Positions 1 through 64,000 of a stretch of DNA of 64,000 bases are shown here, in pieces. Numbering within the stretch: the first letter of the stretch is position 1; each line of letters begins with the position of its first letter. Position numbers and translations under genes: made by a program. The notes beneath the pieces are model-generated. The model was not told where the DNA came from. It searched no databases and saw only the letters and a list, made by a program, of their open reading frames with translations. Source of the stretch: Haematobia irritans (lineage: Eukaryota; Arthropoda; Insecta; Diptera; Muscidae); assembly GCF_050003625.1 (NCBI RefSeq), contig NC_134397.1:201182899-201246898 (forward strand), written 5' to 3'.

Positions 1-664
1 GAAAAAATAAGAAACGCAGGTTCAAATCCCCCAGCGGCAACTTCTTATCAAATATTTTTCTAAAAAATTATTTTTCTATGTTATGCATCGTTTATATTTT
101 TTATTTTCGGCATATATTTTCATATAAATATATTTCATTAAAAATCAAAAAAAAAAAAATTAAAAATTCTCGTAATTTGCAAAACCTTCTCAAAAAAACT
201 TCCATGGAAGCGAAAAAGTCAAACAGCGCAGGTTCAAATCCCAGAGGGGATGAAATTTTATTTTATTATTATTTTTTTTTTTACTTTTTTATTAGTTTTC
301 TATTCTTTTTTATTTTTTATTAGTTTTCTATTTTTTTGTAAACTTTTATTGTCAAAAATTTGCACTTCAAATAGCCTGATTGCGTTTTTTCTAATACTTG
401 TCCACAAGAACTGCATTGGAAGTAGAAAAAAATCATTGGGGGATCCCAAGATGCGTTTTAGAAGAAATGTTTGTGCACTTGTCCAAAAAGACTGCATCAG
501 AAGTGGAAAAAAATTATTGGGGGATCCCACGATGCGCTTTGGAAGAAATGTTTGTGGACTTGTCCAAAATGACTGCATTGGAAGTTGAAAAAACTCGATA
601 AGGGATTCCGGGATGGGCTTTAAAAGAATTGTTTGTGGAACAACTTACAATTTTTTTTGCTGGG
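1..664 (-). mobile_element. Long CCCAGC-TIR element, cut by the window edge
   Basis: The right end at 650-664 is the inverted form of the CCCAGCAAAAAA terminus also seen at 42812, so this copy runs in the opposite direction. Seen inside: two GGTTCAAATCC stretches (near 21 and 231) that match the pol III B-box consensus, AT-rich spacers, and an 81-bp repeat triplicated at 397-640. The other end lies beyond base 1. Homologous blocks occur inverted at 42812-43953 and, in the same direction but split, at 42700-44656. No transposase is visible, so it is a non-autonomous DNA element by inference. Confidence 0.7.
397..640 (+). repeat. 81-bp tandem repeat, three units, coding-like
   Basis: Units begin near 397, 478 and 559 with the same CTTGTCCA start. 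The period is 27 codons and one plus-strand frame (398-601) reads a repeated peptide with the motif WGIPRCALEEMFV and the linker SKRTASEVEK. The same three units, in the same frame, occur inverted at 42840-43080. The frame ends in a stop in the third unit here (CGA TAA) where the other copy reads on, so at most a relic of a coding segment remains in this copy. Not a recognised protein family. Confidence 0.65.
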
Positions 665-849
665 TGTGTTTATGAGAGAGTAAATCGGGCCAAGCAATTT
701 TAAGCAAATCGGGCGAAAATGAGGCCATATAAATGAGTAGAAAGGAAAAACATTTTTGATTTAAAGAAATCGCCTATAATTAACTGGTGTACTCAATCTT
801 AAGATTTAAGATAAGACCTAAGATTTATTTTGGGGATCTGCATCTTTGC

Positions 850-2645
850 TTAATGATTTTTTTATCAACATTTACTATAGAAATAAAATTTTGTAAAAAT
901 TTGCTATAGAATTAAAATGTTGTCAAAATTTTCTATACCAAAAAAATTTTAAAAATTTTCTATACAAATAAAATTTTTTCAAAATTTTTTATAGAAACAA
1001 AATTTCTACATATATAAAGTTTTGATAAATATTTCTATAGAAATAAAATTTGGACAAATTTTTCTATAGAAATACAATTTTGACAAATTTTTCTATAGAA
1101 ATCACACTTTGACAAAATTTTCTATAGAAATCAAATTTTGACAACATTTTCTATAGAAATAAAATTTTGACAAAATTTTCTATAGATATAAAATTTTGAC
1201 AACATTTTCTATAGAAATAAAATTTTTACAATTTTTCTATAGAAATAAAATTTTGACAAAACTTTCTATAGAAACAAAATTTTGACAAAATTTTTTATAG
1301 AAATAAAATTTTGACAAAATTTTCTATAGAAATAAAATTTTGACAAAATTTTCTATAGAAATAAAATTTTGACAAAATTTTCTATAGAAATAAAATTTTG
1401 ACAAAAATTTCTATAGAATTAAAACTTTGGCTAAATTTTCTATAGAAATAAAATTTTTAACAAAATTTTCTATATAAAAAGAATTTAACTTAATTTTCTA
1501 TAAATTAAATTTTGACAGAATTTTCTATAGAAATAAAATTTTGACAAAATTTTGTATAGAAATAAAATTTTGACAAAATTTTCTATAGAAATAAAATTTT
1601 GACAAAATTTTCTATAGGAATAAAATTTTGACAAAATTTTCTATAGGAATAAAATTTTGACCACATTTCTATAAAAATAAAATTTTGACAAAATTTTCTA
1701 TAGAAATAAAATTTTGACAACATTTTCTATAAAAATAAAATTTTAACCACAATTTCTATAGAACAAAAATGTTGACAAAATTTTCTATAGAAATAAAATT
1801 TTGACAAGATTTTCCACAGAAACAAAAATTTTACAAAATTTGAAATAGAAATAAAATTATGACAAAATCTTCTACAGAAATAAAATTTTGAAAAAAATTT
1901 CTATAGAAATAAAATTTTGAAAAAATTTTCTATAGAAATACAATTTTAACAAAATTTTCTATAGAAATAAAATTTTGACAAAATTTTCTATAAATAAAAT
2001 TTTAACAAAATTTTCTATAGAAATAAAATTTTAACAAAATTCTCTAGAGAAATAAAATTTTGACAAAATTTTCTATAGAAATAAAATTTTGACAAAATTT
2101 TCTATAGAAATAAATTTCTGACAAAATTTTCTATAGAAATAAAATATTGACAAGAATTTCTATAGAAATAAAAATTTGAAATAGAAATAAAATTATGACA
2201 AAATCTTTTACAGAAATAAAATTGTGAAAAAATTGTCTATAGAAATAACATTTTCACAAAATTTTATATTGAAATAAAATTTTGACAATTTTTACAAAAT
2301 TTTCTATAGAAATAAAATTTGGTAAAATTTTCTAGGCAAATAGAATTTTGACAAAGTTGTCTGTAGAAATAAAATGTTGACAAAATTTTCTATATAAATA
2401 AAATTTTGACAAAATTTTCTATATAAATAAAATTTTGACAAAATTTTCTATAGAAATAAAATTTTGACAACAATTTCTATAGAAATAAAATTTTGCCAAG
2501 ATTTTCTACAGAAATAAAAAATTTAACAAAATTTGAAATAGAAATAAAATTTTGATAAAATTTTCTATAGAAATAAAATGTTGATTAAATTTTCTAGAGA
2601 AATACAATTTTGATAAAATTGTCTATAGAAATAAATTTTTGATCA
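850..2645 (+). repeat. 29-bp AT-rich tandem array (about 60 units)
   Basis: The unit is AAAATTTTGAC followed by AAAATTTTCTATAGAAAT (29 bp). It holds the perfect 14-bp palindrome ATTTCTATAGAAAT and two AAAATTTT palindromes. Units in the middle are near identical; the edges are degenerate. The same unit forms shorter arrays inside the mini-me-like elements of this window, but no element head or tail flanks this long array. Confidence 0.9.
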
Positions 2646-4027
2646 AAGTGATTTAGTAATGAGAGCTACTGCGGCGTCCCTTTTTTCTCCCCAACTAATG
2701 TCATTTCATTTTGTATAAAAAACCTTTACCCCACACAAAATAAATTTTAGGATAATCACATAATTATAATGAAATCCGCGTAATAAGGAATATCCTTTGA
2801 ATGCCCAGAAAACGACTGCAGAAAAAATTATGGTTTAAACGTGGCGGACGTGTAATTAGAACGTTTCGCGGTTAGCTCATGCTTCCTGGCCATAATTTCA
2901 CCATCCTCCTTGTTGTCATTTCATATAAAGCAATGATGGCCACAATAATGTTGACCATCTTCGCAAGCGAAGGAAGACACCAACTTTCCACGGAAGGTGT
3001 CTATGTGCAGCAGCCGTTACAAAATTATGATACAAACAAAACAGGGTCGTCAGACTATCCGCTAGAGATGAAACGTGTTCCCATTTTCTCTTCTTCCTGG
3101 TTGAGGTTACCGGATGTATACCATACTCGGAGTTCGTATAGAAGATGTAAACATAATCAAAGGACAAAAAAAAAACAAAAACAAACATAATTCTTTTTTA
3201 TGGCTACAACCGACAAGATATTCGTTTGGAAAGAGGTGCTCCCACGCCAAGTAGCAAAACCGGGGCCTTGGAAAAAAACGTAATTTGAAATTTACGGAAA
3301 ACGTAGCAAACATTATCAAAGCCGCGAAATGCAACCAAGAAACATAATAAATTAAAACCACACTTGTATGAGCGCAAAATACACTCAGTCGTTGGTCAGA
3401 CTGTTGTTCAGGGGGAGTATAATTTCGCGGAAAAGGATAAAGCTATCCAATGGATATATTGCCCACTCTTAAATGAGTCTGCATGAATACTACATCATAA
3501 CTTTTTTGTTAGAAGAATGAGAAATATTGTCCATGTAAAAATGGAATTTGTTGTAATGGCTCTTGTTATTACCATATTTCGAATAATGACTGTGGTAAGG
3601 AGGTGCATTTGGGATCTATAAAAGTGGGTAAATTTTTAGTTGATCAACATTTCCTAAAAATTTTAACAAAATTGTATTCAAGATTTTCACCTTCCAAATA
3701 CGTTAAATACCAAAACAAATGTAAAAGGACGAAATCTTGAGCGTGCAAGAATCTAAATATCCTCCACCATGGAACTCATAAAGAGTTTTTATTGAATATA
3801 CCATATATAATATGACGTCTTTTGCTTTGGTAAAAAGGGTATAAAATCTATTAATATCGGTTTATCTGCTATATAAACATTTCGTTGCCCGCTTTTAGGC
3901 GGCACATGTGTTCATCGAAAACATTATGGTAAAAAAGGGAAAACTCGATTATTTGTTAAGACACCGGTCATATATGAAATTTTGACAGAATTTGGTATAA
4001 AAAGTAACAAAATTTAAAAATCTTGAG
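2646..4027. other. No gene seen
   Basis: AT-rich sequence without a convincing coding frame or repeat. Short overlapping frames on both strands near 2879-3360 have no recognisable domain, no supporting splice signals and low-complexity ends (a lysine/glutamine run), so they are treated as chance. Confidence 0.5.
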
Positions 4028-4480
4028 ATGTCGTCAGAATGGATGCAATACATTTTGAAAAATGATCTGAGACAATGGCAAAAGGCCACAGACGTTGCAA
4101 AAAGTACATGAACTCAACGATACAAAAAACGTTACAATGGAAATAGCCAAGTAGTTATTTCGCGAGTATGAATGTGGCCAATTACTAAATCTGATTTTCT
4201 CCAATGAGAAGAGAATTGAGATATTTTTGAACAACCTAAATTATGGTGTTTACTTGCCAAAGAAGTCAGCTGAAAATTTACGCATTCGATTGGTCAGAGT
4301 GGCCCGCCGCAATGACCGATAGTTGTTAACCGCTCATATTCATCGACCGTGGAGTTAAAGTAAATGGATGAACACTGTCGGGAAAATATCCTAAAGATAG
4401 AATTGAAGCCATGGCTACACAAAGATATCGGCCACAGACCTAGAACATTCCCACAGGACTAAACACCTTCGCAATAAGCA
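4028..4480 (+). pseudogene. Tc1-like transposase relic
   Basis: Broken frames across this stretch read like the middle of Tc1-family transposases: LIFSNEKRIEIF resembles the first catalytic block (normally FSDEK), with Asn in place of the catalytic Asp. About 20 residues on comes a VYLPKKSAE block. The block FIDRGVKVN follows near 4337-4363 in another frame, then RENIL and LKPW. At least two frameshifts and several stops separate these blocks, and the DNA-binding N terminus and the last catalytic block are not visible. It is an old, non-functional copy. The family call rests on these motifs only. Confidence 0.6.
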
Positions 4481-4496
4481 CGAGTCAACCAATCAA

Positions 4497-4699
4497 TTTT
4501 GTTTATAAATTCGTAACCATTACGTTTTCAGATCATGAACGCTAGTTGTCGTTTTAACAACGCATCATGTCATTTTAACGTTGTCAGATTGACTCCCGTC
4601 TGTTTTCAATTTGACAACATATGTTCATATGTTGACTCAATTTCATGAACGGATCGTTTTGAAATGACCGGCGTGTTCATGATTTTTTTTCTATGGGTG
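4497..4699 (-). mobile_element. Truncated CACYNATAG MITE
   Basis: This segment matches the right half of the full-length MITE at 22411-22847 and ends in the same CTATGGGTG terminus (4691-4699). The left half is missing or too diverged. It shows that the family is also present outside the minisatellite region. Confidence 0.65.
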
Positions 4700-5097
4700 T
4701 TGCACTTTTGACATCTACCCATACAATCAAGCAGCCCTATTTATATACCACACTGGAAGGCATACATAAGCTGATGTAAACAAACTTTATTTAACGGAAA
4801 CAAATCACTGTAGTCGGTCTCTTTCTTAAAAAAAAGAAAATTACCAAATACCACTTTTGGTATTTGGGAATTTTACATATATTCCGAAAATGTTCACAAG
4901 ATTTCGGAAGGATGTTTAACATGGGTATATGTGGCTTATTCAACACCAGTAGACGCTGGCGAAGTCAAATCAGGAGACGGTTTACATGAGGGCTATATTA
5001 CAACCTCAACCATTATACCCCGAAACGAGCTCAATTTAAGCACAATAGATTTATTATTGAAGACGGTCGGACATGGTAAGGTCATCTTAGAATTGCT

Positions 5098-5190
5098 CCC
5101 TGATCAAGAATATATTGAGTTTATATGTGTGGTGGGATATCTATGTTTCAATGTGTTACAAATAGAATGGCAAATTCTATAAATATTGGT
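5098..5190 (+). repeat. Old mini-me-like tail relic
   Basis: The phrases TGATCAAGAATATATTGAG and TTTCAATGTGTTACAAA follow each other as in the tails of the mini-me-like elements in this window (compare 26075-26135 and the reverse of 37275-37345). Identity is low. The 83-codon frame 4931-5182 that overlaps it is therefore probably not a gene. Confidence 0.4.
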
Positions 5191-5709
5191 ATAACAATTA
5201 GTCTCGTAAACCCAAGAGATTTTGTTGGAAATCTTCTTTAGTGGCGGGGTCATGGAATATTACATACGACATAGAGCAGCAGCCAGGTCAGGAAGCGAGG
5301 CCATAAAGATCGTTTAAGTTATATTGCCTTCTGCTTTATTATAAAATCTTTCATTTCAAAAATAAAATTTTTCTTTGAATACCAACACATCTTATCGGAA
5401 AACCCCTACGCATTGTTCGATTGTTCACCACTCAGGTGAATTCAGCAATAGCTTCTAAAAATTAATTTTGTTTTTTTTTTATTACTGCAGTAACAAAATG
5501 AAACAAATATAAAATGCAGGGATTTGGAGTTATATGAAGAGATAATGCACAGTGGTAGTAAAGATAATGCAATTTGTAAGAGGTTGATTCCTATATGTTT
5601 TCTCGATTGGAAATTAGCAAATAGGACCCAAAATAGAGTTATCTAACCCAGCCAGATCTATACTAAAGGCTGTAGAAAAGTTCATTCGCCCGAATGGAAA
5701 CATGTACAT

Positions 5710-6260
5710 TCACACAAAAAAAAATTTTTCTGATTCAATCATGAAATTAATTGATCCAATTAATTTTTTAATTGAAATGTCTTCAATCACGAAAATGATA
5801 GTATCAATCACAGTTTTAATTAGTCATAGAAAAAATTCTTGATTAAAATATTAATTGATTTCATTAGCAAATTTCAATTAATTTTTTCATTGATTCAATT
5901 AAAAATTTAATTGATGTTGATTGCAAAACTCAATTAATTTTTTAATTAAGAAATGTACCTATTTTCGATTACTTTCTGAATTGGTTTTTAATTGTTTGAA
6001 ATACATTTTTAATTAAAAATTAAAAAATATTCATCACTTTCTTTAACTGACTTAGTCTTCCGAATTTGACTAAAAAGTTAATAGTATCAATTAATGTTTT
6101 AATTAAAAATTTTTAAATTTTCAATCATCGACTTAATTGACTTAATATTTCTATCTTGATTAAAAAGTTAATTGTATCAATTAATTTATTAATTGAAATT
6201 TTTTTCAACTTCAATTAACTTTTTAATTGGAAATATTTTGGTAATATTTTTTTCTGTGTT
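5710..6260. mobile_element. AT-rich TIR-like element with ATTAATT repeats
   Basis: The segment opens with CACACAAAAAAAAATTTTT and closes with AATATTTTTTTCTGTGTTT, an imperfect inverted terminal pair. Between them run degenerate tandem blocks of about 30-60 bp built on TCAATTAATTTTTTAATTG. No coding capacity. No clear target duplication could be read, so the MITE call is inference. Confidence 0.45.
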
Positions 6261-6845
6261 TAGAAGTGTATAGATTCGTATCCGACGTTTTCTATTCAAT
6301 GACTCTATTGATCAAGTTCCTTAATCTTCTTTTTCATAAAGCTCGAATAATAATTAATTTTAAACCCTTGATTTGTAAATTTTTAACGCATTGTATATAC
6401 TCGTATACCCATTTTAATGTTATTTTAAGCATGTAGCATCCAGTTAGGTATAATGTCATTTGTTTATATCTCACGTAGCAATTAATATTTTCTAAACTCA
6501 TTCCATGTTCATTATCAAGATAAAACGCAGAATTCGCGTAAATAGTTATTGGCTGATGCAGACACGTTATTGCTATAAATGAGAGAATAAAATACCTTCT
6601 GGCTATAGAAGAGAATTTAGCTTCATTTCAACACAAAACAGGTGTTGAAGATTTATTGATTTAGTGGTTTGAATTACACCGATAGCGATAGACGTTAGCG
6701 ACACTTGTGCTATGTAAATAATAGCTTTAGCGTAACTGGTATAGAGGTGATAGTCCCAATCGTATTGGTTAAAGTCGTTTCGTTAAAATTTCAATGAATA
6801 TTTAAAAAATTAAAATGAATATCGTTATTATTTCTCATTCGCATA
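6261..6845. other. No gene seen
   Basis: AT-rich sequence without coding frame or recognisable repeat. Confidence 0.5.
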
Positions 6846-6847
6846 TA

Positions 6848-7767
6848 AAGGGTGGTTAAATTGTAAGGGCCGATGTTGAATGTGAACCACACATAAACGC
6901 CAAGTTTTTTCCGAATTTTATTTGACATTTCTCTATTTCAGACTTTTTCAATTTGGACCATGGAGAGATACACAATCCAACAACGTGTTAAATGGTTCCA
7001 AGAAATGGCAACAGTGGATGATCAATTTTCGAAGAAAATCATCTTCAGTGATGAGGCACATTTTCACCTCAGTGGATTCGTCAATAAACAGAATTGCCGC
7101 ATTTGAGCGAATTAGAATCCAAGAGTGATTGTCGAAAAACCAATGCGCCAACAAAGAGTGACTGTTTGGTACGGTTTATGGGCTGGCGGCATCATCGGGC
7201 CGTATTTTGTCCAAAATGAGGCCGGTCAGGCAGTTACTGTGAATGGTGTTCGCTATCGTGAGATGATAACGAATTTTTTATGGCCCGAATTGGAAGATAT
7301 GGATGTGGACGATATGTGATTTCAGTAGGACGGTGCCACTTGCCACACAGCTAACGAAACAATGGCTCTTTTGCGCAACATATTCAATGGCCGTGTTATC
7401 TCACGTAATGGCGATGTCAATTGGCCGTCAAGATCAGGTGATTTGACACCGTTGGACTTTTTTCTTTGGGGTAATTTGAAAGAAAAGGTGTACGTCGATA
7501 AGCCAGCAACAATTCAAGAGCTAAAGGATGATATAATTCGGCACATTAACGGCATAGAACCTCCATTATGCCTCAGCGTCATCGACAATTTGGACCATCG
7601 GATGAAGGTGTGCCACCGAGGTCGCGGCGCCCATTTGGCCGATATTTTGTTCCATACATAATTGGGTAATAACAATATATCATAATAAAATAAAATTACA
7701 ATAATTTCCTAAATAGTTTGTGTTTTATTCAAAATCAACATCGGCCCTTGAAATTTTAACCACCCTT
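6848..7767 (+). mobile_element. Internally deleted mariner-like element
   Basis: The ends are inverted repeats of about 31 bp: AAGGGTGGTTAAATTGTAAG at 6848 and the complement of AAGGGTGGTTAAAATTTCAA at 7767. A TA duplication flanks it at 6846-6847 and 7768-7769. At 920 bp it is shorter than a usual 1.3-kb autonomous copy. The missing part falls in the N-terminal, DNA-binding half of the transposase (see the pseudogene inside). Confidence 0.9.
6960..7664 (+). pseudogene. Mariner-like transposase with HTH region deleted (DD41D spacing)
   Basis: One frame runs from the ATG at 6960 to the TAA after ILFHT. It opens with MERYTIQQRVK and jumps directly to the catalytic core (KKIIFSDEAHFHLSG), so the helix-turn-helix part is gone. 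Four in-frame stops break it: TGA in the first third, the adjacent TAG, TGA at 7317 (expected Trp) and TAG at 7326 (expected Gln). The catalytic aspartates are visible in FSDEAHF, DGATCHTA (7329) and DLTPLDFFLW. I count 41 residues between the second and third, the spacing reported for rosa-type DD41D mariner-like elements. No frameshift is needed, so the copy is fairly young but inactive. Confidence 0.85.
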
Positions 7768-7769
7768 TA

Positions 7770-8113
7770 CAAACATCGTAATCTTCCATAGTAGGTCAAT
7801 ATTTTTTACAGTGTACCTGTACGACCGTCTTTGGTTACTTTTGAGCTCGTTTGTTGGGTGCAATTGATTGTTTTGCCTATTCACAAGGATTCTAGGTAAT
7901 TTTGAAGAAATTTTAAGAATTATTAAAGCCAAGATTATCTTAGTCCAAAAAACATTTCTTTTATATAAGAATACTTTGAAATCGAATCTCTAAGGGCAAA
8001 CAGCCTTCAACGAAAAATTTATAAACGATAAATCAAATAAAAATCATTGTCTTGTGGCATTCGTATTTTAAGGCCGTGAAATCTTTGTGCTTAGGACAAT
8101 TTTTTTCAGTACG
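7770..8113. other. Mostly empty; one exon-like segment
   Basis: A polypyrimidine tract and CAG (to 7811) followed by 84 bp and a TAG|GTAATT donor-like site (7895/7896) look like a small exon with one open frame. That frame does not join in phase with the coding-like stretch at 8114, so it is only noted. Confidence 0.25.
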
Positions 8114-8213
8114 CTGTAAATCAGTGGATCCATGTTTTATTCAACTGCCACGAATTAACGATAAAATTCCCTGGAATCATGATTACTATTCGTGCCAAAA
8201 GCTTTTGCAAGCC
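8114..8213 (+). pseudogene. Coding-like segment, first part (split by transposons)
   Basis: After a TTTTTTTCAG acceptor-like site one frame is open to the hAT insertion point. It continues without a stop through 9311-9400 and 10905-10937 once the two hAT elements and the mariner, with their target duplications, are left out. The joined frame is about 70 codons, richer in GC than its surroundings and contains five cysteines. It stops soon after, at the TAG codon near 11965. I do not recognise the protein. It may be a relic exon of a host gene or of another repeat. Confidence 0.45.
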
Positions 8214-9302
8214 CATTAGCGTAGCTAGACAATTTTCCTATGGGGGGGGGGGGGGGGCTATAACCCCCCTAGCTGAAAATTTATAGACTGAACTTATAGT
8301 GTCAATTAATGTTTTATTTCATAAAATTGAATAAAAAATTAGACATCAAAATAACTCAACAATTAATTTATAATAAAGCAACTAAAAGTAGTTCCACACT
8401 TTTCCCTGCAAAAAAATTGTGAGTTGTTCTAAAGGCACAACTTTAAAAGTACTTCCAAAAATGTCCTCAATTATTTTAACTACACAGGAAGTTGTTTTAC
8501 TTCATTTTTTTCGTATTTTAATGTGTAATTTTTTGTTTTCTTTTTTTTAAATAGTTTAAAAAAAGAGTACGAATAAATAAATTGGTACAAATTATTAAAA
8601 TTTTGCCACAAAACTGCTAAATCCATTATAGAAAAATCGATAATTTTGGAAATTATTCGAGGAAAAACGTTTCAAACAAGCGTCAGAATGCATTAAAAAT
8701 CATAAAAACAATATAAAAATTATTTATTTGGTAAAATATCACAAAATTTTTTAATTCACATTCAAAACACTGAATTCGGATCTCACCTTAAGAAGTGATG
8801 CAAATTCATTGCAACGGCTGTTGAAACGGTGGACATTTATCCTATGACAAGCTCATATTACATTCATTGCTTCTCCGCCAATTTTGCACCACTTCTAGAC
8901 CCAAAAGAACATTTTCACTACATTTTTGACAACGCTTTTTCGCAGCATTATTAAGATATTAATTTATGAAAGAATAGTTTTAATATCAATTACTATTTTT
9001 TAATTAAATTGACTAAACTAAATCAATCATAAGTTCAACCACAGCTTTATTTCATAAATATCTGACTTCAAACATTGCCATCGGCAACTGCTACCACAAC
9101 CCAAGTAATTCGATTGAAAGTCTTTAGCGGAACTTTGTGCGATTGTATATACTTGTTTAATTTTTATAAAAATTAAAAAAAAAAAACTATTGACATTTAT
9201 TGAAAAATGGAAAATCATAAATAGAGTTTCAAATTCTGGGGGGGGGCTAAAATTTTTCTGGGGGGTCTAAGCCCCCTCCCCAGAGGCCTTCCTACGCTTA
9301 TG
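8214..9302 (+). mobile_element. hAT-type non-autonomous element, copy 1
   Basis: The ends are CATTAGCGTAG (8214) and CTACGCTTATG (9302). The flanking octamers are TGCAAGCC (8206-8213) and TGCGAGCC (9303-9310), an 8-bp target duplication with one difference. Both ends carry long G or C tracts (16 G at 8242-8257). No transposase. A second, older CCCAGC-type TIR element sits inside at about 8404-8946 and is also present in copy 2, so the composite was multiplied as a unit. Confidence 0.88.
8404..8946 (+). mobile_element. CCCAGC-TIR element inside hAT copy 1
   Basis: It begins CCCTGCAAAAAAATTG and ends TTTTTCGCAGC, worn versions of the CCCAGC termini. The interior follows the family order: a TGGAAGTT-like left part, a poly-A/T middle, then the ATTTTGCACCACTTC block near the right end. 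Confidence 0.7.
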
Positions 9303-9310
9303 TGCGAGCC

Positions 9311-9400
9311 CAAAATGTTGTGAAGGATATGGTATTGTTCGACCGACAACACTACTGTGTCTGCCATTACGAGATCGATAAAGTCCTGGACAGACAAATA
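9311..9400 (+). pseudogene. Coding-like segment, second part
   Basis: Thirty codons without a stop, in phase with the part at 8114-8213 across the hAT insertion. It reads MVLFDRQHYCVCHYE and onward to the mariner insertion point. The opposite strand is also open here, so orientation is inferred from the acceptor-like site and the continuous plus frame. Confidence 0.45.
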
Positions 9401-9426
9401 CGAGGGCGGTTCGGAAACTTCTTATG

Positions 9427-9631
9427 CTATGGTAACACTGGGCAAATATTTGACAGAAATAAAAAAAGAATCCATCGCCACAGCCGAACCAGAAAACATA
9501 TTTAGCTCATAATGGATATATAGCATCATGGTGGGATTATTTTTCAAAAACCGTATTCAGATATTTGGAAAATGGTTCTAGAAAAATATTTGACACTCGT
9601 TTTGTGAAATATTTGCCTAGTGTGACCATAG
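9427..9631. mobile_element. Small foldback/MITE inside the mariner
   Basis: CTATGGTAACACTGGGCAAA at 9427 and the complement CTATGGTCACACTAGGCAAA ending at 9631 form an inverted pair of about 25 bp around a 155-bp centre with no coding frame. It lies between the mariner end and the transposase stop. A target duplication is not evident. Confidence 0.65.
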
Positions 9632-9678
9632 CTTTAGTCTATCAATGAAAGAGAATAGTTAGTTTTTCAAAAATATTT

Positions 9679-10724
9679 TTATCTTTCAATATAATCTACT
9701 GAAACTTCAATATACTTAGTCCAACGTTTTTTTTTTAGCAATTCTATCCCTTGATTAAAATAGTTTTCCTCAAGGTCTTCAAAATAGTGGTTTACAACTG
9801 TAATTGCATCTTCATTTGAGGTAAAAAAAAGCTTGCCAGCAAGGATTTTTTTTAGATTTGGGAACAAGTAAAAGTCACTGGAAGCTAAATCAGGAGAATA
9901 AGGGTGGTGGTCAAGCAACTCGTACTTTAATTCGTTGATTTTAGCCATTGTTTTAAAACACTCTTGTGTGCTGGTGCGTTGTCTTGATGAAAAATTATTT
10001 TTTTGTGTTGTAAGCCAGGACGTTTTTCTCGAATTTGTACATTTAACTGATCGAAAAGGTTGCAATAGTACTCTGAATTTATTGTTTTACCCTTTTGCAG
10101 ATAGCCAATCAATAAAATACCTTTGAAGTCCCAAAAAACCGTTGCCATAACCTTACCAGCCGATTGAATTGTTTTTGCCTTCTTTGGGGCACTTCCTCCA
10201 GCTTCAGTCCATTGTTTGGATTTTTCTTTTGTCTCTGGAGTATAGTGGTGGATCCATGTCTTTATGAATCTTATGAAACGACACTTAAAATCCATTTTAT
10301 TTCGCTTAAAACGATCCAAAATGTTCATTCTTATGCGTTTTTGATCGACTGTTAACAAATGCGGCAGCCATCTTGCAGAAAGCTTTTTCATCTGTAGTTC
10401 TTCATGCAAAATTAAATGGACTCGATCATTTGAGATGCCCATGATATTAGCAATTTCACGCACTTTTATTCGTCGATCATTTAATACCATATCGTTCACT
10501 TTGGCTACAATTTCTGTTGTTGTTGCTGTTTTTGGACATCCACTACGTGGTTCATCTTCAATGCTTGTACGACCCCGTTTAAATTCAGCAACCCAATTTT
10601 TTACTGTTGCATATGAAGCAGAACTTTCACCTAACACATTCACCCTATCATTATGAATTTCTTGTCCCGATAAACCTTTTTTACATAAATATTTAATGAC
10701 AGCACGCATTTCTAATTTTTCCAT
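9679..10724 (-). pseudogene. mariner transposase, frameshifted
   Basis: The ATG at 10724 opens MEKLEMRAVIKYLCKKG, the usual mariner N terminus. The WVAEFKRGRTSIEDEPRSG linker and the second helix-turn-helix (VREIANIMGISNDRVHLIL) follow. The block TWIHHYTPET is preserved, but the first catalytic Asp just upstream reads Ile (IKTW where VDETW is normal). HQDNAPAH and, after a frameshift near 9955, YSPDLASSDFYLF keep the second and third aspartates. The C terminus runs to the stop at 9679. Length fits the usual 345 or so residues. The frameshift and the lost Asp make it inactive. Confidence 0.92.
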
Positions 10725-10904
10725 TGTAAAAAATTGCGGATGCGTCTTGTTTGAACACCTATTTCTATATGAAGGTGTTGCCAGATCAAAACAAAATTTA
10801 ACATGTGTTCATAACAGAGATGGAAGTTTTCAAAACACTTAACTTTTTTCTGTTTATACTGAGCTTTTTTTGCTAGGCTAAAAAGTTTCCGAACTGCCCT
10901 CGTA

Positions 10905-10937
10905 CGGCCGGCAATCCGTTGGACTTGGACGCAGAGA
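10905..10937 (+). pseudogene. Coding-like segment, third part
   Basis: It continues the open plus frame of 9311-9400 after the mariner (IRPAIRWTWT) up to the target octamer of hAT copy 2. Beyond copy 2 the frame meets a stop near 11965. The sequence at 11943 also starts to resemble the MITE at 50775, so the end of the segment is uncertain. Confidence 0.4.
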
Positions 10938-11050
10938 CATAAGCGTAGGAAGGCCTGTGGGGAGGGGGCTTAGACCCCTCCAGAAAAATTTTAGGCCCCC
11001 CCCCCCAGAATTTGAAAACCTATTTACGATTTCCCATTGTTTTTATATAT

Positions 11051-11518
11051 CCAGCAGAAAAGTAGTGAAAATGTTGTATTTGGATCCGGAAGTGGTGGAA
11101 AATTGGCACAGAAGTTATGAATTTAACTAGGACGGATGTCCACCATTTCAACAGCTGTTGCACTGAATTTGAATCACTTTTTCAGTGTTTTGAATGTGAA
11201 TTAAAAGTTTGTGTGATATTTTTCCAAATAAATAATTTTTATTTGTTTAATGCATTCTTACACAGAAACGTTTGACCTCGAACATTTCCAAAAATTATCG
11301 ATATTTCTAGAATAGATTTGGCTTTTTTGCGGCAAAATGTTATTAATGTTTACCTTTTTCAATGTATATAAAAAAATACCCATTAAAAAAGTTATAGAAA
11401 TTGAATTTAAAAACTTCCTGCATAGCTAAAACAATTAGCATCTTAATGAGGACATTTTTGGAAGTGCTTTTACCCTAAAATTGTGTCTTTAGAACAACTT
11501 CCAATTTTTTGTGCTGGG
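11051..11518 (-). mobile_element. CCCAGC-TIR element inside hAT copy 2
   Basis: It starts CCAGCAGAAAAGTAGTG and ends TTTTTTGTGCTGGG. It corresponds to 8404-8946 in copy 1, which shows that the element entered the hAT ancestor before the two copies were made. Confidence 0.7.
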
Positions 11519-11614
11519 AAAAATTATGGAACTATTAGTTGCTTTATTATAAATTAATTGTCTAGTTATGTTGAAGTCTGACTTTTTATTCATTTTTGTA
11601 GAATAAAATATTAA

Positions 11615-11854
11615 CTCTCTAATGCCCCAATTTTTTTGCCAGCGGACTAAATCTCAATGTTAACGATACAAACTCAAGAAAACGACACAAGAAAAATTTA
11701 TACGGTAAAATTCAGTATATGCTGCAAAGCCTCTTGAACAGTTTTAACGAATTTTTTTTTTATTTTACCTAGTTTTGTTGGCTTAAGGTGTGTTTTACTA
11801 AAGGCTTCCTCATATAACGAAGCCTGCCTAAAGGCAGGATTGGGCATTAGAGGG
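11615..11854. mobile_element. piggyBac-type MITE with TTAA duplication
   Basis: The ends CTCTCTAATGCCCCAAT and ATTGGGCATTAGAGGG are inverted repeats, flanked by TTAA at 11611-11614 and 11855-11858. hAT copy 1 has the matching empty site, a single TTAA, near 8308. 240 bp, no coding frame. Confidence 0.88.
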
Positions 11855-12161
11855 TTAAGTGAATCTATAGCTTCAGTCTATTAATTTTTAGCTAGTGGGC
11901 TATAGCCCCCCCCCCTAGGAAAATTGTCTAGCTACGCTACTGCGCAGAGAAGGAGTACGATCAACGCCTAGAGTAAAATGTTAATTTTGGATGGAGAACT
12001 ATTTTAACACAAACAATTTTACCGCAAACATGTTGTTGTCTAGTCAAAAATAAAACGGTTGTCGGAATCAGATACATAATGTCGGAAAAAATGCAGTGAA
12101 ACCTCTTAAAAAAAAAACTCAGACGGTCGCCTATATTTTTACTACATTTGGAAGGTATCCA

Positions 12162-12500
12162 CACTGAAACAAATATTATCGTAAGGCCAAAGATGCCATG
12201 TCCTTAAACTATGTATGCGAATTTTCCTTAACATAGAAGACGCATTTCTCTGGTATGATACGTTTTTTTCCTTGTCTAAAACTCGATAAACTATTAAAGG
12301 AAGGTTTTATTCTTATAGTTAAGTGATCCGTTTTAAAACTGGGTATCTACATGAAAGCAAATGTAGTATTTAAAACCCAAATTAATGAGATAAAAGCATC
12401 CTAAATTCGTCCTTAGTTCAATTCTTCTTTTCTTTGGCTCGGAAGCAAGATTCTAAGTGTAAAGACAAAAATCAATGGAACCGGACAAGCTGTTTTTTTT
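12162..12500 (+). mobile_element. CACTGAAA-end repeat, copy 1
   Basis: CACTGAAACAAATATT opens a segment homologous to 15656-16435 and 61361-61938. It includes the AAAGATGCCATGTCCTTAAA and TCCTTGTCTAAAACTCGATA blocks near the start and GGAACCGGACAAG near the end. The right terminus is worn. No coding frame. Confidence 0.6.
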
Positions 12501-13635
12501 TAGCTTGTTTGACATCAATATATCCATAATTGGCTAATAGAAGTACAAAATTGGTATATGTCTTGTAATGTACCCACGAAAAATAAAATTGAAATTGAAA
12601 GCATCGTCAACACTACGATTGCTTTAGTAAAACAAACTTCCACAAAAACACCTTATAACAATAACAAAGATGCTTCATCAAAATCTATCAACAACATCAT
12701 TATTAAAACCATCATCACAAGTAATATTCTTCATTTTCTCACCACCATTACCTTTTGGAATCATCAAAATCCAACCATGGAAAACAAAAAAAAAACTGAT
12801 CCATTATCTTGTGGCTATGATTACGATTGTTATGCATGGAAATGACGTGAACGCGAACCAATTTCATGCTGAATTTAATTTCAGGACAATAGTTGAAGTG
12901 TCCTGTCATCATCTACGCCCCCATCAAGTCTAAAGTTGGATTTTATCACAATGTGGTAAGCAGAAAAGCCTCTGCTGTTCTTTTACCCAACGGATATTTT
13001 CAAGTTGAATTCATTCGCCACCTTGTATGATGTGTCTCATACTTTGCTGTATACTCTGCTCTTTTAATTTTCTTCTGACACTGACACAACGCATTGTAGG
13101 TGTGGAGTGTTTCCTTGCTTGAATTTGTAAATTGTACAACTAACATACCTCGAGGCTTTTTGGCGAGAGTAAAGATGATGAAAAACTCTTCGTGCATACA
13201 ATACAAGAATATCAATTCGATGGGACGGCATGTGGTGAATGTATTAAGATCTTAACATCTTAACGCTGCTCCTTGTTGGAAAGTTGAACTACCTCGTTCG
13301 AAAATTGAACTAGATTGTATTTCTATTTTTGAGATTTTCATAATGTGTCATTAAAGGTTCTGACCTGCTCTAGTGGTTTTCCTACCAAGTGTCTTTGAGC
13401 TTGTTGTTGGGATCATACCTATATCTGGCCATTCTCCTTCAATCTCCCCTTGGTTTTATTCGCTTATATTGGATTGTAGGAGTACATCGTCTGAGAGCAC
13501 TTATCTTTCTATAATTCTCTTAGGAGCTTATTCGCATGGGTTGTATGTAGAAAGATATTTCTAATGAAAATCTGTTGCTTTAATTTACAAACAAACTACC
13601 TCTATTAGTAGAACGATTAACCCGAAAATTGTATG
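12501..13635. other. No gene seen
   Basis: Unique-looking AT-rich sequence. Frames at 12558-12933, 13000-13215 and 13373-13564 have no recognisable motif and biased composition. Confidence 0.5.
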
Positions 13636-13823
<188 letters not shown>

Positions 13824-14312
13824 GAATGAAGTTTAATTATTAGTCTTTGTCTTGTTGTGCATGAAAATATTGAATATATTAAATAAGTAAAAAAAAACTA
13901 AATAAAAATAACTTACCTTTAAATTTTTGGATTTTTGACCATCATTATCATCAAAACTGAAACAAAAGAAAGAAAGTTTCATTTAGGTGGGTAACTATCT
14001 AAAAAAATAAGCTGAAATATTTCGTTTTGCAATAAAAATAAGTTAATTTTTGCATCAGCCTAACAATTGACTTTTTTCTTTACATTTGATTGACTTTAAC
14101 TTTGCTTTATCAAACTACTACTCACCAAACTATTTTATGTGTTCTTCTACAGTTCAACTCAAATCGAGGTCTTAGTATTTGAGCCGAAATCCAAAGCCAT
14201 GGAGCCAAAAGCCTCTGAGTTTAATTTTCATATTGAAGTCTCAGTAATTAAATGTTAGACCGATGATTAACCCGCATGTCAGTAATACTAAGTAAAAGAT
14301 CTACAGACCGAA

Positions 14313-14634
14313 GGTTAGGTTAGGTTAGGTGGCAGGCTCACTTTGACTATTCAGTCCATTGTGATACCACATTGGTGAACTTCTCTCTTATCACTGAGTG
14401 CTGCCCGATTCCATGTTAGGCTCAATGACAAGGGACCTCCTTTTTATAGCCGAGTCCGAACGGCGTTCCACGTTGCAGTGAAACCACTTGGAGAAGCTTT
14501 GAAACCCTCAGAAATGTCACCAGCATTACTGAGGTGGGATAATCCACCGCTGAACAACTTTTTGGTGTTGGGTCGAAGCAGGAATCGAACCCACGATCTT
14601 GTGTATGCAAGGCGGGCATGCTAACCATTGCACC
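14313..14634 (-). mobile_element. tRNA-derived SINE, near full length
   Basis: In reverse orientation, with the tail GTTAGGTTAGGTTAGGT at the left. The tRNA-like head at the right shows GTGCAATGGTTAGCATG and the B box GGGTTCGATTCC. The target duplication ACAGACCGAA is at 14303-14312 and 14635-14644. It inserted into the minisatellite. The internal TATAAAAAGG motif is present. Confidence 0.9.
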
Positions 14635-15655
14635 ACAGACCGAAATTTCATTATCTAAATTTCAGATCGAAGTGAATTGCAGCCCGAATCCCCTAAGTTT
14701 AAATTTCAAACGAAAGACTCAGTGATTTCACTTTAGGCTAAAACTTAAGTGATTAAAAAATCAGGTCCATACCTCAGTCTTTAAACTGTAGACCAATGGC
14801 GCAGTGAATGAAGATCAGGACGAAAGTGTATTGATTGATATGCAGACCATTGATGTTTGGTCTGGATTTTGATACAACGAAAATCGAAAAACAAGCTGAA
14901 AACTCAGTACTTAAACTTTGAGAAGATGTCCCAGCGAATGAACTGCAAGCCGAAGCTTGTATTACAGAAGCAATCCCCAATGTTTAAATTTCACGACGAA
15001 CCCTCAATGTTTTGTAATTTTCACATTGAAGTTTCAGTGATTAAACACCACGTCCAAACCTCAGTGCTTAAACTATAGACCAGTGTCGCAGTGAATGAAG
15101 TGTATGTCAAACAGTGCATTCATTGAACTAGAAGCCAAAACCTTAAACGTTAAAATTAAAATCGAAACCTCAGTGCATCAACTATTGGTTGACACATCAG
15201 TAATTATGCTTAGAAATGATGTCTCAGTAATTGAACTGCAAGCCGAAGCCTGAAGTGCAGATTGAATCCACACTGTTGAAATTTCAAATCGACATCTCAG
15301 TGATTGCGCTTGAGGCTGCAGCATTAGTGGTGAAAATTTAAATCGAAACGTCAGTGATGGAACCATTAGCTGAAAGCTCACTATTAACACTACGATACGA
15401 TGCCTCATTGATTGAACTACAAGCTGAAATCTCAAATGTAGGCCGAATCCTCAATATGTAAATGTGATATCAAAGTCTCAGCGATTCCGCTTGAGACTTG
15501 AAAGCTCAGTATTAAAACTTGGGAATAATAATACAGTTATTGAGCAATAAGCTGAATCTTGCATTGCAGGGTGAATCTTAAATTTTTAAATTTGAAAATT
15601 TCAAATCAAAAGAATCAGTAGATTACCTACAGACCGAAACTTCAATGTCTAATTA

Positions 15656-16435
15656 CACTGGCAAAAATATTGTCGTGAGGTCAAAGATTTCATGTTTTTA
15701 AAATACGAATGCAAATTTTGCTTAGCATAGAAGACTTATTTCTCTAATATAAAGTTTTTTCCTTGTCCAAAAGTTGATAAACTTTTTAATGAAGTCGTAT
15801 TGTCATTATAATTAAGTGATTTGACTTAAAAATTTGTATCATAACATGAAAGAAACAATTTTTGGGCTAAGGTCAACTTGACTTTAATAATTCAGAAAAA
15901 ATCTTTAAAATTAATAAAATTGTCTTTAAATTTGTTGTCTTTTTACTTCTTGACTACAAGCAAAAAATCGTTCAAATACAGCACATGTTTTTCAACACTT
16001 TATTTTACTTGAAACATAGCATAATTTCTACTGGAAGTCGAGCCAGAATTTGGAAAATAAAGTTGTCGTTAACTCGTTTTTAAAGGACTTTGATAGCATA
16101 TGAATAAAACAAGCTAAAAAACGAAAAATTAAAATTTTCTTCCTAGAAGCAAGTACACATTGTCATTGAGCTTAACATGGAAACGGGCAGCACTCAGTCA
16201 TAAGAGAGAAGTTCACCACTGTGGTATCACAATGGACTGAATAGTCTAAGTGAGCCTGATACATCGGGCTGCCACATAACCTAACCTAACCTAAGTACAC
16301 AAAACCCAAATGTAAAAGAGAATTGTGTCTTAAAAGTATCCTTACTTCTATTCTCCGCTTCTTTGGGTCGGAAGCAATACCAACATTTTTAAAGTAAAGA
16401 CAAAATCTTTGGAACCGGGCATGTTTTTTTCAGTT
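15656..16435 (+). mobile_element. CACTGAAA-end repeat, copy 2, with SINE inside
   Basis: It opens with CACTGGCAAAAATATTGTCG and closes near TTTTTTTCAGTT, inside the minisatellite. Blocks shared with the copies at 12162 and 61361 are in the same order. It contains the truncated SINE 16160-16292. No coding frame. TA or TTA may be the target duplication. Confidence 0.65.
16160..16292 (+). mobile_element. 5'-truncated SINE
   Basis: Only the 3' part of the family is present, starting TTGTCATTGAGC and ending CCTAACCTAACCT. A perfect 9-bp duplication AAGTACACA flanks it (16151-16159, 16293-16301). Truncation plus duplication indicates LINE-driven reverse transcription. Confidence 0.92.
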
Positions 16436-16981
16436 TATCAGGGCAAAGCCTCTGTGATCGCACAGGATGCAGGTCAAAACCTCAATCGTTGAACTTGAAG
16501 CGGAAATCTCAGTGATGGTATCTTGACGGAAAGCTCACTGTTTGAACCTCAGGGCGATGCCTCAATGATTGAATTGCTGGCCGAATTCTGATTGTTTAAA
16601 CTTCAGTTCAAAACCTCTGTGTTAGATTCCAGGATAAAGAGTCAGTGATCGAACTTCCAACCGGAACTTCAATGTTTAACTTCCAAAGCCTCTGGGAAAA
16701 GTGTAGTATTTGCACTTGAGGCTGTAGCCACACTGGTGAAAATGTACGTCGATACCCCAGCGATTGGATTGAAGGCTTAAACAGCTTTCGTACAATCCTA
16801 AATTTAAATTTAAAACCGAACTTTCAATGATTAAACTGCAGTTCCAAATCTCAGTGTTTAAACTATAGAGCAATGTATCAGTGAATAAATGCAGGTCGAA
16901 AGTGTACTAGAGGCTGACATGAAAGTTTAAATACAGGCGATTGGACTGTAGGCTTATATTGTGATTGTACGTTGGTGCCTC

Positions 16982-17333
16982 GGGAGCCACCGTGGTGCAA
17001 TGGTTAGCATGCCCGCCTTGCATACACAGGGTCGTGGGTTCAAACCCAGTTTCGACCAAACAGCAAACATTTTTTCAGCGGTGGATTATTCCACCCCAGT
17101 AATGCTGGTTTCATTTCTCATTTCTGATGGTTTCAAAGCTTCTTTAAGTGGTTTCACTGCAATGTGGAACGCCGTTCGGACTCGGCTATAAAAGGGAGGT
17201 CCCTTGTCATTGAGCTTAACATAGAATCAAGCAGCACTCAATGATAAGAGAAAAGTTCACCACTGTGGTATCACAATGGACTGAATAGTCTAAGTGAGCT
17301 TGAAATATCGTGACACTATACCTAACCTAACCT
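16982..17333 (+). mobile_element. tRNA-derived SINE, full length (352 bp)
   Basis: A perfect 13-bp target duplication ACGTTGGTGCCTC flanks it (16969-16981, 17334-17346). The head (about 75 bp) resembles a tRNA, with an A-box-like TGGTGCAATGG at 16993 and the exact B box GGTTCAAACCC at 17037-17047. The body carries a TATAAAAG motif at 17187-17194. The tail is a short CCTAA repeat. The tRNA isotype cannot be assigned. Fragments of the same family lie at 14313, 16160, 53342 and 61431. Confidence 0.95.
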
Positions 17334-18185
17334 ACGTTGGTGCCTCAGTAAATAAACTGCAAGCCGAAACTTCTATTGCAGGCCGAATCTTCAATGTTTA
17401 AATTTCAAATCGGAGTCTTAGTGATTGCGCTTGAGGCTGAAACCTCATTGGTGAAAATGTAAGTCGAAACCTCATACATTGGATCGTTAGCTGAAACCTC
17501 TATGATTGAACCGTTGGCTGTAAACTCAATCTCTTGTTATTGTTTGAACTACAAGCCCAAAACTGAATTTTAGTCGAATTTAAAAACGAAGCCTCGGTGA
17601 TAGAGCTTGAGGCCGAAATCTCAGTTGTTCAAGTGCAAGTTGAAACCAGTTAATGCACTATTTATGCTGAAACTTCTGTATTTAGAATTTCAGATGATGC
17701 CTCGCTTCATCTTCGCAAGTCGAAACCTCATTATTTAAATTCCAGATCAAACGAATCAATCCTGTGATCGCAAACACCGAGGTCAAAATCTCAGTGTTTG
17801 AACTACACGTGGAAATCTCAGTAATAGAACTGATTGCTTGAACTCAGTGTTTGAACTTCAGGGAGATACCTCAGAGCTTGAATTGCTGTCCGAAACTATA
17901 GTTGAGATCGAAATATAGGTGTTTAGATTCGAGGTCAAAGAGTCAGTGACAGTCAGTACAGACCGGAACTGAAATGTTTAACTTCAAGGCCAAAGCCTCT
18001 GGGAAAAATGCAGTGATTGTATTTGAGGCGTAAACCTCAGTGGCTAAAACATAAATCGAAATTTTAATGATTGGATTGTATGCGGAAATCTGTTGACTGA
18101 GACTCCAGTATTTCAGACGAGCCATTAGTGATTGAACTGAAGCCGAAATCTAAGTTACAGAGCGAATATTTAATTTTTAAATGTA

Positions 18186-18398
18186 CACCCATAGAAAAAA
18201 TCATGAACGGCGTTGTCATTTCAAAACGATCCGTTCGTGAAAGTGAATCAACACACATGTGTTGTCAAACTGAGAACATATGGGTTCAATCTGACAACGT
18301 TAAATCGTGAACATTCCGTTTTGATTTTTTGTCAAAGTTTCCCTTTCGTTTTGTCACCGTCCGTTCACGATTGTGGAACGCAATTTTTTCTATTAGTG
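18186..18398 (+). mobile_element. CACYNATAG MITE, intact short form
   Basis: 213 bp with ends CACCCATAGAAAAAATCATG and the complement of CACTAATAGAAAAAATTGCG, flanked by TA (18184-18185, 18399-18400). It inserted in the minisatellite and was then duplicated with it. The TA target and TIRs fit the Tc1/mariner group; that assignment is inference. Confidence 0.88.
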
Positions 18399-18970
18399 TA
18401 AGAACGAAGTGATTAGGTAGTAGCTCTAAACCACAATAGTGTAGATCAACTGATTGCTTGAACTTCAGGCAGATACCTCAGAGCTTGAATTGCTCTCCGA
18501 AACTATAGTTGAGATCGAAACATAGGTGTTTAGATTCGAGGTCAAAGAGTCAGTGACAGTCAGGACAGACCAGAACTGAAATGTTTAACTTCAAGGCCAA
18601 AGCCTCTGGGAAAAATGCAGTGATTGTATTTGAGGTATAAACCTCAGTGGCTAAAATATAAATCGAAATATTAGTGATTGGATTGTATGCGGAAATCTAT
18701 TGACTGAGACTCCAGTATTTCAGACGAGCCATTAGTGATTGAACTGAAGCCGAAATCTAAATTACAGGGCGAATACTTAATTTTTAAATTTACACCCATA
18801 GACAAAAATCATGAACGGCGTTGTCATTTCAAAACGATCCGTTCATGAAAGTGAATCAACACACATGTGTTGTCAAACTGAGAACATATGGGTTCAATCT
18901 GACAACGTTAAATCTTGAACGTTCCCTTTTGATTTTTTGTCAAAGTTTCCGTTTCGTTTTGCCACCGTCC

Positions 18971-20105
18971 CACATTGGGGTTTTTGATACCAAAAATGGG
19001 AATTAATTGAAAAATGAAATTTAGGAGAACCGAAAAATTTTTATAGTCGGTAAAAGTACACAAAATTCCACATCACTAGCGCAAAAATCGTGTCTTTGAC
19101 AAGTACCGTTGTGTCACTATATGTGTTTGGAGTTATTTTACGTTTTCCTTGCGTGCGATATAAATGTAAATTATTGGTGTCTTAAAAATTAGTTTTGAGT
19201 GTTTTCTAAAGCGATAATTAAAAAAATAATAATGGAACCTTCATCCTCAGGTTAATAAGATTATTTTTGTGTTTATATATGAAATTTAGTTATTATATGA
19301 AATTATTATTATTATATGAAATTTAGTTTCGCTCGTAAGTCTTTAAATTACAGGATTTCGAGAAATATTTCGACAAATAGTTGCGAATAAAGCCAAATTA
19401 AGTAAAAAAGTTTATTTTTTCTAAAACAATAAACTCTTTTGAAAGCATAGATGAAAAAGTTGTCTGCACTTTTTTGCACATTTCGAAATTAAATGGAAAT
19501 ACATTTTTCAACCCCTGGTACTATATGTCCCCAACTGTTCACAAATATTTATTACTTGGAGCAGAAATAATTAACCACGCTTTACTTCCAATTGGACAGT
19601 TGTCGGAAGAAGCGCAAGAAGCTAGAAACAAAGATTTTAAAAATTTTAGAGAGCATTTTTTTGCGAAAATGTTCTATGACAAAGTCAAATGAAGAGATAT
19701 TTAAAAGATTGTTAATTAACATACTTCGGATCCAGTTATATCAGAAATGAGAAATTAAAAGAGAAGAAACCCCACAATTTGCCTATGGAAGCAATTCAAA
19801 TGTTGATATTTGAGTCAAATCTTGATGGTGATCAAAATGCCAGTGTTGATGATAATGATACATATAGTAATTTTCTGACGATGATGATAATAATTGTTAA
19901 GAATCAGATCAAAAAGCAGATATTCATTCTCTTTTTTTTATTGCAAATTAACTAATGGAAAACAAATAAAATGTGGACTAAAAAATATTTAAAATTTGAT
20001 TGGTTTTATATCTTTTAGTGAATTTGGCCGAAAAAAGTTAAAACTATAAACAGGGAAAGCTACTTCGAATTTATTCCCACTTTTGACATCAGAAACCCCA
20101 CTGTG
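18971..20105 (+). mobile_element. Transib-type DNA transposon relic
   Basis: Ends CACATTGGGGTTTTTGATAC and, as complement of the right end, CACAGTGGGGTTTCTGATGT. The pair match over about 40 bp. A 5-bp, GC-rich duplication CGTCC flanks it (18966-18970, 20106-20110), the target size of the Transib superfamily. The right terminus starts with CACAGTG, the heptamer of V(D)J recombination signals, to which Transib ends are known to be related. Inside is a decayed transposase with a large internal deletion. Confidence 0.88.
19232..19765 (+). pseudogene. Transib transposase remnant (N-terminal exon plus catalytic C terminus)
   Basis: A short first exon (ATG 19232, MEPSSSG) with a GT donor at 19251 and a TTACAG acceptor ending 19353 leads to GFREIFRQIVANKAK. 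After a deletion the C-terminal part is open from about 19423 to 19692: it shows MSPTVHKYLLLGAE and LPIGQLSEEAQEARNKDFK. The latter lines up with the RAG1/Transib segment around the third catalytic acidic residue (RAG1 SEGNESGNKLFRRFRK), so a catalytic Glu is retained. A frameshift follows; SNEEIFKRLLIN and SDPVISEMRN are then readable in other frames. Most of the protein, with the two catalytic aspartates, is missing, so it cannot be active. Confidence 0.82.
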
Positions 20106-20560
20106 CGTCCGTTCACGATTGCGGAACACAATTTTTTGTATTAGTGTAAGAACGAAGTGATTAGGTAGTAGCACTAAACCATAATAGTGGAGATCAATGT
20201 CTAAGTGAACGAAGTGAAGGCCGAAAGTGCCTGTACTGTGTTGGTTGAACTTCAGGACGAAAACTCAGTGGTTGAAATGAAAATCAAAGAGTGTACGCCA
20301 AAACCTCAACAATTAAACTACTGGTCGAGACTTCAGTATTTCAACTTGGATGGAATGCCTTAGTGGTTGAACTACAAGCTGAATCCTCAATCGAAACTTG
20401 CACATTTAAGTCTCAGTGATTACACTGTAGACCGAAACCTCAGTAATTGCATTGTAGATTGGAACTTTAGAGATTGAATTATTGACTAAAAGCCCAGCAT
20501 TTCAAATTCTAGACGATACCTCAAGAATTGAGTTGCAAGACGAAACCTCAGTACCACTAC

Positions 20561-21809
20561 ATGTGTTCATTCAAATATCGAACACACGATATAGCAAATA
20601 TTCTACTCACAGAGAATCTTAGCGAACCATTTTGCGATCGATTGATATTCTCTACATCAACTGTTGCATTTCCATATCAATTACAATTAGATACAAAGCG
20701 GAATGTATCTATCACACCTAAAGTAATAATTTCCGGACCCAAGACTATCCGTTCGCACTGTACATTACATTTGCTGTTCATTATATTTCACTGGAAGTCT
20801 TCGTTTTGTGGTTTTTATACCAGGACAAACAGACATTTACCTTCATTTTCATATCACCAATTGGCAAAGGGAGAACCAGAGTTTTTAAGAACATTGTGAT
20901 AATTCAGGGGGTGGTTGACATTATTGCTTGGTGTGAATAGAATATGCTAACTCCAACAGAAGCCCTATCAGCTTCATAATAAACGAAGAATACATAGCTA
21001 AAGTAAAAAGACCAGAAAGCAAAAGCTACCGAGAAAATCAACTAAAATGCACCTCAGGCTTATTGCACTCGCAGACATAGCAATAGTCTCACCTATCGGA
21101 CGTGTCTGGCATAAATTTGAAGTAAGACATAAAACATTGCACAATTTCCAGTTCCTAGTCCCATCTCGCCAGTTTTGCAAACATTGAGTATTACAAAAGC
21201 ACCCACATGCCCCATGAGTTGTAGTGGGAAACTTTAATAGCCGCCGTATCATCACTGTTCTGGATTTATGGTTATAGCATTCGTGGTATGTAGTGAATGA
21301 AGCCCTGGTATATTAGAAATTCATAAAAAGTTGCATAGTATAAGCAAAGTGGAAAAAAACACCATCAACAAACTTCGAATTGGTTGCGTTGTTTGTTTGT
21401 TTATTGCAGAGGTTTGTAATGCTAACTGCAGTTTTTAATTTCTCTTTTTTTCTACTATGAATATTTTGCACGTTTTTTTCTTTTTTTTTAATTTTTCCAT
21501 GACACTTGCAGACAATGACACTGTTTTGATGCGTTAGAAAGGTAGGCAGATTATTATGTGCAATATCTCCGCTGTCAACAACAGACTGGAAGAATGGGAC
21601 CTTCATAACAATTTTTACAGAAACAAATGGTGATAAACTAGTAAAAACGGTGTAGACTTGGGCTGGAGCGAAACCATTTGAAGGTATTTGTATAAACTCT
21701 AAGTGAGCAAACATCTCACAAAACAAATTGGTGTCAGTCACATAACTAACTGGTTGAACAGCATTCCGCAGACTCCATGAATGAATTGCAAAACGCAATC
21801 TCCTCATCC
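20561..21809. other. Unidentified insert in the minisatellite
   Basis: About 1.25 kb with no 27-bp repeat. A 123-codon frame lies on the plus strand (20528-20899), and 85- and 164-codon frames on the minus strand (20998-21255 and 21313-21807). None matches a family I recognise. No clear terminal repeats or target duplication could be read. Confidence 0.4.
21313..21807 (-). CDS. Unrecognised 164-codon frame
   Basis: ATG at 21807. The first 105 or so codons have ordinary protein-like composition, with NLFCEMFAHLEF and CKCHGK as features. The rest runs into Lys-rich AT sequence and is unlikely to be coding. No signal peptide or transmembrane segment is obvious, and no splice sites could be fixed. 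It could be a relic exon, part of an unknown repeat, or chance. Confidence 0.25.
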   Translation of the reverse strand: MRRLRFAIHSWSLRNAVQPVSYVTDTNLFCEMFAHLEFIQIPSNGFAPAQVYTVFTSLSPFVSVKIVMKVPFFQSVVDSGDIAHNNLPTFLTHQNSVIVCKCHGKIKKKEKNVQNIHSRKKEKLKTAVSITNLCNKQTNNATNSKFVDGVFFHFAYTMQLFMNF

Positions 21810-22063
21810 TCAGTGATTGTAAAGTATCCTGAAATCACAGTGTTAATTCCGCAATCTATTTAATGGTGATGAAGACCATTGACTCGGAGTTTGAACTGCA
21901 TAACTAAGTCTTTAAAATGGAACTGCGGACTGAATTTTCAGTAATTAAACATCAGACCGAAGTCTCAGTATCTTCTCTTTAACACAAAACTCGAAATGTG
22001 AAGTCGCAATTGTCGCGAAAACGGAAGTGCAGACTGAAGTCCCAATAATTAAAAATCAGACTT

Positions 22064-23529
22064 AAACAAGTATATACGGCCGTAAGTTCGGCCAGGCCGA
22101 ATCTTATGTACCCTCCACCATTGATTGTGTAGAAACTTCTACGAAAGACTGTCATCCACAAATTTCAACTCACTCGGATGAAATTTTCTCCTCCAAGAGG
22201 CTCCAAAACCAAATCTCGGGATCGGTTTATATGAGGGATATAAATGAATGTTATATACTACCACCACGTACCAAATTCCAACTAGATCGGATGAATTTTG
22301 CTTCTCCAAAAGGCACCGGAGGTCAAATCTGGCGATCGGTTTAAATGGGAGCTTTATATAATTATGGACTGAAAGGAACCAATTCCTGTATGGTTGTTGG
22401 ATACCATATACACTAATAGAAAAAATTGCGTTTCACAATCGTGAACGGACGTTGTCAAAATGAAACGGAAACGTTCACAAAAAATCAAAACGGAATGTTC
22501 ACGATTTCGTCCACGGGCGTTCACGATTTCATGAACGGCATTCGTTTTTCTTTGGTCATGAAATGTCTTAAAATAATCGCTAAGGCGACTGTTAACGTGT
22601 ATCGTGCAGGCAACACAGGTTCGAGTCACGGTAGGGGAAATTTTTTTTTAATTTTGTTTATAAATTCGTAACTATTACGTTTTCAGATCATGAACGCTGG
22701 TTGTTGTTTTGAAAACTTATGGTGTCATTTTTACGTTGTCAGATTGTCCCCATCTGTTCTCAGTTTGACAACACATGTGTGTTGATTCACTTTCATGAAC
22801 GGATCGTTTCAAAATGACCACGCCGTTCATGATTTTTTCTATGGGTGTACTTATATCACGTACCAAATTTCCACCGAATGGGAAGAATTTTGCTCTTCCA
22901 AGGTGCTCCGGAAGTCAAATCTGGAGATCGGTTTATATGGGGGCTATATATAATTATGGACCGATATGGACCAATTTTTGCATGGTTATTAGAGGCCATA
23001 TACTAAAATCATGTACCAAATTTCAGCCGGATCGGGTGAAATTTGTTTCTCATATAGGCTCTGCAAGCCAAATCGGGGAATTGGTTTATATGGGGGCTAT
23101 ATATAATTATGGACCGATGTGGACCAATTTTTGCATGGTTGTTAAAGACCATATACTAACACCATGTACCAAATTTCAGCCGGATCGGATGAAATTTGCT
23201 TCTCTTAGAGGCTCTCAAGCCAAATTTGTGGGTCCGTTTATATGGGGGCTATACGTAAAAGTGGACCGATATGGCCCATTTGCAATACCATCCGTCCTAC
23301 ATCAATAACAACTACTTGTGCCAAGTTTCAAGTTGATAGCTTGTTTCGTTCGGAAGTTAGCGTGATTTCAACAGACGGACCGACGGACGGACATGCTCAG
23401 ATCGACTCAGAATTTCACCACGACCCAGAATATATATACTTTATGGGGTCTTAGATCAATATTTCGATGTGTTACAAACGGAATGACAAAGTTAATATAC
23501 CCTCCATCCTATGGTGGAGGGTATAAAAA
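22064..23529 (+). mobile_element. Mini-me-like element, copy 1
   Basis: The head AAGTATATACGGCCGTAAG with the hairpin TTCGGCCAGGCCGAA is followed by GTACCCTCCACCATTG. It lacks the 29-bp array. Degenerate 153-bp units fill 22180-23240. The tail holds a short GACG run, the GATCGACTCAGAATTTCACC core, TATATATACTTTATGGGG and the end hairpin ATACCCTCCA/TGGAGGGTAT (23504-23526). The MITE 22411-22847 interrupts it. It inserted in the 27-bp minisatellite. Confidence 0.88.
22411..22847 (+). mobile_element. CACYNATAG MITE, full-length form with tRNA-like core
   Basis: 437 bp, ends CACTAATAGAAAAAATTGCG and CTATGGGTG, TA on each side (22409-22410, 22848-22849). The short copies are internally deleted versions. 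Its centre (22568-22640) contains CGCTAAGGCGAC and, 40 bp on, GGTTCGAGTCACGG, in the order and spacing of tRNA-Leu/Ser-like A and B boxes. Confidence 0.85.
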
Positions 23530-23825
23530 CCACTGATCACAATCGCAATGAATGATATAAGGACTTAAATCAGACTCTCATTTATTAAATTCCTACCCAA
23601 AGTCTATTTTATAGCGCTACAGGCTGCAAGGACTCGGAGTTTGAACTGCATAACTAAGACTTCGAAATGGAACTGCACACTGAATCTCAGTACATAAACA
23701 TCAGACCGAAGTCTCGGTGACTGTACTGCAGGCAAAACTCTCATTGATCGAACAGTGACTTCAGACCGAAGTCGCAAAGGTCTCTGAAACGGAACTGCAG
23801 ATTCAAGTCCCAATAAGTAACCAGT

Positions 23826-24063
23826 AAGGAAAGTCTAAAGTCGGGCGGGGCCGACTATATTATACCCTGCACCACTTTGTAGATCTAAATTTTCGATACC
23901 ATATTACATCCGTCAAATGTGTTGGGGGCTATATGTAAAGGTTTGTCCCAAATACATACATTTAAATATCACTCGATCTGGAAGAATTTGATAAACATCT
24001 ACAAAATCTATAGACTCAAAGTTTAAGTCGGCTAATGCACTAGGGTGGAACACAATGTTAGTA
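23826..24063 (+). mobile_element. Head fragment of another mini-me-like type
   Basis: AAAGTCTAAAGTCGGGCGGG and the following GCCGACTATATTATACCC form a GC-rich hairpin and a TATACCCTGCACCAC block, the same plan as the other heads but a different sequence. It is followed by GGGGGCTATATGTAAAGG. The tail is missing; copy 2 begins directly after it. Confidence 0.6.
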
Positions 24064-26174
24064 AAAAACAAGTATATACGGCCGTAAGTTCGGCCAGGCC
24101 GAAGCTTATGTACCCTCCATCATGGATTGCGTAGAAACTTTTTCTAAACACTGCCATCCACAATCGAATTACTTAAGTTGCGGTAACGCTTGCCGATGGC
24201 AAGGTATCTTAAAACCTCCTAACACCATCTTCTAAATTGTATGTAAGTCCATAGGTGGTATATATTAAATCAAAAAAGATCGATCCAATACGTATATAAT
24301 TCAGTTTGAGAAAGTAGACATAAAATTTTGACAAAATTTTCTACAGAAATAAAATTTTAACAAAATTTTCTATAGAAATAAAATTTTGTATAGAAATAAA
24401 AATTTTGACAAAATTTTCTATAGAAAGAAAATTTTGATAAAAATTTCTACAGAAATAAAATTTTAACAAAATTTTCTATAGAAATAGACTTTTGACAAAA
24501 TATTCTATAGAAATAAAATCTTGGTAGATTATTTTTGGCTCGAGTGGCAACCATGATTATGAACCGAATAAAATTTGAACAAAATTTTCTATAGAAATAA
24601 AATTTTGACAATGACGAAAATTTTATTGTGAACCGAATAAAATTTTAACAAAATTTTCTCTAGAAATAAAATTTTGACAAAATTTTCTATAGAAATAAAA
24701 TTTTGACAAAATTTTCTATATAAATAAAATTTTGGTAGATTAATTTTGGCTCTAGTGGCAACCATGGTTATGAACCGATATGGACCAATTTTTGAGTGAT
24801 TGGACCAATTGTTGTATGGTTGTTAGCGACCATATACTAACACCACGTTCCTAATTTGAACCGTATCGGATGAATTTTGCTCCTCCAAGAGGCTCCGGAG
24901 GTCAAATCTGGAGAACGTTTTATATGGGGGCTATATATAATTATGGACCGATATGGACCAATTCTGGCACGGTTGTTAAAGATCATATACCAACACCATG
25001 TTCAAAATTACAACCGGATTGGGTGAAATTTGCTTCTCTTGGAGACTTCGCAAGCCAAATCAGGGGATCGGCTTATATGGGGGCTATATATAATTATGAA
25101 CCGATGTGGACCAATTTTTGCATGGTTATTAGAGACCATATAACAATACCAAGTACCAAATTTCAGCCGGATCGGATGCAATTTGCTTCTCTTTGGGGCT
25201 TCGCAAGCCAAATCTGGAGATCGGTTTATATGGGGTCCATATATAATTATGGACCGATGTGCACCAATTTTTGCATGATTGTTAGAGACCATCTACCAAC
25301 ACCATGTACCAAATTTCAGCCGGATCGGATGAAATATGCTTCTCTTAGAGGCTCCACAAGCCAAATCTGGGGATCGGTTTATATGGGGGCTATATAATTA
25401 TGGACCGATGTGGACCAATTTTTGCACGATTGTTAGAGACCATCTACCAACACCATGTACCAAATTTCAGCCGGATCGGATGAAATACGCTTCTGTTAGA
25501 GGCTCCACAAGCCAAATCTGGGGATCGGTTTATATGGGGGCTATATATAATTATGGACCGATGTGGACCAATTTTGGCATGATTGTTAGAGACCATCTAC
25601 CAACACCATGTACCAAATTTCAGCCGGATCGGATGAAATATGCTTCTTTTAGAGGCTCCACAAGCCAAATCTGGGGATCGGTTTATATGGGGGCTATATA
25701 TAATTATGAACCGATGTGGACCAATTTTTGCATGGTTGTTAGAGACCATATACCAACACCATATACCAAATTTCAGCCGGATCGGATGAAATATGCTTCT
25801 GTTAGAAGCTCCACAAGCCAAATCTGAGGGTCCCTTTATATGGGGGCTATACGTAAAAGTGGACCGATATGGCCCATTTTCAATACCATCCGACCTACAT
25901 CGATAACAACTACTTGTGCCAAGTTTCAAGTCGATAGCTTGTTTCGTTCGGAAGTTAGCGTGATTTCAACAGACGGACGGACGGACGGACGGACGGACGG
26001 ACGGACGGACGGACGGACGGACGGACGGACGGACGGACATGCTTAGATCGACTCAGAATTTCACCACGACCCAGAATATATATACTTTATGGGGTCTTAG
26101 AGCAATATTTCTATGTGTTACAAACGGAATGACAAAGTTAATATACCCCCATCCTATGATGGAGAGTATAAAAA
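24064..26174 (+). mobile_element. Mini-me-like element, copy 2
   Basis: Head hairpin at 24079-24105, a 29-bp array at 24320-24740 interrupted by the module GTGGCAACCATGATTATGAA, then 153-bp units to 25830. The tail has a long GGAC tetranucleotide run (25973-26038, about 16 units), a core, a TA run and the end hairpin. It is the same subfamily as the inverted copy at 44657-46141. Several 94-175-codon frames cross the 153-bp units on both strands and are repeat-derived. Confidence 0.88.
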
Positions 26175-27171
26175 CTTATTATATCCTGTACCACAGTAGT
26201 GGTGAAGGGTATAAATATGGGAAATATAGGAAACTTCGAAAAAGTTTATTTATGTGATTTATAGCTCGATATATATGTATTAGAAGTTTAGGAAAATTAG
26301 AGTCATTTTTACAACTTTTGGACTAAGCAGTGGCGATTTTACAAGGAAAATATTGGTATTTTGACCATTTTTGTCGAAATCAGAAAAACATATATATGGG
26401 AGCTATATCTAAATCTGAACCGATTTCAACCAAATTTGGCACGCATAGCTACAATGCTAATTCTACTCCCTGTGCAAAATTTCAACTAAATCTGAGTTAA
26501 AAATTGGCCTCTGTGGTCATATGAGTGTAAATCGGGCGAAAGCTTTATATGGGAGATATATCCAAATCTGAACCGATTTCAAGCAAATTTGGCACACAAC
26601 GTTAATTCTACTCCCTATGCAAAATTTCAACTAAATCGGAGCAAAAAATTGGCCTCTGTGGGCAAATGAGTGTAAATCGGGCGAAAGCTATATATGGGAG
26701 CTATATCCAAATCTGAACCGATTTTGCTGATATTTTGCAAGTTTTTCGAGACTCATAAAATATTCGGATGTACGGAATTTGAGGAAGATCGGTTGATATA
26801 CACGCCAATTATGACCAGATCGGTGAAAAATATATATGGCAGCTATATCTAAATCTGAACCGATTTTTTCCAAAATCAATAGGGATCGTCTTTGAGCCGA
26901 AACAGGACCCTATACCGAATTTTAGGACAATCGGACTAAAACTGCGAGCTGTACTTTGCACACAAAAATACATCAACAGACAGACAGACAGACGTACAGA
27001 CGGACAGACAGACGGACAGACAGACAGACGGACATCGCTAAATCGACTCAGAATTTAATTCTAAGCCGATCCGTATACTAAAAGGTTGGTCTATGATTAC
27101 TCCTTCTTGGCGTTACATACAAATGCACAAACTTATTATACCCTGTACCACAGTAGTGGTGAAGGGTATAC
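26175..27171 (+). mobile_element. Mini-me-like element, type C
   Basis: Units of about 150 bp carry ATATATGGGAGCTATATC and AAATCTGAACCGATTTC. They are followed by a GACA/GACG run (26975-27033), CTAAATCGACTCAGAATTTA and the tail hairpin ATACCCTGTACCACAGTAG/GTGGTGAAGGGTAT (27136-27170). A second copy of that hairpin stands at the left (26182-26220), so a previous type C tail abuts copy 2. The head is missing. Confidence 0.7.
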
Positions 27172-27493
27172 AAATCAGACCGAAGTCTCAGTGACTGCGC
27201 TGCAGATGAATCTCGCAATGATTGAACAGCAGGTTGAAGTCGCAACGATCACTGGACTGGACTTGGCCCAATAAGTTTTGGACTACAAAGCTAAGTTTGT
27301 GATCGGGAACTGTACACAGAATTGTCAATAAATAAGCATCAGACCGATGTCTCAGTGACTGCACTGCCCACAAAACTCATAATGATCGAACAACAGGTCG
27401 AAGTCTCAGCGACTTTGAACCGAACTCTCAATGGTATCTGAAACGGAACTGCAGACTCAAGTCCCAATAAGTAATAAGTATATACGGCCGTAA

Positions 27494-29524
27494 ATGCTAC
27501 GGACGAATTTCTCACTCAGCTTGCCAAGATTTATTCGAAAATATATAAGGAGAATAGAATAGATTCCGAATTCCAGAGGTCTGTAATATTTCCAATTCAT
27601 AAAAAAGGAAGTTTAGAAAATCCGGAAAACTACAGAGGAATATCTTTCATGAACACGGTGGCAAAAATATTTATGGGGGTGCTTAATCAAAGACTTGTAA
27701 ATTGGGTTGACGAGCATAGCATATTAGTGGAACATCAAGCCGGTTTTCGAAAAAATTACTCGACGGTGGACAATATTTACAATCTATCAGCCATTATATC
27801 TGCAAAACTGGCCGAAAAAAGGAAGGTATACGCATTCTTTGTGGATTTCAAAGCAGCGTTCGATAAAATATCACGAAATCTATTGATTTACAAACTGCAC
27901 CATCTCGGAATCTCATACAAATTTGTTAGCATGATTGAAACATTATACAGGAGTACACAATCGGCAGTTTGGAATGGAGAAGAGTTGTCAGAGTTCTTTG
28001 AGACGGAATCAGGCCTAAAACAGGGTTGTCTACTATCACCTTTATTATTCGCGTTATATATAAACGATCTGAATGAATCATTGGAAGGGGGGATAAATAT
28101 AGAGGAGCTCAATATAAGAATATTGCTATATGCTGATGACATCGTCGTTTTGGCTGAAGACCCAGCGACGTTCCAATTCATGATAAATAACTTGGAAGAA
28201 TATTGCAAAAAATGGAGCTTGGTAGTCAACACCTCAAAGTCCAAAGTTATGGTATTCCGAAATGGCGGCAGACTATCTTTACAGGAAAAATGGAAATTTC
28301 AGGGCGAGGATCTAGAAGTTGTATCAGAATACAAATACTTGGGAGTCATACTAACCCCGCAAATGAAGTATAAAAAACATATTCAGAACCGAAATTCGCA
28401 AGCAAAAAGCGCTATCAATAGCACTTGGAAGAATTTTTTGAAAAAAGATGATATATCATTGCAACAAAAATGGAGCCTTTACATGGCGGTATGCAGATCA
28501 GTACAAACATACGCTGCTCAAGTTTGGGGATATGGTAACTTTGAGGATGTCGACCAATTGCAGCGATTCTTTTTGAAATTGGTGTTAAGGCTCCCGGAAT
28601 CTACTCCAAATTATGCGCTTTATATTGAAGCCGAATTGGAAGAGGGTCATCTGTATTCTTTACAGCTGCACACGAAATATATTTACAGAACGTTATTTCA
28701 ATACCACTCAGAGCGATTGCCGCATAAACTGAGTAAAATAATCGTTGCCAAGAAAATATTTTGGATGAAGAATCTCTTAGATTTAACAAGCAAGTTCGGA
28801 GCTCAACAATTTGTAGACAATATGACAGCTAGAGAATGGAGTCGCAATGCCCAGATACTAATTAATAAAATGACCCTTGCTAATAGGGAAAAATCAACCC
28901 AAATGGCTCTGCAGAGTAGATCCAGGTTTTATAAAAATCTGGACTTGTCACGAGGAAGACTCTATTTTAATGGTGAATACAATGCCTGGGAGATAACATG
29001 GATTTTTAAAGCTCGTTTGGATTTAATATTTCTTAATGCTAACAGCAGAAGTACCAGCGTAGGAAACACCGAGCAATGTACGTTGTGTAACTTAGCCGAA
29101 AGAGAAACAATATACCATTTTGTGGCAGTATGTCCAGTGTTAAGAGGTTATCGACTGCAATGCTTTTGTAAACCAATTTTAACCAAGATTGAGCTAATAA
29201 GAATACTAAATGGAACCGAAGTCTATGATTGGAGAAATCTGATTAAATATATCACAATTTCTCTACGATATCGCAAACTGATTATAAGCGAGTATGCTTA
29301 ATTAACTTTTAATTCAATCTGATTTATATTTCCCTTAACTAAAATTAAACTTAATTAGATAAAATTAATACCGGCTGACGACAAAATGTCATAGCTGTAA
29401 TCTTTAATTTAATGAATTTATATAAGAGCATTACCAATTAATGTAATTTTGTTTTCATAAATTAGTAACTTGTATGCAAATTCATGTAATAATAAGCAAA
29501 AACAAATGAATTAAATAAAAGAGA

Positions 29525-29564
<40 letters not shown>
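27494..29564 (+). mobile_element. 5'-truncated non-LTR retrotransposon (LINE)
   Basis: It contains an intact reverse transcriptase frame, about 225 bp of 3' untranslated sequence and a 40-bp (TAC)n tail at 29525-29564 instead of poly-A. The endonuclease part is absent. Instead of a target duplication, a 5-bp gap is found in the mini-me-like head. The intact frame suggests a recent insertion. Confidence 0.9.
27496..29301 (+). CDS. LINE reverse transcriptase ORF2, 5'-truncated
   Basis: 601 sense codons without interruption; no own start codon, since the frame enters from the truncation point (first internal Met at 27649). Reverse transcriptase motifs are in order: FPIHKKGS and NYRGIS (about residues 34-50), FVDFKAAFDK (motif A, near 115), GLKQGCLLSPLLFALYINDL (motif B, near 172), LLYADDIVVLAE (motif C, near 212) with the catalytic aspartates, and YKYLGVIL. 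A C-terminal zinc-knuckle-like CTLC plus YHFVAVC lies near residue 535. The layout fits the jockey/I/R1-type group; I cannot fix the clade. It would copy its own RNA at a nick, but this copy has lost the endonuclease. It is the only intact long frame in the window. Confidence 0.93.
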   Translation, partial: ATDEFLTQLAKIYSKIYKENRIDSEFQRSVIFPIHKKGSLENPENYRGISFMNTVAKIFMGVLNQRLVNWVDEHSILVEHQAGFRKNYSTVDNIYNLSAIISAKLAEKRKVYAFFVDFKAAFDKISRNLLIYKLHHLGISYKFVSMIETLYRSTQSAVWNGEELSEFFETESGLKQGCLLSPLLFALYINDLNESLEGGINIEELNIRILLYADDIVVLAEDPATFQFMINNLEEYCKKWSLVVNTSKSKVMVFRNGGRLSLQEKWKFQGEDLEVVSEYKYLGVILTPQMKYKKHIQNRNSQAKSAINSTWKNFLKKDDISLQQKWSLYMAVCRSVQTYAAQVWGYGNFEDVDQLQRFFLKLVLRLPESTPNYALYIEAELEEGHLYSLQLHTKYIYRTLFQYHSERLPHKLSKIIVAKKIFWMKNLLDLTSKFGAQQFVDNMTAREWSRNAQILINKMTLANREKSTQMALQSRSRFYKNLDLSRGRLYFNGEYNAWEITWIFKARLDLIFLNANSRSTSVGNTEQCTLCNLAERETIYHFVAVCPVLRGYRLQCFCKPILTKIELIRILNGTEVYDWRNLIKYITISLRYRKLIISEYA

Positions 29565-31530
29565 GCCAGGCCGAATTTTATGTACCCTCCCCCATGGATT
29601 GCATAGAAACTTGTACTACAGACTGTCATCCACAATCGAATTACTTGGGTTGCAGTAACACTTGCCGATGGCAAGGTATCTTAAAACTTCTTAACACCGT
29701 GTTCTCAATTGTAAGTTAGTCCATACGGGGTATACATTAAACAAAAAAGGCCGATTAAATACGTAAATAATTCAGTTTGATAAAATTTTTTATAGAAATA
29801 AAATTTTGACAAAAATTTTCTATAGAAATAAAATATTGACAAAATTTTGTATAGAAATAAAATTTTGACCAAATTTTTTATAGAAATAAAATTTTGACAA
29901 AATTTTCTATAGAAATAAAATATTAACAAAATTTTGTATACTAATACAATTTTGACAAAATTTTCTACAGTAATAAAATTTTGACAAAATTTTCTATAGA
30001 AATAAAATTTTGACAAAATTTTCTAAAGAAATAAAATTTTGGTACATTATTTTTGGGGATCGGCTATATACAACTATAGACCGATATGGACCACTTTTGG
30101 CATGGTTGTTAGCGGCAATATACCAGCGCAATGTACCAAATTTCACCACGTGTCATGTATGGGGGCTACATATAATTATGGACCGATATGGACCAATTCC
30201 TGCATGGTTGTCAGAGACCATATACTAACACCACGTACCAAATTTCAACCGAATCGGATAAATTTTGCTCATCTATGAGGCTCCGGAGGTCAAATCTGGA
30301 GATTGGTTTATATGAGGGCTATATATAATTATCTAACCGTATGAACCAAAGATTGCATGGTTGTTAGAGACCATATACTAACACCATGTCTCAAATTTCA
30401 GCCGGATCGAATGAAATTTGCTTCTCTTAGAGGCTCCGCAAGCCAAATCTGGGGATCGGTTTATATGGGGGCTATATATGATTATGGGTCGATGTGGACC
30501 AATTTTTGCATGTTTGTTAAAGACCATATACTAATACTATGAACCAAATTTCAGCCGGATCGGATGAAATTTGCTTCTCTTAGAGGCTCCGCAAACCAAA
30601 TCGGGGGATCGGTTTATATGGGGGCTATATATAATTATGGACCGATGTGGACCAATTTTTTTATAGTTGTTAGAGACCATATACTTACACCATGTGCCAA
30701 ATTTCAGCCGGATGAAATAGGCTTCTCTTAGAGGCTCCGCAAGCCAAATCTGAGGGTCCGTTTATATAACAACTACTTGTGCCAAGTTTCAGGTCGATAG
30801 CTTGTTTCGTTCGGAAATTAGCGTGATTTCAACAGACGGACGGACATGCTTAGATCGACTCAGAATTTCACCACGACCCATAGTATATACACTTTATGGG
30901 GTCTTAGAGCAATATTTCGATGTGTTACACACGGAATGACAAAGTTAATATACCATCCTATGGTGAAGGGTATAAAAATTAGACCGAAGTATCAGGGACA
31001 AAGCTCTGAACGCTGAAGACAAAACTCTAAATGATCGAACAGCACATCGAAGTCTCAGCGATTATAGACTGAAGTCGCAATGTTTACATTGAAAACTGTC
31101 TCAGACATTAAACTGCAGACAGACATCCTGATAATGGAACTGTGTAGTTTAAACAGCAAACCATGAGACCATAGTCTCTGTCATTATTGATCTGCATCTC
31201 GCAGTCTCTGAACATGAACTGCAGACTGAAGTGTCAGCGATTAAACTGCAGATGAAATCATCGAATATTGAACTACCAACCGAAATCTTTGAGATTGCTT
31301 CATATACCGAAATTTCAGAAGTTAAGCATTAGTTTGCTTATACTGAAGACTACAAACCCCATAATTGCATGTCGAAGTCTCTGTAATTGTACTTCAAAAG
31401 TCTCCGAAAATAAAATACAGGGCACAATTTTAGTGATTGAACTGCGGACCGACGAAATTATTCACCAAACCGAAGTTTCAACGATTTAATTGCAGATTGC
31501 AGTCTTTACTATAGAACAGAAAACCAAAAT

Positions 31531-32620
31531 GTCATACAATATAACATACAAACAAATATAACATACATAACAAATGTCATACAATATAACATACATACGG
31601 AGTGGTTCGTCTAGTTTTAGGAATACGAAGAACTGTCGTTTTTTTATTTACTTATAGGTCTATTTTTTAGAATCGTCATGTATCCTATTTGACGCTTAGT
31701 CCTCTATTGCACAGTTAATGATCAACCATCATGTCGGCTAGAATATCCTTAAGGACTCACTTCTTCTTCATAGATGTCCACAGGACACTACGAAATGTAT
31801 ATCGAAAAGTTTAAAGATCCAAGGTGATATATTTGGCTTTAGGCCCCAGGCCCAGCATAGTTCCAAGCATATATGATCTTATTCTGGAAATTTTCTTTAA
31901 GGTCGTTATTTATATTAGTTCAGTCTATAAGTAACGACCTTAGAGTGTCATTCCATATTAAAATAAACATCTGCATTATGAGTAAAGTATAATGAATTCA
32001 GTGCTCAACGACACGGAAAGAAATCTACAATTCATCGCCACCATAAATTCTTGGCTATACGGCACAATCTCACACTGTGCACCACTATGACACAACTATT
32101 GAGCGTGAATGGGGACACAATCCCCTCCCAAATTATTGTAGTTACCTACAACAATTGGTGAAGGATAAAATAAAAGAAAAGTCAAAGATACATGAATTGA
32201 AAAAGTTAGAAAATTTAATACCCATTCTGGGAATGCCTATCTTTACCATTTACGCGCAATATCTTTATGTTTGGATGTGAATTGTAAGGGCTGTTAGTTT
32301 TTTTAGAATGGAAATGAAATTGAAATAAATCGTCGCATCTATGAGGATATTCTTAACACTTTGTCGTTGTAGCACCGTTGCCATTTTTTGTGTATTTTTG
32401 GTAATGGTAATAAACACTGTTGGGCTACATCCGACATCCGTGCGACAGTCATAAAGTTATGGCATTTCGGTAAAGAGGTCGGTGTGATAAGATTGGGTAT
32501 GAGAAGTTTGGGTATTTGATAAACCCAATTTCACACAATTACGTGTATGGCATGTTATCTTTTTGTCGTTCCTTCTAAATTTCAATGAAATAACAGCAAT
32601 TAAATGTTTTATTAATCAAT
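31531..32620. other. No gene seen
   Basis: AT-rich, with a short direct repeat ACAATATAACATAC near 31540 and 31580. The 67-codon frame at 32077-32280 has no recognisable motif. Confidence 0.5.
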
Positions 32621-32681
32621 ACTTGGCTGATAAGTCCCCGGTCTGACACATAGATGGCGTCGCTAGTATTAAATGCATATT

Positions 32682-33736
32682 ATTATACCCTCCACCATAG
32701 GATGGGGGGTATATTAACTTTGTCATTCCGTTTGTAACACATCGAAATGTTGATCTAAGACCCCATAAATTATATATATTCTGGGTCGTAGTGAAATTCT
32801 GAGTCGATCTGAGCATGTCCGTCCATCCGTCCGTCTGTTGAAATCACGCTAACTTCCGAACGAAACAAGCTATCGACTTGAAACTTGGCACAAGTAGTTG
32901 TTATTGATGTAGGTCGGATGGTATTGCAAATGGGCCATATCGGTCCACTTTTGCGTATAGCGCCCATATAAACCGATCCCCCGATTTGGCTTGCGGAGCC
33001 TCTAAGAGAAGCAAATTTCATCCGATCCGGCTGAAATGTTAGTATATGGTATCTAACAACCATGCAAAAATTGGTCCACATCGGTCCATAATTATATATA
33101 GCCCCCATATAAACCGATCACCAGATTTGACCTCCGGAGCCTCTTGGAAGACCAAAATTCATCCGATTCAGTTGAAATTTGGTACGTGATGTTAATATAT
33201 GGCCTCAAACATCCATGCAAAAATTGGTCGATATCGGGCCATAATTATCTATAGGCCCCATATAAACGGACCTCCAGATTTGACTTCCGGAGCATCTTGG
33301 AAGAGCAAAATTCTTCCCATTCGGTTGAAATTTGGTACGTGATGTTAGTATATGGTATCCAACACCCATGCAGGAATTGGTTCCTATCAGTCCATAATTA
33401 TATATAGCTCTAATATAATCCGATCACCAGATTTGACCTCCGGTGCCTTTTCGAGAACCAAAATTCATCCGATCTGGTTGAAATTTGCTACGTGGTGGTC
33501 GTATATGATGTTTAACAACCATGCCAAAAGTGGTCCATATCAGTCCATAGTCATTTATAGCCCCCATATAAACCGATCCCGAGATTTGGTTTTGGGGCCT
33601 CTTGGAGGAGCAAATTTCATCCGAGTGAGTTGACGTTTGTGCATGACAGTCTTTCGTAGAAGTTTCTACGCAATCCATGGTGGAGGGTACATAAGATTCG
33701 GCCAGGCCGAACTTACGGCCGTATATACTTGTTTTG
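32682..33736 (-). mobile_element. Mini-me-like element, copy 4 (inside mariner)
   Basis: Reverse orientation: tail hairpin at 32684-32715, short GACG-type run at 32818-32836, 153-bp units, head hairpin at 33700-33725 and TTGTTTT end. It lacks the 29-bp array, like copy 1. Its position within the mariner gives the order: mariner first, mini-me-like second. Confidence 0.87.
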
Positions 33737-33845
33737 ATATAGTACCAACCTTTAAATGATTCTTGTCAATTTGACGTCTGTAAGTCAATTAGTTTGTGAG
33801 ATAGAGCGTCTTTTGGGAAGCAACTTTTGTTATTAAGAAAAAAAA

Positions 33846-34824
33846 TGGAAAAAAAGGAATTTCGCGTTTTGATAAAATACTGTTTTCTGAAGGGAAAAAT
33901 ACTGTGGAAGCAAAAACTTGGCTTGATAATGAGTTTCCGGACTCTGCCCCAGGGAAATCAACAATAATTTATTGGTATGCAAAATTCAAGCGTGGTGAAA
34001 TGAGCACGGAGGACGGTGAACGCAGTGGATGCCAGAAATAGGTGGTTACCGACGAAAACATCAAAAAAATACACAAAATGATTTTGAATGACCATAAAAT
34101 GAAGTTGATCGAGATAGCAGAGGCCTTAAAGATATCAAAGGAACGTGTTGGTCATATCATTCATCAATATTTGGATATGCGGAAGCTCTGTGCAAAATGG
34201 ATGCCGCGCGAGCTCACTAACTCGTAATACACCCGAGTTTTTCCGTCGATATGTGACAATGGATAAAACATGGCTCCATCACTACACTCCTGAGTCCAAT
34301 CGACAGTGTGCTGAGTGTACAGCGACCCGTAAACCGTCTCCGAAGCGTGGAAAGACTCAAAAGTCCGCTGGCAAAGTAATGGCCTCTTTTTTTGGGATGC
34401 GCATGGAATAATTTTTATAGATTATCTTGAGAAGGGAAAAACCTCCAACAGTGACTATTATATGGCGTTATTGGTGCGTTTGAAGGTCGAAATCGCGGCA
34501 AAACGGCCCCATATGAAGAAGAAAAAAGTGTTGTTCCACCAAGACAACGCACCGTGCCACAAGACATTGAGAACTATGGCAAAAATTCATGAATTGGGCT
34601 TCGAATTGCTTCCCCACCCACCGTATTCTCCAGATCTGGCCCCCAGCGACTTTTTCTTGTTCTAAGACCTAAAAAGGATGCTCGCAGGGAAAAAATTTAG
34701 CTGCAATGAAGATGTGATCGCCGAAACTGAGGTCTATTTTGAGGCAAAACCTCAAAATAGTATCAAAAAATTGGAAGGTCGTTATAATCGCTGTATCGCT
34801 CGTGAAGGGAACTATGTTGAATAA
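33846..34824 (+). pseudogene. mariner transposase, several breaks
   Basis: ATG 33846 starts MEKKEFRVLIKYCFLKGK. A 1-base loss follows, after which VEAKTWLDNEFPDSAPGK is read in another frame. FKRGEMSTEDGERSG ends at a TAG (34036). IAEALKISKERVGHI, the second helix-turn-helix, is intact. A deletion and shift near 34225 removes the linker. Then come TMDKTWLHHYTPES (first catalytic Asp kept, Glu changed to Lys), HQDNAPCHK and YSPDLAPSDFFLF with a TAA right after. The C terminus ends GNYVE at 34821. At least three frameshifts and two stops make it inactive. Confidence 0.9.
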
Positions 34825-34889
34825 TAAAAACTAATTTTGACAAAAAAATGTGTTTTTCTTTGTTAGACCGGGGACTTATCAGCCAACCT

Positions 34890-36008
34890 GTTGTGATGTT
34901 AAGAATTTAATACCGTTCTCGATTTTAATCATGCTCTTACAAGTTCACCACGTTCACTGGAGGCCTCTTCGCATTCAAAATTCCCTACATTATCATATAC
35001 ATGTCAAGGCAATTGTGTGTGTACTTACTTGTGCTATACATTCATAATAATTTTGCAATAATAATAATTTTTTGGCTGGGAAATTGTGAAAAATATTTCA
35101 CCTTCAAGAACGGAAAAAAACTGTTAGATGTTCCTACATAGTATCCAGTACCCAGGCCCTATAAACTGCATAAGCCATACCTTGTGTTTAGGCCATAAAG
35201 CAATGGAAATTGCAATGGATTTCATTCCTTACGAGTACGAGGCGACAACAGAGTATATATAGATGTGTGTGTGTTTATATGAGGATATGATAACAATTCA
35301 TGAAACACATACATATGCAATTTCCGTTGCACATTTGGGCCAACTCGGAGGTATGGGCAACATTGTTGAGACATTGCGTATACGCTCCACATGCAAGAAA
35401 AACGCATTCAATGGAAGGAAAATAATTGACTTACACTACAGAGAAACATTTCAAAGTCAAGCGGTAAAAGCCTTCCAATGTTCACTGACATTTGCTTTAT
35501 ACTCGACATATTCCCAAAACGTGTTCACGTAACATATAAACGAGGACGTTAGACGATGGAAAAAAGGTTGGATTTCTTAAAAAAAAAAAAAAAAAAAATA
35601 ACAAAAATGTGATATCCATGGTGCAATTGCCAAGTCAAGATATATTGTCATTGTACTATAGTGATACTTTTTTCTATAACAATGAAAAAATTTACACTTT
35701 GAGTGTTTTAAAGCAATTTCTCTTTATTTATGTGGCACCTAGAGTGCCAAGTACCTTAAATCAAAGATTTGTGTTGAAAGAGATATAAAATTATAGAAGA
35801 ATTGCAAGATAGGGGTTTATTTAAATCGAATTCTATCTATGAGGAAACATTTCAAAGTTTTGAAATTATGCTAATAGCACTATATGCTGATTGAAGTCGA
35901 AAGGAAATACATGAATAAATGTCTGCAAATGAAAATTAGCTTTGAAATTTATGAAAAAATATTAGAATTTTCTAAAATTCGAGCCAACCCTATGGCTGCT
36001 GTTACTTT
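34890..36008. other. No gene seen; 20-bp poly-A at 35579
   Basis: AT-rich. Includes a short GT run (35263-35275) and an A20 run. Frames at 35222-35532 on both strands overlap and show no family motif. Confidence 0.5.
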
Positions 36009-38838
36009 GACTTGAAACTTGGCACAAATAGTTGTTAATGATGTAGTTCGGATGGTTTTGAAAATGGGGCATATCGGACCACTTTCACGTATAGCCCCCA
36101 TATAAACGGACCCCTAAATTTGGCTTGCGATTGCTCTAAAAGAAGCAAATTTCATCCGATCCGGCTGAAATTTGGTACATGGTGTTAGTATATGGTCTCT
36201 AACAACCATGCAAAAATTGGTCCACATCGGTCCATAATTATATATAGCGCCCATATAAACCGATCCCCAGATTTGTCTTGCGGAGCCTCTAAGAGAAGCA
36301 AATTTCATCCGATCCGGCTGAAATTTGTTACGTTGTGTTACTATATGTTTTCTAACAACCATGCAAAAATTGGTCCAAATCGATCCAAAATTATATATAG
36401 CTCCCATATAAACCGATTCCCAGATTTGACCGCCGGAGTCTCTTAGAGGAGCAAAATTCCGATTCGGTTGAAATTTGGTACGTGGTGCTAGTATATGGTG
36501 TCTAAAAAGCATGCAAAAATTGGGAGATATTGGTCCATAATTATATATAGGCCCCATATAAACCGATCTTCAGATATGATCTCCGGAGCCTCTAGAAAGA
36601 GCCAAATTCATTCGATCCAATTGAAATTTAGTACGTGGTGTTAGTATATGGTCTCTAACAAGCATGCAAAAATTGGGACATATTGGTCCATAATTACATA
36701 TAGTCCCCGTACAAATCGATCCCCAGATTTGACCTCTTGGAGCAGCAAAATTCATCCTATTCGTTTGAAATTTGCGTTAGTATATCGCCACTAACAGCCA
36801 TGCAAAAATTGGAACATATCGGTCTTTAGTTATATATAGACGATGGCCAATCACACAAAAATTGGTCCATATCGCCAAAAATAATCTACCAAAACATTAT
36901 TTCTATAGAAAATTTTGTCAAAATTTTATTACTATAGAAAGTTTCATCAAAATTTTATTTCTGTAGAATATTTTGTCAAGATTTTATTTCTATAGAAAAT
37001 TTTGTCAAAATTTTATTTCTATAGAAAATTTTGTCAACATTTTATTTCTATAGAAAATTTTGTCAACATTTGATTTCAATTGAAAATTTTGTCAACATTT
37101 CATTTCTATTTTGTCAACGTTTTATTTCTATAAAAAAATTTGGCATAATTTTATTTCTATAAAAAAATTTGGCATAATTTTATTTCTATAGAAAATTTTG
37201 TCAAACTGAATTATATACGTATTTAATCGTCCTTTTTATACCCACCGTCATAGAATGGTAACGGGGGTATAATAAGTTTGTCATTCCGTTTGTAACACAT
37301 CGAAATATCGATTTCCGACTATATAAAGTATGTATATTCTTGATCAGGGAGAAATTCTAAGACGATATAACGATGTCCGTCTGTCCGTATGTCCGTCTGT
37401 CTGTCTGTCTGTCTGTTGTAATCACGCTACAGTCTTCAATAATAAAGCAATCGTGCTGAAATTTCGCACAAACTCGTCTTTTGTCTGCAGGCAGGTCAAG
37501 TTCGAAAATGGGCTTTATCGGTCCAAGTTTTGATATAGTCCCCATATAAACCGACCTCCCGATTTGGGGTCTTGGGCTTATAAAAACCTTAGTTTCTATC
37601 CAATTTGCCTGAAATTGGAAATCTAGAGGTATTTTAGGACCACAAAGAGGTGTGCCAAAAATGGTGAGTATCGGTCCATCTTTTGGTATAGCCCCATATA
37701 GACCGATCTCCCGATTATATTTCTAGGGCTTCTAGAATTGATAGTTTCTATCCAATTCGCCTGAAATTGGAAATCTAGAGGTATTTTAGCACCATAAAGA
37801 GGTGTGCCAAAAATGGTGACTATCGGTTGATGTTTTGGTATAGCCCCCATATAGACCGATCTCCCGATTATATTTCTAGGGCTTCTAGAATCCGTAGTTA
37901 TTATCCAATTTGCCTGAAATTGGAAATCTAGAGGTATTTTATGACCATAAAGAGGTGTGCCACAAATGGTGAGTATCGGTCCAGGTTTTGGTATATCTCC
38001 CATATAGACCGATCTCCCGATTTTGGCTCTTGGGCTTATAGAATCCGTAGTTTCTATCCAATTTGCCTGAAATGTGTAATCTACAAGTATTTTAGGACCT
38101 TAAATATGAGAGACGAAAATGGGGTGTATTGGTCCATGTTTTGGTTTATCTCCCAAATACACCGATTTCCCGATTTTACTGCTTGGGCATTTAGAAACCA
38201 TAATTTTTATCAAATTTGCATGAAATTTTAAACCTAGAAGTATTTTAGGAACATAAAGAGGTGTGCCGAAAATGGTGAATATCGTTCCATGTGCACTGAT
38301 AATGAAAATTGCTTGAAACTGAATTATAGTTTCCAGATTTTACTTCTGGTAATCATTTAAATAATAGGTGTAAAAATCTACAGATGTTAGATTTTAAATC
38401 AAGGGGTTATTTCATTTTCTTGAACACTTGCACACGATGTTTATGATTCCTGTCCAGAATCTGATCTTCATAGGTAAAATCTTTGAATTTATCTTCGGGA
38501 AGTGTACTGGTTGAACTGATCTGCTTGTCACCAAATTCCCCTGAAATTTTCACAGGAAACTATAATATTTGATTCATGGTGGTGGGTATTTAAGATTCGG
38601 CCCGGCCGAACTTACTGCTTTATATGCTTGTTTTGTTTAATATATACCCCGTATAGAGTTACTTAGAATTTAGAAGACGGTGTTAAGAAGTTTTAAAATA
38701 CCTTGCCGTCTGCAAGTATTATCGCAACCCTAGTAATTCGATTGTGGATGACAGTCTTTAGTAGAAATTTCTACGCAGTCCATGGTGGAGGGTACATAAG
38801 ATTCCGTCTGGCCAAACTTACGGCCGAATACACTTGTT
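36009..38838 (-). mobile_element. Mini-me-like element, copy 5, split by type B
   Basis: Reverse orientation. The tail beyond the ACTTGAAACTTGGCACAA block is missing at the left end (36009). 153-bp units run to 36840, a 29-bp array from 36890 to 37205, and the head lies at 38636-38838 (CGGCCGAATACACTTGTTA end). The type B element at 37237-38634 sits in the poly-T stretch before TTTAATATATACCCC, a position known from the unbroken copies. Confidence 0.85.
37237..38634 (-). mobile_element. Mini-me-like element, type B
   Basis: Tail at the left (TATACCCACCGTCATAG, TATATTCTTGATCAGGGAG and a GTCY run CTGTCTGTCTGTCTGTC near 37400). Units of about 150 bp carry CCAATTTGCCTGAAATTGG and AGGTATTTTAGGACCA. 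The head hairpin TTCGGCCCGGCCGAA lies at 38596-38610, with TATATGCTTGTTTTG as the end. Same architecture as type A, different sequence. Confidence 0.82.
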
Positions 38839-38993
38839 AATATATATCGAATTTGAACAATCAGGAATCTGTATATCAACTTAAGATATTTATGAAATAA
38901 TTAAAACAGTACCTTATTATCCTTAATTCCAAACAAAGAATCTGCAAATAATATAAAATTTTTGAAAGCTAATTGCATGTTTGCATAGAAGTA

Positions 38994-39479
38994 CCCAGCA
39001 AAAAAAAATTGGAAGTTCTTCCAAAGGCACAGCTTTAAAAGCACTTCCAGAAGATGCACTCCCAATGAAGTTCTTTATTTCAACTACCCAGGAAGTTCCA
39101 TTTTTTATAACTTGGGTTTTCATACTTTTAATGGGTAATTTTAACTTTTTTGTTTCAAATACGGAGTAAGAATTCAGAAAATGGTACAAATCATTTAAAT
39201 TTTGTCTAAAGCACGTTTCCGACAAGCTTTAGAATCCATTAAAAATTATAGAAATTATTTATTTGACAAAATAGAATTTTTTAATTTACATCCAAAATAT
39301 TGAATTCGGATCACACCTAAAGAAGTGATGCAAATTCAGTGCAACGGCTGGTGAAATGGAGGACTTCCGTCCTATGACAAGCCCATGTTAAACACATCGC
39401 TTCTGCGTCAATTTTGCACCACTTCCGGATCCAAAAAGAACATTTTCATTACTTTTTTGCCGACGCTTTTTTTGCTGGG
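38994..39479 (+). mobile_element. CCCAGC-TIR element, short form
   Basis: CCCAGCAAAAAAAAATTGG to TTTTTTTGCTGGG, flanked by TA on both sides (38992-38993, 39480-39481). The interior is in the family order, ending with the GCACCACTTCCGGATCC block. No protein. Confidence 0.88.
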
Positions 39480-39481
39480 TA

Positions 39482-40450
39482 GTTGTAGTAATTTTTGCTT
39501 TTTGATTGTTTTAAGGCCGACAAAATACTTGTGGTGTAGCTGTATTTGCAGTTCTTTTACTATTTTGTAGTTAAGTATAAAACATTGCCTGAAAATTTAT
39601 GTTGGCACCTAATTAATTTGCTCGCGAATATATTCTACTGTCATTTGTGAATACAGATAATAATTATTTGTTATACAAATGTGAGAATTCATTACGAATT
39701 TGGTGTCATTACATGTGTCATTACATGTGTCATTAGAATTTATATGAAAAAATTAGGTCAACATATATATCTTAATTACTAGGCAGATAAGGGTTTCTGG
39801 GATACTCAAGGATATTTGATGAAGGACTATGTTAGTAGAATTTTGTTCATTTGGAAATTTGTGTAAGTTTTTATTTTGTACTGTACTATATGTAAAGTGT
39901 TTGTAATAAAATGTATTGAATAAAATATATATAGGGCGAAAACCTATGTTGTTAGCACTTATATTTCCTGTTTATTTTCACAATTCATTATGATTGTAAA
40001 TATATAAATAAATAATAAATAAATAGATGAAATATGTATATTTTTGCGACAAATACTCGTTTTGCTAATTGACTTATGTACTGAGTTGGAAATAGGTCTC
40101 AATATTCTAGAGGATTTCAATTGAAATCAGGTAAGTATTCTTGTAGGAAATATTTATAATTTCAAAGTGAACTGAAATATATCGCTCTATATTTAGCAAT
40201 GGTATAGTTCCTATTTGTCAAAGCTCTATAATTTATACCATTAAGTTACTTTTTCATAGCAGAAGCATTTCTTGAGTCAACCTAAACCTAACTGTCCTTT
40301 CTAGAAACATAATGCAATCAGGATGCACGAATTTATAATGTTATGGGAAATAAATCGAGAAAATAACATTTATTCGTGTTAACCCGAAAGTCGAAATTTC
40401 GCGTGGGAAACCTAAAATGGCCAAATCACCTAAACGAAGGCTCCAATCGA
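39482..40450. other. No gene seen
   Basis: AT-rich unique sequence without coding frame. Confidence 0.5.
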
Positions 40451-41303
40451 AAAACAAGTATATACGGCCGTAAGTTCGGCCAGGCCGAATCTTATGTACC
40501 CTCCACCATGGATTGCGTAGGAACTTCTACTAAAGGCTGTCATCCACAATCGAATTACTTGGGTTGCGATAACACTTGCCGATGGCAAGGTATCGTAAAA
40601 CTTTTTAACACTGTCTTCTAAATAGTAAGTTAGCCCATACGGGGTATATATTAAACAAAAAAAGGCCGATTAAATACGTATATAATCTAGTTTGACAAAA
40701 TTTTCTATAGAAATAAAATTTTGACAAAATTTTCTATAGAAATGAAACCTTGACAAAATTTTCTATAGAAATAAAATTTTGACAAAATTTTCTATAGAAA
40801 TAAAAATTTGACAAAATTTTCTATAGAAATAAAAACTTGACAAAATTTTTTATAGAAATAAAATGTTGACAAAATTTTCTATGGAAGTAAAATGTTGACA
40901 AAATTTTCAATAGCAATACAATTTTGACAAAAATTTCTATAGAAATAAAATGTTGATAAAATTTTGTATAGAAATGAAATTTTGACAAAATTTTGTATAG
41001 AAATAAAATGTTGATAAAATTTTCTACAGAAATAAATTTTTTACAAAATTTTCTATAGAAATTAAATTTTGACAAACATTTCTATAGAAATAAACTTTTG
41101 ACAAAACTTTCTATAGAAATGAAATTTTAACAAAACTTTCTATAGTAATAAAATTTGACAAAATTTTCTATGGAAATAAAGTTTTGGTAGATTGTTTTTG
41201 GCGATATGGACCAATTTTTGTGTAATAAGTCATAGGCTATATATAACTAAAGACCGATATGGACCAATTTTTACATGGCTGTTAGAGGCCATATATTGAC
41301 AAA

Positions 41304-42608
41304 ATGTACCAAATTTCAACCGTATCGGATGACTTTTGCTCCTCCAAGAGGTTCCGGACGTCAAATCTGGGGACGGTTTATATGGGAACTATATATAATT
41401 ATGGACCGATATGGACCAATTTTTGCATGGTTGTTAGAGACCATATACTAACACCACGTACCAAATTTCAACTGGATCGGATGAATTTTGCTCTTCCAAG
41501 AGGCTCCGGAGGTCAAATCTGGGGATCGGTTTATATGGGGGCTATATATAATTATGGACCGATATGGACCAATTTTTGCATGGTTGTTAAAAACCGTATA
41601 CTAAGATCACGTACTAAATTTCAACCGGATCGGATGAATTTTGCCCCTCCAAGAGGCTCCGGTGGTCAAATCTGGGAATCGGTTGATATGGGAGCTATAT
41701 ATAATTATGGACCGATATGGACCAATTTTTGCATGGTTGTTAGAGGCCGTATACTAGCATCAGGTACCAAATTTCAACCGGATCGGATGAATTTTGCCCC
41801 TCCAAAAGTCTCCGGAGGTCAAATCTGGGGATCGGTTTATATGGGGGCTATATATATTTATGGACCGATATGGACCAATTTTTGCATGGTTGTTAAAAAC
41901 CGTATACTAAGATCACGTACTAAATTTCAACCGGATCGGATGAATTTTGCCCCTCCAAGAGGCTCCGGTGGTCAAATCTGGGAATCGGTTGATATGGGAG
42001 CTATATATAATTATGGACCGATATGGACCAATTTTTGCATGGTTGTTAGAGGCCGTATACTAGCATCAGGTACCAAATTTCAACCGGATCGGATGAATTT
42101 TGCCCCTCCAAAAGTCTCCGGAGGTCAAATCTGGGGATCGGTTTATATGGGGGCTATATATATTTATGGACCGATATGGACCAATTTTTGCATGGTTGTT
42201 AGAGACCGTATACTAAGACCACGTACAAAATTTCAACCGGATCGGATGAATTTTGCTGCTCCGGGAGGCTCCCCAAGCCAAATTTGGGGATCGGTTTATA
42301 TGGGGGCTATACGTAAACGTGGTCCGATATGGCCCATTTTCAATACCATCCGACCTATATCAATAACAACTACTTGTGCCAAGTTTCAAGTCGATAGCTT
42401 GTTTCGTTCGGAAGTTAGCGTGATTTCCACAGACGGACGGACAGCCGGACAGACGGACAGACGGACGGACGGACAGACGGACAGACGGACAGACGGACGG
42501 ACGGACGGACGGACATGCTTAGATCGACTCAGAATTTCACCACGACCCAGAATATATATACTTTATGGGGTCTTAGAGCAATATTTCGATGTGTTACAAA
42601 CGGAATGA
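41304..42608 (+). other. 434-codon frame through the 153-bp repeats
   Basis: The 153-bp period is 51 codons, so the frame stays open through about six units (MGAIYNYGPIWTNFCMVV and so on) and the GACR run. The minus strand is open too in most copies (MVSNNHAKIGPHRSIIIYSP). No known domain. I list it as a repeat-derived frame, not as a gene. Confidence 0.7.
41578..42189 (+). repeat. 306-bp direct duplication of a repeat dimer
   Basis: 41578-41883 and 41884-42189 appear identical by eye: each holds one unit with AAAAACCGTATACTAAGATC and one with AGAGGCCGTATACTAGCATC. The neighbouring units differ, so this is a recent unequal exchange or slippage. Confidence 0.9.
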
Positions 42609-42811
42609 CAAAGTTAATATACCCCCATCCTATGGTGGAGGGTATAATAACGTAAATTCATTATCAAAATTAAATATTTGGTAATAGAGAACGCTTTATA
42701 AAATCTCACCAGCGGCAATTTTTTGTTAAATATTTTAGTAAAAAAATATTTTTTTATGTTATACGAGTATATCGCTTCTATTTAGTTTTTTTTTCGGTAT
42801 ATATTTTAGTA

Positions 42812-43953
42812 CCCAGCAAAAAAAATTGGAAGTTGTTCTACAAACATTTCTTTTAAAGCCCATCCCAGAATCCCCCATCGAGTTTTTTCAACTTCAGATG
42901 CAGTCCTTTTAGACAAGTCCACAAACATTTCTTCTAAAGCGCATCGAGGGATCCCCCAATTATTTTTTTCCACTTCCGATGCAGTCCTTTTGGACAAGTG
43001 CGCAAACATTTCTTCTAAAGCGCATCTTGGGATCCCCCAATGATTTTTTTCTACTTCCGATGCAGTCCTTGTGGACAAGTATTAGAAAGAACGCAATCAG
43101 GCTATTTTAAGTGCAAATTTTGGACAATGAAATTTTACAAAAAAAAAAAAATAGAAAACTAATAAAAAACTAAACAAAAAAATAGAAAATTAATAAAAAA
43201 GTAAAAAAAAAATAAAAAAAATTAATTTCATCCCCGCTGCGGTTTGAACCTGTGCCGTTTGACTTTTTCGCTTCCATCGAAATTCTTTTGAGAAGGTTTT
43301 GCAAATTACCAGAATCTTTAATTTTTTTGTCGATTTTTAATGGAAAAAATATATTTATACGAAAATTTATGCCGAAAAAAAAATAAAAATATTTTTTTAG
43401 AAAAATATTTGATAAAAAAATTGCCGCTGGTGAGATTTGAACCTGCGTTTCTTAGTTTTTCGTTCATACTAATAAAGAACATCTCGAGAAGCAATTAGAA
43501 TGTTATTCCTTGGTGTCGTATTACGATCATATCACAAACATTTGAATTGACCTTTCGACGCTTTATGTTCAATGTTGTTTGTGGCTGAGTGTGCTAAGGC
43601 GTTTTGTTATGGTGCCAGCAAACGCAGGTTCAACCCCTGGCCGGAGCGAAAAAGTTTTTCAAATTGTAAAAATTAGATAAAGGAAAATAATTGTGTAATA
43701 AGACATATGGATGAAAAAAAAGTGAAATTGGTAGAAAAAAAATTGTTTTTTTTTTTCGCTTTTTAAATTCCTTCATTCAAATTAACTTCCAGGGCACAAC
43801 TTCTAAAGCAATGCAAAGGGTCCAAAAAGGGAGTACTTTCGTCCTATGACAAGCCCATGTTAAATTCATTGGAGATGATCCAAGTTTGCACTACTTCCCG
43901 ATCACAGATTGGGGATCCAAACTACTTTTTTGGAAGCTCTTTTTTTTGCTGGG
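42812..43953 (+). mobile_element. Long CCCAGC-TIR element, complete (1142 bp)
   Basis: CCCAGCAAAAAAAATTGG to TTTTTTTTGCTGGG, TA on both sides (42810-42811, 43954-43955). It holds the 81-bp repeat trio (complement frame 42806-43078, RTASEVEKNHWGIPRCALEE). Two inverted B-box-like blocks lie near 43238 and 43433 and a tRNA-like module at 43574-43652. No transposase. Confidence 0.87.
43574..43652 (+). other. tRNA-like module inside a TIR element
   Basis: GTGGCTGAGTGTGCTAAGGC at 43577 resembles the D-arm/A box of tRNA-Leu or -Ser, and CAGGTTCAACCCCTGGCC 40 bp later contains the B box (GGTTCAACCCC). No full cloverleaf with a matching acceptor stem is visible, so it is a pseudo-tRNA or SINE-like piece, not a tRNA gene. 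Confidence 0.6.
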
Positions 43954-43979
43954 TACAAATATATTTTTTCCACTAAAAA

Positions 43980-44553
43980 CCCAGCAAAAAAATTTGGAAG
44001 TTCTTCCACAGGCACAACTTTAAAAGCACTTCCAGAGGATGTACTCCCAATGATCTTCTATATTTTAACTACCCAGGAAGTTATTTTCATTCAATTTTTT
44101 ATAACAAACTTTTTGCATACTTTTAATGGGTAATTTTAACTTTTTTGTTCAAATAGGTTAAAAACAGAGTAAGAATTCATAAAATGGCACAAATCATTTA
44201 AATTTTGTTGAAAAAAAATTCTAAATCCAATCTGAAAAAAATTGTGAATTTTTGAAAATATTTGAGGTCAAACGTTTCAGACAAGCGTTAGAATCCATTA
44301 AAAATTATAAAAAATATAAAAATTATTTATTTGACAAAATATCACAGAATTTTTTCAATTTACATCCAAAACATTGAATTCGGATCACACCTAAAGAAGT
44401 GATGCAAATTCAGTGCAACGGCTGTTGAAATGGAGGACTTCCGTCCTATGAAGAGCCCATGTTAAATTCATCGCTTCTGCGTCAATTTTGCACCACTTCC
44501 GGATCCAAGAAGAACATTTTCATTACATTTTTGGCGACGCTTTTTTTGCTGGG
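43980..44553 (+). mobile_element. CCCAGC-TIR element, short form
   Basis: CCCAGCAAAAAAATTTGGAA to GCGACGCTTTTTTTGCTGGG, 574 bp. The flanks are A-rich (AAAAA and AAACC) and not a clean TA. Homologous along its length to 38994-39479 and 63336-63898. Confidence 0.85.
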
Positions 44554-44656
44554 AAACCAACAAAAATTAAAAATTATCGTAATTTGCAAAATATTCTCAA
44601 AAGATCTTCCATGGCAGTGAAAAAGTCAAACAGGTTTGAATCCCAGCGGGGATGAT

Positions 44657-46141
44657 TTTTATACCCTCCATCATAGGATGGGGGTATATTAACTTTGTCA
44701 TTCCGTTTGTAACACATCGAAATATTGCTCTAAGACCCCATAAAGTATATATATATATATATTCTGGGTCGTGGTGAAATTCTGAGTCGATCTAAGCATG
44801 TCCGTCCGTCCGTCCGTCCGTCCGTCTGTTGAAATCACGCTAACTTCCGAACGAAACAAGCTATCCACTTGAAACTTGGCACAAGTAGTTATTATCGATG
44901 TAGGTCGGACGGTATTGAAAATGGGCCATATCGGTCCACTTTTACGTATAGCCCCCATATAAAGGGACTCTCAGATTTGGCTTGTGGAGCCTCTAACAGA
45001 AACATATTTCATCCGATCCGGCTGAAATTTGGTACATGGTGTTGGTATATGGTCTCTAACAATCATGCAAAAATTGGTCCACATCGGTCCATAATTATAT
45101 ATAGCCCCCATACAAACCGATCCCCAGATTTGGCTTGCGGAGCCTCAAAGAGAAGCAAATTTCATCCGATCCGCCTGAAATTTGGTACATGATATTGGCA
45201 TATGGTATCTCACAACCATGCACAAATTGGTCCACATCGGTTCATAATTATATATAGCCCCCATATAAACCGATCCCCAGATTTGGCTTGCGAAGTCTCC
45301 AAGAGAAGCAAATTTCATCCAATCCGGTTGTAATTTGGAACATGGTGTTAGTATATGATCTTTAACAACCGTTCCAGAATTGGTCCATATCGGTCCATAA
45401 TTATATATAGCCGCCATATAAAACATTCTCCAGATTTGACCTCCGGAGCCTCTTGGAGGAGCAAAATTCATCCGATCCGGTTCAAATAAGGCACGTGGTG
45501 TTAGTATATGGTCGCTAACAACCATACCAAAATTGGTCCATATCAGTTCATAATCATGGTTGCCACTAGAGCCAAAAATAATCTACCAAAATTTTATTTC
45601 TATAGAAAATTTTGTCAAAATTTTATTTCTATAGAAAATTTTGTTCAAATTTTATTCGGTTCATAATCATGGTTGCCACTCGAGCCAAAAAATAATCTAC
45701 CAAGATTTTATTTCTATAGAAAATTTTGCTAAAATTTTATTTCTGTAGAAATTTTTGTCAAAATTTTCTTTCTATAGAAAATTTTGTCAGAATTTTTATT
45801 TCTATAGAAAATTTTGTGAAAATATTATTTCTATAGAAACTTTTGTTAAAATTTTATTTCTGTAGAAAATTTTGTCAAAATTGTATGTGTACTTTGTCAA
45901 ACTTAATTATATACGTATTGGATCGATCTTTTTTGATTTAATATATACCACGTATGGACTTACATACAATTTAGAAGATGGTGTTAGGAGGTTTTAAGAT
46001 ACCTTGCCATCGGCAAGCGTTACCGCAACTTAAGTAATTCGATTGTGGATGGCAGTGTTTAGATGAAGTTTCTACGCAATCCATGATGGAGGGTACATAC
46101 GCTTCGGCCTGGCCGAACTTACGGCCGTATATACTTGTTTA
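44657..46141 (-). mobile_element. Mini-me-like element, copy 7
   Basis: Reverse orientation: tail 44661-44695, a TA run (ATATATATATATATATTC, 44747-44764), GTCC run 44800-44828, 153-bp units to 45540, 29-bp array 45590-45900 with the GGTTGCCACT module, head hairpin at 46104-46130. Closest to copy 2 in its head block and special module. Confidence 0.88.
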
Positions 46142-46169
46142 TATTTTTTATTACTGTTTTACTTTCTTT

Positions 46170-46690
46170 ATACCTTCCACCATAGGATCCCCCGATTTGG
46201 CTTGCGGAGCCTCTAAGAGAAGCAAATTTCATCCGATTTGGTACATGTTGTAAGTATATGGTCTCTAATGACCACCGATATGGCAAATTTGTAATACCAT
46301 CTGACCTACATCGATAACAACTACACGGTGGCTCTCGATACCGATTACGGAGCCACCGTGTAGTTGTTATCGATGTAGGTCGGATGGTATTGCACTTTTA
46401 CGTATAGCCCCCATATAAACGGACCCCCAAATATGGCTTGCAGACCCTCTAAGAGAAGCAAATTTCATCCGATCCGGCTGAAATTTGGTACATAGTGTTA
46501 GTATATGGTCTTTAACAACCATGCAAAAATTGGTCCACATCGGTCCATAATTATATATAGCCCCCATATAAACCGATCCCCAGATTTGGCTTGCGGAGCA
46601 TCTAAGAGAAGAAAATTTAATCCGATCCGGCTGAAATTTGGTACATAATGTTAGTATATGATCTCTAGTAACTATGCAAAAATGTTGAGG
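46170..46690 (-). mobile_element. Rearranged mini-me-like fragment (copy 8)
   Basis: Parts of the tail and of two 153-bp units lie in reverse orientation around an inverted hairpin (46293-46391). The GACR run and TA run are missing, and the head is absent. Confidence 0.75.
46293..46391. repeat. 42-bp inverted repeat with 15-bp loop
   Basis: Arms 46293-46334 and 46350-46391 are reverse complements with a single mismatch; the loop is TCGATACCGATTACG. The arms join mini-me-like sequence (ACCTACATCGATAACAAC) to the motif GAGCCACCGTG, which is also the first part of the SINE head. Confidence 0.93.
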
Positions 46691-47154
46691 TGAATACCCA
46701 GATTGGTAAAAAGTTTAGGTCATTACCCAAAGCTCTTGTGCCATTACCTACAGCAAACAAATGATTTTGGTTACCGTATTGGCATGGTGAAGGGATCCCG
46801 TACAGTCGACTGCGTTTTACTTCGTGTTCATTCCGCAAAACCATGATGCATCAATAGTCACGAAATCATAGACGTGCTTCGAGGCACCGCGATTGTCCAT
46901 CGACACGAGCCTTTTTTGAGCGATTGACAAATTGAGTGAGATTCAAATGTCAAATGTATATGCAATATTGAATGTACACAAAAAAAAAATGCGCATTGTT
47001 ATATTTATCAAAAATATTAAAAATTTGATAAAGTTTTAATTAATAAACTTTTTAAATATTTCTGATAAAAAATATCCTTCTTTTGATAAAGCTATTGTTA
47101 TGATATTATCAATTAGTTGGTCGATAAAAAAATCCACAAAGTAATAAAAAATAA
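46691..47154. other. No gene seen
   Basis: AT-rich sequence with no recognised feature. Confidence 0.45.
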
Positions 47155-47425
47155 TTTTTTCTGATAATTGGTTGATAGTTTTGCTGCAAGTAGAGGATGC
47201 TGATGAGGAATGTGGTAATTGCGAAACGTGCGTCCATCCAACCATATTGCAGTCTATAGGGCTTTGCCCAAATAAATTTGACAAACATTCTTTTCCTCTG
47301 TTGGTTAAGCTACACTTGTAGTTTAGTCAATGTATGGTTTTAAGCTGAAATCAAAAAAACAACAACAATGATTAAAAAACAAAAAAACAACAATAACAAA
47401 ACAAAACGAATGAAAAAAATATTTT
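47155..47425 (+). mobile_element. Diverged copy of the hammerhead-bearing 429-bp repeat
   Basis: It matches the inverted copy at 58140-58340 from CTGATAATTGGTTGATAG to GGTTTTAAGCTGAAATC, and goes on into AACAATAACAAAACAAAAC, the part that follows across a tandem junction in the main locus. So it derives from a tandem source. The hammerhead core is at 47195-47239. Confidence 0.85.
47195..47239 (+). ncRNA. Hammerhead ribozyme motif, diverged copy
   Basis: Stem I is GGATG (47195-47199) with CATCC (47235-47239). The core is CTGATGA (47200-47206) and GAAA (47223-47226). Stem II is GGAAT/ATTGC with one mismatch. Stem III is ACG-TG-CGT (47226-47233) and ends in GTC, the classic cleavage triplet, with the cut predicted after 47234. 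All core bases needed for catalysis are present. Confidence 0.8.
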
Positions 47426-47715
47426 TTTATCAAATTATGGATTTATTTTTATCGATATTAAACTTACAAACTAACTACGACATAATTGTTGAATAGTGGA
47501 TTTCTCTATCGGTTTTGTAAATGATAAAATGACTACGATATTTTCGTTGAATAGTGATTTTTTTATCAGTTCAGATTAGAAAATATCTTCGATAAAACAC
47601 CTACAACTATGGACTTTGAAAAAGTTTATAGCAGGAAAATTGAATAAAGTTTCATTTGCATCTTCGTATTTTTTTTTTCGTTCTGCGTGTGGTGGGCCAA
47701 CTAGTGCCTACAGTT

Positions 47716-47946
47716 ATCTAAATCTCCTGATAAGTCACATAACAATCTTGAAATATCAGTTGGCGCATAGCATCAATGGTTTCCGGGACAACAACTGATT
47801 TTGGACAACCTTCGGGCAAAGCATCAATGGTTTCCGGGACAACAACTGATTTTGGACAACCTTCAGGCAATTCGTCTTGGAGTGAACTACGACCTCGTAA
47901 TTGAATATTCTTTGAATAGAAGACCCCAAGTGTTAACGCGGGGACT
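47716..47946 (-). pseudogene. mariner transposase fragment with 51-bp duplication
   Basis: Reads LRGRSSLQDELPEGCPKSVV, then DALPEGCPKSVVVPETI a second time, then RQLIFQDCYVTYQE: the linker after the first helix-turn-helix of a mariner transposase. The repeated block is 51 bp (offset 47771 to 47822), so it stays in frame. Both sides end abruptly; the right one is close to the DD37D-type element at 47948. Confidence 0.75.
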
Positions 47947-47947
47947 A

Positions 47948-49230
47948 AAGGGTGATACGTGAAAAAAACGGTCAAGGGAAAACGCGTGTAAATCGGTGAA
48001 ATCGTTTATTTAAAAAATCAAATTAAATTTCTTTTTCAAGTTCAATTAGTATAAAATTCAGGAAAAATATTCAGTTTGGCTTTCGCTTTTCCAAATCCGA
48101 ATTGCCGGGCCTCACGCTTGACACCTGCCATCAGATTTTGTACAGCCACCTTGTCCACCTTCTTCGCCGCAGAAAGCCAGTTTGCCTTGAACTGCTGCTC
48201 GTCCTTAGCAGTTTTTTTTTTGTCTTCTTTAGGTTCCGCTTGATAATAGCCCAGTATTTATCAATTGGGCGGAGCTCTGGCGTGTTGGGAGGGTTCTTGT
48301 CCTTGGCAACCACCTGCACGTTGTTGGCGGCGTACCACTCCATGGCCTTTCTACCGTAATGGCAAGATGCCAAATCCGGCCAAAACAGTACGGAACAACC
48401 GTGTTTCTTCTAGAAAGGCAGCAGACGTTTATTCAAACACTCTTTCACGTAAATTTCTTGGTTGACAGTCCCGGAAGCTATGAAAATGCTGCTTTTAAAG
48501 CCACAGGTATAGATAGCTTGCCAAACCAGATATTTCTTTGCGAACTTTGACAGTTTCATGTGCTTGAAAATATCTGCTACCTTTCCCCTTCCTTTTGCCG
48601 TATAAAACTCCTGTCCCGGAAGCTGCTTGTAGTCGGCTTTGACGTAGGTTTCGTCGTCCATTACCACGTAGTCAAACTTCGTCAGCATCGTCGTGTACAG
48701 CCTCCGGGATCGCGCTTTGGCCGTCGTATTTTGTTTATCATCGCGATTTGGAGTCACTACCTTTTTGTAAGTCGATAGTCCGGCTCGTTTTTTGGCTCGA
48801 TGCGCAGTTGTAGACGATACACCCAGCTTATTTGCGGCATCTCGGAGAGAGAGGTTAGGGTTTCGCTAGAAACTACCGGCAACTCTCTTTGTCGTCTCAG
48901 CGGCTTCCGGGTTTCGATTTCCCTCCGATCCAGACTTCCTGGCTGTCGACAAACGTTCCCCAAACACTTTAATTACATTTGTAACGGTTGATTTGGCAAC
49001 TTTTAGCGATTTTGCGTGCGAGTAGCTCGGAATTTCGCGATGCGCGAGCAAAATTTTGATACGCTGCTCTTCTTGCTTGGACGGCATTTTGACAACTGAA
49101 GAGTGAATTCCAAAATCAAAATAGGAGCAACATTCTACACACACACACACCTTCAAAATGAGGGGTGTTCACGTTTTTTAATTTATATTGCTCAAGTTTA
49201 TATTGCCCAAATTTTGACCGTATCACCCTT
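47948..49230 (-). mobile_element. Tc1/mariner-group element, DD37D type
   Basis: The ends AAGGGTGATACGTGAAAAAA (47948) and, complemented, AAGGGTGATACGGTCAAAAT (49230) are flanked by TA at 47946-47947 and 49231-49232. 1283 bp with one leftward transposase gene, the normal autonomous layout. Confidence 0.92.
48042..49087 (-). pseudogene. Tc1/mariner-group transposase (DD37D), two stops and a frameshift
   Basis: ATG at 49087 (MPSKQEEQRIKILLAHREIP). The helix-turn-helix region holds SLKVAKSTVTNVIKVF and, after a TAG near 48866, NLSLRDAANKLGVSSTTAHR. The catalytic part keeps VVMDDETYVKADY, FWPDLASCHYG and TPELRPIDKYWAIIKRNLKK; I count 37 residues between the second and third acidic residues. A second TAG follows KRLLPF (48410). 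A frameshift in the A/T run near 48220 displaces the last 50 or so codons (AAKKVDKVAVQNLMAGVKRE). Two stops and one shift mean it is inactive but fairly young. Confidence 0.92.
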
Positions 49231-49232
49231 TA

Positions 49233-50774
49233 AGTAGTCTTTGAGAGCATAAACTAACCTTAACGCGATGTTCTAAGTAGACAATTAAGCTCCCCAGAAA
49301 TACATCCACGGCCTCCTTCCCCTTGTCCACGTTTGGCAGATTCCCTCTTATGAGAAATTCTTTTTCGTGTGATAATATAGCAAAAGTCTCACGAAAGTTG
49401 TCCATGTTTGAGAGATGTCCGCATTTCAGAGTCTTTTTGGGAAGTTTGGGAAGTTTCACTGTAATTCATTTCAAATTTTGAACTATGTTACCTCCTGTAC
49501 TATGTGATAATGACAGATTTAGCTAGGTTATTGTGCACCTTGCAGTTCTGTGATATTTTCTTAGTAAATAAAAATACTGAAATATTTTAAAAATATTTAA
49601 GGCTTTTAAGTATCTATGAGATAAAAAAAGGACATTGAAATTTCTTCCTTAATATTGATTTATCACGTTCAATAACAACATCAAAGGATTTTTGCAAAAA
49701 AAATACAATTTATTTCAAATCATTTGCAAATGTCATTAACACAAAAAGACAAATTTTCGCATAATAACGAATACAATTTATTTGCAATACATTCGTTATT
49801 ATGAAGAAAGAAGAAAACATAAATCCCCAATTGAACTTTAAGATACTCTTTTTTAGTCTATTGAAGCCAATTCCCCAAACAACAATTGTCGAAGATTAAA
49901 AATACATCACATACAAGAAATATCCTTCAAAATACAACAAAGCTTCGACCCCATACAAACATATAGATTGGATGAGCATACATACAAACACACATGTACT
50001 GGTGAAGATAAATCCTTAAACATTGAAATGGTGGGGGATAAAAGCTGATATGGAATACTGCAATGCATGTGTGTATCCTTCGCACAAGGATATTGCGGGG
50101 GAGGATGCACGTGTGTGTGTGTGTGTAAAGTATATTTGAAAAACTACAATTATAAGGTCATCAACAACTGTTACACAACAGATGACCAATTGGTTTCACC
50201 ATCTCCTTCCATAGCCCCTTTCACAGCTCTATATATTGGCTCCACAATCTATACACCAATTGATACACCATACCACCCACCTTAAGCGATAGATATGGAA
50301 GACCAAGAAAACAAATTTTTCTTAGAGCACACGTGAGACTTTTTCATCATCATTCTCATCTTCATTGAAAATGCTAGCTAGCACATATCTAAGGGTGAGG
50401 AGAATGATGGTCGGGGGAATGGCATGGAAGAAGGTGAAATAAAATTCTTCTAATATTAAGTGTTACTAAAACAATGTTTTCTTACCAAATAACACAGAAA
50501 AAGTTAAAATAACATCAAGGCCAAGGATATGAGGGTCGAATGTGTAGCCAAACCTTTGTTGCGAAAATGGGAGTCCAAATTACAGTATGTGTAAAAAGTA
50601 TGTATATACCCTACGGGAAATGGATCAAACACAGGACTGGTAAAGGACTAGTCCCTGGTGTGCATGGACCAGTCCTAGTTCTGGTCAAGACGTATGGAAG
50701 GGACCGGTCACTTTAACATGGGTTTGTCATTGACGGGGTAAATTTACACTTTAGGACACGCCTTGGACTCGTTC
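49233..50774. other. No gene seen; short GT run
   Basis: Contains a (GT) run at 50111-50126 and AT-rich sequence. Frames at 49223-49459, 49907-50110 and 50067-50285 have no recognisable motif. Confidence 0.45.
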
Positions 50775-51008
50775 CAGAGAAGGAATATGATCAACTCAAA
50801 CATGTTTTAAGAGCAAAATGTTATCTTTGGGTGGTGACCATGTAACATGTTTTTCGCACCCTTCATTTTCTCGGAAATCATGTATTCGGCAAGCAGGTTA
50901 TATTTGACGAGAAAATAACATTTTTGTGACAAACATGTTACATGGTCACAATACAAAAATAACATTTTGCTCTTGAAACATATTTGAGGTGATCATCTTA
51001 CTTCTCTG
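50775..51008. mobile_element. MITE with long inverted repeats (CAGAGAAG ends)
   Basis: Arms of about 80 bp: CAGAGAAGGAATATGATCAA at 50775 and, complemented, CAGAGAAGTAAGATGATCAC from 51008. The arms share AGAGCAAAATGTTAT and ACCATGTAACATGTTT. CAGAGA-type ends suggest the hAT group, but no 8-bp duplication is visible. The sequence right of hAT copy 2 (11945-12000) starts like one arm. Confidence 0.75.
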
Positions 51009-51131
51009 CGTGTGGGGTATTTTAGTAGTAGCACTCCATAGACAGGTCCTCATGAACCAGTCTCGGACAAACTCTTAGAAATCTGTTTCAGTTTGGTTAT
51101 CCGAATCACACCAGAAATGAACAAGTTTTTC

Positions 51132-52478
51132 ATACAAGTATATGCGGCCGTAAGTTCGGCCAAGCCGAATCTTATGTACCCACCACCATGGATTGCATAT
51201 AAACTTGTACTAAAGACTGTCATCCACAATCGAATTACTTGGGTTGCGATAACACTTGCCTTTGGCAAGGTATCTTAAAACTTCTTAACACCGTCTTCTC
51301 AATTGTAAGTTAGTCCATACGGGGTATATATTAAACAAAAAAGGCCGATTAAATACGTATATAATTCAGTTTGACAAAATTAAAATAAAATTTTCTATAG
51401 AAATAAAATTTTGACAAAATTTTCTATAGAAATAAAATTTTGACAAAATTTTCTATAGAAATAAAAATTTGACAAAATTTTCTACAGAAATGAAATTTCT
51501 ACAAAATTTTCTATAGAAATAAAATCTTGACAAAATTTTCTATACTAATAAAATGTTGACAAAATTTTCTATAGTAATAAAATTTTGACAAAATTTTTAT
51601 TTTGAAATAATAGGGCGATATGGACCAATTTTGGCATGGTTGTTAGCGGCCATATACTAGCGCAAGTACCATATTTCACCACGTACCAAATTTCAACCGG
51701 ATCGGATGAGCTTCTGAGGTCAAATCTGGGGATCGGTTTTAATTGGTGTTATATATAATTAAGATCGGTATGGGCCAATTTTTGCATGCTTGTTAGATAC
51801 CATATACTAACACCACGTACCAAATATCAACCGGATTTTGCTCTTCCAAGGGGCTCTGGAGGTAAAATCTGGGGATCGGTTTATATGGAGGCTACATATA
51901 ATAATGGACCGATATGGACCCATTCTTGCTTGGTTGTTAGTTACCATATACTGACACCACGTACCAAATTTCAACCGAATCGAATGAATTTTGCTCATCC
52001 ATGAGGCTCCGGAGGTCAAATCTGGGAATCGGTTTATATGGGGGCTATATATAATTATGGACCGATGTGGACCAATTTTTGCATGGTTGTTATACTAACA
52101 CCATGTACCAAATTGCAACCGGATCGGATGAAATTTGCTGCTCTCAGATGCTCCGGAAGCCAAATCTGGGGATCGGTTTATATGGGGGCTGTATATAATT
52201 ATGAACCTATGTGGACCAATTTTTGCATGGTTGAACCTATGTGGACCAATTTTTGCATGTACCAAATTGCAACCGGATCGGATGAAATTTGCTTCTCTTA
52301 GATACTCCGCAAGCCAAATCTGGGGATCGGTTTATATGGGGGCTATACGTAAAACTTGTCCGATATGGTCCATTTGCAACACCATTCGACCTACATCAAT
52401 AACAACTACTTGTGCCGAGTTTCAAGCTCCATAGCTTGTTTCGTTCGGAAGTTAGCCTGATTTCAACAGACAGACATC
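51132..52478 (+). mobile_element. Mini-me-like element, copy 9, tail truncated
   Basis: Head hairpin region at 51145-51170, 29-bp array 51370-51600, degenerate 153-bp units with a short internal duplication (AACCTATGTGGACCAATTTT at 52203 and 52233), ending abruptly after TTTCAACAGACAGACATC. Confidence 0.85.
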
Positions 52479-52639
52479 ATGTAAGGCATTAACATTTTTT
52501 AATTTTCTTTATAATATTATAATTTGTAGTGAGATTGAGAGGGATATCCCTCTCTCAAGACGATCGGTTCAAATGCTACAATTTTCAAATTAAATTTGAA
52601 ATTATAATATTAGATTGTAGATTTGATGGAAATTTTCAT

Positions 52640-52935
52640 GCTATCACCATAGGATAGGGGGTAAACTAACTTTGTCATATCAAAATAATGGTCCCAAACC
52701 ACATAAATTATAAATATTCTGTTTCGTGGTGAAATTCTGAGTCGATGTGGCTATGTCCGTTAACATTCACAGCGTCCATATAAACCGATACTTAGATTTG
52801 ACCTCCTGAACCATTGAGAAGTTCAAATTTCATCTGATCCGGTTGAATGCAAAATTTGTCTATGTCGGTTCATAATTATATCTAGCCCCCTATAAAACAG
52901 CGTTTCTTTGAAGAGCAAATTACATTCAATCCAAT
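52640..52935 (-). mobile_element. Worn mini-me-like tail fragment (copy 10)
   Basis: Reverse orientation: ATCACCATAGGATAGGGGG, AATTCTGAGTCGATGTGGC, then part of one 153-bp unit (CATATAAACCGATACTTAGA). The microsatellite is lost. Confidence 0.7.
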
Positions 52936-53341
52936 TGAATGTTGTCTCAAGAACTTGCCATCGTCCAAAAAATTTGACGAAAAAAAAATCATAACAACAC
53001 CATGAATTACGCCAAAAATGAAGATCAGACTTGATCGAAATCCACGTCGTAGAGATAAGAAACTTGCTCGATATTACTGAACATATCGCTAGAAGGGATC
53101 CAATGCATATTGCTAAATGGGACCAAAGCCCATTGAATTTCTGCAATATGCAGTAGCTCACCGACGCATGACAACAGTTAGGGTGGGAAGAGCCAGTGGT
53201 TTGCTTCATTTCTACCGCACATTGACCACTAAACCATAATTCGTGCTTAACCAAAATTAGATTTTATTTCCACCATTTTTTGCTTTTGAACAATATAATT
53301 AAAAAAATATTATATCTTTCAGCTTTTATACATATATCTTT
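52936..53341. other. No gene seen
   Basis: The 143-codon minus frame at 52823-53254 overlaps the mini-me-like fragment and has no recognisable motif; a gene is not supported. Confidence 0.45.
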
Positions 53342-53506
53342 CATCATTGAGTGCCGCCCAATTCTATATTTAGCTTAATGACGAGGGACCTACTTTTTAT
53401 GGCCGAGTCCCAACGGCGTTTCACATTTCGGTGAAACTACTTAGGGACGTTTTGAAACGCTCGGAAATGCATTGTTGAGAAGGGATAATCCACCACTGAA
53501 AAACTT
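53342..53506 (-). mobile_element. Old SINE fragment
   Basis: It matches the body of the SINE in reverse (TCATTGAGTGCCGCCCAATT, TTTTATGGCCGAGTC, AAGGGATAATCCACCACTG) but lacks both the tRNA head and the CCTAA tail. More diverged than the other copies. Confidence 0.8.
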
Positions 53507-54293
53507 TTTTGTGAACATACTCTATCACTGACTTCTCTGATGTCTGCAAAATATGCATACTTACCGTCATCCACTGTAGTTCATCGAATTCAAACTTAAT
53601 AAGGGTAAATCATGTCGATGAACAAGTGTAAGTGGAATGTTTTCTCTGAAGTAGGATAAGCACGACTGCTGTTTACGTTTGTGTGCATGTTTGACCATAG
53701 ACGAAATGATCCTTCGATATGTTACTTAATCACGAGCTCCACTATCCATGACATGGTAGAATTGCTTTCTACTCCTTCCATTCAAGCTATCACCAAATGT
53801 GATAGTGTTACAAGGGCAAGGTGCCATCACTTAACGAAACTGCAAAAGTAGTCAAACGAAACAAAAACAAAAAAGGTAAAGGACGACTAATAGGGATTAA
53901 ATGAATGTCGAAAAGGCAATTAGATAATATTGACCAGTGAACAGCAGCATATGGTCGATAAGTTGCCGTGTTTCTATTTGTACACATCTTAAGGATGTGC
54001 AAAGGAGCAAGCTACTCAGCAGAGTAAATGAAAAACTAAAGCTTAATGTAGTTTTTTCCCCATTGAAGATGATGTATGAGTATGAAAAATTCTACTCAAA
54101 AGGCAAGAAAGTTTTTCTAGGATGTTGTATTATAACACCAAAATTGATTTGAAGTTGTTGTCGAATTTTCTTAATAAAAATTTAATTTGTATTTATATTT
54201 TTTGCTCTTAAAAAATAAGAAATTGTAACGTGGAATTATCAGAATGTGAATTATAACAGAAAAAGGGGTGAAGGTCAAAATGGTTTTTTATTA
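53507..54293. other. No gene seen
   Basis: Sequence without convincing frame or repeat. A 71-codon plus frame at 53937-54152 is not supported by any motif. Confidence 0.45.
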
Positions 54294-55887
54294 AAAACAA
54301 GTATATACGGCCGTAAGTTCGGCCAGGCCGAATCTTATGTACCCTCCACCGTGGATTGCGTAGAAACTTCTACGAAAGACTGTCATCCACAATCGAATTA
54401 CTTGGGTTGTGGTATCATATACTATCACCACGTACCAAATTTCAAGCAGATCGGATGAATTTTGCTTCTCCAAAAGGCACCGGAGGTCAAATCTGGGGAT
54501 CGGTTTATATGGGAACTATATATAATTATGGACTGATAGGAACCAATTCCAATTTTGCTCTTCCAACGGGCTCTGGAGGTCAAATCTGGGGATCGGTTTA
54601 TATGGGGCCTATATATAATTATGGACCGATATGGACCAATTTTTGAATGGGAGTTTGAGGCCATATATTAACACCACGCACCAAATTTCAACTGAATCAG
54701 ATGAATTTTGGTCTTCCAAGAGGCTCCGGAGGTCAAATCTGGTGATCGGTTTATATGGGTGCTATATATAATTATGGACCGATGTGGACCAATTTTTGCA
54801 TGGATGTTAGAGAGCATATACTAACACCATGTACCAAATTTCAGCCGGATCGGATGAAATTTGCTTCTCTTAGAGGCCTCGCAAGCCAAATCGGGGGATC
54901 GGTTTATATGGGGGCTATATATAATTATGGACCGATGTGGACCAATTTATGCATGGTTGTTAGAGACCATACACTAACATCATGTATCAAATTTCAGCCG
55001 GATCGGATGAAATTTGCTTCTCTTAGAGGCCTCGCAAGCCAAATCTGGTGATCGGTTTATATGGGTGCTATATATAATTATGGACCGATGTGGACCAATT
55101 TTTGCACGGATGTTAGAGAGCATATACTAACACCATGTACCAAATTTCAGCCGGATCGGATGAAATTTGCTTCTCTTAGAGGCCTCGCAAGCCAAATCGG
55201 GGGATCGGTTTATATGGGGGCTATATATAACTATGGACCGATGTGGACCAATTTTTCCATGGTTATTAGAGACCATATACTAACACCATGTACCAAATTT
55301 CAGCCGGATCGGATGAAATTTGCTTCTCTTAGAGGCCTCGCAAGCCAAATTTGGGGGTCCGTTTATATGGGGCTATACGTAAAAGTGAACCGATATGGCC
55401 CATTTTCAATACCATCCGACCTACATCAATAACAACTACTTTTGCCAAGTTTCAAGTCGATAGCTTGTTTCGTTCGGAAGTTAGCGTGATTTCAACAGAC
55501 GGACGGACGGACGGAAATGCTCAGATCGACTCAGAATTTCACCACGACCCAGAATATACACAGTCTCACACAAGTTTACATACGGTTAAAAAATTTATAT
55601 TTTCTTTAAATAATAATATTTTAAAAAATATACATATATATCCTTTAGTTTTAGTAAATTAATTTGAAAAACAAAGTATTTGTTAATTTTCAAGTAGATT
55701 TTTTTGGTGTTGGTTATAAACAACAACAAGAAACAGGTTTAGTTAAGAGGTAAAAAACTCAAGGGTATGTAAACTTGTGTGAGACTGTGTATATACTTTA
55801 TGGGGTCTTAGAGCAATATTTCGATGTGTTACAAACGGAATGACAAAGTTAATATACCCCCCATCCTATGGTGGAGGGTATAAAAAT
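54294..55887 (+). mobile_element. Mini-me-like element, copy 11, with a MITE in its tail
   Basis: Head hairpin at 54312-54335, no 29-bp array, about five 153-bp units (54480-55370; some nearly identical pairs), GACG run 55497-55513, core, then the MITE 55559-55789 inside the TA run, then TACTTTATGGGG and the end hairpin. Confidence 0.87.
55559..55789. mobile_element. MITE with 25-bp perfect TIRs
   Basis: CACAGTCTCACACAAGTTTA and five more bases at 55559-55583 are exactly complementary to 55765-55789. TA flanks it (55557-55558, 55790-55791). It sits in the TA run of the mini-me-like tail. 231 bp, no coding capacity. Tc1/mariner group by target and TIR type. Confidence 0.95.
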
Positions 55888-56389
55888 CGTAGTCTTCACA
55901 AATTTGAAATTTATCATTAATGTGTCAAAATAAGGCTCAATTTTTCGATCAATATTTTAACACGTAAAATAGACAATTTTATGTTGGTATGTGTCCTCTA
56001 ATAACCCTCCAAAAATTGGTGCATAATTATAATTATGCACTCAAATAACAGTGAACCCGTCTGCAAAGAAAAGTTACAAATGTAGATGTCTTATAAAATT
56101 TTTGAAGTTACACATGTTTCTTCAAAAGAAATTATGAAAAGATGTAAAAACAAAAAACAAAATTTTATTTTCATCGAAAAACTTTTAACAATTTCATTTC
56201 TTTGGAAAAATGATTTAAAGAAAATTTCATTAAAATTTACTTTCTAGAAAAAGTTATTATGAAAAACATGTTTCTTCAAAAGAAATTGTGAAATGATTAA
56301 AAAAAAAAAAAATTTTTTAATTTCATTTCTATAGAAATTTTTTTATAGGATATTTCACTAAACTTTACTAACTAGAGAAAGTTTTTGAA
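55888..56389. other. Degenerate AT-rich lead-in to the 29-bp array
   Basis: Worn repeats such as CATGTTTCTTCAAAAGAAAT (56108 and 56268) and fragments of the 29-bp unit. No gene. Confidence 0.5.
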
Positions 56390-57362
56390 AAAATGTTATT
56401 TCTATAGAAAATTTTGTCAAAGTTTTCTTTCTGCAGAAAATTTTTTCAAAATTTTATTTCTATAGAAAATTTTGTCAAAATTTCATTTCTATAGAAAATT
56501 TTGTCAAAATGTTATTTCTATAGAAAATTTTGTCAAAATTTTATTTCTATAGAAAATTTTGTCAAAATTTTATTTCTAAAGAAATGTTTTTCAAAATTTT
56601 ATTTCCATAAAAATTTTTGTCAAAATTTTATTTCCATATAAAATTTTGTCAATATTTTATTTCTTTAGAAAATTTTGTCAAAATTTTATTTCTATAGAAA
56701 ATTTTGTCAAAATTTTATTTTCATAGAAAATTTTATTTCTATAGAAAATTTTGTCAAAATTTTATTTCTATAGAAAATTTTGTCAAAATTTTATTTCTAA
56801 AGAAATGTTTTTCAAAATTTTATTTCCATATAAAATTTTGTAAATATTTTATTTCTATATAAAATTTTGTCAAAATTTTATTTCTATAGAAAATTTTGTC
56901 AAAATTTAATTTCTATAGAAAATTTTGTCAAAATTTTATTTCTATAGAAAATTTTGTCAAAAATTTATTTCTATAGAAAATTTTATTTCTATAGAAAATT
57001 TTGTCAAAATTTTATTTCTATAGAAAATTTTATTTCTATAGAAAATTTTGTCAAAATTTTATTTCTATAGAAAATTTTATTTCTATAGAAAATTTTGTCA
57101 AAATTTTATTTCTATAGAAAATTTTGTCAAAATTTTATTTCCATAGAAAATTTTGTCAAAATGTTATTTCTATAGAAAATTTTGTCAAAATTTTATTTCG
57201 TTTTGTTTGTTATTGTTGGCTTCTCTTCAATCGTTATTGTTGTTTTTTTGATCTCAGCTTAAAGCCATGCATTGACTAAACTACAAGTGTAGCTTAACCA
57301 ACAGAGGAAAAGTATGCTTGTCAAATTTATTTGGGCAAAGCCCTATAGACTGCAAGATGGTT

Positions 57363-57407
57363 GGATGTACAGCTGTTTCGGAATTACCACATTCCTCATC
57401 AGCATCC
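57363..57407 (-). ncRNA. Hammerhead ribozyme motif, unit 1
   Basis: On the minus strand: stem I GGATG/CATCC, core CTGATGA, stem II GGAAT-GTGGTA-ATTCC, GAAA, then ACAG/CTGT and A before the predicted cut. Stem III is a 4-bp palindrome without loop, a form that would favour a dimeric fold. Identical to units 2 and 3. Confidence 0.85.
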
Positions 57408-57791
57408 TCTACTTGCAGCAAAACTATCAACCAATTATCAGAATAAATTCCGGTAATTCACTCAACCCAACGTGAACTACACTTGAACCTCCCGAAAAAG
57501 GGTTTGATAGTCGGCTACTGCCTAAACAAATTTGCCAGCATATCTCTTTTCCTTTGCCAAACTCAAATCATCGATTTGTATGTATTTGGCTGGGTTTGTT
57601 TTTGAGCGTGCTTCCTCTATCTTCATTCGTTTTGTTTGTTATTGTTGGCTTCTCTTCAATCGTTATTGTTGTTTTTTTGATCTCAGCTTAAAGCCATGCA
57701 TTGACTAAACTACAAGTGTAGCTTAACCAACAGAGGAAAAGTATGCTTGTCAAATTTATTTGGGCAAAGCCCTATAGACTGCAAGATGGTT

Positions 57792-57836
57792 GGATGTACA
57801 GCTGTTTCGGAATTACCACATTCCTCATCAGCATCC
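57792..57836 (-). ncRNA. Hammerhead ribozyme motif, unit 2
   Basis: Same 45 bases as unit 1, exactly 429 bp away. Cleavage at both sites of one transcript would release a 429-nt RNA. Confidence 0.85.
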
Positions 57837-58173
57837 TCTACTTGCAGCAAAACTATCAACCAATTATCAGAATAAATTCCGGTAATTCACTCAACCCAAC
57901 GTGAACTACACTTGAACCTCCCGAAAAAGAAGCCAACAATAACAAACAAAACGAATGAAGATAGAGGAAGCACGCTCAAAAACAAACCCAGCCAAATACA
58001 TACAAATCGATGATTTGAGTTTGGCAAAGGAAAAGAGATATGCTGGCAAATTTGTTTAGGCAGTAGCCGACTATCAAACCCTTTTTCGGGAGGTTCAAGT
58101 GTAGTTCACGTTGGGTTGAGTGAATTACCGGAATTTATTCTGATAATTGGTTGATAGTTTTGCTGCAAGTAGA

Positions 58174-58218
58174 GGATGCTGATGAGGAATGTGGTAATTC
58201 CGAAACAGCTGTACATCC
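58174..58218 (+). ncRNA. Hammerhead ribozyme motif, unit 3 (inverted)
   Basis: Stem I at 58174-58178 and 58214-58218, CTGATGA at 58179-58185, stem II 58186-58201, GAAA at 58202-58205. The palindrome ACAGCTGT is at 58205-58212. The cut is predicted between 58213 and 58214. Confidence 0.85.
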
Positions 58219-59597
58219 AACCATCTTGCAGTCTATAGGGCTTTGCCCAAATAAATTTGACAAGCATACTTTTCCTCTGTTGGTTAAGCTACACTTGTAG
58301 TTTAGTCAATGCATGGCTTTAAGCTGAGATCAAAAAAACAACAATAAAAATTTTATTTCTATAGAAAATTTTGTTAAAATGTTATTTCCATAAAAAAAAT
58401 TGTCAAAATGTTAGTTCTATAGAAAATTTTGTCAACATTTTATTTCTGTAGAAAATTTTGTCAAAATGTTAGTTTTATAGAAAATTTTGTCAAAATTTTA
58501 TTTCTATAGAAAATTTTGTCAAAATTTTATTTCTATAGAAAAATTTGCCAAAATTTTATTTCTATAGAAAATTTTGTCAAAATTTTATTTCTATAGAAAA
58601 TTTTGTCAAAATTTTATTTCTATAGAAAATTTTGTCAAAATTTTATTTCTATAGAAAATTTTGGCAAAATTTTATTTCTATAGAAAATTTTGTCAAAATT
58701 TTATTTCTATAGAAAATTTTGTCAAAATTTTATTTCTATAGAAAATTTTGTCAAAATTTTATTTCTTTAGAAAATTTTGTCAAAATTTTATTTCTATAGA
58801 AAATTTTTTCAAAATTTTATTTCTATAGAAAATTTTGTCAAAATTTTATTTCTATATAAAATTTTGTCAAAATTTTATTTGTAAAGAAAATTTTTTCAAA
58901 ATATTATTTCGATAGAAAATTTTGTTAAAATTTTATTTCCATAGAAAATTTTGTCAAAATGTTAGTTCTATAGAAAATTTTGTCAACATTTTATTTCTGT
59001 AGAAAAATTTGTCAAAATGTTAGTTCTATAGAAAATTTTTTCAACACTTTATTTCTGTAGAAAATTTTGTCAAAATTTTATTTGTAAAGAAATTTTTTCA
59101 AAATTTAATGTCTATATAAAATTTTGTCAAAATTTTATGTCTATATAAAATTTTGTCAAAATTTTATTTCTTTAGAAAATTTTTTATCAAAATTTTATTT
59201 CTATAGAAAATTTTGTCAAAATTTTATTTCTATAGAAAATTTTGTCAAAATTTTATTTTTATAGAAAATTTCGTAAAAATTTTATTTTTATAGAAAATTT
59301 CGTAAAAATTTTATTTCTGTTAAAATTTTTTTTCATATTGTTATTTCTATAGGAAATTTTGTCGAAATTTTATTTCTATAGAAAACTTTGTCAATATTTT
59401 ATTTCTATAGAAAATGTTGTCAATATTTTATTCCTATAGAAAATGCCGTCAAAATTTTATTTCTGTACAAAATTTTGCCAAAATTTTATTTCTATAGAAA
59501 ATGTTATCAAAATTTTATTTCTATAAACAATTTTGTCAAAATTTTATTTCTATAAACAATTTTGTCAAAATTTTATTTCTATAAAAAATTTGTGCAG

Positions 59598-59987
59598 TAC
59601 CTCTTAGTTGGAGAGGAATATTTTGCAAAAACCTACCAAAGTGTCAAGAATTCTACCAATCTACCAAATAGTGAAAATCTACAATTGATGTTAGAATTCT
59701 ACCAACTGTGGCAACCGTGGTTACGATCCGCAGTGTCTTTGAAGAAGTACGGTCCAATAATGCCACCAGCCCATAAACCGCAAAATAACTTAATCTTCAC
59801 GACAATTGTGTTTATTTACGTACCCCTGAGCAAAAAATTGGCTAGATCTTAAAAAATGGACAAAGCGCGAGATGAACTTTTGTAACATTTCGCATTTTCA
59901 TAAGACGAGACTAGAGATGTTTGACATTAAAACAAAACACGAAAATTGCGTATCTGCTTAAATCAGTGTTGCCAATAAAATAAAAGG
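59598..59987. other. No gene seen
   Basis: Follows the 29-bp array. The 96-codon frame 59562-59852 begins inside the array and has no recognisable motif. Confidence 0.45.
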
Positions 59988-61270
59988 AAAACAAGTATAT
60001 ACGTCCGTAAGTTCGGCCAGGCCGAAGCTTATGTACCCTCCACCATGGATTGCGTAGAAATTTCTACGAAAGACTGTGGTATCTTAAAACTTCTTAACAT
60101 TGTTTTCTAAATTGTGTGTATACTAAACAAAAAAGGTGTGTATATGTAAGTCTACAAATAATTACGAATCGATATGGACTTTTGCACATTACGTAGAGAC
60201 CCAGATTTGAAATATGGTGATCGCTTATATGTGGGCTATATACAATTATGAACTTGATATGGACCAATTTTTGTGTGATTGGGGATCGATTCATCTGAGG
60301 GATATATATAACTATAGACCGATATGGACCTAGTTAGGCATGGTTGTTAACGGCCATATTCTAGCACAATTTACCAAATTTCAACTGACTCGGATGAAAT
60401 TTTCACCTCCAAGAGGCTCCAAAACCAAATCCCGGGAACGGTTTATATGGGGGCTATATATGATTATGGCCTGATGTGGACCACTTTTGGCATGGTCGTT
60501 GGATACGTTGGATACGAATCGGATAAAATTTGCTCTTCCAAGAGGCTCCGGAGGTCAAATCTGGTGATCGGTTTATATGGGGGCTATATATAATTATGGA
60601 CCGATGTGGACCGATGTATGGTCATTAGGGGCTATATACTAACACCATGTACCAACTTTCACATCAATCGGATGAAATTTGCTTCTCTTAGAGGCTCCGC
60701 AAACCAAATCGGGGGATCGGTTTATATGGGGGCTATATATAATTATGGACCAATTTTTGCATGATTGTTAGAGGTCATATGCTGACACCATGTACCAAAT
60801 TGGATTAAATTTGCTTCTCTTAGAGGCTCCGCAAGCCAAATTTGGGGGTCCGTTTATATGGGGACTATATATAATTATGGACCGATGTGGACCAATTTTG
60901 TCATGGTTGTTAAAGACCATATACCAACACCATGTACCAAATTTCAGCCGGATCGGATGGAATTCGCTTCTCTTAGAGGCTCCGCAAGCCAAATTTGGGA
61001 GTCCGTTTATATGGGGGCTATACGTAAAAGTGGACCGATATGGCCCATTTGCAATGCCATCCGACAACTACTTGTGCCAAGTTTCAAGTCGATAGCTTGT
61101 TTCGTTCGGAAGTTAGCGTGATTTCAACAGGCGAACGGACATGCTCAGATCGACTCAGAATTTCACCACGACCCAGAATATATATATACTTTATGGGGTC
61201 TTAGAGCAATATTTCGATGTGTTACAAACGGAATGACAAAGTTAATATACCCCCATGGAGGGAATAAAAA
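59988..61270 (+). mobile_element. Mini-me-like element, copy 12
   Basis: Head with AAGTATATACGTCCGTAAG and hairpin (60010-60026), short head block, degenerate 153-bp units 60150-61030, tail with a single GGCGAACGGAC instead of a GACG run, core, TATATATATACTTTATGG and a worn end hairpin (CCCATGGAGGGAATAAAAA). Confidence 0.85.
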
Positions 61271-61360
61271 TTACCCTTTGTAAGCAACTTATCATATTCT
61301 ACGCTATCATATTTAGATTAGTGAATCTATTGAAGAAGTCCTAATGATTCAATTCTTGCA

Positions 61361-61938
61361 CACAGAAAAAAATATTCCCATGATGCCAAAGATTTCATGT
61401 CCTTAAAATAAGAATGTGAATTTTGCTTACCACAATGGTCTGAATAGTCTAAGTGAGCCTGATACATCGGGCTGCCACCTAACCTTGCTTACCATAGAAA
61501 ACGCATTGCTAGAAAAATTGTTTTCTTGTCCAAAAGTCGATAAACTGATTCGACTTCAATCTTGGTATCTTTCTAGGAAAGAAAATGTTGTTTGACTAAG
61601 GTCAACTTGGCTTTAATAATTATTAACAATTCTTCAAAATTGAAAATGAAATCGTCTTTTTTGACTTTTTGTATCTTGAAAACAAAGCAAAAAAGATTTC
61701 AAAACTAGAAGATGTTTTTCAATAATTTATTTTAAAGATAGCACATGAGAAAAATGTGGAAAAACGAATAAATTAAAATTAGTTGCCTAAAATCAAGTAC
61801 GCAATACTTAAATTTTAAAGAGGATTGCATCTTAAATATATCCTTACTTCAATTCTCCACTTCTTTTGCTCGAAATAAATACCAAAATCATTAATATAAA
61901 AACAAAATCTTTGGAACCGGACTTGCCTATTTTCAGTG
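61361..61938 (+). mobile_element. CACTGAAA-end repeat, copy 3, with SINE fragment
   Basis: CACAGAAAAAAATATTCCCA to GGACTTGCCTATTTTCAGTG: the two ends are inverted relatives. Internal blocks match copies 1 and 2. It is interrupted by a SINE piece near 61431-61484. Confidence 0.7.
61431..61484 (+). mobile_element. Very short 5'-truncated SINE
   Basis: CACAATGGTCTGAATAGTC to GCTGCCACCTAACC, the last 54 or so bases of the family. The flanks repeat TTGCTTACCA (from 61424 and 61485), which fits a target duplication. Confidence 0.88.
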
Positions 61939-63335
61939 CATGGCTTAATAAAGGAAAAATATGCCATCTCTTTAGCTAGGCATTATTAAGATTTTGAAAA
62001 GGGTTCAATCACTCTTGTAAGTGCATGGCACTTTCTTGGTAAAAACCCTCCTTTATATTTATAAAAGGGTTTCGTTGAAGGAGGGGTAGAGGAAGGGGGT
62101 GGGAAAAAAGTGAAAAATCATTTCACTAATGAGCTATGAAAACAACGTGTTGTCTGCCAATTAATGGTACTGCAATGCTATCAGGAGAGCCAGGAGAATT
62201 GCCACGATTAGATTCGACGGAGGAATGGAATGGCTCGATTGCTGATAGTGGCAACATTTGGGCAAGTAACACCCTTTAAAAAAAGTTTCTTTCATATAAT
62301 GATTATTTTTTTCCTCTGCCAAAGATGATTTTAAGGAAATAACACCCAATTGCCGTCAGGTTAAATTAGCCATCAACATAATGGAGGTATGTAACAATCA
62401 CTCTCCCATCAAAGCCCTTGTCTGCTGTGGGATGGAATCTTTTCGATTTTTTGCCTCATCTTAAGAGTTTTATTTGGTTTTAATTTTTTTAAATATATAT
62501 TTTTTTTTACATTGAGAAAAAGGATAATTTTAATAAGATTGTTGGGCAGGGGGATGATACTTACTGGATACATGTCGTGGTGGTGGTAGTGGAAAGGGTT
62601 GAATTGTTTTCGTCCAGTCATTTAAGGAAGTAATAACAGCGAATTCTTTCCGTTGTTTCAAAATTTTCCCAAGATTTTCATTTTGATTTTTGTTGGATTC
62701 ATTTTTTTCCTAAAACTTTTTTTGTTCATTTTTTAAACAGCAAACGTCAATTTAAAAATCAGTTTTAATCCTTTTCTTTTTGGTGGGGTTAGTGGGAGAA
62801 GATTGTTTCAAATCTGTTCGAAATGAGAATAACACTCGAATTGTGCTCGTAAAAGGGTTGGTGTTTAATTTTTGTCAGGTTGTTATGCCAAGAGATTTTG
62901 ACGCGTCATTTTGAACATTTGCCCATTTTGGACATCACAAAAAAGTTTTCGAAAGCAATTTATTTCGTTTTTTTTTTGCACTTGGAAAAAGGTGAATTTT
63001 TAATGATAAACGTCAGTGATTTTCTATTCTAAAGCATTTGCTTTTGGTTGCTGTCTCACAGATAACCATAACGAATTAAATTTAATTGCAAATGGCAGCA
63101 TTTGGTCGCGTTTTTCTAGTTTTCGAGAATAATTCTCATTAAAAGGCTTAGGTTTTTTTTAAGGATTTCTTTAAACCAGAGTGATGGATATGGATTTATG
63201 CGAAAGACATTTTCCACCTAATTTAAGAAAGTAATGAGATGGCTTTACTTTGGGAGCATTTGTTTAAGGGTAGACGAAATTAAAAATTTAACTTTAGATT
63301 TGGTAACCAAGAATTCCAAATATAGGCTAAGACTT
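61939..63335. other. No gene seen
   Basis: Unique-looking sequence with purine-rich GGAGGGGTAGAGGAAGGGGG near 62080 and T-rich stretches. Frames at 62161-62621 (minus) show no family motif. It could be intronic or intergenic. Confidence 0.45.
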
Positions 63336-63898
63336 CTCAGCAAAAAAATTTGGAAGTAATTCTCAAGGCACAACTTTAAAAGAAATTCCAAAAATGCTCT
63401 CCTAAAGATCTTTATTCTTTCTTTATTTCTTTATTTTAAGGGCACAAGAAGTTCATTTGTGTCAATTTTTTTATAATCCGCTTTTTTCATAGTTTTAATG
63501 GGAAATTTATTTTTATTTGTTTAAAATAGGTTAAAAACATATTAAGAATTAATAAAATGGTACAAATTATTTAAATTTAGCAAAAAAAAAAATGTTAAAT
63601 CCTTTCTGGAAAATTTGCAAACTTTTGAAAATATTTGATGATGCATTAAAAATCATAAAAAATTTTAAAAATTATTTATTTGTCACAATATCACAAAAAC
63701 TCTTAATACACATCCAAAACACTGAATTCACTTCACACCTTAAGAAATGATGAAAATTCACTGCAGCGTCTGTTGAAATGGTGGACAACCGTCCTATGGC
63801 AAGCCCATGTTAAATTCATCGCTTCTGCGTCAATATGGCACCACTTCCGGATCCAAAAAGAACATCACTACTTTTTTGGCGACGCTTTTTTTGCTGGG
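63336..63898 (+). mobile_element. CCCAGC-TIR element, short form, worn left end
   Basis: CTCAGCAAAAAAATTTGGAA to GACGCTTTTTTTGCTGGG. Interior blocks are in the same order as 43980-44553, including ATGGCACCACTTCCGGATCC near the right end. TT or TA-like flank only. Confidence 0.83.
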
Positions 63899-64000
63899 TT
63901 ATTACTTCCCAGTATGGTGGGTTCTAAATCTTCTAAAGCCGTAGCATTGCCATATATAGTATTCCTGAGCAAAACATAGAATAGAAGTTATAAGAGAGAA

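Follow-up and report, generated by a model that had tools for sequence, protein, structure and literature searches.

What kind of element occupies a tandem and inverted 429-bp repeat in the horn fly, Haematobia irritans (Muscidae), and how did it come to be inserted there? The repeat lies in a 64,000-nucleotide stretch of genomic DNA, referred to here as the window, and the same 45-base block is found in it three times, at 57363-57407 and 57792-57836 on the minus strand and at 58174-58218 on the plus strand, as the original prediction had placed it. The direct repeat and the inverted copy described there were both borne out. Read along the minus strand, the insertion consists of an inverted 423-bp arm (57925-58347, plus strand), a 304-bp part-unit truncated on its 5' side at unit position 126 (copy 2, 57626-57929, minus strand), and a full 429-bp unit (copy 1, 57197-57625, minus strand), with the inverted arm matching at 100% over 392 bases and at 99.8% over 423. 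The arms are arranged head-to-head, such that both outer ends are 3' ends of the unit: the 3' end of copy 1 lies at its low end, at what is termed site B below, and that of the inverted arm corresponds to site A (unit position 392). The highest A+C content of the unit (0.81 versus a mean of 0.52) is found in the tract at unit positions 376-429, which in copy 1 is 57197-57250 on the minus strand.

The insertion is embedded in an AT-rich 29-bp array of the TTTCTATAGAAAATTTTGTCAAAA type, which extends over about 56400-57199 and 58360-59500 of the window. A candidate 13-bp target duplication, AAAATTTTATTTC, can be read from the sequence at 57187-57199 and again at 58347-58359, although its register is unprovable because the flanking array is itself periodic, and an automated search chose longer array matches at this insertion. 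The limits of the whole insertion, 57200-58346 on the minus strand, follow from this candidate duplication, the BLAST ends being 57197 and 58347. The unit has a GC content of 0.387 and a length of 429 bp in the window and mostly 429-439 bp elsewhere, and it encodes no protein, as had been predicted; its longest ATG frame is an antisense frame of 53 amino acids, and a protein search with a 60-amino-acid antisense open frame gave no match. In addition, a fourth and older copy that had been overlooked is present at 47153-47415 on the plus strand, spanning unit positions 177 to 433 at 91% identity, with its 3' end at site B.

Several other features of the window were recorded. A LINE ORF at 27478-29301 is 99% identical to the Haematobia irritans protein LOC142235283, and pieces of a mariner-type transposase are found at 9679-10808 on the minus strand, with a Transposase_1 and HTH_48 match in 9927-10805. 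A repeat of the 150-bp class, open in frame and reading like GSVYMGAIYNYGPMWTNF many times over, is present at 22799-23308, 24855-25827, 36114-36569, 41286-42608, 45145-45582 and 55052-55432; its Pfam matches look spurious.

Structure of the hammerhead motif

Each young copy contains the arrangement CTGCAAG-TAGA-GGATG-CTGATGA-GGAAT-GTGGTA-ATTCC-GAA-AC-AGCT-GT-A/CATCC-AACCAT-CTTGCAG, where the slash marks the predicted cut. This arrangement is that of a type I hammerhead, with an inner stem I of 5 bp, an outer stem I of 7 bp and a stem III of 2 bp; the CTGANGA and GAA core, the three helices, a UH step before the cut and an open helix I are all present. Two features of the motif had escaped the original prediction, namely the outer stem I helix (CTGCAAG/CTTGCAG) and a possible pairing between loops (TGGT/ACCA). 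In trials with random flanks, about 0.8% produce an outer 7-bp helix and about 6% a 4-bp loop contact, so that the possible loop contact, taken alone, is weak evidence. A pseudoknot between stems I and II is thought to be used by about 40% of hammerheads, according to the available part of PMC3088659.

Including the outer stem I, the three young hammerheads lie at 57350-57418 (minus strand, predicted cut between 57368 and 57367), 57779-57847 (minus strand, predicted cut between 57797 and 57796) and 58163-58231 (plus strand, predicted cut between 58213 and 58214). The hammerhead of the older copy, at 47184-47252 on the plus strand, retains the core but has one mismatch in stem II and one in outer stem I, a stem III loop of GTGC, and a predicted cut after C. 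With a model derived from copy 1 and the older copy, each young hammerhead scores 102.3 bits and the older one 97.6, values that are high by construction; the next match in the window reaches 10.4. When the window was scanned for strict type I motifs, defined by a 5-bp stem I, CTGANGA, at least 4 bp in stem II, GAA, at least 2 bp in stem III and a UH step preceding the cut, three matches were found, whereas 150 first-order Markov samples of the window gave none.

The check with Rfam covariance models that had been proposed for the motif came out negative, with no match at the gathering score anywhere in the window, and no hammerhead family was among the five matches up to E=10 over 57190-58360. 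On a 91-bp piece, Rfam returned a chance-level match to RAGATH-1-hammerhead (11.9 bits against a cut-off of 56.3, E 8.1), which coincides exactly with 58174-58218. Chance-level matches only were obtained for the genome copy L014:3950-4200, a stretch that may not cover the hammerhead of that copy. The exact motif pattern had no match in contigs of bacteria and archaea, and none in viral contigs.

A test for compensatory changes in the helices had only two distinct sequences to compare; 48 of 50 cells are paired, a value attained in 117 of 500 shuffles, with no excess of covariation over them. Support from folding predictions is mixed: the minimum-energy fold is not the monomer hammerhead, which lies 5.3 kcal/mol higher both in the 69-mer and in the circle. 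A two-strand prediction for the young sequence gives an exact double hammerhead formed through the palindromic stem III (-49.5 versus twice -22.1). This dimeric form is not relied on, because it is absent from the predictions for the older copy in the window and for the older consensus, and because its energy in an RNA of two units exceeds the minimum by 3.3 kcal/mol. Pol III boxes were also considered and rejected, the unit agreeing at best at seven of nine informative positions for each. Judged by its sequence, the motif is a type I hammerhead, for which self-cleavage is predicted.

The available part of PMC7936874 describes type III hammerheads in dipterans, including Musca domestica. The motif resembles these in its 5-bp inner stem I followed by an internal loop and a second helix, and in a possible contact by base pairing of loop II with the internal loop. 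Unlike dipteran type III and HDV-like motifs, however, its helix III closes on a 4-nucleotide loop, and the CTGCAAG/CTTGCAG helix of stem I is open.

Conservation of the motif among genome copies

The Haematobia irritans assembly holds many copies of the unit. A search with the window insertion found 941 candidate places, of which the best 40 were scored, with at least 346 matches. Forty clusters were formed from the matches listed, the window's included, and the other 39 loci were taken with their flanks, a sample that is biased to close and long copies. The 41 insertions considered below are these clusters and the older copy in the window, one per locus, with extra pieces in some loci (for instance L024:120-596) left uncounted. 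Arms were defined by matches of at least 95% identity, lower ones being dropped except in the window.

In older copies the motif is conserved above its flanks, the reverse of the pattern that the original prediction had named as evidence against itself. Ten older pieces, each at least 50 bp long and under 94% identical, were compared with the young majority. Differences amount to 7 of 320 bases (2.2%) over 64 hammerhead positions, 33 of 313 in the AC tract and 108 of 1109 (9.7%) in the remainder, giving a Fisher p of 1.9e-6 for hammerhead versus remainder, with cells that are partly non-independent. Five bases, namely the four of the stem III loop and the one preceding the cut, were excluded from the 64 positions after their variation had been seen; they differ in 24 of 25 older cells, the older state being GTGC and a cut after C where the young state is AGCT and a cut after A. 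The older consensus, covering 347 of 436 positions with at least three older pieces at each, has 27 further differences from the young majority, none of them within the hammerhead.

Among 118 young units, substitutions per base amount to 0.00098 for the hammerhead, 0.00535 for the AC tract and 0.00274 for the remaining positions; here columns with at least 5% gaps were dropped, units of the same array are non-independent, and, since the anchor used to delimit units lies within the hammerhead, units with an intact motif are favoured. The complete hammerhead occurs 172 times across 41 loci and is identical in 153 cases. Changes to the core are seen in four single units (in L010, L017, L032 and L033), and in L024 a stem I pair is broken in three units.

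Ends of the insertions and target duplications

The 41 insertions comprise 61 arms, 58 of which have a 3' end at one of two sites that lie about 40 nucleotides apart in the AC-rich tract: site A, at unit positions 380-396, and site B, at 425-429 or 1-10, with windows chosen after the ends had been seen. The three exceptions are in L024 (position 282), L030 (151) and L044 (245). In L030 (L030:1919-5740), the arm that begins at unit 151 has bases in common with the target at its end, as would be expected from priming by microhomology.

All 20 of the two-arm insertions are head-to-head. Their 3' ends are paired as A with B in 18 cases and as B with another position in two, with no A/A and no B/B pairs, and unlike pairing in 18 of 18 has a probability of 3.8e-6 at even odds. 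The 21 one-arm insertions end at B (11), at A (9) or elsewhere (1); L017 was scored among them because its 58-nucleotide second arm, which ends at unit 389 in site A, falls just under the identity cut. Outside the array, target duplications of 12-18 bp are found at 5 of 11 insertions, and none of at least 11 bp was found in 440 mismatched pairings. Duplications of at least 11 bp are also seen at 21 of 30 insertions inside the array, where they prove little. By a motif flag, 30 of the 41 insertions lie in or beside AT-rich DNA of the 29-bp type, and this array may be a preferred target.

The 5' ends of the arms are scattered over the whole unit. Seven of the 61 lie at unit 126-127, in the TTTTTCGGG stretch (57500-57499 of the window in copy 1), apparently reflecting microhomology between a T-run and the target, as in L015, L029 and L033. 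Three of the 61 lie at unit 258-259, where the cut is predicted (for a 3-nucleotide window picked afterwards, p is about 0.009), with short overlaps in L043 and L034 that blur the exact 5' end; as a sign of cleavage, these ends are suggestive only.

Comparison with retrozymes and Penelope-like elements

The unit, of 429-436 bp, is probably a young, protein-free animal non-LTR retrozyme that is moved by a Penelope-type reverse transcriptase. This reading draws on what can be read from the DNA, namely a conserved motif, 3' ends at two sites that are paired as A with B, the head-to-head arms, the target duplications and the uniformity of the units within insertions. Counting against it are the lack of an Rfam call, a minimum-energy fold other than the hammerhead, the core mutations in some copies and the broken stem I pair in L024, the dispensability of the hammerhead when the Anolis Penelope-like element inserts in vitro (PMC11167929), an array uniformity that could stem from homogenisation in DNA, and the Penelope-type ORF that was not found in the searches described below.

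Animal non-LTR retrozymes, as described in the available part of PMC7229834, have tandem units of 150-450 bp with low GC, no protein and a type I hammerhead, give rise to circular RNAs of 170-400 nucleotides, and are said to occur in insects. Abundant linear and circular RNA of unit length is a further mark of such retrozymes. The unit is classed with them because of its size, GC content, lack of a protein and type I hammerhead, and it is also like them in its possible contact between loops I and II and in target duplications longer than 4 bp. The unit is slightly longer than their circular RNAs. In addition, its stem III has 2 bp, whereas most invertebrate retrozymes have a stable helix III according to the part of PMC7761336 available, and neither head-to-head arms nor a two-site 3' rule is among the features described for retrozymes in the available part of PMC7229834. 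In the open-licence literature, no paper was found on such an element in the horn fly.

That Penelope-like elements move animal retrozymes has been proposed, on circumstantial grounds (PMC7229834, in the part available). The link to Penelope-like elements made in the original prediction stood as regards the architecture of the 41 insertions, which have the direct and inverted repeats, the tail and the target duplication of the Penelope-like 'tail' arrangement. The motif is not of the minimal Penelope type, because its stem I is extended and a loop-loop contact is possible. In the rotifer element Pen2a_Av, as far as the available part of PMC3846280 goes, two direct repeats and one inverted repeat occur together with a 9-bp target duplication, and one end carries a tail. 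In the Poseidon Penelope-like element of Anolis, reverse transcription starts at two sites in an AC-rich region, both strands of an AT-rich target are primed, and a tail of 30-40 bp lies between the sites (PMC11167929). The unit shares with these elements, as described in PMC11167929 and in the available part of PMC3846280, the combination of direct and inverted copies, a 30-40 bp tail at one end, an AC-rich start region, an AT-rich target, a target duplication and a hammerhead in the repeat. However, in the Anolis element no difference in start site was seen between the strands (PMC11167929), whereas in the horn fly an A end is paired with a B end, and, unlike Penelope-like elements, the unit contains no reverse transcriptase or GIY-YIG ORF. 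A PF01541 profile search of the assembly found one GIY-YIG gene over the cut-off, which from its frames we take to be SLX1-like; no Penelope-type ORF was among the matches over the cut-off. We infer a Penelope-type enzyme as the mover from the architecture of the insertions.

The same architecture bears on another explanation, in which an autonomous Penelope-like element of this genome has the unit as its pseudo-LTR and the arrays are ORF-less derivatives of that element, not an independent retrozyme. The insertion plan and tail would be accounted for, and the order of the parts, with AC-rich start sites after the hammerhead, is similar to that in the Anolis element (PMC11167929). However, the unit has no ORF remnant, the arrays examined run from unit to unit with none interrupted by an ORF, and the possible loop-loop contact is unlike the minimal Penelope motif described in the accessible part of PMC7761336, and we consider this origin unlikely.

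Origin of the units within each insertion

Complete units differ by a mean of 0.51 substitutions within an arm (126 pairs), 0.64 between the arms of one insertion (59 pairs) and 2.28 between different insertions (6718 pairs). Two or more complete units are present in 32 insertions; in these, 25 variants are found in all units, 32 in one unit, and one, in L019, is intermediate. Ten of the 25 all-unit variants are private to one insertion, and four of these (in L011, L020 and L034) are common to both arms. Intermediates are clearly visible only in insertions with at least three units, and in the 18 such insertions, 15 variants extend to all units, 20 are confined to one and one is intermediate. 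The L019 variant runs G, A, G, A along the units, as would be produced from a two-unit template. Since a multimeric linear template of a partly mutated array should yield intermediates, their near-absence suggests that the template of each insertion was one unit, perhaps circular, although homogenisation in DNA could also produce uniform arrays.

It is also improbable, in our view, that hammerhead cleavage plays no role, with uncut multimeric transcripts serving as template and the motif being a passenger. The Anolis element does insert uncut RNA in vitro, where its hammerhead is dispensable and mutants of it make no difference (PMC11167929), and arms longer than one unit run across intact cut sites. 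The hammerhead is, however, more conserved than its flanks, and an uncut multimer of a partly mutated array predicts more than the one intermediate variant seen in 18 informative insertions. Another, very improbable alternative is ordinary satellite DNA in which a hammerhead-like motif has arisen by chance. Such DNA would be tandem, AT-rich and present in numerous copies, as observed, but this reading is already contradicted by the insertion structure: the arrays are short and dispersed, their 3' ends lie at two fixed sites while their 5' ends vary, the arms are head-to-head, and target duplications are present. It is also contradicted by a motif conserved above its flanks.

Proposed mechanism and implications

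For a retrozyme moved by a Penelope-type enzyme, the following sequence of events can be proposed. Tandem copies would be transcribed, and the type I hammerheads would cut the transcript into RNA of unit length, which would then be circularised. A Penelope-type reverse transcriptase, acting in trans, would cut both strands of AT-rich DNA with a stagger of about 13 bp and would prime on the RNA at site A (unit about 383-395) or site B (about 427 to 8 of the next unit) in the AC-rich tract, with copying of variable length, up to several rounds. If both DNA ends prime, one at A and the other at B, the product would be a head-to-head array with its 3' ends outward, flanked by a target duplication.

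More tentatively, and with doubt somewhat outweighing confidence, ribozyme-made RNA circles may be the direct template of a two-headed Penelope-type insertion, with the hammerhead existing to make the circle. A dimeric enzyme would start at A on one DNA strand and at B on the other, in which case the A/B rule may represent a footprint of asymmetry in the enzyme.

At dozens of loci, a protein-free hammerhead repeat bears the specific marks of Penelope-like insertion. This result bears on the question of what moves animal retrozymes, and it links two kinds of mobile element whose partnership was only suspected. The two-site A/B rule is sharp enough for testing in any genome, and the evidence that one unit is copied per insertion points to what a ribozyme-made circle would supply.
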